Below the pieces are notes generated by a model. That model ran no database searches. It was not told the origin of the DNA and was given only the letters and a program-made list of their open reading frames with translations. Below, in pieces: positions 1 to 49,374 of a DNA stretch of 49,374 nucleotides (its first letter is position 1; each line of letters begins with the position of its first letter). The translations under genes were made by a program, and so were the position numbers. This DNA comes from Candidatus Peribacteria bacterium (lineage in GTDB: Bacteria > Patescibacteriota > Gracilibacteria > UBA1369 > 2-02-FULL-48-14), in contig CALRGE010000013.1 of the NCBI GenBank assembly GCA_943357175.1, positions 1-49,374 on the forward strand, written 5' to 3'.

Positions 1-750
1 AATGAAACTCCGAGAATTGCTGAACTTTTGGCAGGCACTAGCCAAATTATACCTGAAGATATGAAAGATATTAAAATTTATCAGGAGGAAATTAGAACAG
101 TTGATAAGAAAGATTTGAAAATTTATGTGCCGGTTCATGAAGATGATAAGGCCACTGTTCTTGAATCTGTGCGAACTGGCGCCTTGACTGCTTCACATAT
201 ATTTTTGATGAAACAAAAAGGTGTGGTTAAGCGACACGGTTATCAGCCTTGGATAAAATCTAAACCTGATCCTCGTGATGCGGCTTATGAAGCTGAAACT
301 TTGAATATAACTCAGCGAGTTGGAAGTGATGCTCGTGAAACAGCTTTAAGAAATCATTTATTGAGTCGAAGAGTCGGTCGTATTCTTGATACTGAAGCAT
401 CATTGCAAATGTATCTTTCTGATACTCCTGCAGAGATCAAACGCGTGAGAATTCGAACTCGAAATGGAGCTGGATATGATTCAACAATGTTGCTTACAGA
501 TGATGTTCATCATATGAATAATGGACTTACTTTTGCAAATGGTCTTTCAGACGGGGCCGCTTTTATCAACTCTGCGAGAGGTCTACACGCTCAGCCTGTT
601 CAAATGGCTTCCGGCGAAGTGGGGTACAGGGTTGCGGTAACTTTAAATATTCCTCAACAAATTCATTACGCTCAAGGTTCTTACGTTAGCATTGCTGAGG
701 CAGTTGCGATGTTGCCGCAGGTTCCGGTGGTAAATCCTGCTGTGGTATAA
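1..750 (+). CDS. Hypothetical protein, 5' end outside window
   Basis: The reading frame is open from base 1 to the TAA at 748-750, so the gene starts before the window; about 249 residues are visible. I recognise no domain. The visible part is soluble, with a charged first half rich in Lys, Asp, Glu and Arg, and a second half richer in Gly, Ala and Asn. There is no membrane segment and no Cys cluster. It is followed only 7 bases later by a plus-strand membrane-protein gene whose -10 box (TATAAT) overlaps this gene's stop codon. The two are therefore probably separate transcription units despite the tight spacing. Function is unknown. Confidence 0.7.
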   Translation, partial: NETPRIAELLAGTSQIIPEDMKDIKIYQEEIRTVDKKDLKIYVPVHEDDKATVLESVRTGALTASHIFLMKQKGVVKRHGYQPWIKSKPDPRDAAYEAETLNITQRVGSDARETALRNHLLSRRVGRILDTEASLQMYLSDTPAEIKRVRIRTRNGAGYDSTMLLTDDVHHMNNGLTFANGLSDGAAFINSARGLHAQPVQMASGEVGYRVAVTLNIPQQIHYAQGSYVSIAEAVAMLPQVPVVNPAVV

Positions 751-751
751 T
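743..751 (+). promoter_or_regulatory. Extended -10 promoter (TGGTATAAT)
   Basis: TG-G-TATAAT forms a consensus extended -10 element that overlaps the stop codon of the preceding gene. No good -35 lies 17 bases upstream, which is normal for extended -10 promoters. The expected start of transcription falls about 7 bases after the box, at the ATG of the next gene (758), so the message would be leaderless. Confidence 0.6.
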
Positions 752-757
752 CTCCAC

Positions 758-1243
758 ATGGCATTATTTATATTTTTCGCACTTGTCACACTCAGTCATG
801 CAATGTTTTTATTAAAGGCTAAAAAGTCTCTGTGGGAATTGCATTTTGCTTTGAATTCTATCTTGTGGTCGGCTTTGTTGACTTGGCTAGGCTTTGCTCA
901 ATTTCAAGATACGGATTTGCTTTTTTCTGAGCCCGTAAAGTGGGCAGGGCTTTTGATCGCAGTCGCTGGTGTATTTTTGGTATTTCGCGTTGCTACAGTG
1001 TTAAATCTCGAGGAGTTGATGGGAAGGAGGTTTTTTTACCCGTCCGAATCGAAAAAAATTGACGGTGGAATTTTCAAGTATTTGAATAATCCGATGTACG
1101 ATGGATTCATCTTGATTCTAGTTGGGCTTGGATTTTATTTAGGGCTCTCTTTTGACTTTTATTTGGCCGGAGCAAGTTTTATTTTGCTGAATGTATTTCT
1201 TGCGTCTGTAGAAAATTACAAATTCAGTTTGAACCCGTTCTAA
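758..1243 (+). CDS. Membrane protein, isoprenylcysteine/phospholipid methyltransferase-like
   Basis: This 161-residue protein has about four to five hydrophobic segments (roughly residues 1-18, 30-48, 58-80, 116-150). Near its C terminus is NNPMYDG (residues 110-116), resembling the conserved (R)(H/N)PxYxG motif of the ICMT/PEMT membrane methyltransferases, followed by an acidic VENYKF stretch. Families with this topology methylate lipids or prenylated or membrane substrates using SAM; the substrate here cannot be read from sequence. The usual Arg before the motif is an Asn, so activity is not certain. The ATG is chosen because a TGGTATAAT promoter lies 6 bases upstream, giving a leaderless message. 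NnrU-like membrane proteins are an alternative family. Confidence 0.6.
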   Translation: MALFIFFALVTLSHAMFLLKAKKSLWELHFALNSILWSALLTWLGFAQFQDTDLLFSEPVKWAGLLIAVAGVFLVFRVATVLNLEELMGRRFFYPSESKKIDGGIFKYLNNPMYDGFILILVGLGFYLGLSFDFYLAGASFILLNVFLASVENYKFSLNPF

Positions 1244-1261
1244 ATTGAGTTAAAAATGCAT

Positions 1262-1290
1262 TTGACATTTCTTTCAAGTGGGTGTATATT
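1262..1290 (+). promoter_or_regulatory. Consensus sigma70-type promoter TTGACA-17-TATATT
   Basis: TTGACA at 1262-1267 is followed by exactly 17 bases and then TATATT at 1285-1290. This is the best -35/-10 pair in the first 10 kb. Transcription should begin near 1297. No convincing protein-coding frame starts just downstream, so the promoter most likely drives the structured RNA candidate described next. Confidence 0.65.
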
Positions 1291-1296
1291 TATATG

Positions 1297-1596
1297 AATC
1301 GTTCATTGATATTAACGGCGAAACGGGGGAAGAACATGGTTCCAAAGGCCTAAAAACCTTTCCAGCCAGCTGCTTCCCAAGTTTCAATAGCAACAATAAG
1401 CCTGTTTACGTATCCTCCCAAAGATCCGTAGGCACCTTAAACTCATTTCGAATGGGATTTGTATTCGAAAAAAAGTGAAGGACAGATTGTTTTGAAAGGT
1501 GACTTTCAAGGCAAGGCATAATTTCAGTGATGAATTATAATCTACCTTAAGCTCTCATCTGATGCCGAAACTGCTATTGAACACTTGGGATCTTTT
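1297..1596 (+). ncRNA. Candidate structured non-coding RNA, class unknown
   Basis: This roughly 300-base stretch has no good coding frame but begins at a consensus promoter and ends at a T-tract (1592-1596). Visible hairpins are: a composite stem GGGAAG/CTTCCC around AAAGG/CCTTT (about 1328-1378); TTTCGAAT (1446-1453) with ATTCGAAA (1463-1470); and TTGAAAG (1492-1498) with CTTTCAA (1503-1509), closed by a GTGA tetraloop of GNRA type. The ends can also pair: GTTCA (1301-1305) with TGAAC (1578-1582), and inside it CGGC (1316-1319) with GCCG (1564-1567). I compared it by eye with tmRNA, RNase P, 6S and SRP RNA and found none of their signatures. A 66-codon GTG frame at 1278 begins inside the promoter and is probably not real. 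Confidence 0.42.
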
Positions 1597-1647
1597 TGTG
1601 TCTGCGCCAAGCTTGACTAAATGCATGTTTGGTGCTTAAATAGGCAC

Positions 1648-1929
1648 ATGGAATTTGGAAGAACAAAACTTGGTGAGATAATAGTTCCCTCGAATTGGGA
1701 TACACTTACAATGAATTCTTCAGGTGTGAATTCACTTTACGTTGATGATACGATTGCTAATATTAGAGCTACCGGATTACTTGTTGAGATTTTAGATGAT
1801 TCTATAAAAGTGACAAAAAATGAGAAGCCTGGAGATAAATTTGAAATAAATTTTGGTATTCAGTCATTTGATATTGGAGTGGCGCCATCTTTGGAATTGG
1901 ATGGGTTTACTGATATTAGTTTTCGGTAA
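1648..1929 (+). CDS. Small hypothetical protein
   Basis: This frame encodes about 93 residues from the ATG at 1648; an in-frame ATG at 1621 would add nine. The product is acidic and soluble with alternating hydrophobic residues, suggesting a small beta-rich fold. There is no signal peptide or membrane segment. I do not recognise it. It lies directly downstream of the structured RNA candidate, with no clear promoter of its own. An imperfect hairpin (ATTTTC 1953-1958 with GAAAAT 1964-1969, extended by CACT/AGTG) lies just after its stop but has no T-run. Coding is moderately likely. Confidence 0.45.
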   Translation: MEFGRTKLGEIIVPSNWDTLTMNSSGVNSLYVDDTIANIRATGLLVEILDDSIKVTKNEKPGDKFEINFGIQSFDIGVAPSLELDGFTDISFR

Positions 1930-1981
1930 TTAACAGGGTTGCACTGGCGGGGATTTTCTTCTCGAAAATAGTGGCTCCAGT

Positions 1982-2010
1982 TTGACTCTGATGCCTTTTT
2001 CTGTTAGAAT
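1982..2010 (+). promoter_or_regulatory. Promoter TTGACT-17-TAGAAT
   Basis: TTGACT at 1982-1987 and TAGAAT at 2005-2010 are 17 bases apart. Transcription would start near 2017, leaving an 18-base leader with no Shine-Dalgarno-like sequence before the ATG at 2035 of the giant repeat protein. Confidence 0.6.
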
Positions 2011-2034
2011 TAACAGATCAAAAATAAAAAACCC

Positions 2035-5000
2035 ATGGTCTATAAAAAGGATTTGATTAACGGCGAAGATGAGGAGAATGCAGAGCCTGAAAAAATGGAA
2101 GCCAATCCGGAAGTTAGACTTGAAGATTTAACTAACGAAGAACTTCGTGAGATCGGTTCTTTTACCTCCGGTCATCTATTTCAATCCATTTTGGGCGACA
2201 AAAATGAAAGAGACTTTTCAAGAAGACTTTTGAAATTGGAAAAAGAAGATAGGCAGTTGATTGCAGAAGCAAAGTCTAGAATGTATCCAGAAGACAAGAT
2301 TAAATTCGATGAAGTTCTAGCAAATTTTGCTGAAGAAAGAAGTCTCTTGGATTTGATAAAAAAGATAGGTGTTAGATGTGGGAAAATTCCATTTATTTTA
2401 TCGTTCTCCGAAGTTTACAGGAATAATTTCAAACTTTTTGAGGAAATTGTAAATCTTATTACAAGGGATTTTGAGTTTGATGTTTATTTTGCGGAACAAT
2501 ATAAACCTGAAGAAGTAAAGAAAAATAAGCATAAATTGGATTTCTTAGGATTGTCAAATTGGCATAGGTTTGATCATAATAAACAGCGCTTATTTAGTGA
2601 AATTTTAAAAAATTACAGTTTGTTATATAAAGACAATTTTGAAAATCTCAAACAAATTGTTGGGGCAGTTGATTATTGTGATTTTTACTCAGATAATGAA
2701 CAAATGATTGAAAACATTAAATCAGAGGGAATCAAACAAATTGTTGGGAATGACGTCTCAAAGCTTCAAAAAATCCTCTATCTACGCAGGTTGAGAGGAC
2801 CGAATTCAATCACATTTTTGAAAGAAATCTCTGAATCAATAACAAATAATGATGAGCTTTTTGATCTTTGGATGAAAATTATTTTTAAATCTTCTTATTC
2901 AGCAAATACCTTATCTGATTCTACTTTGGAGTGTCTCAGAGAAATTAAGGATAAAGTTCATTCAGATCCTGAGATGTATAAAATTTTGGACAATAATAGT
3001 CATTTGTTTTATGGTCAGTTTGAAAAAACTCGGTTTTATTATGATTTGCTAAAAGATGACAAGGAGTCTGCGGAAATTTTGATGAAAAATAGAAATGACT
3101 ATGGTCGGAATGAAGACTGGAAGACAAGCAACAGTGCCTATTATGGATTTATCAAAAAAGATAAAAAAGCCGGTGAGCTTATTACAAAATATTTGTATCC
3201 TAATTTTGGGAATGATCTTGAAACTGCAACTTTCTATTTTGATCTAATTTCTGAAGATACTGAAGCTGGTGAAATAATCTTAACAAAAATGAAGGGTTAT
3301 CACTTCGATTTTATGGGTAAGAAAGATTTCTTTGAAAGGCTCTTTAATCTTGTAAAAACTGATCATGAATCAGGACAAATCCTCATGAAATATTGGGGCC
3401 GCTATGTTGATCTCTGGACGGGAAATTTAGCAAGTGATTTTGAGGACATGCAAAAGTACAAAGATGTTTACGAATACACCATGGATGAAGTTTCCAGTTT
3501 ACACATTAAAAGTTTTGACTTGAAAAAACGCATGCTGAGAGAAATGCAAAAAGATAAAAATCGAGCAAAAGAGATCGTTAAATATTTGAAATTGATGAGC
3601 GTAAACTACTCTGGAAGTTATAGTGAATCAACAATTGATGGGCTCATTTTTTTAATAGAAAAAGCTGAGCTTGGCGGTGAAGTTTATATGGAATATCCTG
3701 GCAGACTTGGAGATGGTGAAGATGTTGAAAAGCCTGAAAAGGATTTAGCAAAATATATGCTCTCATTGCTTGAAGAGAAACCAAGCTTTATACAGCATTT
3801 GGATATTAATATTAGGTTCATTTTTGACGATAATGAATTTGTGATCCAAGCTTCTCGAGCTTTTAAAAAAGATTATATCGCAGGTAAAGCTCTGCTTCAT
3901 TTTTATTTTAGTGGTTTTGATAAAAAAAGTGATTTTAGAGATTTTTGTTCCGCACTTGTTGAGGAGAATTCACAGGCGGCACTTGTTATTAGTTATTTTG
4001 TTGGGTCCGAAAAAAGTGATAGAAGTTTGCCTTATCCTACACTTTTCGATGAAAAAGATGAAGATGAGATCAGGTTTATTTTTGATTTGATTAAGGGAAA
4101 TCACGAAACGGGAACAGTATTTCTTGAGAATTTTAAAACTCATACTTTTCTTAGAAAAGATAAATTTGATAAAGATACGATCAAATTTTATTTTGATTTA
4201 ATTCAGAAGGACCGGTCAAAGACAAAAGATTTAGTTACTTATTTTGACGTGATTGGTTCAAATAAAGATTTGGCTGCTTATATTTTTGACTTGCTGAAAA
4301 AGAATAAAGAACAGGTTTGTCAAAATTTAAAAAAAGCTAAGGATTTGATAAATTGTGATTTAAATCGTGCAAAAATAGTGGAAAAATATTTTGAAGAATT
4401 TGATACTTATGATCAAAAAGCTTTGGGGAAATTCTATAATATTTATGTTAATGAGGGTGAAGAAAAAGCTCAGGAATTTTTATTGAATATGAAGAAAAAA
4501 GCCAATGGCTTGATTAAGTCGGAACTTCCAAGTGATTTACGTGAAGATGATGAATATATGCTCTATATTAGTCATGTGTTTCCGTCGGGGAATTATTCAA
4601 ATTATCAAACTAATTTATCTTGCGGAGATAAGCTTGAGCATGTTGAAGGCTACAAATTTAAAAGGGAGGGCTATCCGGTTGAGATGTCCGGACTTTATGG
4701 TTACAAATTGATGGAAGGGAAAAAAGCTGACTCGGAGCTTTTGAAAAAATACACGGACAGACTTGAGAAAATTAGAACTTTTGTTTCGAGTCGTGGTCCG
4801 GATAATGAGACTCTACAGAAGGCATTTATTGAAAAAGTTGATGCAATTTTCAAAAAAGAAGCACCCCAGGAATATCAAAATATCAAGGATCTTTCTTTTA
4901 AAGAAAAAATGGAGATTTTGTTTTTAAATGAGGTTGCTAAAATTGCGAAAAGTAAAAAATCAAAAGTTAGAGGTAAGGGGTATAAAGGTGGAAATGTTGA

Positions 5001-6204
5001 TGAGTATAAAGCCAACCCGGAAATTTTGGATTTGATAATTGAATACAAGTACGCATTTGATGAGAATTTGGAGGATTACATAAGGCGAACTGCGGATGAG
5101 ACAAAATCATTCAAAGATGAGGAGAGTCAAAATTTCAATTTATTGAGAGAACTTTCAACTGTATATGGAGAAAACTTGAAGCATGTACTCCGACATGATC
5201 TTTTTGATAAGTTGGAAGAGGAAAGCAAAAATAAAGATGAGATAATTAGAATTTTTGATGAGCAGGTTGTAGAGAATCAAAATTTTGAACTCAGTGAAAA
5301 ACAAATTGAAAGATTTAAAAATACTTTTGAAAATCCTAGAATACCTAATGAAAAAAGATCTGAGTTGCTGAGAAGTCAGTGTTATAATGTTTTTTCCGTG
5401 AATGTAAAATTTAAAGATGATAAGGCAAAAGACGGTTTTTATAAGCAAATTGATGAAATTTTTGAGAGTACGAAAGGACAGGATTTTTTCCAAAGTATTG
5501 GACCAAAACTTCTGGCTTTAAGACAAAAATATACTTTTGATTTAAATGCAAAACTTGAAGGACTTTTTAGTACGGATATTAATTTGATCGATTCAGAAAT
5601 TTCAAAATATGATGAGATAACTGAAATAGAAAAAAAAGAAACCGTAATGGGAGGAGAGAAATCAAAAGTTGTAGAAAAAAGTTCGAAGAAAAGAAAAATT
5701 CGCGCTTATTTCACCAAGACAAAGGAAACTGCAAATGCGCGAATGGGGGCCTATGTCTGTATTGCAGGGGATACAAGCATGTGGAAGAATCCTGATTATT
5801 TCGAGTTTGTGATGAAAGATGAAGAAAGTGGAAAATGTGTTGGACTTGCGATGCTTTTAAATATTAATGCAGAAGATGGTAAGAAGTATTTATGGTTTGG
5901 TCCAAATCCTTTTGAAGGGTTTTTAGGGCAAGTTTCTTCCGAGAGATGTTATAAATATATGTATGATTCTGTGGTAAATTTCGCAAAGGAAAATGGTTAC
6001 GATGGGCTTGTTGTTCCTTCTTCTGAAGGCCAAATTCTGGGGGCTTGTACAAATCGTGGAGGTGATTTCCCCGACTTAATTAAAAAGTCGATGTTACGAG
6101 ATGAAAAAGGACACTTAAAAGTTGTTAAATATGGTAAAAAACATCAGCTAGGTGGTGGTTATGGTTATGAAGATGGTGCTTTAATTTGGAGTGCGAAGGC
6201 TTAA
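2035..6204 (+). CDS. Large helical-repeat protein of unknown function
   Basis: This 1389-residue protein is highly charged, has no signal peptide or membrane segment, and is predicted by eye to be almost all helical. Degenerate units of about 30-38 residues recur. Each has an aromatic-rich start such as FYFDLI followed by an acidic turn and a hydrophobic helix such as GEIIL; examples begin near residues 333, 371, 400 and 432 and again near 679, 716 and 747. The last 140 or so residues (from about 1240) form a separate Gly- and aromatic-rich globular domain with the segments GPNPFEGF, SSEGQILG and TNRGGDF. This could be an enzyme-like or GNAT-like fold, but I cannot place it. A consensus promoter lies 24 bases upstream. 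It may be a solenoid scaffold carrying a terminal effector domain. Confidence 0.85.
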   Translation: MVYKKDLINGEDEENAEPEKMEANPEVRLEDLTNEELREIGSFTSGHLFQSILGDKNERDFSRRLLKLEKEDRQLIAEAKSRMYPEDKIKFDEVLANFAEERSLLDLIKKIGVRCGKIPFILSFSEVYRNNFKLFEEIVNLITRDFEFDVYFAEQYKPEEVKKNKHKLDFLGLSNWHRFDHNKQRLFSEILKNYSLLYKDNFENLKQIVGAVDYCDFYSDNEQMIENIKSEGIKQIVGNDVSKLQKILYLRRLRGPNSITFLKEISESITNNDELFDLWMKIIFKSSYSANTLSDSTLECLREIKDKVHSDPEMYKILDNNSHLFYGQFEKTRFYYDLLKDDKESAEILMKNRNDYGRNEDWKTSNSAYYGFIKKDKKAGELITKYLYPNFGNDLETATFYFDLISEDTEAGEIILTKMKGYHFDFMGKKDFFERLFNLVKTDHESGQILMKYWGRYVDLWTGNLASDFEDMQKYKDVYEYTMDEVSSLHIKSFDLKKRMLREMQKDKNRAKEIVKYLKLMSVNYSGSYSESTIDGLIFLIEKAELGGEVYMEYPGRLGDGEDVEKPEKDLAKYMLSLLEEKPSFIQHLDINIRFIFDDNEFVIQASRAFKKDYIAGKALLHFYFSGFDKKSDFRDFCSALVEENSQAALVISYFVGSEKSDRSLPYPTLFDEKDEDEIRFIFDLIKGNHETGTVFLENFKTHTFLRKDKFDKDTIKFYFDLIQKDRSKTKDLVTYFDVIGSNKDLAAYIFDLLKKNKEQVCQNLKKAKDLINCDLNRAKIVEKYFEEFDTYDQKALGKFYNIYVNEGEEKAQEFLLNMKKKANGLIKSELPSDLREDDEYMLYISHVFPSGNYSNYQTNLSCGDKLEHVEGYKFKREGYPVEMSGLYGYKLMEGKKADSELLKKYTDRLEKIRTFVSSRGPDNETLQKAFIEKVDAIFKKEAPQEYQNIKDLSFKEKMEILFLNEVAKIAKSKKSKVRGKGYKGGNVDEYKANPEILDLIIEYKYAFDENLEDYIRRTADETKSFKDEESQNFNLLRELSTVYGENLKHVLRHDLFDKLEEESKNKDEIIRIFDEQVVENQNFELSEKQIERFKNTFENPRIPNEKRSELLRSQCYNVFSVNVKFKDDKAKDGFYKQIDEIFESTKGQDFFQSIGPKLLALRQKYTFDLNAKLEGLFSTDINLIDSEISKYDEITEIEKKETVMGGEKSKVVEKSSKKRKIRAYFTKTKETANARMGAYVCIAGDTSMWKNPDYFEFVMKDEESGKCVGLAMLLNINAEDGKKYLWFGPNPFEGFLGQVSSERCYKYMYDSVVNFAKENGYDGLVVPSSEGQILGACTNRGGDFPDLIKKSMLRDEKGHLKVVKYGKKHQLGGGYGYEDGALIWSAKA

Positions 6205-6230
6205 TGGTTAATGTGTGAAAAGGAAAAAAT

Positions 6231-6812
6231 TTAATAGGTTTGCCAGTGCAGACTTTCACCAAAAAAGTTCTCAATAATTTTCATTCCGTGTTCTGTCCCG
6301 ATTGATTCAGGGTGGAATTGGACACCGAAGATTGGGCGGCTTTTATGTTGGACGGCCATAATTTCTGAGTCGGCAAAGGCGGTGGCTTCGAGTTCATCAG
6401 GAAGATTTTCTGCGATTAGTGAATGATATCGCATTGCCGTAAAAGGTGAGGGGATGTTTTTGAAGAGGCCTTTTTTGTTGTGGGTGATTTGAGATCGGTG
6501 GCCGTGCATTGGTGTAATTTGGGTGATTTTTGCTCCGAAATAAGCACAAATTCCTTGATGGCCAAGGCAGACTCCCAATATTGGTAAATCAAAGTTTTTC
6601 AAAATGGCAGCTCCGATAGCAAAATCTTTCTTTTTTGTGGGATTTCCAGGACCAGGCGAGAGAATTATGTGAGTCGGCGAGAGTTTTTTGAGCGAGATGA
6701 GCGAAGTTTTTTTGTGATTCAGAACAAGCGGGCTGAAGCCCGTGACAGTCGCAATGTAATCTGCGAGGATGTGTGTGAAGGAGTCGTCGTGGTCAATTAG
6801 AATTACTTTCAT
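6231..6812 (-). CDS. Glutamine amidotransferase, anthranilate/aminodeoxychorismate synthase component II-like
   Basis: This 193-residue class I amidotransferase carries all the family marks: SPGPGNP (52-58), the nucleophile Cys82 in GVCLGHQ, and the catalytic His167/Glu169 in GVQFHPES. It opens with MKVILIDHDDSFT, the typical TrpG/PabA beginning. That argues for the ATG at 6812 rather than an in-frame extension back to 6920, which would read through the upstream gene's Cys-rich 3' end. Such subunits release ammonia from glutamine for chorismate-using partners. No component I is present in this window, so its partner is unknown. It begins 4 bases after the stop of the Fe-S carrier fusion and closes the minus-strand csoR operon, an unexpected place for a pabA/trpG homologue. 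Confidence 0.85.
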   Translation of the reverse strand: MKVILIDHDDSFTHILADYIATVTGFSPLVLNHKKTSLISLKKLSPTHIILSPGPGNPTKKKDFAIGAAILKNFDLPILGVCLGHQGICAYFGAKITQITPMHGHRSQITHNKKGLFKNIPSPFTAMRYHSLIAENLPDELEATAFADSEIMAVQHKSRPIFGVQFHPESIGTEHGMKIIENFFGESLHWQTY

Positions 6813-6816
6813 TCGC

Positions 6817-7395
6817 TTATTTACAGCCGCATTTTCCACTACCTCCGCAACCACAGCCTCCTGAGCCGCATCCGCCGGATTTGTTTTCATTAGGATTGTC
6901 GATTTTGAAGCCACTTCCAAATTGAGTTTCTAGGAAGTCGATTTCTGCGCCAAGTAGATTTTTGAGTGATTCTTTGTCTAGGAAAATTTCTACACCATGG
7001 AATTCGAATTTCTTTTCGCCCTTTTCTGCTTTTTCTTGGAAATCCATTGAGTAATTTCCAGAGCAGTCGGCTGTAATTTTTAGGCCGTAGCCAGTTTTGT
7101 TTTCAGCTGTAGCAAATTCTTTAACTTTTTTGGCCGCATTTTCGGTCAAATAAATTCCGTCATCAGGTGCAAGTCTTATTATAGTAGAAGCAATTTTATT
7201 AATTTCTGCGAGCATTTCATCAGCGGTTTCTTCACTCATACCGTGTCCCATCGCACCGTCTTTAATTGGTTCGAAGGCGTTTACGCTGCATGAGGTGCAG
7301 TGTAGACCATATGATGTCATTATCTCTGCGGCTGCCGGGATTTTTTTGATTACATCCGCGATCAGCATGTCTGCTGTTATTGTTGTTTTGCTCAT
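6817..7395 (-). CDS. DUF1858 / A-type Fe-S carrier (IscA/HesB-like) fusion with Cys-rich tail
   Basis: This 192-residue protein joins two domains. Residues 1-70 match the DUF1858/ScdA-N type domain, with a Cys pair in LHCTSC (C33, C36) and the following MGHGMS segment. Residues 78-170 look like an A-type iron-sulfur carrier (HesB/IscA/ErpA fold), with LTENAAKKV, a Cys in ADCSG (C111), HGVEIFLD and GSGFKIDNPN. The tail (171-192) is Gly/Cys with C176, C181, C183, C189 and C191, more than the usual CGC pair. A-type carriers hand Fe-S clusters to apoproteins. ScdA-like N domains occur in proteins of Fe-S repair under nitrosative or oxidative stress. Being in the csoR operon, it may protect or rebuild clusters damaged by copper, or bind copper itself. 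Confidence 0.8.
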   Translation of the reverse strand: MSKTTITADMLIADVIKKIPAAAEIMTSYGLHCTSCSVNAFEPIKDGAMGHGMSEETADEMLAEINKIASTIIRLAPDDGIYLTENAAKKVKEFATAENKTGYGLKITADCSGNYSMDFQEKAEKGEKKFEFHGVEIFLDKESLKNLLGAEIDFLETQFGSGFKIDNPNENKSGGCGSGGCGCGGSGKCGCK

Positions 7396-7398
7396 AGG

Positions 7399-7473
7399 TT
7401 AGGCACTATATAGCAATGGAGCAAATATAGAAAGTATTAAGCCGAGTATAACGATTACTGCAATATATTTCAT
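7399..7473 (-). CDS. 24-residue single-pass membrane peptide
   Basis: A short frame begins with an ATG that overlaps the TGA of the upstream 4-TM gene (ATGA at 7470-7473) and ends with TAA at 7399-7401. The product starts MKYIAVIVILGLIL and is almost entirely hydrophobic: one membrane helix with a single Lys near the N terminus. The next gene of the operon starts only 3 bases after its stop. The overlap and the tight packing favour translational coupling and a real gene. I do not know a family for it. It could be a small accessory subunit of the preceding membrane protein or a regulator of the copper transport system. Confidence 0.55.
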   Translation of the reverse strand: MKYIAVIVILGLILSIFAPLLYSA

Positions 7474-7838
7474 ATTAATTTTGTATCAATGTAAATAAGT
7501 GCCACATCCACCAACATTGAAATAAAAATTATGCACTGAAAGCATTTGTTTATTTTAAATCTCGTAAAATTTTTTGCTAGATTCGGAAAGAATAAAAGGA
7601 ATAGTCCATCAAGAAAAGCGAGTAATCCAATGAAGCTGAGCGTATTTTCCCATTTAAGTTCGAAATTTAAACCGGCAAAACTTAATATTATGAGCGCGGC
7701 GCACATGTCAAAAGCCGCACAATGAAAAAGATTTTCATCCGTAGTTAATGACGTACATATTTTTTTTGCCTTGTCAGGAAAAAGCATCATCCAAATTTGT
7801 AATGGTAGAATTGATAGTACCAAGAGTGAAATTGTCAT
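7470..7838 (-). CDS. Small four-helix membrane protein in csoR operon
   Basis: This 122-residue hydrophobic protein has about four membrane segments (roughly residues 1-18, 41-57, 66-83 and 99-120). Between the first two helices lies a loop with FPDKAKKI, and several Cys occur (in KKICTS, FHCAAFDMCAA and NKCFQC). I do not recognise the family. It lies 30 bases downstream of csoR on the same strand and is coupled by an ATGA overlap to the 24-residue membrane peptide. A TATAAT box in the csoR-facing gap (about 27 bases before its ATG) could give it a second promoter. The context suggests a membrane role in copper handling, which is an inference only. Confidence 0.7.
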   Translation of the reverse strand: MTISLLVLSILPLQIWMMLFPDKAKKICTSLTTDENLFHCAAFDMCAALIILSFAGLNFELKWENTLSFIGLLAFLDGLFLLFFPNLAKNFTRFKINKCFQCIIFISMLVDVALIYIDTKLI

Positions 7839-7868
7839 GGTTGGTGGTTAGGTGAGCCTATTATACTA

Positions 7869-8141
7869 TTATTTCTTCGCTTTGAAAGCGCGCATTATTT
7901 CATCAATCATTTTTTTGTGCTCTGATTTTTTGTCGGAGGCAAAAGCATGCTTTCCACATGTCTCCAAATGGCTTTCCAAAGTGGACTCGAAGGCTGAATT
8001 TAGTAGTCCTTGTGCAGATTTTATTTGTTGAAGAATGTCCATGCAGTATTTGTCATCCTCCATCATTTTTTGAATTTTTGTACCGAGGCTGACGGTTTTT
8101 TTTACTGCGATCAATGCTTTTTTCTTGTATGGTTCAATCAT
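7869..8141 (-). CDS. csoR: CsoR-family copper-sensing repressor
   Basis: This 90-residue all-helical protein is of the CsoR/RcnR/FrmR family (DUF156). The metal-ligand pattern of copper-sensing CsoR is intact: Cys33, then His58 (25 residues later), then Cys62 (4 residues later). This is the exact spacing of the copper ligands Cys36/His61/Cys65 in the mycobacterial protein. Such tetramers bind operator DNA when copper-free and let go on Cu(I). The gene is divergent from the HMA-SafE-cupredoxin/CopA operon, with a palindromic operator between them. It leads a minus-strand operon that continues into a membrane protein, a micropeptide and an Fe-S carrier fusion. Autoregulation together with copper-induced expression of both arms is the natural reading. 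Confidence 0.9.
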   Translation of the reverse strand: MIEPYKKKALIAVKKTVSLGTKIQKMMEDDKYCMDILQQIKSAQGLLNSAFESTLESHLETCGKHAFASDKKSEHKKMIDEIMRAFKAKK

Positions 8142-8161
8142 TATGTTGACTTTAAATTTTA

Positions 8162-8186
8162 ATACCTATACCCTAGGTGCAGGTAT
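8162..8186. promoter_or_regulatory. Palindromic CsoR operator candidate
   Basis: The 63-base gap between csoR and the divergent copper-export operon holds a dyad of ATACCT and AGGTAT around a CCTAGG core (25 bases). Its inner half-sites ACC...GGT resemble the C/G-tract-containing operators of CsoR regulators. A TTGACT lies at 8146-8151, and AT-rich candidate -10 boxes (for example TATCAT at 8191-8196, 8 bases before the ATG at 8205) flank the dyad. Bound repressor would therefore block promoters in both directions. The exact -10 choice is not certain. Confidence 0.6.
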
Positions 8187-8204
8187 CTTATATCATAAAT
8201 TTAT

Positions 8205-9539
8205 ATGTCAGACAAATCTAAAATTTTAAAGCTTAAAATTCATGGGATGCATTGTGCAAGTTGTGAATTTCTTATTGAAAAAGAGTTTAAAAAAATTCCG
8301 GGTGTTGAGAAGGTGAGTGTTAATCATGCGAATGGTAGAGCAAAACTGATATGTTCGGAAATTCCAGAAATGAGTGAATTCGAGGAAGTATTGAAGAAGC
8401 ATAATTATAGCTTAGAGGGAGCGGGTGGCAGCTTGACTTCGTCGAGTACGCTGGAAGATCATGCACAAACTCTTACAATTTTTGTGATTGTTATTTTGGC
8501 ATATATGCTTTTGAAACGGCTTGATTTTTTGCCATCGGATTATGGAATTAAAACGGAAATGAGTTTGTTGTTTATTTTTATGATGGGACTTGTTGCTTCG
8601 CTTTCGACTTGTTTGGCTGTAACAGGTGGATTGCTCATTGCGGTTTCAGCGAAGTTCGATGAGCTACATCAAAATTTAAGTCCTTTCCAGAAATTCAAAC
8701 CACATATCTATTTTAATTTGGGAAGAATTATTTCTTATACTATTTTAGGTGGATTGATTGCCTATCTCGGTTCTTTTTTGAATTTTTCTTCAACCGTAAC
8801 AGGATGGATAACGATTTTTGTGAGTTTTGTTATGATTATTTTAGGATTTCAATTGTTGAAAGTTTTTTCTTGGACAAAACATTTTATGCCTAAGATGCCT
8901 AAGTTTTTGGCGCATAAAATTGATAACGCGAAAGATTCGGAACATTGGTCTGCACCATTTTTTCTTGGAGCGGCCACATTCTTTCTTCCATGCGGATTTA
9001 CGCAGGCGCTTCAATTATATGTTTTGAGCCAAGGTAGTGTTCAGGTTGGAGCACTTACTATGTTTGCTTTTGCGATGGGAACTTTGCCTGTGCTTTTGTC
9101 ACTTGGAACACTTTCGAGTTTTATAAAAGGCGAGGGTTTGAAATATTTTTTGAAAATTGCAGGAGTTTTGGTGGTTTTACTAGGAGTTTTGAGTGGTGTG
9201 GCAGGTTTGAGATTGCTTGGATTTGATTTCTCATCGACGCCTGAAAATGTTTCTTCCAACGTTGAAATTGTTGATGGAAAGCAGATTGTTGAAATGAAAA
9301 TTATTGGGCTTGAATATTATCCGAAAAATATAACTGTAAAGGTTGGCATTCCTGTAGTTTGGAAAATTGATGCTAGTGGGGCGAGAGGCTGTGGTTCATC
9401 TCTAAGCGTTCCTTCTTTAAATATTTTGGAATTTTTATCAGGCGAAAAAACTATAGAATTTACACCTGAAAATATAGGTACGATTCCATTCACATGCAGT
9501 ATGGGAATGACTTCCGGATCATTTAACGTGACACCATGA
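8205..9539 (+). CDS. HMA - SafE/TauE-like membrane - cupredoxin fusion protein
   Basis: This 444-residue protein has three parts. Residues 5-75 are a heavy-metal-associated (Atx1-like) domain with GMHCASC (Cys17, Cys20). Residues 88-345 form a membrane core of about six or seven helices of the SafE/DsbD-like sulfite-exporter superfamily, with [11 protein letters not shown] and FFLPCGFTQ, each placing a Cys inside the membrane region. Residues 350-444 are a cupredoxin-like beta domain ending in a possible copper site (Cys in [10 protein letters not shown], with a further Cys in GARGCG). The order suggests copper passes from cytosol through the membrane to an outside cupredoxin, or that the protein reduces or delivers copper. 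The copA gene follows with an ATGA overlap, so the two are translationally coupled. It is controlled by the CsoR operator just upstream. Confidence 0.85.
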
Positions 9540-11626
9540 AAACAAGTTTTAAAATTTCCGGCATGCACTGCGCTAGTTGCGCTTATAAGAATGAACAGAG
9601 CTTAAAAAAGTTGCCAGGCGTGAAAGATGCATCGGTTAATTATGCAATGCAAACTGCGACTGTTGACCATGACGGTGTTTCTGAACATGAAATGCATCAG
9701 GTGATTGAGAAAAATGGATATAAAGTTGTAAAGAAGCATGAGGGAGGTCATGAGCATGCTCAAGCTGATTTGCATTCAGCCAGAAATAAAACAATTTTGG
9801 CACTTTCTTTTGCCGGTCCAAATTTTGTTTTGGCGATGTTTGGAATGGATTTGCCTTACAGTATTTGGATTCAGGCAATTTTGTCGACTGTGACGGTTTT
9901 GGTGATTGGTAGTGAGTTTCATATTTTGATGCTAAGGGGCGCAAAGCGACTTTCTGCAGATATGAATACTTTGATTTCGATGGGGACATTGGCTGCTCTT
10001 TTCTATAGTTATTGGGCGATGTGGAAAGGTGGAGATGTGTATTTTGAAACGGCTTCATTGATTACTGCCTTGATTTTATTGGGAAGGTTTTTTGAGGAGC
10101 GAAGTCGTGGTCAGGCTAGTTCGGCAATTGAAAAACTTTTAAAATTGGGAGCAAAGAATGCCAGATTAATTGTGGATGGTCAGGAAAAAGAGGTTGCTGT
10201 AGAAACATTGAAAGTCGGTGATATTTTGTTGGTAAAACCTGGAGAGAAAATTCCTGTTGATGGAAAGATAATTAAGGGCGATACGAGTATTGATGAGTCT
10301 ATGCTTACAGGGGAAAGCATGCCTGCAAGCAGGCATGTGGAGGATGAGGTTTTCGGTGCGACTATAAATATTAACGGAGTTTTCCAAATGCAGGTGGGTA
10401 AGGTTGGAAATGACACAATGCTTGCACAGATTGTGAAAATTGTTAGTGAGGCTCAGGTAAATAAGGCACCTATTCAAAAACTTGCGGATAAAATTTCAGG
10501 TATTTTCGTGCCAGTTGTTATTTTAATTGCTGCCGCGACTTTTGTGGCTTGGTTTTTTGTGACTGGAAGTTTTTCTACAGGTTTCATTTATGCGATTGCG
10601 GTTTTGGTAATTGCTTGTCCTTGTGCGCTTGGGCTTGCGACTCCCACAGCAATTATGGTTGGAACCGGTTATGGTGCTTCACAAGGCATTCTGATCAAAA
10701 ATGGGGAATCTTTGGAGCGTGGTAAGAAAATCGACTTAGTTGTGTTTGATAAAACCGGAACATTAACAGAAGGAAAACCTGTGCTCACTAATATTCTTGC
10801 TGATGATGGAAATAAGGCGCTGATTATCGCAGCGTCTATGGAAAAAAATTCTGAACATCCGCTTGCCACTGCAATTGTAAATGAGGCGAAAAAAAGAGGG
10901 CTGGATTTGAAAGAAGTAGAAAAGTTTAAGAATCTTGAAGGGCGAGGTGTTCAGGGTGAAATTGCTGGAAAGAAATATTTTGTGGGTAGAGTTGAAAAAT
11001 CTAATAAGGCAATTGATGATTTTGAGCAACAGGCGAAAACTGTTGTAGTTTTGATGGAAGGTGACAAGCAAATTGCTGTTTTTGCAATTGCAGATACCTT
11101 GAAGCTTGATGCCAAAGAAGGCGTACTTAAACTACACAAATTGGGAATGCAAACGGTTATGATAACAGGTGATAATCAATCAACGGCTGATGTGATTGCG
11201 AAGAAATTGGGTATCAAGAGAGTTTTTGCGCGCGTTTTGCCTACTGAGAAAGCGGGTATTATTAAGGAGCTACAAAAGGAGGGGAAAGTTGCCTTTGTGG
11301 GCGACGGGATTAATGACGCGCCTGCACTTGTTCAGTCTGATTTTGGAATTGCGATGGGAACAGGAACTGATATCGCGATCGAGGCCGGTAATATTGTTCT
11401 TGTGAAAGGAAATCCCTTGAAAGTTGTGGAGGCGATAAATCTTTCTCAGATGACTTTCAAAATAATTCAACAAAATTTATTCTGGGCATTTTTTTATAAT
11501 GTTGCTGCGATTCCACTTGCGGCATTTGGAATGTTGAACCCTGTTATTGCTTCAGGCGCTATGGCATTTTCTTCAATTTCTGTTGTGTTGAATTCACTGA
11601 GGTTGAAGAGAGCGAAGATTTCTTAA
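9536..11626 (+). CDS. copA: Copper-exporting P1B-type ATPase
   Basis: This 696-residue ATPase pumps Cu(I) out of the cytosol using ATP. It has one N-terminal HMA domain with GMHCASC (residues 9-15), a short His-rich linker (about 70-82), paired membrane helices, TGES (258-261) in the actuator domain and the Cu(I)-specific CPC motif (361-363) in the sixth helix. DKTGT (phosphorylated Asp405), an HP pair in SEHPLA and GDGINDAP (about 589) follow. All catalytic elements are intact and the length is normal for a single-HMA CopA. The start overlaps the stop of the preceding copper gene by ATGA. A hairpin terminator follows, so this two-gene operon ends here. Confidence 0.95.
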
Positions 11627-11630
11627 ACAA

Positions 11631-11682
11631 ACAGAAACTTGGAATGAAGTAGGATTTCATATATTGTTTCTGTGTATTTTTT
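11631..11682 (+). terminator. Hairpin terminator after copA
   Basis: ACAGAAAC (11631-11638) pairs with GTTTCTGT (11666-11673). Inside, ATGAA and TTCAT extend the stem. A run of six T follows at 11677-11682. This fits a rho-independent terminator ending the copper operon before the small membrane-protein gene. Confidence 0.55.
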
Positions 11683-11694
11683 AACAATTTTTAT

Positions 11695-11985
11695 ATGACT
11701 GGAATCTTTTTTGTTCTCTTTCACATGATTGCGTCGATTTCCTTCTGCTTTGGATTTGTAATGTTCATGATTTACGTTGCAAAGTATATGAAAAAAGAAA
11801 TGCTTTTTAAGCTTTCATTAGGCGCTATTCTTTTGGGTTTCTTGCTGACGATTTTAGGTTTATTTGTTGGAAGAAATGATGACGCTTGGAGAATGATGGA
11901 TAACGAATATGATGGAGAAGCGATGATGAATCAAGAAATTGAGGCAGGTGAATCTTCAGAGCCAACTAACCCATTGGCAATCTAG
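11695..11985 (+). CDS. Small two-helix membrane protein
   Basis: This 96-residue protein has two membrane helices (about residues 4-28 and 38-58) and an acidic cytosol- or outside-facing tail with Met-rich patches (RMMDNEYDGEAMMNQE). Met/Asp/Glu tails can bind copper, and the gene lies just downstream of copA, so a link to copper is possible but unproven. A terminator separates it from copA. Its stop codon and that of the opposing pseudouridine synthase gene share the palindrome CTAG at 11982-11985. The family is unknown to me. Confidence 0.65.
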   Translation: MTGIFFVLFHMIASISFCFGFVMFMIYVAKYMKKEMLFKLSLGAILLGFLLTILGLFVGRNDDAWRMMDNEYDGEAMMNQEIEAGESSEPTNPLAI

Positions 11986-12611
11986 AAACTCGCGGGAGCT
12001 TGAATTTCCACCATTTTGTCTAAAAGCGGATGGTGGAATTTTATTTTCCAGGCTTGTAGGAAGTAGCGGCCTTGATCTTTTGTTAGGTCGAGATATTTTC
12101 TGTTGAATTTTTTATCGCCGTATTCTCGATCTAAAACAAGAGGGTTACCAATCATGGCAAGGTGCTTTCTAATTTGGTGTTTTCTTCCGGTTTCAATTTT
12201 TACTTCAAGCATTGAAAGAATTCCGAGTCGCTTCATTAGTCTGTAATGGGTTGTTGCAGGAATTTTTTCTTTCTTCTCGCGGCTTTCAAGAGGAAAGTTT
12301 ACAGTACTTTTTGAGAATCGTGGGTTACCTTTTACTAAAGCGAGATAGGTTTTCTCGGTTCGTGGGTCTTTAAAAATTGCTTCGAGAGCTTCACGATCAC
12401 GCGGGTATTTCCCAAATAAAAGCACACCTGAAGTGTCTCGGTCGATTCGGTGTAAGAGATATGATTTATAATCTTTATCACGCAGCTGCATTCGCATAAT
12501 TCCCTGAACCGTTTTGGCTTCAGGAATATTTGGAGCCGGAACAGAAACAAGTCCACCCGGTTTGTCGATTGCGAACATGAAGTCGTCTTCGTAGATTATT
12601 TTGAGATTCAT
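11982..12611 (-). CDS. RNA pseudouridine synthase, RluA family
   Basis: This 209-residue protein carries the RluA-family active-site motif HRIDRDTSGV, in which the Asp after HRI is the catalytic residue that attacks the uridine ring. Further conserved segments are RKHQIRKHLA (the KxxQxR-type motif) and GNPLVLDREYGD. It isomerises uridine to pseudouridine in rRNA or tRNA. No S4 RNA-binding domain is present at the N terminus, as in RluA/RluC-like short forms. The target site cannot be assigned. The ATG at 12611 overlaps the end of the upstream 500-residue gene by 4 bases, so the two form an operon. Confidence 0.88.
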   Translation of the reverse strand: MNLKIIYEDDFMFAIDKPGGLVSVPAPNIPEAKTVQGIMRMQLRDKDYKSYLLHRIDRDTSGVLLFGKYPRDREALEAIFKDPRTEKTYLALVKGNPRFSKSTVNFPLESREKKEKIPATTHYRLMKRLGILSMLEVKIETGRKHQIRKHLAMIGNPLVLDREYGDKKFNRKYLDLTKDQGRYFLQAWKIKFHHPLLDKMVEIQAPASF

Positions 12612-14110
12612 AGCAGTTTTTTCGCGAGGCCGGTCTGTTTTAGAATTTCTTCCGGAGTGTTTTTCTCCAGTAGACTTTGGTCTCGTTCCTGAATAGGATA
12701 CAGCACTGTGTACATTTCAGGAAGCATTGGAGCCATCATCTCAGACATTGTCACTTTTTTGGAAAGGTTCACATAAGTTTCAAAACTTGTATCTTCGTTT
12801 TCAAGAACCATATCAAAACTCATTGCTGGAAAGGCTTCTCCATCTTTACTTTTAAGGTAAGAAAGTACCATTCCATCGCCTCCAAGTTCTTTTGTTTGAA
12901 CAGGCTCTAGAGCGTTGACTTCTTCTGTTAAATCGAGCTCGGCAAGCATATCACTCCAGGCTTTTTTTGTTTGAGTTAAATCATTAACTTGGCAGAAACC
13001 GCCAAGACATTTCATTCCATAATAGAGTGAAACCATCAAATAACAGATCAGCATTCCTGGGAAGATTTTTTTATCACGTAGAGCTTGAGCGATTCCTTCA
13101 GGTGTCATTTCATAATTCCAAGAACCGTGGCCAGATGTGAGCATGCCGTCTTTTAAGGTTAGGCGAACACGGTGGAGTTTTTCATCAAGGGCCCAGAACA
13201 TATAAGTTCCCCAATCTTTTTCCAGAGAGAATGCACCCGGAATATTATTGAAATATTTATAGTTTAATTCTACGAATTTCGGATCGAACAGTACTTTATA
13301 GATTAGAGAGTCAGGATTTTTTAAGTGATTGGTCAATAACATTTCAGTAACCAAAGTTTCAATTTCCAAATAAATTAAATCAGGCATTTTTTTCTCTTTA
13401 ACAGGGTGGAAAAGTCGACGCCAGAGATAAAAATTAATTTCTGTGATTTGTTCATTCAAATCTGGAGAATTCATCACTTGTTCATTTGCAAAAAATTCTT
13501 CAATTAGATCGCGAATCTTTTCTCCGCGGCCTGGATCAAAATCTTTTTTAACCAATTCATCTTCGGCTTTGCTCAAATCTTCTCGATTGTATCCACGAGT
13601 TGCATAAACCACGCCCATTTTTAGTTTATCAGGTAGAAATGGAAGTCGAATTAGTGAGTTTGAATCATCGCCGTGACCATGAAAAAGAATTCCTCGAGTA
13701 TATGTCGAGGAATTATTCACTGAAACACTGGCGAAAGAGAAAACCACTAGATATTTCATATCGGGATCTTCAGTTTCGTAATACGGAATTGCCGAGATTA
13801 TGTTTGAGTTCAGGAAAAATGGATGTTGAATCGGTCCGTGGTGATCTGTTGTTGATACGAGAGGTTTTTTTAGTAATTGTTTTGTAACCCCTTTTGCTAC
13901 TTCAGAACCAAGACGTTTTTCAATTAGTTTCTCGGCACAATCAATCAATTCCGGCTTTCTGGCATCTAAAAAAGGACTCACATTTACATCCATGAAGTCC
14001 TTTGCGTAGTCGAAGAGAAATTTATCTCCGTGTTTTTGCATTATCTCACCCAAGATTGGGCGTCTTTTCCAGATTGCATTCTTTAATTTTTCTAGTACCG
14101 AGTCAGACAT
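12608..14110 (-). CDS. Conserved-looking hypothetical protein with TDHHGPIQHP motif
   Basis: This is a 500-residue soluble protein that I cannot assign. Possible active-site elements are STTDHHGPIQHP (about residues 86-97), GILFHGHGDD (about 138-147), a Gly-rich GHGSWNYEMTPEG and a late Cys segment MKCLGGFCQV. Several His/Asp clusters suggest a metal or phosphate enzyme. There is no membrane segment or signal peptide. A TATAAA -10 box lies about 30 bases upstream on the minus strand, followed by a short A-rich leader. The gene overlaps the following pseudouridine synthase gene by 4 bases. Confidence 0.75.
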   Translation of the reverse strand: MSDSVLEKLKNAIWKRRPILGEIMQKHGDKFLFDYAKDFMDVNVSPFLDARKPELIDCAEKLIEKRLGSEVAKGVTKQLLKKPLVSTTDHHGPIQHPFFLNSNIISAIPYYETEDPDMKYLVVFSFASVSVNNSSTYTRGILFHGHGDDSNSLIRLPFLPDKLKMGVVYATRGYNREDLSKAEDELVKKDFDPGRGEKIRDLIEEFFANEQVMNSPDLNEQITEINFYLWRRLFHPVKEKKMPDLIYLEIETLVTEMLLTNHLKNPDSLIYKVLFDPKFVELNYKYFNNIPGAFSLEKDWGTYMFWALDEKLHRVRLTLKDGMLTSGHGSWNYEMTPEGIAQALRDKKIFPGMLICYLMVSLYYGMKCLGGFCQVNDLTQTKKAWSDMLAELDLTEEVNALEPVQTKELGGDGMVLSYLKSKDGEAFPAMSFDMVLENEDTSFETYVNLSKKVTMSEMMAPMLPEMYTVLYPIQERDQSLLEKNTPEEILKQTGLAKKLL

Positions 14111-14315
14111 ATTTTTTTTACTTCTTGACCGGGGATTTTATACTGAACTGCAAAAAATGCAAGGGTCTTTTGAAACTAACTATTTAATCCTGCAATAATC
14201 ATTTCATTAAAGCTAGATTTTTTGGTATTTGGCAGCGAATTACGAGTGCACACTCACCTTACGATTTGTCCAGCCAAAGTAGGCATTTTGATCTGTTAAA
14301 TGTGTGGGTTTTTGC

Positions 14316-14321
14316 TATACT
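14316..14321 (+). promoter_or_regulatory. Extended -10 box (TGCTATACT)
   Basis: TATACT preceded by TGC lies 24 bases before the ATG at 14346. An earlier in-frame GTG (14304) lies upstream of this box, so a message made from this promoter could not be translated from that GTG. The box therefore decides the start codon of the HNH gene. Confidence 0.55.
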
Positions 14322-14345
14322 TTTTTTAATTTAACCCCACCCAAA

Positions 14346-15113
14346 ATGAATGATAAAGAACTACTTGAAACTGCTCTGACTTATGGTCGGCACGCACTTG
14401 ATTGGCGGAGGAAGTTTATTGGTCTTTTACCTGAGATTAACAAGAGGCGTTTGTTTGAAAAGAAAGGTTGTTCTTCTATTCGCGAGTTTGCAGCTAAGTT
14501 CGGAGGAGTATCTAAAGAACAATTAGAGTTAACAATTAAACTAGAAGAAAGATTTATTCCAACTCCAGAACTTCATAAACAGCTTGTAACTGGAGAAGTA
14601 AGTATTAATAAACTAGCTAGAGTGGTTTCAATTGCAACACCTGAAAACGACCTAGAACTTTCTGAAATAGTTCAAAACATGTCACAAAAAGCAGTAGAAA
14701 CATTAGTACGTGATGAAAAGTTTACAGGCATGCGCGCGCAGACTTTAAGCTTAAATGAAGAAGTTCGAGGTAGACTTGTTGAACTTCAAGAAAAAGGAAT
14801 CGACATCAACGAGTTAATCAGCGTCGCACTTAACAAACGTGAGGAGGAAATTGCAGAAGAGAAAGCTCAACCTGTTGGGCCAGCAACATCACGTCCGGTT
14901 CCAGTAAAAACTGAAAGACTGCTCGCGAAAGAACACGGCACAAAATGTTCAATTCCGACCTGTAAAAAGCCATCTGTAGTTATTCACCATACGCAAACAT
15001 TCGCGCTCTCTCACAGGCACGATCCAAATTATCTCGCACCACTCTGCAAAGAACATCACGAAATTGCTCACATGATTAACTTGAAGGTGAGGGAAAAACG
15101 AAAATGCTTGTAA
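14346..15113 (+). CDS. HNH nuclease-like protein with N-terminal helical region
   Basis: This 255-residue protein has a helical N-terminal region of about 180 residues (resembling the DUF222-type leader that often precedes HNH domains), a Pro-rich linker, and a C-terminal HNH/zinc domain. The latter contains Cys pairs in GTKCSIPTCKK, an HH pair in VVIHHTQ and the closing CKEHHEIAH. HNH domains cut DNA using a metal ion. Free-standing genes of this kind are often mobile or act in restriction and recombination; no associated element is visible here. I chose ATG 14346 because the promoter -10 (14316-14321) excludes the upstream GTG. An imperfect inverted repeat (ACTCC/GGAGT) lies after the stop. 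Confidence 0.75.
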   Translation: MNDKELLETALTYGRHALDWRRKFIGLLPEINKRRLFEKKGCSSIREFAAKFGGVSKEQLELTIKLEERFIPTPELHKQLVTGEVSINKLARVVSIATPENDLELSEIVQNMSQKAVETLVRDEKFTGMRAQTLSLNEEVRGRLVELQEKGIDINELISVALNKREEEIAEEKAQPVGPATSRPVPVKTERLLAKEHGTKCSIPTCKKPSVVIHHTQTFALSHRHDPNYLAPLCKEHHEIAHMINLKVREKRKCL

Positions 15114-15178
15114 ACTCCCATCAGCTCTGGTCGGAGTGGTGATCTTTGGGCTAGAATCTTACTGTCTTAATCCACCTT

Positions 15179-16126
15179 ATGGCAAAACAATGTAATCTTC
15201 CGAATTTTCAAACAGAATTTAAGGTTAGTATTATTGGAGCGGGGAGTGTTGGTTCGACTGCGGCATATGCGATGCTTTTGGATGGACGACTTTCAGAATT
15301 GGTTTTGTTAGATCACGATAAAAAAAAGGCCGAGGGAATTGTGCTTGATATGGAACATTCAATGGCATTTTTGGACTATACAAAAGTGACCGGAACTGAT
15401 GATTACGCTAGAGTAAAAAATTCGAACTTAGTGGTAATTACGGTTGGGGCAAGACAATTGGAAGGCGAAACTCGTTTGGATCTTATCGCAAAAAATAGGG
15501 CGATTTTTAAAGAAATAATTCCAAAAATTGTTAAAGCGGCGCCGAATGCGATTTTGCTTGTGGTTAGTAATCCTGTGGATGTTTTGACTTTCGAAGCATA
15601 TAAAATTTCAGGTTTGCCATGGGGGAGAGTGTTTGGCTCTGGAACTCTTTTAGATACTGCGAGGTTGCGATTTCATATTTCAGAACGGCTTTGTTTGAGT
15701 CCGAAAAGTATTGAGGCTTATATTTTGGGTGAACATGGAGATACTTCTTTCCCTGTTTGGAGTAGTGCGAATGTTGCCGGAAAACTTTTAAGTAAGATGG
15801 ATGGTTTTGGAAAAAAAGATGCGAAGGAATGTTATGACGAAACGAAAAATGCCGCTTATAGAATTATTCATGATGTTGGTTTTACCTGTTATTCTATCGG
15901 GACTGTGATTAAGGAAATAATGAATCATATTTTTCAGCATTCTAAAATAGTTTTGCCACTTTCTGTGCCGCTTGAAAATTATTATGGAATCTCAGGTGTG
16001 GCGCTCAGTGTGCCTTGTGTTTTAGACAGTACCGGAGTTACTGATGTAATAAAGATTCCGCTGAATGCGTTGGAATTGAAGCAGCTCAAAAAATCGGCAA
16101 CAACTTTGAAAGGATATTTAAAGTGA
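15179..16126 (+). CDS. ldh: L-lactate dehydrogenase
   Basis: This 315-residue NAD-dependent dehydrogenase interconverts pyruvate and L-lactate and so regenerates NAD+ in fermentation. It has the nucleotide-binding GAGSVG near residue 20, the specificity loop ARQLEGETRLDL (Gln93 marks lactate rather than malate dehydrogenase, with Arg99 following), NPVDV, and the catalytic His186 in GEHGDTSFPVWS. Length is normal. A TAGAAT -10 box (15152-15157) precedes a 15-base leader without a Shine-Dalgarno site. Its 3' end overlaps the convergent ABC-F gene by 9 bases. This suggests a fermentative metabolism typical of reduced-genome bacteria. Confidence 0.93.
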   Translation: MAKQCNLPNFQTEFKVSIIGAGSVGSTAAYAMLLDGRLSELVLLDHDKKKAEGIVLDMEHSMAFLDYTKVTGTDDYARVKNSNLVVITVGARQLEGETRLDLIAKNRAIFKEIIPKIVKAAPNAILLVVSNPVDVLTFEAYKISGLPWGRVFGSGTLLDTARLRFHISERLCLSPKSIEAYILGEHGDTSFPVWSSANVAGKLLSKMDGFGKKDAKECYDETKNAAYRIIHDVGFTCYSIGTVIKEIMNHIFQHSKIVLPLSVPLENYYGISGVALSVPCVLDSTGVTDVIKIPLNALELKQLKKSATTLKGYLK

Positions 16127-17539
16127 AATAGTTCTGTCGATCAGAATTTTTTTGATAAAATATTCGTCGTGAGAAATTATGCACATTGCTACTTCTTGCT
16201 CGAGTAGAAAACGTTCGAGATCTTCGCGGAGGAAAATATCGAGGTGATTTGTAGGCTCGTCGAGGAGTAAAAGATCAGGTTTATTTGTGAGAAGAATCGC
16301 GAATTCGAGGCGGCGTTGCTGGCCATAACTCAAGGTTTTAATTTTCGAATCAACAAATTCGGCAGGGAAGAGGTAATTCGCCAAAACGCTACGACCGGTT
16401 GTGTATTCAATGTTTGTGTTTGCGCCGAATTCTTCTAGCACGGTTTTATTTGGGTCGAGGCGAGAAAATTGGCCTAAGTAACCGATTTTTAGATCTTTAC
16501 GTAATGTAATTTCGCCTGAAAAATCTTTGTCAGTTGCGCTCATAATGTTTAGCAAAGTGCTTTTGCCGGAGCCGTTTACTCCACGAAGTAGAATTTTTTC
16601 TCCGTTTAGAATTTTCAGTGAGAAGTTAGACAAAATTTCACGGTCGCCAAATTTTTTTGAGTCTATCTTAAGGTTTAAAAGTGTTCCTTGATTTCCGGAC
16701 TCAAGTTTTTTCATTTTAATTCGCGGATCAGCAACGGGTTTCGGAGGAGTTTTTTTCTCCATTCTTTCTAGAGCCTTTTTTTTCTGAGCGACGGTTGCAG
16801 TAAATTTATATTTTGGATGATTTGCATTCTCCGCGAGCCAAGCTTCAAGCTCAGTTACTTCGCGTTGGCTGAATTCATGAAGTGAGAGTTTTTTCTCGTA
16901 GCGCTCGTAACGTTCAACTAAAAATCTATCGTAATTTGAGCCGTAAATTTCAATATTGTGATCAGCAGTAATTTCCCAAATTTGATTTGCGACTGCGTTG
17001 ATAAAACCGCGATCGTGAGAAACAAAAGCCACCGTTCCTTTGAACTCTTTAACAAATGCAGTGAGCCAGGCGATTGTGGCCGTGTCGAGATGGTTTGTGG
17101 GCTCGTCTAAGAATAAAATTGTCGGTTCGGTTAGCAAAAGTTCAGCAATCGCGATTCTTACTCTTTGACCACCGCTCAAGTTTTTTAGAGAGTTTAAAAT
17201 TATGTCAGGATCAAGTGAAACATCCTGCAAAACCATGTCGATTTTGTAAGTCATCCATTCTTCTTCGAGCTTGCTTTCTAAATATTCACCCACGAGTTTT
17301 TCTTCGTCGGCAAATTGAATATCTTGTCGGAGGATTGCAATGACTTCGTGAGAACAAGAAACACTACCTGTGCCTGTTTCGAGTTCGCCTAGTAGAAGCT
17401 TCAAAAGAGTAGATTTTCCACATCCGTTTTTCCCAACAATTGCTACACGTTTTTTTGCGGCACTATCAAGGGAGATGTTCACGTTTTCAAACAGTGGTCC
17501 ACTTGCCGCTTCAAATGATAGGTCTTTAGTTATCAGCAT
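16118..17539 (-). CDS. ABC-F family ATPase (ribosome-associated type)
   Basis: This 473-residue soluble protein has two ABC ATPase domains and no membrane segment. The first has Walker A GKNGCGKST (36-44), signature LSGGQ (121-125) and DEPTNHLD (145-152). The second has GVNGSGKST, LSYGQQRR and DEPTNHLD. A charged linker lies between them (about residues 200-275), as in ABC-F proteins, which act on the ribosome in translation or antibiotic resistance rather than in transport. At 473 residues it is shorter than most ABC-F members, so extra arm or tail domains are missing. The minus-strand gene starts 3 bases after the stop of the upstream lipoprotein gene, so they probably share a transcript. 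Confidence 0.9.
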   Translation of the reverse strand: MLITKDLSFEAASGPLFENVNISLDSAAKKRVAIVGKNGCGKSTLLKLLLGELETGTGSVSCSHEVIAILRQDIQFADEEKLVGEYLESKLEEEWMTYKIDMVLQDVSLDPDIILNSLKNLSGGQRVRIAIAELLLTEPTILFLDEPTNHLDTATIAWLTAFVKEFKGTVAFVSHDRGFINAVANQIWEITADHNIEIYGSNYDRFLVERYERYEKKLSLHEFSQREVTELEAWLAENANHPKYKFTATVAQKKKALERMEKKTPPKPVADPRIKMKKLESGNQGTLLNLKIDSKKFGDREILSNFSLKILNGEKILLRGVNGSGKSTLLNIMSATDKDFSGEITLRKDLKIGYLGQFSRLDPNKTVLEEFGANTNIEYTTGRSVLANYLFPAEFVDSKIKTLSYGQQRRLEFAILLTNKPDLLLLDEPTNHLDIFLREDLERFLLEQEVAMCIISHDEYFIKKILIDRTISL

Positions 17540-17542
17540 ATT

Positions 17543-18589
17543 TTAGCAATCTTCAGAACAAATTTTCTTTTCAATTTCGTCGCAAATTCCGTCACCGCAT
17601 TTTTCTGAACTAACAGTGGTTTCTTTTTTGTCACTTCTTTCTTTTCCACCTGTAGCGTCACCATCATATTTTAAGATATTTGTTTCTGATCCGTATTCAG
17701 ATTCCCAAATATCAATCACTTCAGCTAAGCCAACCCATTCAATTCTGTCGTCTGATTTACGTTTTTGAATCTCTTCACGGAATTCATTTATTACTTCTTC
17801 GTTCAAGTTAGCCTGACCCATGAAAATTGTTTGTGTATAAATTTTATTTGGATCTAAATCTTGAGTTAGTAAATAATCTAAACCTTCCCATGTGTTGTAA
17901 TAACCTCCAATATCTGGAAGGGTGCCACCGTCTTCTGTGAAATTTTCCGCATCTTTCGGTCTCCAAATTCCGGACACCCATATATCACTTTCATTTTGAT
18001 GGCCGCGGACAGCGCCTCCCCAAAGTACTTCCGCTTGCCAAGAATAATCATAAATATTCCCATTAATTTCATTCTGTAAATAATCGAGTTTTGAATCGCC
18101 TGCCGGAGCTGCTAGAAATCCTCCTACGATATTCGACGGTTCCACGCCCAACTCTTTAATTAGGTATGCAACATCTGCGTAGTTATATTTTGTTTCATGA
18201 GCGTGCGGGTCAATTTCAAAGCCCAAATCCTCTTTAAAATACCTCAAGAAATTTTTCCCATTTGTGCTTTCGTCTCCCTTGTCGAATTTTGTTGCGGCCA
18301 ATAGAAAAGTCCAATCTGATTGATAGTTAAACGCTACTCCTTCCTCATGCAACATTTGAGCAAAACTAACTAATTCTTTTCTCGAGCGATTAAACATTGA
18401 TTCGTTCTCTTCGTAATGCCCTGCTTCTTCAACATGTGTGACAATTGAAACATAAACTTTTGGGGAACTGTGGCTAACAGTGCTCGTGCCTTCAGTCGCT
18501 TCCGGAGTCGTGTTTAATGGTGATGTTGAATTAGAAGGTGCGCAGGAAGTTAGTAATGTTAGTAGTGCAATCGCTATGTATTTTTTCAT
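17543..18589 (-). CDS. Lipoprotein, polysaccharide-deacetylase-like fold with Cys-rich tail
   Basis: This 348-residue exported protein has a signal peptide ending in the lipobox LTSC (Cys16), so it should be lipid-anchored on the outer face. The body includes DPHAHETKYNYAD and a WVGLAEVIDIW segment, a layout like glycoside hydrolase/deacetylase (polysaccharide-deacetylase-like) barrels, with His residues that could bind metal. I infer a carbohydrate-related role at low confidence. The C-terminal end carries a compact Cys motif (CGDGICDE...CSEDC) known from surface proteins of diverse bacteria. A TTGCTT/GATAAT-like promoter lies upstream on the minus strand. The ABC-F gene follows after 3 bases. 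Confidence 0.7.
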   Translation of the reverse strand: MKKYIAIALLTLLTSCAPSNSTSPLNTTPEATEGTSTVSHSSPKVYVSIVTHVEEAGHYEENESMFNRSRKELVSFAQMLHEEGVAFNYQSDWTFLLAATKFDKGDESTNGKNFLRYFKEDLGFEIDPHAHETKYNYADVAYLIKELGVEPSNIVGGFLAAPAGDSKLDYLQNEINGNIYDYSWQAEVLWGGAVRGHQNESDIWVSGIWRPKDAENFTEDGGTLPDIGGYYNTWEGLDYLLTQDLDPNKIYTQTIFMGQANLNEEVINEFREEIQKRKSDDRIEWVGLAEVIDIWESEYGSETNILKYDGDATGGKERSDKKETTVSSEKCGDGICDEIEKKICSEDC

Positions 18590-18677
18590 ATGTGAAATTA
18601 AACAGTGGCTGGATTATCTACTAAATGGCATTAAGAAAGCAAATTGTTTATGCGGGCTGATTTGTTTAACATGTAAT

Positions 18678-18706
18678 TTGACTAATATCAATAAATGTAG
18701 TACGGT
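18678..18706 (+). promoter_or_regulatory. Promoter TTGACT-17-TACGGT
   Basis: TTGACT (18678-18683) and TACGGT (18701-18706) are separated by 17 bases. Transcription would start about 18713, only a few bases before the ATG at 18717. This sets the start codon and excludes longer in-frame extensions that would run over the divergent lipoprotein gene. Confidence 0.5.
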
Positions 18707-18716
18707 TCAAATTGAA

Positions 18717-19637
18717 ATGGAAAATTTATTAAAAGATACAGATCAAATCCAGGAGAAGGAAAAACAAAATAAGCCTGGGTTTGTTGATAATTTTATTCAG
18801 AAAATTCAAAGGATGGTTGAGGGGGCTATGGGTGGAAGACAAAGGACTGAAACTGAGAAGGAAGGCGATAGGTATGCGAATCAAGATTTAAATGCTTTTA
18901 AAAAAAATCATAAAATTACTCGAGGTAATAGTGTGGCTTATATTGGATGTGGTGACGATTCAACCGTACAAAAAATTTTCCCTCAGACAATTAACGTAGA
19001 TATGCTTGAGCCTTGTAATTGGTATTTAAAAAATTTCATTAAAAGTGATGTTTTCAATCTACCATTTAAGGATGCTTCAATGGATTTACTTGTACAAAAG
19101 TCCATGTCATATAAGACTGAAGCTGATCCGAGATGTACTAAAGAATTGGCTAGAGTGCTTCGCTCGAATGGTAGGATTTTTAGAAATTTTCCTGAGTTTA
19201 GAAGAGCTGTAGAATTGGACGAGGCCTTGTGTGGATTGCAATATTGCTTAATTCTTAAAAGTTACCATGAAAATGGTTTAGTTTTTGAGGAGAGACATTC
19301 ATCTAAAAATGCGACTTTTAAAAAAGGTAAAGCGACACCTGATGAGATAAGGAAGCTTGATGAACAAGTTGATGAATATTCAAAGGATTTTTTTGAGTTT
19401 GTTGAAGATATTCCACTTAAAATCATCGAAGAAACTAAGACAAGCCCGTTCTTTGAAGGACGATGGCGTTATCATGAAGCTATAGAATTTGTTCTCGGAA
19501 TAAATTTGGGGTCTGATGAAGAGTCGATTTTAGAACAGTTGGGAAAATTACAATCTAAAATAAAGCCTGAGATCTACGAAAAAATTGAGTTAATGGTGAA
19601 GGTTTTGAAAAAAAACTTGAGCAATTGTGCTAATTGA
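18717..19637 (+). CDS. SAM-dependent methyltransferase-like protein
   Basis: This 306-residue protein begins with a charged coiled stretch (1-60) followed by a class I methyltransferase-like core. AYIGCGDDS corresponds to the SAM-binding glycine loop (motif I), INVDMLEP to the acidic end of strand 2, and DVFNLPFKDASMDLLV to the motif around the active site (as in the Methyltransf_11 group). The C-terminal 130 residues are helical and unassigned. The substrate is unknown. I used ATG 18717 because a promoter ends just before it. A frame extending to 18480 would overlap the divergent lipoprotein gene and is unlikely. Its stop lies 14 bases from the end of the convergent GerMN-like gene. Confidence 0.75.
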   Translation: MENLLKDTDQIQEKEKQNKPGFVDNFIQKIQRMVEGAMGGRQRTETEKEGDRYANQDLNAFKKNHKITRGNSVAYIGCGDDSTVQKIFPQTINVDMLEPCNWYLKNFIKSDVFNLPFKDASMDLLVQKSMSYKTEADPRCTKELARVLRSNGRIFRNFPEFRRAVELDEALCGLQYCLILKSYHENGLVFEERHSSKNATFKKGKATPDEIRKLDEQVDEYSKDFFEFVEDIPLKIIEETKTSPFFEGRWRYHEAIEFVLGINLGSDEESILEQLGKLQSKIKPEIYEKIELMVKVLKKNLSNCAN

Positions 19638-19651
19638 ATGAATTTGCAGTC

Positions 19652-20194
19652 TTATTCTGCACCTCCACTCATGTCAAAGTATTCTTCTAACGCTTGATCA
19701 TTTATATAAACTTGAACTTCGTCTGCTGAGGAGTTGGCTTTCACTGTTGAGTAAATTTGTTCTTTAATTCGTGGATCGTCACAAGTTCCGGCTGAAATTA
19801 ATTCACCGCTTAACATTACTGCAATAATACTATTATCGCCGTTATCGGTTTCATTTACATTTTCAACTTTCAAATTTTTCGAGTGTTGTAGCCCGTTGTA
19901 ATATGGATCGTCAACCGCTGTTACGCCGATTGCGAAAAGTTCTTTTAAGGCTAATTGGATTTTCTTTGTTTCTTCAAGCTTTGTTCCTTCGGCAGTTTTC
20001 TCTATATAGATAATTGAATCGCCGCATCCAATTTTTTCTCCTGTTTTGCCATCGTCTTCCATTTTAACTACTGCTATTTGTAGTGTTGTTTCACTTTCAA
20101 CTTCAGTTGGAACCGGTTTAACTGGCTTTTCTGGCTTCATTCCGTTGCAAGAAACAAGTAATATGGAAAGTAAAATTATTGCGTATTTCTTCAT
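19652..20194 (-). CDS. Lipoprotein with GerMN-like domain
   Basis: This 180-residue lipoprotein has a signal peptide ending in LVSC (lipobox Cys16) followed by a Pro/Lys/Glu linker. Residues about 37-175 resemble a GerMN domain, with an IIYIEKT strand, a helix KIQLALKELF, a central VMLSGELISAG strand-turn and a final helix plus strand ending in DEVQVYINDQAL. GerMN domains occur in envelope lipoproteins (LpqB, GerM) and are thought to act in cell-surface assembly or signalling. No sporulation context is seen. The protein probably sits on the outer face of the membrane. The gene is convergent with the methyltransferase gene. Confidence 0.72.
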   Translation of the reverse strand: MKKYAIILLSILLVSCNGMKPEKPVKPVPTEVESETTLQIAVVKMEDDGKTGEKIGCGDSIIYIEKTAEGTKLEETKKIQLALKELFAIGVTAVDDPYYNGLQHSKNLKVENVNETDNGDNSIIAVMLSGELISAGTCDDPRIKEQIYSTVKANSSADEVQVYINDQALEEYFDMSGGAE

Positions 20195-20242
20195 AAATTT
20201 GGGTTAGATATGCCCATTTTATCACTGTTTTGCGAGATTCGC

Positions 20243-20271
20243 TTGCTTTTTTGTTGACTTAACCTGATAAT
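20243..20271 (+). promoter_or_regulatory. Promoter TTGCTT-17-GATAAT
   Basis: TTGCTT (20243-20248) and GATAAT (20266-20271) are 17 bases apart. The start of transcription would be near 20278, giving a 14-base leader with no Shine-Dalgarno sequence before the typA ATG at 20292. Confidence 0.5.
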
Positions 20272-20291
20272 CTGTCGGCTTTAAAAATACT

Positions 20292-22094
20292 ATGGAAATT
20301 CGAAACATTGCTATCATCGCACACGTTGACCACGGAAAAACTACCTTGGTTGATGCTCTCCTTCAACAGGGTGGAGCTTTTAATTCTCACGAAGAGGTTG
20401 AAACCTGCGTGATGGATTCTTATGATCAGGAAAAGGAAAGAGGTATTACTATTTATGCTAAAAACTGCGCGGTTACTTATAAAGGTACAAAAATCAACAT
20501 TGTTGATACTCCTGGTCACGCGGATTTCGGTTCTGAAGTTGAGCGTATTCTAAGAACAGTAGATTCAGTTTTGTTGCTTGTTGATGCTTTTGAAGGACCA
20601 ATGCCTCAAACTAAATTCGTTTTGAAAAAGTCTTTGGCACTTGGAATTATGCCGATTGTGGTTATCAATAAAATCGACAAGCCTTCAGCTCGACCTGATG
20701 AGGTTGTAGACATGGTTTTTGATCTTTTTGCGGATTTGGGAGCAAGCAATGAACAGTTGGATTTCCCTTACATTTATACAATTGCAAGACAAGGAATTGC
20801 TAAGAGAACTTTAGATGAAGATTCTAAAGATTTAACTCCTCTTTTTGATTTGATTATTGAGAAAGTTAAACCTGCAAATCGAAATTTTGACGTTCCTTTC
20901 AGAATGCAGCCTTCAAACTTGGCATACGACAATTTCTTGGGAAGACTAGCGGTAGGACGTGTTTATGAAGGAGTTTTGAATACAGGAAGTCAGGTTTATG
21001 TAAAACATGCCGACGGTTCAACTCGAAGTGCGAAAATTTCAAAGATTTTCTCTTTCCAAGGTTTGAAGCGTGTTGAAATGCAGAAAGCTGAGGCAGGAGA
21101 CATTGTGGTTCTTGCCGGAATTCCAGACGTTTACGTGGGAGAAACACTTTGTGCAGATCAAAATGCTGAGCCTATGCCAGCAATTTCAATCGATCCTCCA
21201 ACACTTTCCATGAATTTCATGGTTAATGATTCACCATTTGCCGGAAAAGAAGGAAAATTTGTGACAACTCGTCACATCAAGGCTCGTCTTGAAAAGGAAA
21301 TGGAAACTAACGTTGGTCTTAAAATTGAAGAAATCCCAAATTCAGATGCTTATAAAGTTTCTGGTCGTGGTGAATTGCACCTTTCAGTTTTACTCGAAGC
21401 TATGCGACGTGAAGGTTTTGAAGTTCAAGTTTCAAGGCCTCAGGTAATTATGCGAGAAGAAGGTAAAGAAAAATTGGAACCGATGGAGCAGGTTGTTATT
21501 GATGTCCCTGAAGAATTTTCAGGAAAAATCATTGAACTTCTTTCAAAGAGAAGAGGTGAATTGGTTGAATTGAAGAGTGAAAATGCTCAGTCAAGAATGG
21601 AATTCAAGGTTCCAACTCGTGGCTTACTTGGTTTCAGAAATGATTTCATTATTGAAACGAAAGGTGAGGGTATTTTGAGCCACTCTTTCATTGCATACGA
21701 ACCTTATAAAGGTGATATTCCAGGACGAACTCGTGGATCTTTGATTTCAGGAGAAAATGATACTTCAATGGCTTACTCACTTTGGAAGCTTGAAGAGCGT
21801 GGACGACTGTTCATTGTTCCTCAGACTGCGATGTATGAAGGAATGATTATTGGTGAATGTTCAAAAGAAAACGATTTGATTGTTAACGCGGCGAAAAACA
21901 AGAAGCTCACAAACGTGCGTGCTTCAGGTACAGATGAGGCAATTCGTCTAACGCCAATCGTCCCAATCACTCTCGAACGCGCCCTTGAATACATCGGCGA
22001 CGACGAACTCGTTGAAATCACTCCAACATCAATCCGTCTTAGAAAGAAATATCTAAAGGAAATTGATAGAAAGAGATTCGGAAGGGGGAATTAG
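20292..22094 (+). CDS. typA: Translational GTPase TypA/BipA
   Basis: This 600-residue GTPase is related to EF-G and acts on the ribosome in stress responses and 50S subunit assembly. The G motifs are intact: AHVDHGKT (10-17), the switch region with RGIT (50-53), DTPGH (72-76) and NKID (126-129). The rest follows the TypA domain order: domain II beta barrel, two EF-G-like domains (with GRGELHLSVLLE and RGLLGFRNDF) and the TypA-specific C-terminal domain. Full length for the family. It stands alone with its own promoter. GC at synonymous positions is slightly higher than in neighbouring accessory genes, as expected for a well-expressed core gene. Confidence 0.96.
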   Translation: MEIRNIAIIAHVDHGKTTLVDALLQQGGAFNSHEEVETCVMDSYDQEKERGITIYAKNCAVTYKGTKINIVDTPGHADFGSEVERILRTVDSVLLLVDAFEGPMPQTKFVLKKSLALGIMPIVVINKIDKPSARPDEVVDMVFDLFADLGASNEQLDFPYIYTIARQGIAKRTLDEDSKDLTPLFDLIIEKVKPANRNFDVPFRMQPSNLAYDNFLGRLAVGRVYEGVLNTGSQVYVKHADGSTRSAKISKIFSFQGLKRVEMQKAEAGDIVVLAGIPDVYVGETLCADQNAEPMPAISIDPPTLSMNFMVNDSPFAGKEGKFVTTRHIKARLEKEMETNVGLKIEEIPNSDAYKVSGRGELHLSVLLEAMRREGFEVQVSRPQVIMREEGKEKLEPMEQVVIDVPEEFSGKIIELLSKRRGELVELKSENAQSRMEFKVPTRGLLGFRNDFIIETKGEGILSHSFIAYEPYKGDIPGRTRGSLISGENDTSMAYSLWKLEERGRLFIVPQTAMYEGMIIGECSKENDLIVNAAKNKKLTNVRASGTDEAIRLTPIVPITLERALEYIGDDELVEITPTSIRLRKKYLKEIDRKRFGRGN

Positions 22095-22106
22095 AGGGCT
22101 TGAGTA

Positions 22107-22135
22107 TTGATCAATATACTATTTGATGGTATAAT
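22107..22135 (+). promoter_or_regulatory. Promoter TTGATC-17-TATAAT
   Basis: TTGATC (22107-22112) and a perfect TATAAT (22130-22135) are 17 bases apart. The -35 overlaps the palindrome TATTGATCAATA, which could also serve as an operator. Transcription should begin near 22142, 16 bases before the ATG at 22158. Confidence 0.6.
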
Positions 22136-22157
22136 TGAGTGATTTTATTATAAAAAA

Positions 22158-23891
22158 ATGGGAAGTCCCGAAGAAATAAAACAGCCTGATGATCGACATT
22201 CCAAGTTAATTGAAATTAATGATGAAGTTGCGGCTAAGGTTGCTGAAATTATTGATAAAAATTATTCCGGCAATAAATATGATGGACCGGAAAGAGCTAT
22301 ATATATTCAGTCTGTAGTAAGAAAGGTTAGGAATGTTTTGATAGATAGGACTGTCAGTTTGGACAAACTAAGTTCACATTTCTTTACAGACAATTTTACT
22401 GTTGAGGGAATACCTGTTATTGATGAATCTGATATAGATGAAATAATTACTAAATTTCCATATCTTGAAAAGACATTAAATCGTATTGCAGTTAAACCTG
22501 GTCCTAAAAATAGAGTACCTCTAAATGAGACCTATTTTGGTGTTAATAAGAACGGTAAGCTTAGGAGAATGGATAGAAGTACAGTTGCTCTAAGAAGCAG
22601 GGAATATTTTTGTAATATACCTGATCAATTTCAGAAGAGAATTAAAGAAGAAAATAGTAGTATGCCAATTTTAGATTACATGGAATCAATGATTCAAGAG
22701 CATGGTGAGGTTGTTAATAATATTTTGAATGATAAAAATTTAATTGATGTAGAACTTACAAATACTGAAGTTTTAGCCTTAAGTGTATCTTTTGACCATC
22801 TTCGTAATTACATGCTTTTTTTCTTGAATATACTACTCATAATTGCAAAAAGTGCTGATTCTCCAGATATTTTGAAGGGATCTCCGAGAAATACTTATAT
22901 TAAGGAAAATGATCCAAGATCAAGTACTGTAAACACAAGTAAAGTCTACCTAAATTCTGTAGACAAATTATTGACCTCGGATGCAAGTAATGAGATCACA
23001 GATTTTATGTCTAAAGATTATGATGAAGTTATGAAGACAACAGTCGCTTTTGTGGAGGCATATCATGGCTTTATTGTGACAAAAGATCCAAAATACTTAC
23101 TTAATTTTGACTCAAGTAGAATTGAATTTGTTCTTGAAAAGGTTATTCCAAAAATAAGAGGAGTTGTTTCAACTTTTGAAGGTGCTGTAAATGAAGATGT
23201 TGATCCAAATAGAAATAAGACAAGAAAAGATAATCAATCTATCAAAAGAGAATTTTTCAAGAAAGTATTAAGACATGAGAGGGATGGTGATCATCCTGGC
23301 ATAAATATGGCAAGTACACTTTCACATATTCCAGCAGATGGTAAAAAACAATATGATCTTGTGTGTGGTATGTCATATGGAGGTATTGAGTATCCTGCTC
23401 TCTATGAAGCTATGCAAAATATTATTTCTAGAGAGAATGGATCAAAGCATGGAGCAATGACACATCCTAAATATGGACATATAATACTTTCTAATTATAA
23501 TCTTGCTTTTAATCCTGGTTTTACACCTCGTCTTGAACATCATATTTTTCCAAGAAATATTGTTGATGATGTTGAGGGAAAATCTGTGTTGATTCTTGAT
23601 GATAATATCATTACAGGTAAAACAAATACTCAAGTTGAGGTGGCATTTAGAGCTAAAGGTGCTGTTCCGCAATTTGCAGTATGTGATTTAAATACTGATC
23701 CTGTTACACTCAGTGGAGAAACGGTGCTTTCTACTGGTTTGGAAGATAACGTAAAAAATTCTGTTAGGCCAATTGGAAAGAGGTTTAAGAAAAAAAGATT
23801 TGAAGCAGAAAGTAATCAGGATGCTACGAAAAACGGTGAAAAGAGACACAAATTACCTGATTTTTTGAACGCTTCTAGATACTTTAGTTAG
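22158..23891 (+). CDS. Phosphoribosyltransferase-like protein of unknown role
   Basis: This is a 577-residue soluble protein. Residues about 395-520 look like a type I phosphoribosyltransferase fold. DLVCGMSYGGIEYP corresponds to the first loop and first strand, and KSVLILDDNIITGKTN to the PRPP-binding signature (hydrophobics, two acidic residues, then T/G-rich loop). The first 390 residues are helical, charged and unassigned, so this is not a plain purine or pyrimidine salvage enzyme. PRTase-like domains with extra modules are seen in some stress and conflict systems, but I cannot name this one. The low-GC composition stands out from typA upstream. The last 39 bases overlap the convergent flippase gene. 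Confidence 0.7.
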   Translation: MGSPEEIKQPDDRHSKLIEINDEVAAKVAEIIDKNYSGNKYDGPERAIYIQSVVRKVRNVLIDRTVSLDKLSSHFFTDNFTVEGIPVIDESDIDEIITKFPYLEKTLNRIAVKPGPKNRVPLNETYFGVNKNGKLRRMDRSTVALRSREYFCNIPDQFQKRIKEENSSMPILDYMESMIQEHGEVVNNILNDKNLIDVELTNTEVLALSVSFDHLRNYMLFFLNILLIIAKSADSPDILKGSPRNTYIKENDPRSSTVNTSKVYLNSVDKLLTSDASNEITDFMSKDYDEVMKTTVAFVEAYHGFIVTKDPKYLLNFDSSRIEFVLEKVIPKIRGVVSTFEGAVNEDVDPNRNKTRKDNQSIKREFFKKVLRHERDGDHPGINMASTLSHIPADGKKQYDLVCGMSYGGIEYPALYEAMQNIISRENGSKHGAMTHPKYGHIILSNYNLAFNPGFTPRLEHHIFPRNIVDDVEGKSVLILDDNIITGKTNTQVEVAFRAKGAVPQFAVCDLNTDPVTLSGETVLSTGLEDNVKNSVRPIGKRFKKKRFEAESNQDATKNGEKRHKLPDFLNASRYFS

Positions 23892-25073
23892 CCCCAAGCA
23901 AACCATTAAACTCTCTCCGGCAATGGCGCCGAGGATTATTATTGCGATGGATTCGCTTTGCCAGCCGATGATAAAAAATATGCCGGCAAGAGTGAGCGCG
24001 AGGAGTTCGCGTTTTAGGAACCATTTTTCCTGGTTGAATGCGAAGAGATTGATGAGGACGAGGTCGTAGAGATAGGAAACTGCGGCGAGTATGAGCATCA
24101 TTGGCAGTACAAACCAGAGTTTCTCAATGAAATATTCTTTTCCTGTGAGGAGTTTTATTAGAATTGGAGAGAGAAGTGAACCAAAGATTATGAGAACTGC
24201 GCCGAGTATTAATAAGATTTTTTTGCTGATTTCAAAGAGTTCTTTAGGTTTGCTTTTGAGTACCGGTAGAATTGAGAACATCAAGAAAGTTGAAACTAGG
24301 GCTGCGTAACTTGAAATGTGAAGGCTCACGTTATAAGAGGCATATTCTGCGTTTTGTAGAATTTTTACCGCGAAGTAACTTGGTAAAAATCTGAAATAGA
24401 GATTATTGACTATGTTGATTAATCCAAAAGGAATTGAAGATAATAGTAGAGTTTTCATTAGCTTCGGATCTAGCTTCCAGCTGATGCTGATTTTTTGTTT
24501 TACGAAGTAGAGGCTGAGCGAGGCGGTCACAAAAGTTGCAATGAGCGGAGCTAGAAAGAAAATATTTGCATCTTTTGGGAGATTGAAGTGTATTAGCGCG
24601 AATATTGCTATGAGGTTTGTGAGTCGACCTAAAAGTAGCGCGAGGGTTGCTCTGCCCATGAGATAGTGAACTTGCAAGGCGGCGTCGCAAATTGCAGTAA
24701 TGTATTCGAAGAAAAGTGCAGTTACAAAGAAGAAAATGCCGACTTTTGGATAAATTATTATTGGAATCAGAAAGAGTGGAATTGCTGTGGCAATTCGAAC
24801 GAAGAGAGCGTTGGCGAAGACCGAATTAGCACGATCGCTTTGATCATGAGTGGACATTTGGCGTACGGTATTTCCGAAAATTCCAAGGTTACCCATGGTT
24901 GCGAAAAATAGTACGGTTTCAGAAATTTTTGCGTAAGTCCCGTATTCTTCACTGCCAAGATAATTTGTGATGAGTTTGATCGCAGTCACAGCTAATGCAA
25001 CTTGCAAGATTTTGCCAAAGTATTGCACCGCGGTAGACCAAGCGATTTTTTTCTCGAGTAGAGTTGAAATCAT
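23853..25073 (-). CDS. Polysaccharide/oligosaccharide flippase (Wzx-like, MOP superfamily)
   Basis: This 406-residue membrane protein has about eleven or twelve hydrophobic helices. The opening (STAVQYFGKILQVALAV, then LGSEEYGTYAK) is typical of Wzx-like flippases, which move lipid-linked sugars to the outer face of the membrane. Length is slightly short of the usual 420-480. It overlaps the upstream C39-peptidase lipoprotein gene by 4 bases and that gene overlaps yajQ by 4, so yajQ, lipoprotein and flippase form one coupled operon. The final 39 bases overlap the convergent PRTase-like gene. No glycosyltransferases are nearby, so the sugar substrate is unknown. Confidence 0.85.
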   Translation of the reverse strand: MISTLLEKKIAWSTAVQYFGKILQVALAVTAIKLITNYLGSEEYGTYAKISETVLFFATMGNLGIFGNTVRQMSTHDQSDRANSVFANALFVRIATAIPLFLIPIIIYPKVGIFFFVTALFFEYITAICDAALQVHYLMGRATLALLLGRLTNLIAIFALIHFNLPKDANIFFLAPLIATFVTASLSLYFVKQKISISWKLDPKLMKTLLLSSIPFGLINIVNNLYFRFLPSYFAVKILQNAEYASYNVSLHISSYAALVSTFLMFSILPVLKSKPKELFEISKKILLILGAVLIIFGSLLSPILIKLLTGKEYFIEKLWFVLPMMLILAAVSYLYDLVLINLFAFNQEKWFLKRELLALTLAGIFFIIGWQSESIAIIILGAIAGESLMVCLGLTKVSRSVQKIR

Positions 25074-25789
25074 GAAGGAAATACTTCTATTATTTTCTTT
25101 GCGCCGTCTGTGATGTCAGGGTTGCTCCAGTCATGTAAGGCGTTTTCAATCACGCTCCAATCGTATGTATAATTTGAGCCCATTCTAGTTCCAACATCGT
25201 TCGTAATTATCTGCATTTTTTCTGTGTCGTAACCTTTAATCACAATCATGTGGTAATTTGGGCCACCGTTTTTGAAGTTAGGGTTATAGAGGAGTTTACC
25301 TGCGAAAGGTGCAACAATTAGGTGCCCGTTTGAGATAATTGTTTTTATATCGTCAAAAGATGGGTTTTCGTGAATTTCTGTTCGCAAATTGTACTGAATT
25401 TTTATCATTTCGGCGGTTTGTGAGATGGATGTGTGTTCATAACTTCCAAAATATATTTTTTCCCACTCGACGAGGCGAAGTAGCTCAGTGTTGAAAGTGT
25501 CTTTGTTTAGATTCATTCCTTTGAAAATATTCGCAACATTCAAAATGCTGGCCTCTTCACAAGCTTCCTGCCAAGGGTAATCCCAGTTTGAATGAGGTGC
25601 TTGAGTGAAAAAAGGAACTTCAATGTTCAGTGCGGTGCGTATTTCAGTTTCCGGACGAGGTTTTATTTCCGCTTCTACTTTAACGCCTTTGCTAGTGGTG
25701 TCTTGAAGTTCAAGAAAATTTACGGTTTCAGTCGCTTGTTTTGTGCAGGCACTCAAAATCAAGACTGCGATAATTAGAAATTTCTTCAT
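25070..25789 (-). CDS. C39-like peptidase lipoprotein
   Basis: This 239-residue protein has a signal peptide with lipobox LSAC (Cys15), so it is anchored outside the membrane. The mature part is of the papain-like C39 (Peptidase_C39_2) group. It opens with VPFFTQAPHSNWDYPWQEAC, in which Cys77 is the likely nucleophile. NYHMIVIKGYD supplies the catalytic His, and TNDVGTR the Asp. Such proteins cut peptides outside the cell; the substrate is unknown. It is coupled by 4-base overlaps to both neighbours, yajQ before it and the flippase after it, which suggests a common envelope-related process. Confidence 0.85.
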   Translation of the reverse strand: MKKFLIIAVLILSACTKQATETVNFLELQDTTSKGVKVEAEIKPRPETEIRTALNIEVPFFTQAPHSNWDYPWQEACEEASILNVANIFKGMNLNKDTFNTELLRLVEWEKIYFGSYEHTSISQTAEMIKIQYNLRTEIHENPSFDDIKTIISNGHLIVAPFAGKLLYNPNFKNGGPNYHMIVIKGYDTEKMQIITNDVGTRMGSNYTYDWSVIENALHDWSNPDITDGAKKIIEVFPS

Positions 25790-26280
25790 CTGTAATTGGT
25801 GAATTTTAATGGAAGGGGTACCGATTTTTCAGTTTTTAACATTGCAATTACTCCCTGCAATTCGTCGCGCGATTTTGAAGTTACACGTACTGTTTCACCT
25901 TGAATGCTCGGCTTGGTTTTTGGGCATTTTTCTCTGATAAGTTGAGAAACTATTTTTGCGATTTCTTGATCGAGAACTTTCACGAGTTTGATTTCGATGC
26001 GCACGTTACTTCCGCCCATTTTCATTAGCTCACCTTTTTTCAGAATTTGAGGTGAAAGTTTTCTGTTGATGATTTTTTGCAGCACAATTCCCCATACAGT
26101 TTCGAGCGCCATTTCAGATTGAGCCGTGATTGTGATTTTTTCGTCGCTGACATCGATTTCCACTTTGAGGTCTTTCAAATCGTAACGAACAAGAATTTCC
26201 TTTCGCGCCTGATCGACTGCATTTGTGAGCTCGTGCGTGTCGAAGTCGCAAACTATGTCCATTGATGCATCTGAAGCCAT
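25786..26280 (-). CDS. yajQ: YajQ family nucleotide-binding protein
   Basis: This 164-residue protein covers the whole YajQ (DUF520) family. It opens with SMDIVCDFDTHELTNAVDQA, has RYDLK near residue 39 and ends in the typical PLPLKFTNYR. Family members have two ferredoxin-like folds. Some bind cyclic di-GMP and act as regulators; others bind nucleotides or RNA. A GGDEF gene at 41 kb makes a c-di-GMP link possible here. It is the first gene of a three-gene minus-strand operon with a C39 peptidase lipoprotein and a flippase, joined by 4-base overlaps. A promoter is visible upstream. Confidence 0.93.
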   Translation of the reverse strand: MASDASMDIVCDFDTHELTNAVDQARKEILVRYDLKDLKVEIDVSDEKITITAQSEMALETVWGIVLQKIINRKLSPQILKKGELMKMGGSNVRIEIKLVKVLDQEIAKIVSQLIREKCPKTKPSIQGETVRVTSKSRDELQGVIAMLKTEKSVPLPLKFTNYR

Positions 26281-26303
26281 AAAGTTTTGTTAAGTTCGAC
26301 TTA

Positions 26304-26332
26304 ATTAAAGCCTTTTCGGTGGGTTGAGGCAA
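26304..26332 (-). promoter_or_regulatory. Promoter of yajQ operon, TTGCCT-17-TTTAAT (minus strand)
   Basis: Read on the minus strand, TTGCCT (26332-26327) and TTTAAT (26309-26304) are 17 bases apart. Transcription should start near 26297, about 17-20 bases before the yajQ ATG at 26280. A C-run/G-run palindrome (CCCCCGGGGG, about 26372-26382) lies further upstream between the two divergent promoters; its role is unknown. Confidence 0.45.
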
Positions 26333-26401
26333 TGCAATAGTGTTTCAGGGAACAGTTTCTAACCTGCAAAAGTCCCCCCGGGGGTGAATTAGAATACAAG
26401 C

Positions 26402-26430
26402 TTGCCTTTCACCGTAATTTATTGTATCCT
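26402..26430 (+). promoter_or_regulatory. Promoter TTGCCT-17-TATCCT
   Basis: TTGCCT (26402-26407) and TATCCT (26425-26430) have 17-base spacing. The ATG at 26439 lies 8 bases after the -10 box, so transcription would start at or within a base or two of it and the message would be leaderless. Confidence 0.5.
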
Positions 26431-26438
26431 CACTCTCT

Positions 26439-27074
26439 ATGATCGAGTCACTTGTTAGAGAACAATACGTGAGGAGCGTCGATATACTCGAACGCGGAAG
26501 ATTAACAGATGGTGTAATAATTCCGTCTGAAGCAGAATGTATAGATATTCTTAGAGATACTTTAACAGATGCGCAAATCACCCACATTCAAGAGAAAATG
26601 CGCCGTGCAGTGTTTCAAATAGTCCCGCAGAAGCCATTTGTAGATTTTATGAATGCAATGAATTTACTTAAGAAGCCAGAAGCGCGTTTAAACTCTCATC
26701 TTAGCCCATACGTTTCACAAAGATTCGCCAAAATGCCTTCAAATAATGAAGTGCGGATTGGATTTGTTGAGGGTAATGTAAGGCTCCCAGGGACGGCGCT
26801 CATAATGTTTCCTATGGTAAAACAGGAAGAGATTTACAAGAGATCTCTCCCTGAAGGAGTATCAGTAATTCATCCACGAAACTATGCATTGCTTCAATGT
26901 GATAGGACAATTGATGTTAATCATGCTTCAGTACTTGAAGATAATTCAGAAGATAGGACTTATTTCCCGGGAGCTCAATGGGAAAGGATCAGTGTCGAAA
27001 TTGTGCATGACATTCCTAACGACTGGAATAAACGTGCCCGTTGGCGTTCTCAGATCATGAAAGTTGTACAATAA
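26439..27074 (+). CDS. Hypothetical protein
   Basis: This is a 211-residue soluble protein I do not recognise. The N-terminal 80 residues are helical (an EAECIDILRDTL stretch, then a QEKMRRAVFQIV helix). The C-terminal part is beta-rich with GNVRLPGTALIMFP, HPRNYALLQCDR and a late Trp-rich segment (NDWNKRARWRSQ). There is no membrane segment, signal or Cys cluster. It has its own promoter placed for leaderless initiation. trhO follows 24 bases later from another promoter located at this gene's 3' end. Likely a lineage-specific gene. Confidence 0.65.
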   Translation: MIESLVREQYVRSVDILERGRLTDGVIIPSEAECIDILRDTLTDAQITHIQEKMRRAVFQIVPQKPFVDFMNAMNLLKKPEARLNSHLSPYVSQRFAKMPSNNEVRIGFVEGNVRLPGTALIMFPMVKQEEIYKRSLPEGVSVIHPRNYALLQCDRTIDVNHASVLEDNSEDRTYFPGAQWERISVEIVHDIPNDWNKRARWRSQIMKVVQ

Positions 27075-27092
27075 GTACCATTTTGCTAGAAT
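27064..27092 (+). promoter_or_regulatory. Promoter TTGTAC-17-TAGAAT, GTG start at +1
   Basis: TTGTAC (27064-27069) and TAGAAT (27087-27092, preceded by TGC) have 17-base spacing. The GTG at 27099 lies exactly 6 bases after the -10 box, the expected position of the first transcribed base. The promoter overlaps the 3' end of the previous gene. Confidence 0.55.
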
Positions 27093-27098
27093 CCCGTC

Positions 27099-28112
27099 GT
27101 GTTAAAAAACTTAGTAGACAGAAAGGTGTTAAAACAACGTTTGAAGACTGAAAACTTCAAAAGGGTGACTATGTCTTTTTACAGGTATGTGAAGATTGAA
27201 AAACCGGAGGAAATGCGAGATGAGCTTTATCGGGAATGGTATGCACTTGGTGTTTTTGGGCGAATTTACTTGGCGCGAGAGGGAATAAATGCGCAACTTT
27301 GTGTGCCGGAGGAGAATCTCGAGAAATTTAAGGCAGGTTTGGAGGCGCGTGCTGAATTTAAAAATATGCGTCTGAATTTTGCCGTGGAGCAGGGTACTTC
27401 TTTCTATAAACTTGGAATTAAGGTTAAAAAGCAAATTGTTGCTGATGGTTTACCTGAAGATTCTTATGACTTGTCGAATGTTGGAAATCATTTGAATGCA
27501 GAAGAATTTAATATTGCCATGGAAGATAAAAATGCGGTTGTTGTGGATATGCGGAATTTTTATGAAAGCAGAATTGGTAGATTTGAAGGAGCTATTTGCC
27601 CTGATGTTGATACTTTTCGTGAGGAATTACCGCAAGTTGTTGAAATGCTTGAAGATAAAAAAGATAAGAAAATTCTACTTTATTGCACAGGTGGAATTCG
27701 TTGTGAAAAGGCGAGTGCATATTTGAAAAGTCGTGGTTTTGAAGATGTAAGCCAGCTTTACGGCGGTGTTATTACTTACGCACATACAGTTACAGACAGT
27801 AAATTTATCGGGCGAAATTTTGTGTTTGATGAGAGAATCGCTGAAAGAATTACCGATGATGTTTTGAGCATTTGTGACCAGTGTGAAAATTCTTGTGATG
27901 ATTACGCAAATTGTAAAAATATGATCTGTAATTTGTTGTTTTTACAGTGCAGCGACTGTGCCGCGAAGTTTGCCGGAGCTTGCAATGAAGAATGTAGAAG
28001 GATTGCTGAACTTCCGGCGGAAGAATACAAAGCCGAACGAAAAAAAAGCGGAGCGACTGATTTTGAAAAGTATAAAAGCAGAATCAGGCCTAGCTTAAAA
28101 GCGACAGTATAG
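27099..28112 (+). CDS. trhO: tRNA uridine(34) hydroxylase / rhodanese-like protein TrhO
   Basis: This 337-residue protein belongs to the TrhO (YceA) group, which hydroxylates U34 of certain tRNAs using molecular oxygen. It has the N-terminal acylphosphatase-like part (MSFYRYVKIEKPEE, GRIYLAREGINAQ), a central rhodanese domain (VVVDMRNFYESRIGRFEGA) with the active Cys196 in CTGGIRCEK, and a C-terminal Cys-rich metal-binding tail (CDQCENSC, CSDCAAKFAGACNEEC). I give the GTG at 27099 because the promoter places +1 exactly on it. The in-frame ATG at 27171 (MSFYRY) is the start most family members would suggest and remains possible. Its 3' end overlaps the convergent transporter gene by 23 bases. 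Confidence 0.9.
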   Translation: MLKNLVDRKVLKQRLKTENFKRVTMSFYRYVKIEKPEEMRDELYREWYALGVFGRIYLAREGINAQLCVPEENLEKFKAGLEARAEFKNMRLNFAVEQGTSFYKLGIKVKKQIVADGLPEDSYDLSNVGNHLNAEEFNIAMEDKNAVVVDMRNFYESRIGRFEGAICPDVDTFREELPQVVEMLEDKKDKKILLYCTGGIRCEKASAYLKSRGFEDVSQLYGGVITYAHTVTDSKFIGRNFVFDERIAERITDDVLSICDQCENSCDDYANCKNMICNLLFLQCSDCAAKFAGACNEECRRIAELPAEEYKAERKKSGATDFEKYKSRIRPSLKATV

Positions 28113-29457
28113 TTGCAGCGCCAACAATAAACATAATGGATGTAATGAACCATCCAAAGAATTTTGTTGTTTTACCGTTCACATGTTTTCCCATTAATTT
28201 TTTATTGCTGCTTATAAGTACAATCATAGAAAGAATTATTGGAGCGATTAGTCCGTTTCCAACTCCGGAGTAAATTAGAGCGGTAATTGGGTCAAAGCCA
28301 ATAAAATTTATGGCTAATCCGATTAGCATTGAAATTATTATTACGCCGTAAAATGCATGTGCATCTTTTAACTTGCGGTAAAGCCCTGATTTCCAGGCGA
28401 AACTTTCTGAAATTGCGTAAGAAGCTGAGCCCGCAAGAATTGGTACTGAAAGTAAACCTGTTCCAATTATTCCTAATGCAAAAAGTAGTGATGCTTGGTC
28501 GCCGGCGATTGGCTGTAAGGCAAGTGCCGCTTCAGCCGCACTATTTATATTTGTGATTCCGTTTGCATGAAGTGCCGCTCCATTTGCTGCGATAATAAAA
28601 AACATTACCACGTTTGAAAGTAACATTCCTGACCAAACATCAATTCTCATTTCTGAAATTTGAGCTTCATTACAATTGGTTTTTCTTAGCTTAACTGTTG
28701 TTTGCCCACCCAAAATTTCTTCTTCAACTTCTTGCGATGTTTGCCAAAAGAAAAGATAAGGAGAAATTGTTGTTCCCAAAATTCCACATACAAGGAATAT
28801 TTGCTCTTTTGTGAAATCCATTGAAGGAATTAAAGTGCTTTTTAATAATTCTCCCCAGTTCAAATTCACGCTCAATGCTGAGAAAACATAAGATAACAAA
28901 ACCAGTGCCAGCCATTTTAAATATTTAGCATATTTTTCATATGGTGTGAAAATTTGCAGAAGTAAACTTGCTCCGGTGAATAAAATTACAAGTGGTCCAA
29001 ATTTGAATGATGGAAAAATTAATTCTGTGGCTTGTGCCATTGCACCAAGGTTTGCACCAAGATTTAAAGTGTTCGCGCAGAAAAGTAGAAATGCCGAAGT
29101 ATATAAAATCCATCGTGGATAACTTGTGCGAATGTTACCAGCGAGCCCGCGGCCTGTTGCAAGGCCAATTCTGGCGCACATTTCCTGAACGACTGACATT
29201 AATGGGAATGTGAAAAGGGCGAGCCAGGCAAGCTGAAAGCCATATTGAGCTCCTGTTTGGGAATAAATTGTTATTCCGGATGGATCGTCGTCTGCAGCAC
29301 CGGTTGTTAAACCAGGACCAAGAATTTTCCAATATTTTTTTGCGCCGCCCATTTTATCTTCAACTTCGTGTTCTAATTTTTCTGCTTCATCAACTGTTTT
29401 TTCAAGAAGAATAGCCGGTGCTTCGAAGGCTCGTTTTATAAGACTTTTCTTTTTCAT
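28090..29457 (-). CDS. NRAMP-related divalent metal transporter with altered metal site
   Basis: This 455-residue membrane protein has about eleven helices and a charged N-terminal leader. It belongs to the NRAMP (COG1914) superfamily by its opening GPGLTTGAADDDPSG and by its sixth-helix segment GTTISPYLFFWQ. The canonical Mn/Fe site reads DPGN in helix 1 and MPH in helix 6. Here they are DPSG (58-61) and SPY (232-234), so the Met sulfur ligand and one Asn are missing. This resembles divergent NRAMP-related transporters whose ion preference may differ (for example Mg2+). The substrate is not predictable by eye. A TATAAT sits 3 bases before the ATG; a TAGTAT slightly upstream would put +1 on the ATG. 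Confidence 0.85.
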   Translation of the reverse strand: MKKKSLIKRAFEAPAILLEKTVDEAEKLEHEVEDKMGGAKKYWKILGPGLTTGAADDDPSGITIYSQTGAQYGFQLAWLALFTFPLMSVVQEMCARIGLATGRGLAGNIRTSYPRWILYTSAFLLFCANTLNLGANLGAMAQATELIFPSFKFGPLVILFTGASLLLQIFTPYEKYAKYLKWLALVLLSYVFSALSVNLNWGELLKSTLIPSMDFTKEQIFLVCGILGTTISPYLFFWQTSQEVEEEILGGQTTVKLRKTNCNEAQISEMRIDVWSGMLLSNVVMFFIIAANGAALHANGITNINSAAEAALALQPIAGDQASLLFALGIIGTGLLSVPILAGSASYAISESFAWKSGLYRKLKDAHAFYGVIIISMLIGLAINFIGFDPITALIYSGVGNGLIAPIILSMIVLISSNKKLMGKHVNGKTTKFFGWFITSIMFIVGAATILSLLS

Positions 29458-29529
29458 ATAATTATACTAACAGTTTTTTTGCTTTGAAAAAAATGAAAAA
29501 TATTAGCCAAGCAATTTATTGTTTTTAAC

Positions 29530-30285
29530 TTACTTCTTATAGAAGGTTATTGAGTCGCTTTTTTCAGTATATGATTTCTCAGATGATTTAATTGCGGTTA
29601 CTCTGTATTCCACACTGTCTTCATAGTTTATTTTAAAGTCTGATTTTAATTTTATTATTCCGTCGGCAATTGTGATGGAAGCATTTTCCGCTATTGCCTC
29701 GCCGTCTTTTATAGAGATCACATATTCAATGTTATCAAGGCATGGGTTTATTCCATCATTATTATATGTGATACAGTTAGCAACTCTTACTTTATATGTA
29801 TTTGCTCCGACATATTTAAATGCCATTTCCAAACTTGAATTTTGACTTGGATTTTGTTTCGGTTCCAATATTGTTGGTGCTTCAACTTTATCTGGTTCAG
29901 TTACTTCAATTTCAGTAATGCTAACACTTGAGTCAAGGTAAGTAATTTTTACCAAATATGGCTGGCCCTTGAAGTTGATATTACAAGTGTGAGGGAATCT
30001 TGGTGAATCACATAATGTTCCGCTTTCTGGGTTTCTATCATTAGTTGAACTTATATATATGTATTTATTTTGAAGTGCTTGCGGTAGATCAGCTGTTATT
30101 CCTTCATAATCTTTTTCGGAAAGTTTGAGATCAGGCCTTTCAATATAAAAACTGAACCATGAAGTATCATCTTCACGATAAGTAATTTTATCAATGATGA
30201 GTTTTGCGTCGACGTAGCTGGTTTCTTTCACACAAGCTGTTGTTAAAATTATAAGTGTACAAAGTATCGGTATGATTTTTATCAT
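29530..30285 (-). CDS. Lipoprotein of unknown function
   Basis: This 251-residue protein has a signal peptide with the lipobox LTTAC (Cys18). The mature protein is beta-rich, with no membrane segment. The C-terminal half (from about residue 135) looks like an Ig/fibronectin-like sandwich (SLEMAFKYVGANTYKVRVAN, then DSVEYRVTAIKSSEKSYTEKSDS). Four Cys in the mature part could form disulfides. It is probably a surface-exposed lipoprotein. It is divergent from the MgtA-like ATPase gene, with a 51-base shared promoter region. No partner gene indicates a function. Confidence 0.7.
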   Translation of the reverse strand: MIKIIPILCTLIILTTACVKETSYVDAKLIIDKITYREDDTSWFSFYIERPDLKLSEKDYEGITADLPQALQNKYIYISSTNDRNPESGTLCDSPRFPHTCNINFKGQPYLVKITYLDSSVSITEIEVTEPDKVEAPTILEPKQNPSQNSSLEMAFKYVGANTYKVRVANCITYNNDGINPCLDNIEYVISIKDGEAIAENASITIADGIIKLKSDFKINYEDSVEYRVTAIKSSEKSYTEKSDSITFYKK

Positions 30286-30299
30286 ATTGTAGAAATAGT

Positions 30300-30328
30300 T
30301 TGTGCTGATTATAGTAGTAATGTTTAAA
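30300..30328 (+). promoter_or_regulatory. Promoter TTGTGC-17-TTTAAA
   Basis: TTGTGC (30300-30305) and TTTAAA (30323-30328) are 17 bases apart, with the ATG at 30337 lying 8 bases after the -10. An alternative -10 (TATAGT at 30310-30315) would give a 15-20 base leader. Either way the untranslated region is very short and has no Shine-Dalgarno site. Confidence 0.4.
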
Positions 30329-30336
30329 AGCGACTA

Positions 30337-32727
30337 ATGGAAAACGGTCTAACATCGACGGAAGCTCTTAGGCTTTTTAAAAAAAATGGGGCGAATGAGA
30401 TTCCTTCAAAAGGTGGCAATCCAGCCATAAGAATTTTTATCAAACAACTGGTAAATCCGCTCATTTTGGTTTTGATTGCTGCCAGTGCAATTTCATTTTT
30501 TTTGGGTGAGGGAACAGATGCAATAATTATTATTTGTATCATTCTTGTTAATTCGATTTTGGCTTTTACCCAAGAGTATCGTGCGGAAAAAACCGTTCAA
30601 AGTTTGAAGAAATTGATTTCGCAAAAGGCAAAGGTTATGCGTGATGGCAAAGAACTTGATTTGGATGCTAAAACTTTGGTCGTGGGTGATCTTGTAGTTT
30701 TAAATATTGGTGACATTGTTCCCGCTGACATCCGTCTTATAAAGGTGGATTCAATGACTGTTGATGAATCTTCACTTACTGGCGAATCGGTGCCGGTAGA
30801 AAAAAATCTTAAGAAGAATATGGCTTTGATGGGAACTCATGTGCTGAGTGGTGAGGGAATGGGTTTGGTTGTAGCAACAGGTAAGCGTACGAGTTTTGGT
30901 AAAACCGCCGAGCATCTTTCCGAGCCCGAAGATATTTCAGATTTTGAAAAAGGAATCTCTCATTTAAGTTCATTTTTATTGAAAATTATTTTGGTGATGG
31001 CTTTTTTCATTTTTCTTGTGAATGGGTTTTTGGGTCACGGAATTTTGGAATCATTTCTGTTCGCGCTTGCACTTGCTGTGGGAATTACACCTGAGGCTTT
31101 GCCTGTTATTATTACTATTGCACTTTCAGGGGCTGCCAGAAAACTTGCAAAATCTGATGTGATTGTGAAAAAACTTTCAGCTATTGAAGATTTGGGGAAT
31201 ATGGATGTTTTTTGTACTGATAAAACTGGAACTTTGACGGAGGGTCACTTAAGTTTACAGAACTTTTTTGATAAAAATGGAAAGGAAGATTCCGATGTTC
31301 TTGTTTATGGAATGCTTTGCGGAGATGCTGGCGAAAACATTATTGATAAGGCGATTTGGGATAGCCCTCACTCTCACAAATTACTAAAGAAATATAAGTC
31401 TTATAAAGTATTAGATAGAAATGAATTTGATTTTGAAAGGAGAAGAATGAGTGTTTTGATTAAAGCAGCAAATGGAAAAAAATATCTGGTTGTGAAAGGT
31501 GCTTTAGAAAATATTGAGAGTCTATGTTCTGGGAAAAGTTTAAAATCGATAGATACTTATAGGAAATCCGGCTACTCCACTATTGTTGTTGCAATAAAGG
31601 AGTTCAAAAAAAATACTTCAACTAAGGCTGATGAGAAAAATCTCAAGATGCTTGGTTTTTTAACTTTTATTGATCCTCCTCGTGCAAGCGCAAAAAAGGC
31701 AATCGCTGATTTAACAAGGCTGGGCGTGGAAATAAAAGTTTTGAGTGGAGATGATCATTTAGTAACAGAAGCAATTTGTAAAAAAGTGGGTCTTGAAATA
31801 AAAGGTGGTCGTGTGATAACCGGTGATGATTTAGATGGATTGACCGAATCGCAATTCGCGAGACTTATTGAAAATTACAATGTTTTTTCACGAATAAATC
31901 CTGATCACAAGTACAGAATTGTTAAAACTTTAAATAAAGATGAAAATAGAACTGTAGCTTTTATGGGTGATGGAATTAATGATGCGCCTGCAATTAAAGT
32001 CGCGGATGTTGGAATTTCAGTTAATAGCGCCACTGATATTGCAAAAGAGGCAGCAGATATAATAGTGCTTCAACAAAGCCTAAGTGTTATTGCGAATGGT
32101 GTTATGGACGGGCGCAGGATTTTTGCCAATATAAATAAATATATTTTGAGTACAGTCAGTGCGAATTTTGGAAACATGATTACCGTCGCCCTTGCCTCCG
32201 TTTTTATGAAATTTCTGCCGCTTTTGCCTGCACAAATTCTTTTGAATAATCTGATTACAGATATGCCAATGGTTGCGATTGCAAGCGATAATGTTGATAT
32301 TGAAATGCTTAGTAAACCAAAAAAATTAGATACCGCGAAGATAAAAGCTTTCATGAGTTCTTTTGGATTACTTAGTACATTTTTTGATTTTGTTTTGATA
32401 CTTTCTCTTATATTTATATTTCATTCTGATCCACAAACTTTTAGAAGTGCATGGTTCCTTGAATCTGCAATTTCAGAAATTGTTATCGCTTTCTCGTTAA
32501 GAACTGGCTTGCCTTTCTTCAAAAGCAAGCCTGGCAAAGCTTTATTTTTGATTTCCGTTGCAGCGATAATTTTACTTTTTGTTGTTGTTTATAGCCCGAT
32601 TGCAGAATTTTTTGAATTTGTTCAACTAAATACTAAGATCTTGGCTTTCATTATACTTGTGGTCGTAACGTATTTTACCGCTTCAGAACTACTAAAAAGG
32701 TCATGGTTCAAAAAGATTAATTTATAA
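30337..32727 (+). CDS. MgtA-like cation-transporting P-type ATPase
   Basis: This 796-residue P-type ATPase has no heavy-metal domain. Motifs are TGES (148-151), PEALP (252-256) in helix 4, phosphorylated Asp295 in CTDKTGT and GDGINDAP (about 544-551). The segments AIEDLGNMDVFCTDKTG, ANFGNMITVALAS and the closing NLITDMPMVAIASDNVD match the MgtA/MgtB (P3B) pattern more closely than Ca2+ pumps, although helix 4 reads PEALP rather than MgtA's PEMLP. Mg2+ uptake is thus the best guess, with Ca2+ export an alternative. It is somewhat shorter than E. coli MgtA (about 900 residues) because of a short N terminus. It is monocistronic, with the polyamine genes following after 58 bases. Confidence 0.87.
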   Translation: MENGLTSTEALRLFKKNGANEIPSKGGNPAIRIFIKQLVNPLILVLIAASAISFFLGEGTDAIIIICIILVNSILAFTQEYRAEKTVQSLKKLISQKAKVMRDGKELDLDAKTLVVGDLVVLNIGDIVPADIRLIKVDSMTVDESSLTGESVPVEKNLKKNMALMGTHVLSGEGMGLVVATGKRTSFGKTAEHLSEPEDISDFEKGISHLSSFLLKIILVMAFFIFLVNGFLGHGILESFLFALALAVGITPEALPVIITIALSGAARKLAKSDVIVKKLSAIEDLGNMDVFCTDKTGTLTEGHLSLQNFFDKNGKEDSDVLVYGMLCGDAGENIIDKAIWDSPHSHKLLKKYKSYKVLDRNEFDFERRRMSVLIKAANGKKYLVVKGALENIESLCSGKSLKSIDTYRKSGYSTIVVAIKEFKKNTSTKADEKNLKMLGFLTFIDPPRASAKKAIADLTRLGVEIKVLSGDDHLVTEAICKKVGLEIKGGRVITGDDLDGLTESQFARLIENYNVFSRINPDHKYRIVKTLNKDENRTVAFMGDGINDAPAIKVADVGISVNSATDIAKEAADIIVLQQSLSVIANGVMDGRRIFANINKYILSTVSANFGNMITVALASVFMKFLPLLPAQILLNNLITDMPMVAIASDNVDIEMLSKPKKLDTAKIKAFMSSFGLLSTFFDFVLILSLIFIFHSDPQTFRSAWFLESAISEIVIAFSLRTGLPFFKSKPGKALFLISVAAIILLFVVVYSPIAEFFEFVQLNTKILAFIILVVVTYFTASELLKRSWFKKINL

Positions 32728-32785
32728 TTTTTTATTGCAATCCATGCGGTAAAAAGTTAAGTTGTCGTAGTATTTAATTTTACAT

Positions 32786-33817
32786 ATGGAAAACCCAACA
32801 AAACAGGATCTACTCAAGGAAGTTATTGAGCACATTGATATTAAGAAGCTAAGTATTTCTCCGTTAATTGATTCTTACAGAAAGATGTCTTTTTCTGCTC
32901 GTGATTTAGCAAGAGCGGCAGATATTTACAATATGATGCTTGGAGATGAGAAATGTTCAGTTTGGTTGACTCTTGCGGGTTCAACAAGCGCAGCAGGTTG
33001 TATGCAGGCTTATGTGGACATGGTGAAGAATAACATGGTTGATTGTATCGTTGCGACAGGTGCATCGATCATTGATATGGATTTCTTTGAAGCTCTTGGA
33101 TTTAAACACTATAAAGGAGACCAATTTATTGATGACGGATTACTTCGAAGCCTTTATATAGATAGAATTTACGATACTTTCATCAATGAAGAAGAATTGC
33201 AGAATTGCGATAAAACAATCGGCGATATTGCAGATTCACTAAAACCAGGACCTTATTCTTCTCGAGAATTTATTTGGGAAATGGGTAAATGGCTTACAGA
33301 GCATTCAGTGAAAAAAGATTCACTAATTCAGGCTTGTTACGAGCATAATGTTCCAATTTTCTGCCCTGCATTCTCAGATTCTTCAGCCGGTTTCGGTTTA
33401 GTTGTTCATCAAACAAAAAATCCTGATGCTCACGTTTCGATCGATAGCGTTAAAGATTTCCGTGAACTTACTCAAATCAAAATGAACACTAGTGATAGCG
33501 GACTTTTGATGGTTGGAGGCGGAGTGCCAAAGAACTTTGCTCAAGATACTGTAGTTTGTGCTGAAATTTTGGGAGTTGAAGCTCCGGTTCATAAATATGC
33601 AATTCAGTTAACTGTTGCTGACGTTCGTGATGGAGCTTGTTCTTCTTCTACTTTGAAGGAAGCAAGTTCTTGGGGGAAAGTTAGTACTGTTCACGAACAA
33701 ATGGTTTTTGCTGAGGCGACACTTTCACTTCCACTAATCGCAGCTTATGGTTACGAAAAAGGACTTTGGAAGAATCGTTCTAAGCGTGAATTTGCTAAAT
33801 TGTTTAATAAAGCTTGA
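32786..33817 (+). CDS. Deoxyhypusine synthase-like protein, probable homospermidine synthase
   Basis: This 343-residue protein belongs to the deoxyhypusine synthase (DHS) family: an NAD-binding fold with GSTSAAGCMQ, VATGASIIDMD, SDSSAGFG and the active-site Lys298 in EASSWGKV, equivalent to the Lys that forms the enamine/imine intermediate in eukaryotic DHS. Bacteria lack the eIF5A substrate. Known bacterial DHS-like enzymes include homospermidine synthases that transfer an aminobutyl group to putrescine. Its neighbours make putrescine from agmatine (the two next genes, coupled) and from arginine (37.2 kb), so homospermidine or a related long polyamine is the likely product. The stop overlaps the aguB start as TGATG. 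A recognisable strong promoter was not found upstream. Confidence 0.88.
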   Translation: MENPTKQDLLKEVIEHIDIKKLSISPLIDSYRKMSFSARDLARAADIYNMMLGDEKCSVWLTLAGSTSAAGCMQAYVDMVKNNMVDCIVATGASIIDMDFFEALGFKHYKGDQFIDDGLLRSLYIDRIYDTFINEEELQNCDKTIGDIADSLKPGPYSSREFIWEMGKWLTEHSVKKDSLIQACYEHNVPIFCPAFSDSSAGFGLVVHQTKNPDAHVSIDSVKDFRELTQIKMNTSDSGLLMVGGGVPKNFAQDTVVCAEILGVEAPVHKYAIQLTVADVRDGACSSSTLKEASSWGKVSTVHEQMVFAEATLSLPLIAAYGYEKGLWKNRSKREFAKLFNKA

Positions 33818-34647
33818 TGGAAGTCAAAGTCGGACTTATTCAAATGACTTGTAGTGATAATCCAGCAGAAAATCTGGATAAAATTATTGCTGCAGTTCGT
33901 GATTTGGCTGGGCGAGGTGCTCAGATTATTTCTAGCAGCGAATTGCCTTTGTCTACTTATTTTTGTCAGACAAAAGATGATTCAAAGTTTGATCTAGCTG
34001 AGGCGATTCCTGGGAAAACTACAGACACTCTTTCGCGTGTGGCACTCGAATTGAATGTTGTTATTCTCATGTCACTTTTTGAAAAAGCGGACGATGGGAA
34101 ATTTTACAACACTGTTGCTGTGATTGATGCCGACGGAAAATATTTGGGAAAATACAGAAAAATGCATATTCCGGATGATCCTGAAAATGGTTACGACGAG
34201 TCTTATTATTTTGCAAAAGGTGATGAGGGCTATAAAGTTTTTGACACAAAATATGCAAAAATTGCGCCTATGATTTGTTATGACCAGTGGTTTCCGGAAG
34301 GAGCAAGATTGGCCGCAGCAGCAGGTGCGCAAATTCTTTTCTACCCGACTGCAATTGGTTGGCCGGAAAAAGATCGTGCTGAATTGAACGTGGCTGAACA
34401 CGAAGCTTGGCAAATTATGCAGAGATCTCATGCAATTGCTAATAATGTATTCGTTTGCCCAATAAATCGAGTTGGTGTTGAAGATGCATTGAAATTTTGG
34501 GGGACTACTTTTGTTTGTGATCCTTATGGACGAGTTATTGCAAAAGCTGATAGTGAAAGCGAAACAAATTTACTAGCGACTTGCGATTTGTCTGTGACAG
34601 ACGAGATGAGAAAAGATTGGCCATTTTTAAAACAATATGAAGTATAA
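33817..34647 (+). CDS. aguB: N-carbamoylputrescine amidase
   Basis: This 276-residue carbon-nitrogen hydrolase of the nitrilase superfamily has the catalytic triad Glu42 (SSSELPLS), Lys115 (YRKMHIPDD) and Cys154 (MICYDQWFPE). The PDDPxxxYxExYYF-type segment after the Lys and the GWPEKDRAEL segment are typical of AguB. The enzyme hydrolyses N-carbamoylputrescine to putrescine, CO2 and ammonia, the last step of the agmatine route. The ATG at 33817 overlaps the stop of the DHS-like gene (TGATG), so translation is coupled; a TTG 3 bases earlier would add one residue. The aguA gene follows with a small overlap. Confidence 0.93.
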   Translation: MEVKVGLIQMTCSDNPAENLDKIIAAVRDLAGRGAQIISSSELPLSTYFCQTKDDSKFDLAEAIPGKTTDTLSRVALELNVVILMSLFEKADDGKFYNTVAVIDADGKYLGKYRKMHIPDDPENGYDESYYFAKGDEGYKVFDTKYAKIAPMICYDQWFPEGARLAAAAGAQILFYPTAIGWPEKDRAELNVAEHEAWQIMQRSHAIANNVFVCPINRVGVEDALKFWGTTFVCDPYGRVIAKADSESETNLLATCDLSVTDEMRKDWPFLKQYEV

Positions 34648-35635
34648 AATGCCCGCAGAATGGCAGAAGCATGAGGCGACTTGGCTTTCATGGCCTCATA
34701 ATGAAGAACATTGGCCAGGAAACTTTGGCCCGATTCCTGCAGTTTTTGCGAAGATTGCGGTGACTCTTTCTGAAGGAGAAAATGTTTATATTTGCGTGAA
34801 AGATCAGGCGATGGAAGATTCTGCACGTGCATTGATTGGCCCAAATGACCGAGTTAAATTTTTCCATATTCCAACTGATGCATCTTGGAGTCGCGATCAT
34901 GGCCCGATTTATGTACGTGATGGCGAGCGACTACTAATTACAGATTGGATTTTCAATTCTTGGGGTGGGAAATATGAACCATGGGATAAAGATGATGTCG
35001 TTCCACAAAAAATTGGAGAAATTTTCAAAACTGAAGTTGTGCAGCCTGGGATTGTTTTGGAAGGTGGATCTATTGATGTGAATGGTCGCGGTAGTCTTTT
35101 AACTACTCGTCAGTGTTTGTTGAATAAAAATCGAAATCCTCATCTTTCCCAGGCTGAAATTGAAAAATATTTGGAGGATTATTTGGGCGCAACAAATGTG
35201 CTTTGGCTTGAAGAGGGAATTGTGGGTGACGATACAGACGGTCACATTGATGACATCGCTCGTTTTGTTGATGAGAAAACAATTGTTACTGTTGTTGAAG
35301 ATAAAAAAGATGATGAAAATTACGAAATTTTGCAGAAAAATCTTCGTGATTTGAAAGAGATGCGTGATGTTGATGGTCAGCCTTTTAAAATCATCGAAAT
35401 TCCAATGCCTGATCCTGTTATTTATGAAGACCAGCGCTTGCCGGCGAGTTATGCCAATTTTTATATTGGGAATTCTGTTGTTATTGTTCCAACATTTAAT
35501 TGCCCGAAAGATGAAGTGGTTTTGCAAACTTTGCGTGATCTTTTTCCAGGCCGAAAAGTTGTTGGAATCGATTGCGTTGATTTAGTGTGGGGACTTGGGA
35601 CACTGCACTGCTCGACTCAGCAGATGCCGGTATAA
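34637..35635 (+). CDS. aguA: Agmatine deiminase
   Basis: This 332-residue enzyme of the guanidino-group-modifying (PPAD) superfamily turns agmatine into N-carbamoylputrescine and ammonia. Family motifs are intact: MPAEWQKHEATWLSWP at the start, WSRDHGP, the GGSIDVNG segment, TDGHIDD, and the catalytic Cys325 in GLGTLHCSTQQ near the end. The start at 34637 overlaps the end of aguB by 11 bases; the in-frame ATG at 34649 is also plausible and fits the usual family start better. The last 60 bases of this gene recur in diverged form at 36551-36613, on the far side of a small unknown gene and a HicBA module. Confidence 0.94.
   Translation: MKYKMPAEWQKHEATWLSWPHNEEHWPGNFGPIPAVFAKIAVTLSEGENVYICVKDQAMEDSARALIGPNDRVKFFHIPTDASWSRDHGPIYVRDGERLLITDWIFNSWGGKYEPWDKDDVVPQKIGEIFKTEVVQPGIVLEGGSIDVNGRGSLLTTRQCLLNKNRNPHLSQAEIEKYLEDYLGATNVLWLEEGIVGDDTDGHIDDIARFVDEKTIVTVVEDKKDDENYEILQKNLRDLKEMRDVDGQPFKIIEIPMPDPVIYEDQRLPASYANFYIGNSVVIVPTFNCPKDEVVLQTLRDLFPGRKVVGIDCVDLVWGLGTLHCSTQQMPV
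35576..35635 (+). repeat. aguA 3' end, first copy of a diverged direct repeat
   Basis: The last 60 bases of aguA, encoding VDLVWGLGTLHCSTQQMPV, are repeated at 36551-36613. Both copies start GTTGATTTAGTGTGGGG. Many differences are at third codon positions, so the second copy diverged as coding sequence. Confidence 0.75.
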
Positions 35636-35638
35636 ATT

Positions 35639-36010
35639 ATGACAAACTACACGGGAACTATTATTGAAGAGAGTCTGGAGTATAAAGATGTTCTTGGTAA
35701 ACTGAAAATTATTGAAACTGTTGTAGAAAGTGTGAACAATGAGCATAAAACTCCATGGTTGAAACAGTGGACTTTGCACAAAGTTGCAATTGAAGAAAAT
35801 CGGGCTGACAAAATTGCGGAAAACTTGAGTGAAAGTTTAGATTCGAAGCATAGTTCTTGGTATGCGGATTTTAGGAATGATAGTTTTCATTATGTGATTT
35901 TCTACAAAAAAATATTCAAAGTCGATTTGTCGAAAAAAGATGGATACAAAGATGCTGTAAATTATGGAATTTCAATCGGAATTCCCGATTATCAGTTGGA
36001 TTTCAAGTAG
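35639..36010 (+). CDS. Small hypothetical protein downstream of aguA
   Basis: This 123-residue soluble alpha/beta protein has HKTPWLKQWTLHKVAI in the middle and SSWYADFRND and HYVIFYKKIFKVD toward the end. The latter is a pattern I associate with small uncharacterised proteins common in Patescibacteria, but I know no function. It starts 3 bases after the aguA stop, so it is likely co-transcribed with the polyamine genes. Together with the HicBA genes it lies between the two copies of the aguA 3' end and could have arrived with them. Confidence 0.7.
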   Translation: MTNYTGTIIEESLEYKDVLGKLKIIETVVESVNNEHKTPWLKQWTLHKVAIEENRADKIAENLSESLDSKHSSWYADFRNDSFHYVIFYKKIFKVDLSKKDGYKDAVNYGISIGIPDYQLDFK

Positions 36011-36075
36011 TGACTCAGACTAAAGTTGAATGAAATCTCAAAAGGTGATAGGTTTCAGAAGTAACAATAATCAAT

Positions 36076-36303
36076 ATGAAAAGTTATCAATTTCCAATAA
36101 TCGTTACACAAGATGAAGATGGAATGTATATGGCGAGAGTGCCTGATTTGCGTGGTTGCCACACTCAAGCAAAAACCTTGTCTGAATTGTATAAGCGTAT
36201 TGAAGAAGCAATGGAACTTTGTTTGGAAGTTGAGAAGAAAAGAAAGCAACCAATTGTATTGTTGAAGTTTATAGGAGTTCAACAACTTGAAGTCTCAGTT
36301 TAA
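36076..36303 (+). CDS. hicB: HicB-family antitoxin
   Basis: This 75-residue protein is a short HicB: a partial RNase H-like fold with FPIIVTQDEDGMYMARVPDLRGCHTQAKTL and a following helix EAMELCLEVEKK. HicB neutralises the HicA mRNA interferase and usually represses the operon. No clear C-terminal DNA-binding domain is present, as in other short HicB proteins. The stop is directly followed by hicA, 1 base apart. Gene order is hicB then hicA. The downstream hicA frame is broken, so this antitoxin may now be an orphan. Confidence 0.85.
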   Translation: MKSYQFPIIVTQDEDGMYMARVPDLRGCHTQAKTLSELYKRIEEAMELCLEVEKKRKQPIVLLKFIGVQQLEVSV

Positions 36304-36304
36304 T

Positions 36305-36540
36305 ATGCCAAAACTACCTATAGTTTCAGGTAAATCTTTACTTAAGGTTCTTAAGAAAAATGGATTTATTGAAATAAGGCAAAAAGGCAGTCATGTTTTA
36401 TTCAAAAAGGTTCTGATACCAGTCTTACAACAGTAATTCCGATACATGGGAATGAAGATTTGGGAAAAGGTATTTTGAAAAGTATTTTGGATGATTTGAA
36501 TATTGATGTGCATGAATTGATTTCTATGTTGGGGAAATAA
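36305..36540 (+). pseudogene. hicA: HicA-family toxin, frameshifted
   Basis: From ATG 36305 the frame reads MPKLPIVSGKSLLKVLKK..., then RQKGSHVLFKK, the HicA core with its catalytic His, and then ends early at TAA 36434-36436 (43 residues). The remainder of a normal HicA (TTVIPIHGNEDLGKGIL ... ISMLGK) continues in another frame from about 36409 to TAA 36538-36540. A one-base loss in the A-run of TTCAAAAAGG (36401-36410) explains this. HicA cleaves mRNA, so a broken copy would disarm the module. A sequencing or assembly error in the homopolymer cannot be excluded. A programmed -1 shift is less likely because the slippery heptamer is imperfect (C AAA AAG). Confidence 0.75.
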
Positions 36541-36613
36541 GGTTGTTTCTGTTGATTTAGTGTGGGGGTTGGGAACGCTACATTGCTCTTCTCAACAGAT
36601 ACCGGCTGTTTAA
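36541..36613 (+). pseudogene. Remnant of a second agmatine deiminase 3' end
   Basis: Immediately after the hicA stop, the sequence reads in frame KVVSVDLVWGLGTLHCSSQQ, then IPAV and TAA (36611-36613). This matches the C terminus of AguA, including the catalytic Cys region, but it lacks a few codons between KVV and VDL and differs at many silent sites. It is a fragment with no upstream gene body. It marks the right border of the segment (unknown gene plus hicBA) that separates it from the intact aguA end. Confidence 0.75.
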
Positions 36614-36650
36614 TCCACTTTAGAAGAAGTGTTTATTGATTATGTCTTGA

Positions 36651-36678
36651 TTGACATTTTGCCAGTTTAGTGTATAGT
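36651..36678 (+). promoter_or_regulatory. Promoter TTGACA-16-TATAGT
   Basis: A perfect TTGACA (36651-36656) lies 16 bases before TATAGT (36673-36678). Transcription would begin about 36685, 12 bases before the ATG at 36697 of the tandem-repeat protein. Confidence 0.6.
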
Positions 36679-36696
36679 TTAGTTGTCTTAAATCAA

Positions 36697-37128
36697 ATGT
36701 TTATCTCTAATGATAGGCATGTATCGCAAGAGCTCAATTCTGATCTTTCAGGTGCCGAAGTAGTTCCTGACAAAGGTCCTGTTTCAGGTCTAAGGGCTAG
36801 AATAAAAAATTTAGTGATGCGGCTTCTTGGTAGGAGTGAAGAGGTAAGTAGTACAGGTGCATCAACTAATAATACTCCCGTAGTACAACTTGTTGGTAAA
36901 GCACCAACATTGATAACACCACCGCCGGTAGTACAGCTTGTTGGTAAAGCACCAACATTGATAACACCACCGCCAGTAGTACAACTTGTTGGTAAAGCAC
37001 CAACATTGATAACACCACCTCAAGTAGAATTGTTAAATCATAAACAGCCACCAGTAGAGTTGTTAAATCATAAACAGCCACCAGTAGAATTGTTAAATGA
37101 CAAACCATCCATAGTTAAAAATAATTGA
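36697..37128 (+). CDS. Small tandem-repeat protein
   Basis: This 143-residue protein begins with a charged, partly helical region (1-60; GLRARIKNLVMRLLGR). It continues as three near-identical 16-residue units of the form VVQLVGKAPTLITPPP and three 10-residue units of the form VELLNHKQPP. At DNA level these are 48-base and 30-base tandem repeats with only a few differences, so they expanded recently. A strong promoter precedes it. No signal peptide is visible. The repeats look like a flexible, Pro-rich linker or binding array. I know no family. An in-frame GTG at 36670 lies inside the promoter and is not the start. Confidence 0.6.
   Translation: MFISNDRHVSQELNSDLSGAEVVPDKGPVSGLRARIKNLVMRLLGRSEEVSSTGASTNNTPVVQLVGKAPTLITPPPVVQLVGKAPTLITPPPVVQLVGKAPTLITPPQVELLNHKQPPVELLNHKQPPVELLNDKPSIVKNN
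36880..37023 (+). repeat. Three 48-base tandem repeats
   Basis: Units at 36880-36927, 36928-36975 and 36976-37023 are nearly identical (about one to four differences each). Each codes one 16-residue unit VVQLVGKAPTLITPPP, the last ending PPQ. The unit contains GTTGGTAAAGCACCAAC, an internal hairpin-forming sequence (GTTGGT/ACCAAC) that may favour slippage. Confidence 0.85.
37024..37113 (+). repeat. Three 30-base tandem repeats
   Basis: Units at 37024-37053, 37054-37083 and 37084-37113 each code a VELLNHKQPP-like decapeptide. The first two differ at one base; the third has diverged at its end (NDKPS). They directly follow the 48-base array. Confidence 0.8.
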
Positions 37129-37177
37129 TGGTGGCAAAGACAAGTAAGTCGGACAAAATTTTTCAAAGAAAATCTCC

Positions 37178-37205
37178 TTGCTATTCAGGTCAATTTTGAT
37201 ATAAA
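37178..37205 (+). promoter_or_regulatory. Promoter TTGCTA-16-TATAAA
   Basis: TTGCTA (37178-37183) and TATAAA (37200-37205) lie upstream of the arginine decarboxylase. The start of transcription would be near 37212, giving a 20-base AT-rich leader before the TTG start at 37232. Confidence 0.45.
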
Positions 37206-37231
37206 TAACTCACTGTTAAAAATAATAAAAA

Positions 37232-38596
37232 TTGGCTAGAAATTTCAGACAATTTTGGAAGCTCGGTGAAAAAGAATTCAACACTGAATTTTTTAACATT
37301 AACAAAGATGGTGAGCTTGTTATCCGTGAAGGAAATAATCAATACAATGTTGTTGATTTAGCGCGCAAATTTGGATCGTCATTGGAAATTTTTCTTCCAT
37401 TCATTCTAGAAAAAAGATTAGATCATCTTTTTGATGTTGTGAGTGACACTTCGAAAGAGCTTGGCTACAAAGGAAAATTCTCATATCACTTTCCAATGAA
37501 GGTGAATCAAAATAAAGAATATGTTTTGCCGCTTGTTTCTGAAGGTGCGAATTTAGAAGTTGGTTCTGCAAATGAGCTTTGGTTGGTGAAGAGACTTTGG
37601 GAAGGTGAAAATTTCTACTCAAAAATTAGAGTGCTTTGTAATGGTCCTAAAACTCAGAAATATATTCAGCTGATTCATCAGTTGAGAGCGGCTGGTTTGG
37701 GAATCGTTCCAATTATTGAAGATATTGAGGAATTGAGACTTTTGAAAGATTTCAAAGGTGATATGGGAATTCGTGTGAATTTACAGTCAAAAGTTAAGTC
37801 ACATTGGGATAAAAAGGTAGATCGATTTGGGCTTACTTCTCAGGAAATTTTGGAACTTGGAAAAATTAGAAATTTGAAGGTACTGCATTATCACATTGGT
37901 TCACAAATTGAGCGTGAAGATGATATTTTGGTCGTTTTGGAAGAAGCATTTCAGACTTACAAAAAGTTGCGAGTAATCAGCCCAACTTTGGATACAATAA
38001 ATGTGGGTGGAGGTTTTGCAATTCCATACGAAAAGAAAAGAATGTATAGCGTGGAATCTGTAGTGAAAAGAATTTTGACTCATTTAAAGAGAATGAGTGA
38101 AGAGGCCGGGATTCCACATCCAAACTGGATTGTGGAGTGGGGTAGATATATGGCCGCACCTTCACAAATAACTGTGTTTAAAATTGTGGCGACAAAAGAA
38201 ATCGCTAAGGCTGCGGCAAAGCAGTGGTACATAATTGATGGAAGTTTCATGAATGATCTTTTGGATACTTGGGCGATTCATCAAAAATGGCACGTGGTTG
38301 CAGTGAATCAAATGAAGGAAAAACGTCATCGTGTTTGGTTGGCCGGAATGAGTTGTGATTCTGATGATAAATACACCGCGAAAGATGGATATGTGCTTTT
38401 GCCTCGGCTTGAAGATTTACCACCCGGAGATGACTTATATATCGCGATTTTTGACACCGGAGCTTACCAAGATGCCTTTGCTTCACATCATTGTTTGCTT
38501 TCTTCTCCAGTGAAAGTTGCTTTGCAGAATGGAATTGCGACAATTATTAGAAAACGTGAATCTGCTGAGGATGTTGGAAAACTATTTGGCTGGTAA
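37232..38596 (+). CDS. speA: Arginine decarboxylase, SpeA-like (PLP fold III)
   Basis: This 454-residue PLP-dependent decarboxylase of the alanine-racemase-like fold converts arginine to agmatine, the substrate of aguA. It has the lysine loop FSYHFPMKVNQ (Schiff-base Lys), HYHIGSQ, the phosphate-binding NVGGGFAIPY, a WGRYMAAPS segment and the C-terminal CDSDDKYT with the active-site Cys. E. coli SpeA is about 660 residues, so this form lacks the extra insertion and C-terminal domains; lysine or carboxynorspermidine decarboxylases are less similar in these motifs. An in-frame stop two codons before makes the TTG at 37232 the first usable start. The stop overlaps the ung start (TAATG). Confidence 0.88.
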   Translation: MARNFRQFWKLGEKEFNTEFFNINKDGELVIREGNNQYNVVDLARKFGSSLEIFLPFILEKRLDHLFDVVSDTSKELGYKGKFSYHFPMKVNQNKEYVLPLVSEGANLEVGSANELWLVKRLWEGENFYSKIRVLCNGPKTQKYIQLIHQLRAAGLGIVPIIEDIEELRLLKDFKGDMGIRVNLQSKVKSHWDKKVDRFGLTSQEILELGKIRNLKVLHYHIGSQIEREDDILVVLEEAFQTYKKLRVISPTLDTINVGGGFAIPYEKKRMYSVESVVKRILTHLKRMSEEAGIPHPNWIVEWGRYMAAPSQITVFKIVATKEIAKAAAKQWYIIDGSFMNDLLDTWAIHQKWHVVAVNQMKEKRHRVWLAGMSCDSDDKYTAKDGYVLLPRLEDLPPGDDLYIAIFDTGAYQDAFASHHCLLSSPVKVALQNGIATIIRKRESAEDVGKLFGW

Positions 38597-39258
38597 TGAA
38601 TGTAAAAATTCACGAATCTTGGAAGGTTCATCTGCAAGAGGAGTTTGAAAAACCCTACTTCAAAGAACTGACAGAATTTGTTAAATCAGAATATCAAAAT
38701 AAGAAAGTGTACCCGGCACCTGCTAATATTTTTCGTGCTTTTGAATTATGTCCATTTGAAGATCTTAAAGTAGTGATTTTAGGCCAGGATCCTTATCACG
38801 GCGATGGTCAGGCAAATGGACTATGTTTTTCTGTCAGCGATGAAATCGCTTTGCCACCCTCATTAAAAAATATTTTCAAAGAAATTAATTCTGATTTGGG
38901 AGTGCTGCCAAGTGCAGGTAATTTAGACCGCTGGGCGAGGCAAGGTGTACTTCTGTTAAATGCGACTTTGACCGTTGTTGCTGGTTCAGCAGGTGCCCAT
39001 CAAAAAAAGGGTTGGGAAATCTTTACAGATGCTGTTATCAAAGTGATTTCAGAACAAAAAGAACATGTGGTTTTTTTGTTGTGGGGAAGGTATGCACAAG
39101 AAAAAGGCGCCGTAATTGATGTGAATAAACATCTTGTTTTACGAGCGCCTCATCCATCTCCATTTTCAGTTCACAGTGGATTTTTCGGCTGCAAACATTT
39201 TAGTAAGACTAATGAATATTTGCTGTTGAATGGCCAAGAACCTATTACTTGGGCTTAG
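38596..39258 (+). CDS. ung: Uracil-DNA glycosylase
   Basis: This 220-residue family 1 UDG removes uracil from DNA by cleaving the N-glycosidic bond, starting base-excision repair. The water-activating loop GQDPYHG (63-69, catalytic Asp65), the LLLNATLTV segment, the VVFLLWGRYAQEKG segment and the DNA-intercalating loop HPSPFSVHSGF (His186) are all intact, and the length is typical. The ATG shares one base with the stop of the arginine decarboxylase gene, so the two are co-translated, although no functional link is evident. Its 3' end overlaps the convergent SLH gene by 4 bases. Confidence 0.96.
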   Translation: MNVKIHESWKVHLQEEFEKPYFKELTEFVKSEYQNKKVYPAPANIFRAFELCPFEDLKVVILGQDPYHGDGQANGLCFSVSDEIALPPSLKNIFKEINSDLGVLPSAGNLDRWARQGVLLLNATLTVVAGSAGAHQKKGWEIFTDAVIKVISEQKEHVVFLLWGRYAQEKGAVIDVNKHLVLRAPHPSPFSVHSGFFGCKHFSKTNEYLLLNGQEPITWA

Positions 39259-40025
39259 TACTTAACTACTCGCATATCTATTTCGTATGTTGCGAGTGAA
39301 TATTCCATTAAGTCATAGATAACTTTTGCACCTTCTTCACGATTCATTTTGTGATTCTGTGATTCATCCCAAATATTTAGGAACTCTGCAAGATCCATGT
39401 ATCCTTCATACCAATCTTTTGCATATTCCTGAGTGTACACTCCAAATTCTTTTAGATCTTCTTCAAAGAATCCACAGTTTGTTCCACGCATAGCAATTTT
39501 CAAAGCTTGAGCATATGTAACTTGATTTTCAGGTTTGAAACTACTGTCTGAGTAACCGTTAACCATGTCATAATCGACACCTGCTTGTACATAATCAGCA
39601 AACCAATCATCTTGGTCAACATCTGAGAATTCGTCATCGTATGAACCTTCATCAACATCACGGCCGAAGGCAACAGTAACCATTTTTAGAAATTCGGCTC
39701 TGTTTAAATCTGCTTCCGGATCAAAAATATTTTGATCAACACCTTCAACAATTCCCATTTGACCCAAGAAAGCTATTTCTTCTTCAAAATCTGAATCTTC
39801 AATATCAGTAAAATCTTCATCTTTTTCAAGATGTTCAATTTCAAAAGCTACTGCAGGCAAACACTCTTTTGTATATCTAGGATTTGTTCTGATTGTTTGG
39901 TAATAATTCATATTACCCTGTAATTCTTCTTTATCAGCTTTGCTTCCGTAGAAACCTGCGCTGATTGATACTAGTACTATTACCGCAGCGGCAACGTACA
40001 TTGATTTGTATGATTTCTTTTTCAT
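39255..40025 (-). CDS. Membrane-anchored SLH-domain surface protein
   Basis: This 256-residue protein has a single N-terminal hydrophobic segment (about residues 10-27) after a Lys-rich start, serving as signal anchor. Two clear S-layer homology motifs follow: one from EEEIAFLGQMGIVEG to NRAEFLKMV (about 83-118), the next from DWFADYVQAGVDYDMVNGYSD to AQALKIAMRG (about 139-182). A weaker third follows near the end. SLH domains bind cell-wall polymers and hold surface proteins in place. The protein is very acidic, with an Asp/Glu-rich stretch between anchor and motifs. A strong minus-strand promoter precedes it. Confidence 0.88.
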   Translation of the reverse strand: MKKKSYKSMYVAAAVIVLVSISAGFYGSKADKEELQGNMNYYQTIRTNPRYTKECLPAVAFEIEHLEKDEDFTDIEDSDFEEEIAFLGQMGIVEGVDQNIFDPEADLNRAEFLKMVTVAFGRDVDEGSYDDEFSDVDQDDWFADYVQAGVDYDMVNGYSDSSFKPENQVTYAQALKIAMRGTNCGFFEEDLKEFGVYTQEYAKDWYEGYMDLAEFLNIWDESQNHKMNREEGAKVIYDLMEYSLATYEIDMRVVKY

Positions 40026-40046
40026 TTTTATTTGTTAAATCCGATC

Positions 40047-40075
40047 ATTATAACATGAAACATGATTTAGAGCAA
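40047..40075 (-). promoter_or_regulatory. Promoter TTGCTC-17-TATAAT (minus strand)
   Basis: On the minus strand TTGCTC (40075-40070) and a perfect TATAAT (40052-40047) are 17 bases apart. Transcription should start near 40040, about 15 bases before the ATG at 40025 of the SLH protein. Confidence 0.6.
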
Positions 40076-40082
40076 ATCGACT

Positions 40083-40469
40083 TTATTCCACACTGATTAA
40101 CTCCACTTCAAAGATAAGTGTTGCATTTGGTGGAATAACTCCGCCAGCGCCGCTTCGGCCGTAGCCCATATCAGATGGAATTGTTAGTGTTCGCAATCCG
40201 CCCACTTTCATTCCCGGAATTCCTTCTTCCCAACCTTCAATAACTTGCCCTTGTCCAATTGTGAAGCTGAAAGTTTGCCCCCTATCTCGTGAGCTGTCGA
40301 ATTTAGTACCGTCTTCTAAAGTACCAACATAATGCATTTCAACAGTATCTCCAACTTGGGCTTCGTCGCCGGTACCAACTTTAGTATCTTCAATTTTTAG
40401 TGATTCTTTTTTCATGGAACAAGATGTTAATAGTAAAAATAATGTTGTAATTGTGAGTAGTTTTTTCAT
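40083..40469 (-). CDS. FKBP-type peptidyl-prolyl isomerase lipoprotein
   Basis: This 128-residue protein has a signal peptide with lipobox LTSC (Cys17), then a single FKBP domain. Typical segments are VEMHYVGTLEDGTKFDSS, FTIGQGQVIEGWEEGI, the PSDMGYG loop and IPPNATLIFEVELI. It catalyses cis-trans isomerisation of peptidyl-proline and should help exported proteins fold outside the membrane. It lies 14 bases after the cupredoxin lipoprotein gene on the same strand and is probably its operon partner, so it may aid maturation of secreted proteins. Confidence 0.93.
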   Translation of the reverse strand: MKKLLTITTLFLLLTSCSMKKESLKIEDTKVGTGDEAQVGDTVEMHYVGTLEDGTKFDSSRDRGQTFSFTIGQGQVIEGWEEGIPGMKVGGLRTLTIPSDMGYGRSGAGGVIPPNATLIFEVELISVE

Positions 40470-40483
40470 GAATATAAGGTTAA

Positions 40484-40972
40484 TTATTCAATAATTAATT
40501 TTCCAACTTGGCCCATCTTCATATGATTGCCAACGGCACAATAGTATTCAAAAGTACCACTTTCATTCGCGTGAAATTCTACGGTTGATGTCTCTCCGGT
40601 CTTTATTGTGTCTGTTGCAACTTCAAATGCTTCTAAAATGAAATTGTGCATGCCACCTGCATTTTCGAAAATAATTTTTACGAAATCGCCTTTCTGCACT
40701 GTGATTTCACTTGGAGTGAAATAAAAACTTCCACCAGTCACGTGGAAAGTTAAATGCGCAGCTGTGTGCTTTGTTTTACCCATTTCCAATTCAGTTTTTT
40801 GTTCTTCGGTGAGTTCAGCTGGTGTTTCTGATTCAATCACTTTGGGACTTTCTGTCTCAACAACTTTTGGATCTTGATTTGTTGGTGCTTGGTTTTCCGT
40901 TTCCTCTGTTGTTTTTGCACATCCGCTCATTAATAGAAAACTTAGACTTAGAATTACTGCGATTTTTTTCAT
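40484..40972 (-). CDS. Cupredoxin (plastocyanin-like) lipoprotein
   Basis: This 162-residue lipoprotein has lipobox MSGC (Cys18), a Thr/Glu/Pro-rich linker to about residue 75, and a C-terminal cupredoxin domain. The copper ligands of a type 1 site are visible: His in GGMHNF, then Cys, His and Met in EYYCAVGNHMKMG, the usual C-x(n)-H-x(n)-M end. It should bind copper on the cell surface and carry electrons or hold copper. Its electron partners are not in the window. With the copper operon at 8-11 kb it shows that this organism handles copper outside the cell. A weak AAGGA precedes the ATG. Confidence 0.87.
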   Translation of the reverse strand: MKKIAVILSLSFLLMSGCAKTTEETENQAPTNQDPKVVETESPKVIESETPAELTEEQKTELEMGKTKHTAAHLTFHVTGGSFYFTPSEITVQKGDFVKIIFENAGGMHNFILEAFEVATDTIKTGETSTVEFHANESGTFEYYCAVGNHMKMGQVGKLIIE

Positions 40973-41038
40973 ATTCCTTGGTTATTTCTTACATTCTACT
41001 ATAAATTAGCTCAAAATCGATCTGATTTTTCTATTGTC

Positions 41039-41067
41039 TTCACAAAATGATCGAAGTGTTGTATAAT
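41039..41067 (+). promoter_or_regulatory. Promoter TTCACA-17-TATAAT
   Basis: TTCACA (41039-41044) and a perfect TATAAT (41062-41067) have 17-base spacing. Transcription would begin near 41074, 14 bases before the ATG at 41088 of the broken GGDEF gene. Confidence 0.55.
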
Positions 41068-41087
41068 ATCTAGATTAATCAAAAATT

Positions 41088-42119
41088 ATGTCAGAATCAG
41101 ATGAGTCATTGGATGGGGAGGGAGTGATGTATGTTCAATCTTATAATGATAAGTTGAAGTTATTCAGGTTTCCTGAGAATTTTCTGGAGACAGTTGAGGA
41201 AAAAATGCATGATGGCTTAGATATTTACTCAAGTTATGGACAGACTTTTTTCCAAACTTTGATAGATGCTGATTTATTGAGTCAATTTGAGGGTAGATAT
41301 GACGCTCAGATTAGGGATTATATTAGAGGCGTAATAGATGAATTAGAGGCCCAGTATTAAACTCCTGTTGACGGAATAATAAATGATCCGGATTTGTTTT
41401 ATCAATATGCTAGTGAAAATTTTGGAATGATTTTGGTGGGATTCAGGGCGCTTTTAAAACAACTTTATAAACGAAATATAGATGAAAAAAGGATAAATGA
41501 ATTAACTAGAGTAGTTGCTGAGACTCGTGGTCAAGTTCAAGTTGCAACTCAAATGGCTGAAGATGCAACAATGAAGGCGATAGTCGATTCTAAGACAGGT
41601 ATTCCAAATATAACTGCATATACAACTTGTATTGCTGATCTTTCTGAAAAACCTGGTATTCCAATGGCACTTCTAATTTTTGATATAGATAAGTTTAAAG
41701 AAGTGAATGATAATTATAGTTATGATGCAGGTGATAGGGTAATAAAAACTTTGGCTGCAGTTATTAGAGATCATTCTAGAGAGGATGGTAAATATTTTCG
41801 ATGGGGTGGTGAGGAATTTGTAGTTTTGATTCCTTTAGTTGATGGTTGGAATGAAGAAGAGGTTGTTAAGATGGCTGATGCTGTGAGGCAAGAAATGTCT
41901 GAAATTGAATTTTCTGAGACTTTAATGAAAGGTGGAAAAATGCAGGATTTAAAAAAAACATGTTCATGCGGAATTTCATTTGGCTTAACAGATGATTTAA
42001 GTGGCAATGGAGATTCTAATGTGAACGGTGGAAAACTCTTTAAAATTGCTAATGCATCTTTAAAAGATGCTAAAGATAGTGGTAGGAATAGGATTGTAGT
42101 AAATAAGATTGAACGTTAG
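41088..42119 (+). pseudogene. GGDEF diguanylate cyclase interrupted by an in-frame TAA
   Basis: One continuous frame runs from ATG 41088 to TAG 42119 with a single internal stop, TAA at 41358-41360. The first 90 codons give an acidic helical segment. After the stop the frame continues TPVDGIINDPDLFYQYASENFG and a coiled helix, then a GGDEF domain with FDIDKFKEVND, the active-site signature GGEEF (in RWGGEEFVVL) and SCGISFG. No RxxD inhibitory site precedes the signature. Diguanylate cyclases make cyclic di-GMP from two GTP. Translation may restart at TTG 41394 or ATG 41427, giving an intact cytosolic GGDEF protein without its N-terminal part. It could be a nonsense mutation, two coupled genes or a base-call error. 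Confidence 0.75.
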
Positions 42120-42147
42120 GCTCGTTTGGCCATAATCAAAAAGATTT

Positions 42148-42168
42148 CCCCGCAGCTTGCTGCGTGGG
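42148..42168. repeat. Left-end subterminal hairpin of the IS200-type element
   Basis: CGCAGC and GCTGCG are perfect complements around TT, lengthened by CCC/GGG with one bulged T. The hairpin shares the core AGCTTGCTGCG with the right-end hairpin. Confidence 0.75.
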
Positions 42169-42180
42169 TATTATGGATGC

Positions 42181-42621
42181 ATGAGCAACCATATCTACAA
42201 AAGCCATAACAAGAATCTACTGCTGTATCACTTGGTGTGTCCAGTGAAATGCAGGAAGAAAGTTTTGAATGAGGAAGTGGAGTACAGTTTGAAGAAGACC
42301 TGCGAAGAGATAGCGGATCGGTATGAGATACAGTTTGTAGAAATAGGGGCGGATGAAGATCATGTACATTTTCTTCTTCAAACTGTACCTGCAACAAAAC
42401 TTTCTGAGATGATAAAGAAGATTAAAAGCATCACAGGCCGGGAACTTTTTCGTTTGCATCCATGGGTGAGAAATACTTTATGGGGAGGGCAGTTTTGGAC
42501 AAGCGGATATTACGTAAATACGGTTGGACAGTACGCAAACGAAAAAGTGATACAGCAGTATGTAAAAAGTCAGGGTAAGGAATACAAACAAATTCACAGG
42601 GAACAATTGAAGCTTTTGTAG
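42181..42621 (+). CDS. tnpA: IS200-type Y1 transposase TnpA
   Basis: This 146-residue HUH-family transposase cuts and rejoins single-stranded DNA at the element ends using a tyrosine. The HUH pair is His61/His63 in DEDHVHFLLQ, and the catalytic Tyr is Tyr127 in VIQQYVKSQG; the numbers are almost those of IS608 TnpA. The opening SHNKNLLLYHLVCPVKCRKKVL is typical for the family. I chose ATG 42181; an upstream in-frame TTG/CTG extension would run into the left-end hairpin. Length is normal and no motif is missing, so the element may still be active. Confidence 0.92.
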   Translation: MSNHIYKSHNKNLLLYHLVCPVKCRKKVLNEEVEYSLKKTCEEIADRYEIQFVEIGADEDHVHFLLQTVPATKLSEMIKKIKSITGRELFRLHPWVRNTLWGGQFWTSGYYVNTVGQYANEKVIQQYVKSQGKEYKQIHREQLKLL

Positions 42622-43673
42622 ACGGCTACAGAGTAGCCGCAGATACCCCGTAGCTTGCTGCGGGGAGCTTCATTATGTGCTTTGATTGCATTTCTCAAAT
42701 CATCTTCTTCCATGTGCTCATTCAATAATTTCATAAACTCTGGATACCCGATTTTAACGGTGTTGTCTGAAGCGAATCTGGTTGTGTGATCAATCCAAAC
42801 GTAATTTGGGAAGAGGCTAAACAGCATTTTGCCACCGCTCATTAGTGGTTGATATTTTTGATTTTGATGGTTAGAGGTACTAAATCGGCTGGCAACTACT
42901 ACTCGGCAGTCACTATCTTTATATGTATTCGTACTAAAGCGCCAAACTAAATTTCCAACTGTACCACTGCTAATGTAATCTTTAGCAATAATCCAATGAG
43001 TTTTTACTTCGTTATGATTGTCATCATGTTTTGCCCGAAATTGAGACTCCTTGAGAGGACTTGAGATAATGTCACTTGCTACATTGAGTGTTTCCTCAAT
43101 GCCATGGCTCATGATTTCTTCTTCTGAGCGCTTGGTTCTTCCAATGGCATTTGTTACATTTTGTGACATGCTAAAGTAAAAGAAAAGTGGTCTTTCACCT
43201 CTTACTTCTTTCCCGTTAACAGCTTTATATAAATGTGATCCGAATTCTTTAATTTCAGCTATATTTGTAATGATTCCATCTTCATTTACATCAGGTACAA
43301 TGTCGAATTTCAGGCGTTGTTTCTTCAGTTGAGCTCTACTTAATTTTGAAAGAACAATGTTGACTTTTTCTATAACTTTTTTACTTAAATCTTCCAAATC
43401 TTTAATCCCTTTTAATTTACCAATGGATAGGTCTATGCAATCTGCATCTAAACTTTTTGGTAAAGTTAAATTGTTTTGATCTAGCCCAACAATGCTGAAT
43501 GAATCTACATATATATCTTTCTCACTAATTAATGTGAGTGCATCCAGGCTTTTTTCACTATATTTTAATTCACCCGGCCTTTTTTTTGCCGCAGGGCAGT
43601 CGTGACAACCTTGTGTGCAGTAGCCATTATTCGTTTCGTCTCCTGGGTAGATTTCTATACTTACAGGCATCAT
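42594..43673 (-). CDS. Radical-SAM-like protein with 3' end replaced by IS200 sequence
   Basis: This 359-residue frame starts MMPVSIEIYPGDETNNGYC and carries Cys19-x3-Cys23-x2-Cys26 (CTQGCHDC), the cluster pattern of radical SAM enzymes, at the usual place after the first strand. The rest is alpha/beta and not otherwise recognised, and the downstream SAM-binding motifs are not obvious, so the assignment is tentative. From residue about 335 the frame enters the right end of the IS element and ends EAPRSKLRGICGYSV... VYKSFNCSL, all encoded by IS sequence. The native C terminus is therefore lost or swapped. It is on the minus strand, convergent with the transposase and the GGDEF gene. Confidence 0.65.
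   Translation of the reverse strand: MMPVSIEIYPGDETNNGYCTQGCHDCPAAKKRPGELKYSEKSLDALTLISEKDIYVDSFSIVGLDQNNLTLPKSLDADCIDLSIGKLKGIKDLEDLSKKVIEKVNIVLSKLSRAQLKKQRLKFDIVPDVNEDGIITNIAEIKEFGSHLYKAVNGKEVRGERPLFFYFSMSQNVTNAIGRTKRSEEEIMSHGIEETLNVASDIISSPLKESQFRAKHDDNHNEVKTHWIIAKDYISSGTVGNLVWRFSTNTYKDSDCRVVVASRFSTSNHQNQKYQPLMSGGKMLFSLFPNYVWIDHTTRFASDNTVKIGYPEFMKLLNEHMEEDDLRNAIKAHNEAPRSKLRGICGYSVAVYKSFNCSL
42646..42665. repeat. Right-end subterminal hairpin of the IS200-type element
   Basis: CCCCGTAGC pairs with GCTGCGGGG around TT (one T-G wobble), the counterpart of the left hairpin. Read on the minus strand it codes the tail APRSKLRG added to the interrupted gene. Confidence 0.8.
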
Positions 43674-43772
43674 TTATTTTAAGTAATAGAGTTTATAACA
43701 TGTTTATAAGGTCTAGTCAAATAATAAATCTTTGCTGAAATATATGAAGTTGAGCTCTCTTGTTTCGTGAAT

Positions 43773-44024
43773 TTATCGAGAGTCTTCAATCAAATCTAAT
43801 TTCTGCGCTCTCGTGAGTTTTTTCAGAGTGCATTCACGGCTGCGGGCTTCACTCAAACTTGCGAATTTTTCAGAGTAGACTAGGTGAACAGGGCGGCGAG
43901 CTTTTGTATAACGGGCGGCTGATTTAAGATTATTGTGTTGGTGAAGGCGGCGCTCAATATTGTTTGTTGAACCGGTGTAGAGTGTGCCGTCTGCGCATTC
44001 CAAAATGTAGGTGTAGAAATTCAT
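43773..44024 (-). CDS. GIY-YIG nuclease superfamily protein (UPF0213/YhbQ-like)
   Basis: This 83-residue single-domain protein has YTYILEC..GTLYTG (the GIY-YIG pair as YTY/LYTG), the conserved Arg in NIERRLHQHN, and the ARYTKARRPVHLVY and KKLTRAQKLDLI segments. This is the compact architecture of the YhbQ/UPF0213 group. Members are metal-dependent DNA nucleases or repair-linked proteins of poorly known role. ATG 44024 (MNFYTYIL) is chosen over an in-frame start three codons earlier, which lies in the T-tract of the cold-shock gene's terminator. It therefore follows that gene closely, after a terminator. Confidence 0.88.
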   Translation of the reverse strand: MNFYTYILECADGTLYTGSTNNIERRLHQHNNLKSAARYTKARRPVHLVYSEKFASLSEARSRECTLKKLTRAQKLDLIEDSR

Positions 44025-44026
44025 AT

Positions 44027-44062
44027 AAAACAAAAGCTCCTGAAGTTTAACCCGCAGGAGCC
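44027..44062 (-). terminator. Rho-independent terminator of the cold-shock gene
   Basis: On the minus strand, GCTCCTG and CAGGAGC form a 7-base stem (44061-44055 with 44042-44036) with a 12-base loop, followed by TTTTGTTTT. It ends 16 bases after the cold-shock stop codon. It is the clearest intrinsic terminator in the window. Confidence 0.85.
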
Positions 44063-44078
44063 TTTGGTGTAAGACGAA

Positions 44079-44282
44079 TTACATTTCTGTATCCATAGCA
44101 ACGTTAACTGCTTTTGGACCTTTGTCTGAATCTTCAGTCTCGAAAGAAACCATATCGCCTTCTTTCATTTCTTTGAAGTTCCTTGCAGAACAGTCATTTG
44201 CGTGAAAGAAAACGTCTTTAGCGCCTTCAATCTTGATAAAACCGAACCCTCTCTCATCTAACTTTTTGATAACACCTTTCAT
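44079..44282 (-). CDS. Cold-shock domain protein (CspA family)
   Basis: This 67-residue OB-fold protein binds single-stranded RNA/DNA and melts RNA structure. It starts MKGVIKKLDERGFGFIKIEG and carries the RNP1-like GFGFI and RNP2-like DVFFHAND motifs, ending near VNVAMDTEM. I use ATG 44282 because the longer in-frame extension to 44399 would include the promoter and leader. The roughly 83-base leader is long for this window, where most are under 25 bases, and contains a hairpin. A strong terminator follows. The single-gene unit is typical for cold-shock genes, whose leaders often control expression. Confidence 0.93.
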   Translation of the reverse strand: MKGVIKKLDERGFGFIKIEGAKDVFFHANDCSARNFKEMKEGDMVSFETEDSDKGPKAVNVAMDTEM

Positions 44283-44365
44283 ATAATGAATGGTTATGAA
44301 ATAAATTCCTTCTAAGTTTGTATTGAAGGAATCTACTGATAACCCCACAAAAACCCACCTATTAG
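44283..44365 (-). promoter_or_regulatory. Structured 5' leader of the cold-shock gene
   Basis: Transcription from the upstream promoter would give a leader of about 83 bases. It contains the 8-base inverted repeat ATTCCTTC/GAAGGAAT (44325-44332 with 44305-44312 in plus coordinates) with a 12-base loop, about 20 bases before the ATG. Cold-shock leaders in other bacteria act as temperature-dependent switches; that role here is inferred. Confidence 0.5.
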
Positions 44366-44371
44366 GACTCG

Positions 44372-44399
44372 AGTATACATTAGAGTGGAAAATAAGCAA
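44372..44399 (-). promoter_or_regulatory. Promoter TTGCTT-16-TATACT (minus strand)
   Basis: On the minus strand TTGCTT (44399-44394) and TATACT (44377-44372) are 16 bases apart, placing +1 near 44365. This shows that the 44399 start of the long open frame lies inside the promoter. Confidence 0.6.
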
Positions 44400-44408
44400 G
44401 CGAATGGC

Positions 44409-45143
44409 TTATCTCTGCTTTGCTCCAAGAACCGCGCGACCGTAGTTTGATATGATTTTGTTACCGAAATCTCCAAAATCAGATTTTTTAGCACTGGACT
44501 TTTTGATTTTCCAATCAGGAATTCCATCTTTTTTAATTTCAATAATTGCCGCAAGTCGTTCACTGTCCATTTCTGGATGGAATTGTATTCCCCAAGCATT
44601 TGCACCTGTTTCTGTGCTTATATCTATTGCATAATTAGGTGAAGCATCAGTGTGAGCAAGAACTTTGTGTTTTTCAGGTAAATTGATTACATGGTTGAAA
44701 TGAGATCCTGGAAGCATAATTTTCTCAGGTAAATCATGGAAAAGAGGATGTTTAATGCCAAAATCTGTAAGATTTACCTCTTGAGCACCGAATTTAGGAT
44801 TATCTAGATTTTCAATTTTTCCGCCATGTATGTCAGCCAATCCTTGGTGGCCGAAGCAAATTCCAAGAATGGTTTTTCTTTGTTTTATCATTTCTCGCAC
44901 AAAATTTTTGTAATTTTCCGTCCAAGAGTGTTCGTCTAAAAGTGAATAAGGCGAACCGTTTAAAATGATGCCTTGCTCCGGTATTGCTTGATCAAGTTTT
45001 CCAAGTGCACTTATTGCTCGTATATGAAATTCACTTCCAAGTTTTGAGATTAAACTTTTTTCTGATGCACCAAGGCAAGTTCCAAGTTCAGCAGGGAAGG
45101 TATTTATAATGAGTATTCCTGTATCAGGTGTAGAGAGTGGCAT
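44409..45143 (-). CDS. Class I glutamine amidotransferase-like protein
   Basis: This 244-residue protein has the class I amidotransferase fold with nucleophile Cys96 in GICFGHQ and the His189/Glu191 pair in GIQFHPEMD. It resembles the GMP-synthase-like stand-alone GATases (GuaA-N type) and has an ILNGSPYSLLDE oxyanion-side loop. No synthase domain is attached, so it either serves an unlinked partner or hydrolyses a gamma-glutamyl compound. The C-terminal 40 residues are a Lys/Ser-rich helix not seen in the minimal domain. It is on the minus strand, upstream of the cold-shock gene but with an independent promoter between. Confidence 0.85.
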   Translation of the reverse strand: MPLSTPDTGILIINTFPAELGTCLGASEKSLISKLGSEFHIRAISALGKLDQAIPEQGIILNGSPYSLLDEHSWTENYKNFVREMIKQRKTILGICFGHQGLADIHGGKIENLDNPKFGAQEVNLTDFGIKHPLFHDLPEKIMLPGSHFNHVINLPEKHKVLAHTDASPNYAIDISTETGANAWGIQFHPEMDSERLAAIIEIKKDGIPDWKIKKSSAKKSDFGDFGNKIISNYGRAVLGAKQR

Positions 45144-45198
45144 TGTTTAAATTATGTTGACGGATGTTACAATTTAAATCTGTGCATGTCAAACTTAC

Positions 45199-45226
45199 TT
45201 GACAGACTCAGATTGAGATTTATACT
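45199..45226 (+). promoter_or_regulatory. Promoter TTGACA-16-TATACT of the MacAB-like operon
   Basis: TTGACA (45199-45204) and TATACT (45221-45226) are 16 bases apart, with +1 near 45233 and a 50-base leader. The spacer holds a small dyad CTCAGATTGAG that could be an operator. Confidence 0.55.
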
Positions 45227-45282
45227 CAAGGCTATTGATAAGGTAGAAAATTGCAATTTATATAGACTTTAATAACACTAAG

Positions 45283-47028
45283 ATGATTGAAAAATACAAA
45301 AAATATCTTACGAAAAAAGTATTGATTGCTTCGGTGATTGGTTTGCTTGTTTTTGTGGGAGGAGTTGCAGCTTTTGTGGGTGGAAATAGTGCTGAGGCAT
45401 ATGAATATACTGAATCCGCAAAACATGATGTTAAACAAATTATTAGCGTTACTGGACAGGTTAAGTCAGCAGAAAATGTTGATCTTGCTTTTGAGAAATC
45501 TGGGAAAGTTGCAAAGGTTTATTTCAAAATTGGAGATCTTGTGAAGAAAGGTCAGATTTTGGTGGCATTGGAAAATGGAAGTAACTCTGGGCAGGTGAGC
45601 CAGGGCAGGGCAGGTGTGCAAAGTGCAGAGGCTCAATTAGCTCAGTATCAGGCGGCGCTTGATCAACAAGAGGCAAAACTTGATGAATTAAAATCAGGAA
45701 CAAGAACTGAAACAATAAATATTGATAATACAAGAATCACGAATGCTGAAAATACTTTGATGGATGCGGAGACTAATCTTAGTAATGTTGAAAATCAGGC
45801 TGAAATAAATTTGATAAATCTTTACTCGGAAATACCTGATATTTTGCAGAGTGCATTTTTGAATGCTGACAATGCGTTGAATAGTCAAACTGCCATGATG
45901 ACTAAAGATGAAAATGGCCAGTATCCTCAGCTAACTTTCACTGTTACTGACTATCAAACTCAGTTGGATGCTGCATCAAAAAGAGCTGATGCAGGGAGGG
46001 CATTAGATAAGTTTGAAAGTGAATTAATGAATCTTCCAACAGAAATTTCAGCATGGGATTCTCAATTAAATTATTCCATAGATGAGCTGACAATAATTCG
46101 AACTTTTTTGAGTCGGCTTCAAGATGCTCTTGGACTTTCAACTCTAGACGCAACAACTTTGGCAACTTATCAGGCTAATGTGAATTCTGCTTGGACTAGT
46201 ATAAATTCTGCAATTTCCAGTATTAACTCTCAAAAGCAAAATATTGCATCTCAACTTGTTTCGAATGCAAATAGTATCGCGACTGCAGAATCAAATGTGA
46301 GTGAAGCAAATAACAGCCTTGAATCTGCAAAGGCGCAACTTTTATTAGATCAGGCTGGTCCAACACTGCAGGAAATTGCGGCTCAGGAAGCTCAAGTACG
46401 TTCTGCCGAGGCAAATCTTGCTTATCAAAAATCTAGAATAAATGAAGCTAAGGCGAGCCTTTCATCAAGTTATGCTGAATATACAAAGGCATATTTAAAG
46501 GCACCTTTTGATGGCGTTGTTAGTAAGATGGATGCAAAAGTTGGCGAAATTGTTTCCGGATCTGTCGTTTCAATGATTTCACAGGCGAAGTTTGAATTGG
46601 AGGCGAGTTTGCCAGAGGCCGATGTGGCAAAAGTGAAAGTTGGAGATTCAGCTAAAGTTACATTTGATGCCTTGGGAAGTGATGTTGTTTTTGATACTAA
46701 TATTTCTTCAATTGATCCTGCTGAAGAAATGATTGAAGGAGTGGCAACTTATAAAATCAGGCTGGCTTTTGCAAGTGACGATTTAAGGGTGAAATCAGGA
46801 ATGACTGCGAATATTGATATCACGGGTGATCAGCGTGATGCTGTGATTGCGGTACTTGCTCGCTCTATAATTAAGAAAGATGGAGAAAATTACGTGAAAA
46901 TTTTGGATTCTGATGGAAGCATTTTGCTTGTAAAAGTTGTTACTGGTTTACGTGGTACTGATGGATATGTTGAGATTATTGATGGCGTGAAAGAAGGTGA
47001 TAAAGTTATTAATTTTAGTGAAGAATGA
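45283..47028 (+). CDS. MacA/HlyD-type membrane fusion protein
   Basis: This 581-residue adaptor has one N-terminal membrane anchor (about residues 13-33), a barrel-sandwich (lipoyl-like) half with GKVAKVYFKIGDLVKKGQIL, then a very long coiled-coil hairpin (about 105-400; many Ala, Gln, Ser, Asn). A second lipoyl half (AYLKAPFDGVVSKMDAKVGE) and beta-barrel domains (GDSAKVTFDALG ... VKSGMTANIDI) complete it. It links a MacB-type ABC transporter to export of peptides, lipids or drugs. The hairpin is longer than in typical MacA (about 370 residues in total), so the exported partner or wall path may differ. The stop overlaps the next gene as ATGA. Confidence 0.88.
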   Translation: MIEKYKKYLTKKVLIASVIGLLVFVGGVAAFVGGNSAEAYEYTESAKHDVKQIISVTGQVKSAENVDLAFEKSGKVAKVYFKIGDLVKKGQILVALENGSNSGQVSQGRAGVQSAEAQLAQYQAALDQQEAKLDELKSGTRTETINIDNTRITNAENTLMDAETNLSNVENQAEINLINLYSEIPDILQSAFLNADNALNSQTAMMTKDENGQYPQLTFTVTDYQTQLDAASKRADAGRALDKFESELMNLPTEISAWDSQLNYSIDELTIIRTFLSRLQDALGLSTLDATTLATYQANVNSAWTSINSAISSINSQKQNIASQLVSNANSIATAESNVSEANNSLESAKAQLLLDQAGPTLQEIAAQEAQVRSAEANLAYQKSRINEAKASLSSSYAEYTKAYLKAPFDGVVSKMDAKVGEIVSGSVVSMISQAKFELEASLPEADVAKVKVGDSAKVTFDALGSDVVFDTNISSIDPAEEMIEGVATYKIRLAFASDDLRVKSGMTANIDITGDQRDAVIAVLARSIIKKDGENYVKILDSDGSILLVKVVTGLRGTDGYVEIIDGVKEGDKVINFSEE

Positions 47029-47747
47029 AGAAGATAATTGAACTTGAAAATGTACATAAAATTTATGCGAATGATGGAGTTGAAACTCATGCGCTTCGTG
47101 GTGTCACCTTCGATATAAAAGAAGGTGAGTTTGTTGCAATAATGGGGCCATCTGGTTCTGGTAAATCCACGCTTTTGCATGTTTTGGGTTTTTTGGATCG
47201 GCATTCTGAAGGTGAATATAAATTTGATGGTAAAACTATTGATGATTATTCAAAAGAAGAAATTGCATTGGTGAGGAACAGAAAAATGGGATTCGTTTTT
47301 CAGGCATTTAATTTGCTTCCACGAACAAGTGTTTTAGAAAATGTGAAATTACCACTTGTATATGCGGGAGTGCGGGAGAGTGAGAGAGATGCGATCGCGC
47401 TGAAAGCGATTGAGTCTGTTGGCTTGATGCATAGAATTCAGCATGAATCTGCTCAACTTTCAGGTGGAGAAAAGCAGCGTGTTGCCATTGCTCGCGCGCT
47501 TGTGAATAACCCGAATGTTATTTTTGCGGACGAGCCGACCGGAAATTTGGATTCGAAATCAGGCCAGATTGTGATGGATACATTGCAAAATTTGAATGAA
47601 AAAAATGGTCATACAATTATTTTGATTACGCATGAAACATATACAGCTGAACATGCGGAAAGAATTATTCGCATGAAAGATGGCTTAGTGGAATCTGATC
47701 AAAAAGTTGAAAGTAGAAAAAAAGCCAAAGATTATTTCAAAAAATAA
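47025..47747 (+). CDS. ABC transporter ATP-binding protein, MacB/LolD type
   Basis: This 240-residue ATPase has Walker [10 protein letters not shown], the Q-loop in [13 protein letters not shown], signature [15 protein letters not shown], Walker [14 protein letters not shown] and the His-switch in LITHE. The [16 protein letters not shown] region and the [12 protein letters not shown] ending are typical of the MacB/LolD/FtsE-like o228 group. It drives the permease encoded next. It overlaps the adaptor gene by 4 bases and the permease starts 1 base after its stop, so the three genes are translated together. Confidence 0.95.
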
Positions 47748-47748
47748 T

Positions 47749-48987
47749 ATGCCATTAAAAGACGCGCTAAAAATCGCATTGAAGGGTCTGCAAGCAAATA
47801 AATCGCGCTCTTTTTTAACTATTTTAGGAATTGTGATTGGTATAACAGCAATTATTATGGTGATGTCGATTGGGAACGGTGCGCAATCACTAATCTTAAA
47901 CCAAATTCAGGGCTTAGGTTCACAAACTATTATAATTGAACCTGGAAAAGAGCCGACTGGGCCCTCAAGTTACGCCGAAATTTTTACGGATTCTTTGAAA
48001 GAACGTGATATTAAGGCACTTCTGAATCCTGCAAATGTTCCGAATTTGAAGGAGCTCACACCGAACGTTGTTCAAGTTGCTAATATTACTTATGGAAGCG
48101 AATCGATTAGAGAAAGTGTTATTGGATGTTCAGATGCAATTACTCGAATTCTTGATATTTATCCTGATGAAGGAACTGTATTTGGTACTGATGAAATCGC
48201 GTCGAAGGCGAATGTCGCAATTTTGGGAGCGGAAGTTAAGAAGAAATTATTTGGCGCGTCAGACGCGTTAGGCGAGAAAATTAAAATCAAAGGTAGAACT
48301 TTTCGTGTGGTTGGAATACTCGCGGCTAAAGGTCAGGTTTCACTTTTTAATGTGGATAATATGGTGCTGGTTCCATATACAACTGCTCAACAATATTTAT
48401 TGGGGATCGATTATTTTCATACGTTTATTCTACGCGCTTCAAGTGATGAAACTGTCGATCAAGTTGTGCGAGATGCTCAGGCAACTCTTCGTGAAATGCA
48501 CGGAATTGATGACCCGTCGAAAGATGATTTTCATGTGACTTCACAGGCAGATGCCGCTGAGCGTGTTCGAACAATTACAGATGTGCTTACGATGCTTTTA
48601 ATTTCCGTTGCGGCAATTTCATTAGTTGTGGGAGGAATTGGAATTATGAATATTATGCTTGTTTCAGTTACAGAAAGAACCCGTGAAATTGGTTTGAGAA
48701 AGGCGATTGGTGCAACCGAGAATGATATTTTACTTCAGTTTTTATTGGAGGCAGTAATTTTGACGGCGATGGGAGGTGTGTTCGGAATAATTCTTGGTGG
48801 AGGACTTTCGTTTTTGATTTCGATTATTTTGACAAATGCAGTTGGTCTTGATTGGACTTTTGTTTTTCCTGTTTCAGCGGCGGTTCTTGGAATTAGTGTT
48901 TCTGCTTTAATTGGATTAGTGTTTGGTCTTTATCCTGCAAGGCAAGCATCTCAAAAAAGCCCGATTGAGGCCTTGAGATATGAGTAG
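47749..48987 (+). CDS. ABC transporter permease, MacB/FtsX family
   Basis: This 412-residue permease has one N-terminal helix (SFLTILGIVIGITAIIMVMSIGNG), a large external domain (MacB_PCD, about 45-270) and three C-terminal helices with the conserved GGIGIMNIMLVSVTERTREIGLRKAIGA stretch of the FtsX domain. It works with the adaptor and ATPase as a MacAB-like mechanotransmission exporter. The ATG at 47749 follows the ATPase stop by one base; an in-frame TTG at 47707 would overlap that gene by 41 bases and is less likely. The substrate is unknown (peptide, lipoprotein or antibiotic). Confidence 0.93.
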   Translation: MPLKDALKIALKGLQANKSRSFLTILGIVIGITAIIMVMSIGNGAQSLILNQIQGLGSQTIIIEPGKEPTGPSSYAEIFTDSLKERDIKALLNPANVPNLKELTPNVVQVANITYGSESIRESVIGCSDAITRILDIYPDEGTVFGTDEIASKANVAILGAEVKKKLFGASDALGEKIKIKGRTFRVVGILAAKGQVSLFNVDNMVLVPYTTAQQYLLGIDYFHTFILRASSDETVDQVVRDAQATLREMHGIDDPSKDDFHVTSQADAAERVRTITDVLTMLLISVAAISLVVGGIGIMNIMLVSVTERTREIGLRKAIGATENDILLQFLLEAVILTAMGGVFGIILGGGLSFLISIILTNAVGLDWTFVFPVSAAVLGISVSALIGLVFGLYPARQASQKSPIEALRYE

Positions 48988-48988
48988 A

Positions 48989-49315
48989 TTAATTTACTTG
49001 AACTGAATTTATTGCTTCTCTTGTTTCTTTTGAGATATAAGTCAATTTATGAATGGCGATTGCTTCTTCATAGAATTTTTTAGCGAGGTCAAATCTTTCC
49101 AATTGCTGATAGCAAAAGCCAATATATCGGCAAAGATCAACTGTCTTTTTGCCATTTTCATATTCAATGTGGAATAATTTTACAGCTTTATCGAATTCAT
49201 TAAATTTCACTAAATTCTCAGCTTTTGCGAATAAGTTTTTAGCTTCTGTTAATTCAAAATCTGAAATTTGTATTATTTGGCTGCTTTCCGCGAGTGAATC
49301 TTGAATATCTTCCAT
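48989..49315 (-). CDS. Small TPR-like protein
   Basis: This 108-residue helical protein contains one clear tetratricopeptide repeat (DLCRYIGFCYQQLERFDLAKKFYEEAIAI, about 60-88) and a preceding degenerate one (AKAENLVKFNEFDKAVKLF). TPR repeats bind other proteins. There is no signal or membrane segment. It converges with the MacB-like permease gene, with 1 base between the two stops. A good minus-strand promoter lies 14 bases upstream of the leader. No function can be given. Confidence 0.72.
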   Translation of the reverse strand: MEDIQDSLAESSQIIQISDFELTEAKNLFAKAENLVKFNEFDKAVKLFHIEYENGKKTVDLCRYIGFCYQQLERFDLAKKFYEEAIAIHKLTYISKETREAINSVQVN

Positions 49316-49335
49316 AAATATTTAAATGCCGAGTG

Positions 49336-49363
49336 ATAATATAGAAAAAACTATATTTGTCAA
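49336..49363 (-). promoter_or_regulatory. Promoter TTGACA-16-TATTAT with embedded dyad (minus strand)
   Basis: On the minus strand TTGACA (49363-49358) and TATTAT (49341-49336) are 16 bases apart. The spacer and -10 contain a perfect inverted repeat AATATAG-TTTTTT-CTATATT (49358-49339), which may be an operator or may reflect AT-rich sequence. Confidence 0.5.
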
Positions 49364-49374
49364 ATAATAATTAT

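Follow-up and report, generated by a model that had tools for sequence, protein, structure and literature searches.

A candidate family of stand-alone, probably horizontally spread structured RNAs with competing 5' and closing helices in Candidatus Peribacteria and their relatives

Introduction

Stand-alone structured RNAs without known function are a familiar category. The OLE, ROOL and GOLLD RNAs all form homo-oligomeric complexes (PMC12286853). The candidate RNA described here lies in a window (the whole stretch of DNA analysed) of 49,374 nucleotides from a Candidatus Peribacteria bacterium (GCA_943357175.1, contig CALRGE010000013.1). It resembles these three RNAs in being stand-alone, non-coding, multibranched and lineage-limited, and in having possible loop-loop contacts, but it is only about 300 nt long and gave no Rfam match to their models. 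OLE, ROOL and GOLLD may be regarded as its nearest analogues in style, without homology.

Three further comparisons are relevant. 6S RNA (RF00013) is likewise a stand-alone, trans-acting RNA with its ends held together, but its shape is a single long helix interrupted by a central bubble, whereas the window RNA is multibranched, patchily distributed and unmatched by the 6S model. tmRNA (RF00023) and RNase P RNA (RF00010) are of similar size and have closed ends, and a boxA-like leader is found on this genome's tmRNA gene too; both genes, however, are located elsewhere in the genome and neither model matched the locus. Terminator-type riboswitches share the arrangement of mutually exclusive helices on a common strand, one of them the terminator, but most copies of the window RNA have no downstream gene on the same strand, and a separate promoter precedes nearly all of them. 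Literature searches brought up no publication on small or non-coding RNAs of Peregrinibacteria. The window RNA appears to represent a new class, matching no known family, and not a new principle. The reading preferred here, held with moderate confidence, is that the window RNA belongs to a new family of structured RNAs which are encoded by stand-alone genes and act in trans. Strand exchange would bring about its folding and termination, and the gene would have spread horizontally as an accessory gene.

Promoter, extent and coding potential

An intergenic RNA gene of approximately 300 nt was delimited on the forward strand, its ends being placed from the promoter to the T-tract (Table 1). It is flanked upstream by a PEMT-domain gene (758-1243) and downstream by an orphan open reading frame (1621-1929, 102 aa). 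Use of the upstream protein as a query against the genome contigs returned no relatives.

The original prediction, of a promoter-driven structured RNA belonging to no recognised class, is supported by the sequence comparisons below. The TTGACA-17-TATATT promoter that it named matches at 11 of 12 positions and was the top-scoring site within positions 700-2100; transcription is expected to start near 1297. The terminal T-tract that it described was confirmed at 1593-1597. Among the 22 copies of the family described below, a promoter was present upstream of 20, mostly with an extended -10 element (TGnTATTAT).

Genome G002 contains two RNA copies in tandem (G002:C2:76739-77352). The first has a promoter without a T-tract and the second a T-tract without a good promoter; with a single promoter and a single T-tract between both copies, the pair looks like one transcription unit.

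The predicted lack of a credible coding frame also stood. The only candidate was a 66-aa frame with a GTG start (1278-1478), which matched no protein family and was disrupted in all 16 aligned relatives. Although this frame is present, a small-protein gene, or a set of hairpins arising by chance, has a practically negligible probability, given that conservation resides in base pairing and not in codons.

Table 1. Features of the predicted RNA gene, in window coordinates
Feature	Position	Strand	Remarks
Promoter	1262-1290	+	-35 TTGACA (1262-1267), 17-bp spacer, -10 TATATT (1285-1290)
Whole RNA gene	1297-1597	+	Promoter to T-tract; match to model R2 at 1373-1592, 196.6 bits
boxA-like leader element	1301-1311	+	GTTCATTGATA; at the RNA's 5' end, shortly after the expected start
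P0, 5' hairpin	1320-1385	+	Basal strands 1320-1332 and 1373-1385; 3' strand doubles as 5' strand of P1
P1 5' strand, closing and putative terminator helix	1375-1392	+	Pairs with 1572-1590 (18 bp, one bulge at C1582)
P2 5' strand	1399-1401	+	Partner strand 1564-1566; the window copy forms two of the three pairs
P3 hairpin	1403-1434	+	Conserved loop UCCCAAA
P4 hairpin	1435-1481	+	Loop GGGnUU; two-sided changes in 14 of 17 pairs; contains the top covarying pair
P5 5' strand	1483-1487	+	CAGAU, pairs with AUCUG at 1557-1561; encloses P6 and P7
P6, 11-bp hairpin	1488-1513	+	GNRA tetraloop GUGA (1499-1502); two-sided changes in 10 of 11 pairs
P7 hairpin	1515-1542	+	GNRA tetraloop GUGA (1527-1530); GUAA, GCAA or GAAA in relatives
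P1 3' strand	1572-1590	+	Rival of 1320-1332 for the shared strand
U-tract, putative intrinsic terminator	1591-1597	+	Follows P1; T-tract in 21 of 22 copies

Leader element

The motif G[AT][AT]C[ATG]TT[GA]A was found in 18 of the 22 copies, 63-118 nt 5' of the modelled core, and was missing from 4. The boxA consensus, which is bound by NusB/S10, is GYTCTTTAANA (PMC5725501). The leader motif comes close to this consensus but mostly deviates from it in detail, with CATTGA in many copies. Another boxA-like sequence, GCTCTTTGAAAAC, lies directly 5' of the tmRNA at position 1501 of locus L004 in the window's genome (G000:C17), suggesting that Nus factors may be loaded onto non-ribosomal RNAs in this lineage. 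The 16S leaders lacked the exact motif and carried their own boxA-like sequences (CCTTTGACA/CCTTTAACA), which are related but different. The leader element of the RNA is probably a boxA.

Consensus fold

Folding of positions 1292-1600 gave a free energy of -84.8 kcal/mol (z -3.4), equalled by none of 100 shuffles; the minus strand of the region folded less well (z -2.2). In the consensus, P1 closes the whole fold around a multibranched core, P2 to P7, with two GNRA-type tetraloops. The hairpin with a GTGA tetraloop that had been pointed out beforehand corresponds to P6 (helix 1488-1498/1503-1513) and is comparatively supported. The second such loop, on P7, had been overlooked. Nested pairing of the two ends, also proposed beforehand, was right in kind, as realised in P1, but did not hold for the extreme 5' end, which forms a hairpin of its own, P0.

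Within the core, the short helix P2 had 98% of cells paired and two-sided changes in all three of its pairs, and its alignment columns 34-237 form the second-highest covarying pair overall. P5 had 97.6% of cells paired, with the variants CAGCU/AGCUG, CAGGU/ACCUG and CGAAU/GUUCG in relatives; it took the place of an earlier reading, a triloop of 3 bp towards the 3' end, which was dropped once 17 sequences had been aligned. The GGG loop of P4 could possibly kiss the CCC loop of P3.

P0 and P1 use one common strand and are mutually exclusive. Many relatives have a 5' strand and a 3' end that are near direct repeats (in G008, for example, TGAAACTTGGGG occurs twice), so that both are able to pair with the intervening strand. 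The direct-repeat match was not significant in the window copy; its P0 nonetheless covers the P1 strand. Genomes G005 and G002 retain the competition between P0 and P1 with a longer hairpin. The competition may be a termination or processing design alone, without a functional switch.

Covariation

The alignment of 17 sequences had 89.3% of cells paired, compared with 38-45% when partners were slid by 1-3 columns. Two-sided changes were present in 53 of the 78 base pairs, a count reached by none of 500 shuffles, and no shuffle matched any of the pairing measures. For a tree-aware null, substitutions were redistributed over a FastTree tree and pairs were scored by G-test with APC. At E<0.05, 7 of the 78 structure pairs were significant compared with 0 of 23,575 other pairs, and slid controls gave 0-1. 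The six top-scoring pairs of the entire alignment all lay within the structure. The covariation, which had been named in advance as the check on the fold, thus goes beyond phylogeny, and the fold of the RNA has been kept by evolution.

Comparison with known RNA classes

The statement that the RNA belongs to no recognised class was borne out. A scan of the window against Rfam 15 returned no family at the gathering threshold, the only matches being chance snoRNA matches with E>5. In 13 homologous loci the RNA was also unmatched, apart from a lone sub-threshold SR1 match (24 bits against a required 45, E 0.99). No tRNA or tmRNA was found in the region of the RNA, with neither RF00023 nor ARAGORN giving a match. 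The prediction had found no tmRNA or RNase P signature; the true genes were recovered elsewhere in the window's genome, the tmRNA on G000:C17 (114 bits) and the RNase P RNA on G000:C1 (162 bits).

SRP RNA gave no Rfam match at the window or the 13 homologous loci, and the same loci had no match to the 6S model. Two observations would fit a diverged housekeeping RNA (SRP, 6S, tmRNA or RNase P): the small bacterial SRP RNA model, the only SRP model used for this search, found nothing in the whole genome G000 (rated 100% complete), and the 6S model was scored at the window and homologous loci rather than genome-wide. Against this stand the separately located tmRNA and RNase P RNA, the absence of an SRP S-domain motif from the alignment and the absence of the window RNA from most relatives, unlike a universal RNA. 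Since its distribution is patchy and Rfam matches were lacking, including at the 13 homologous loci, SRP or 6S identity is unlikely, and a housekeeping RNA of any of the four kinds is scarcely credible.

Copies and distribution

A first relative was detected among 59 related genomes as one weak blastn match in an intergenic region of G027 (Ca. Peregrinibacteria GW2011_GWF2_39_17, LBWM01000004.1), where a complete homologue has different neighbours. Covariance model R1 was built from two sequences (window and G027) and model R2 from 17 sequences. Across 288 genomes of the class, model R1 detected at least 17 copies, which were carried by 14 of the genomes (E 1e-15 to 1e-52); across 89 genomes of the window's order, model R2 detected at least 21 copies, carried by 18. 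One copy in G115, a member of another order, brings the family to at least 22 copies from 19 genomes. As the large genome searches scored only some of the candidates in each genome, all these numbers are minimum values. The usual number was one copy per genome. In a phylum sample of 380 genomes, no copy was found outside the order.

Exact-motif searches (ACAATAAGCCTGYTTAYG; AATAAGCCTGYTTA...GTGATG) retrieved the window and G027 copies only, besides chance matches. Weak matches in the tail of the R1 search (L104-L109 and L113) were lost under the refined model R2. The copy in G010 (G010:C2:8903-9135) was weak (46 bits), with neither a recognisable promoter nor a partner strand for P0, and is possibly decaying or degenerate; that of its congener G023 is intact.

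Probable horizontal transfer

Within one genus, the RNA differed by 10-20% at 97-99% 16S identity. In the window's family it was 53-58% identical at approximately 87% 16S identity, the sister pair G002-G005 being an exception (RNA 72%, 16S 92.5%). Between G115 and G061, which belong to different orders, the RNA was 84% identical and the 16S 78% identical. Scoring of as many as 150 candidates in each genome revealed no copy in five other members of the order of G115, four of them in its genus. The same was true, again with at most 150 candidates per genome, of eight members of the window's order, including G001 from the window's family and G062 from the genus of a carrier. Because a fast-changing RNA shows greater similarity across orders than 16S does, and because it is absent from close relatives yet 84% identical across that distance, the pattern is best explained by horizontal movement between lineages.

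No homologue was found in viral, phage or plasmid sequences, and blastn against phage and plasmid sequences gave nothing meaningful. A pattern match in a viral contig (L166) and four further candidates (L167-L170) were rejected, as they did not match the covariance model.

The same distribution bears on whether the RNA is a selfish or mobile element that spreads by insertion without benefit to the host. Such an element would account for the patchy presence, varied sites and duplicates, and for the RNA being more alike than 16S between orders. Members of genus g17, however, have the RNA at shared sites, as do those of the window's family in part, the RNA is usually single-copy, and the strong promoter and complex conserved fold suggest a function; a selfish element is accordingly judged unlikely. 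Transfer as an accessory gene remains the preferred reading.

Genomic context and proposed mode of action

Of 16 contexts, 14 had the nearest downstream gene in the opposite orientation to the RNA; in the window and G027 it was co-directional. Neighbours were functionally unrelated and, as named from sequence only, included genes of an EF-G/EF-Tu region, CorC-like, ABC-F-like and TerC-like genes, and others. A cis-acting leader or riboswitch would have its core sense a ligand, with the choice between P0 and P1 setting termination before the downstream gene. The shared-strand architecture does resemble a terminator/antiterminator, and the two co-directional contexts would permit such control. 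Yet the orientation in the other 14 contexts argues strongly against this reading, nothing evident is common to the downstream genes, and almost all copies carry a promoter of their own, so that a leader or riboswitch is considered highly improbable. Because of the same orientation, the locus is taken to be a gene for an RNA that would act in trans.

For this trans-acting RNA the following course is proposed, its order of P0, core and P1 being taken from the direction of transcription. Transcription would begin near 1297, and the boxA-like leader would load Nus factors, by which the untranslated RNA could escape Rho. The P0 hairpin would form first. The core would fold next and return the 3' end to the shared strand, upon which P1 would zip up, displace the 5' strand of P0 and, together with the U-tract, end transcription. 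Once finished, the RNA would be a compact particle braced by its tetraloops and would act in trans, most probably through binding to a protein or to another copy of the RNA, and its gene would spread horizontally as an accessory gene. Protein binding or self-assembly is suggested by the fold, which is compact and bears two conserved tetraloops, and by the CCC loop of P3 and the GGG loop of P4, both of them conserved. Complementarity of the RNA to 16S rRNA was no better than that of shuffled sequence, and such pairing is unsupported.

As a best guess, the RNA was acquired horizontally and acts in trans by binding protein or assembling with itself. A more specific version is offered very tentatively: exchange between P0 and P1 in this transferred RNA would make the RNA's termination depend on the core fold being complete, and the released, tetraloop-braced product would self-assemble or sequester a protein in these ultra-small bacteria. 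If such coupling were true, only correctly folded RNA would be released. The conserved strand-exchange design would make the RNA's own closure its terminator. An RNA class absent from Rfam now has a fold supported by covariation, a working covariance model and defined signals at its 5' and 3' ends. The bacteria concerned have genomes of about 1 Mb, and the RNA seems to pass from one order to another with no vehicle in sight.

Other genes in the window

Two further features of the window were recorded. An open reading frame of 1389 aa (2035-6204, forward strand), located 3' of the RNA gene and the 102-aa orphan frame, had no Pfam or NCBIfam match. At 7869-9539, a metal-sensitive repressor gene on the minus strand adjoins a gene for a protein with HMA, DsbD-like and cupredoxin-like domains, and this region is a probable copper-handling locus.
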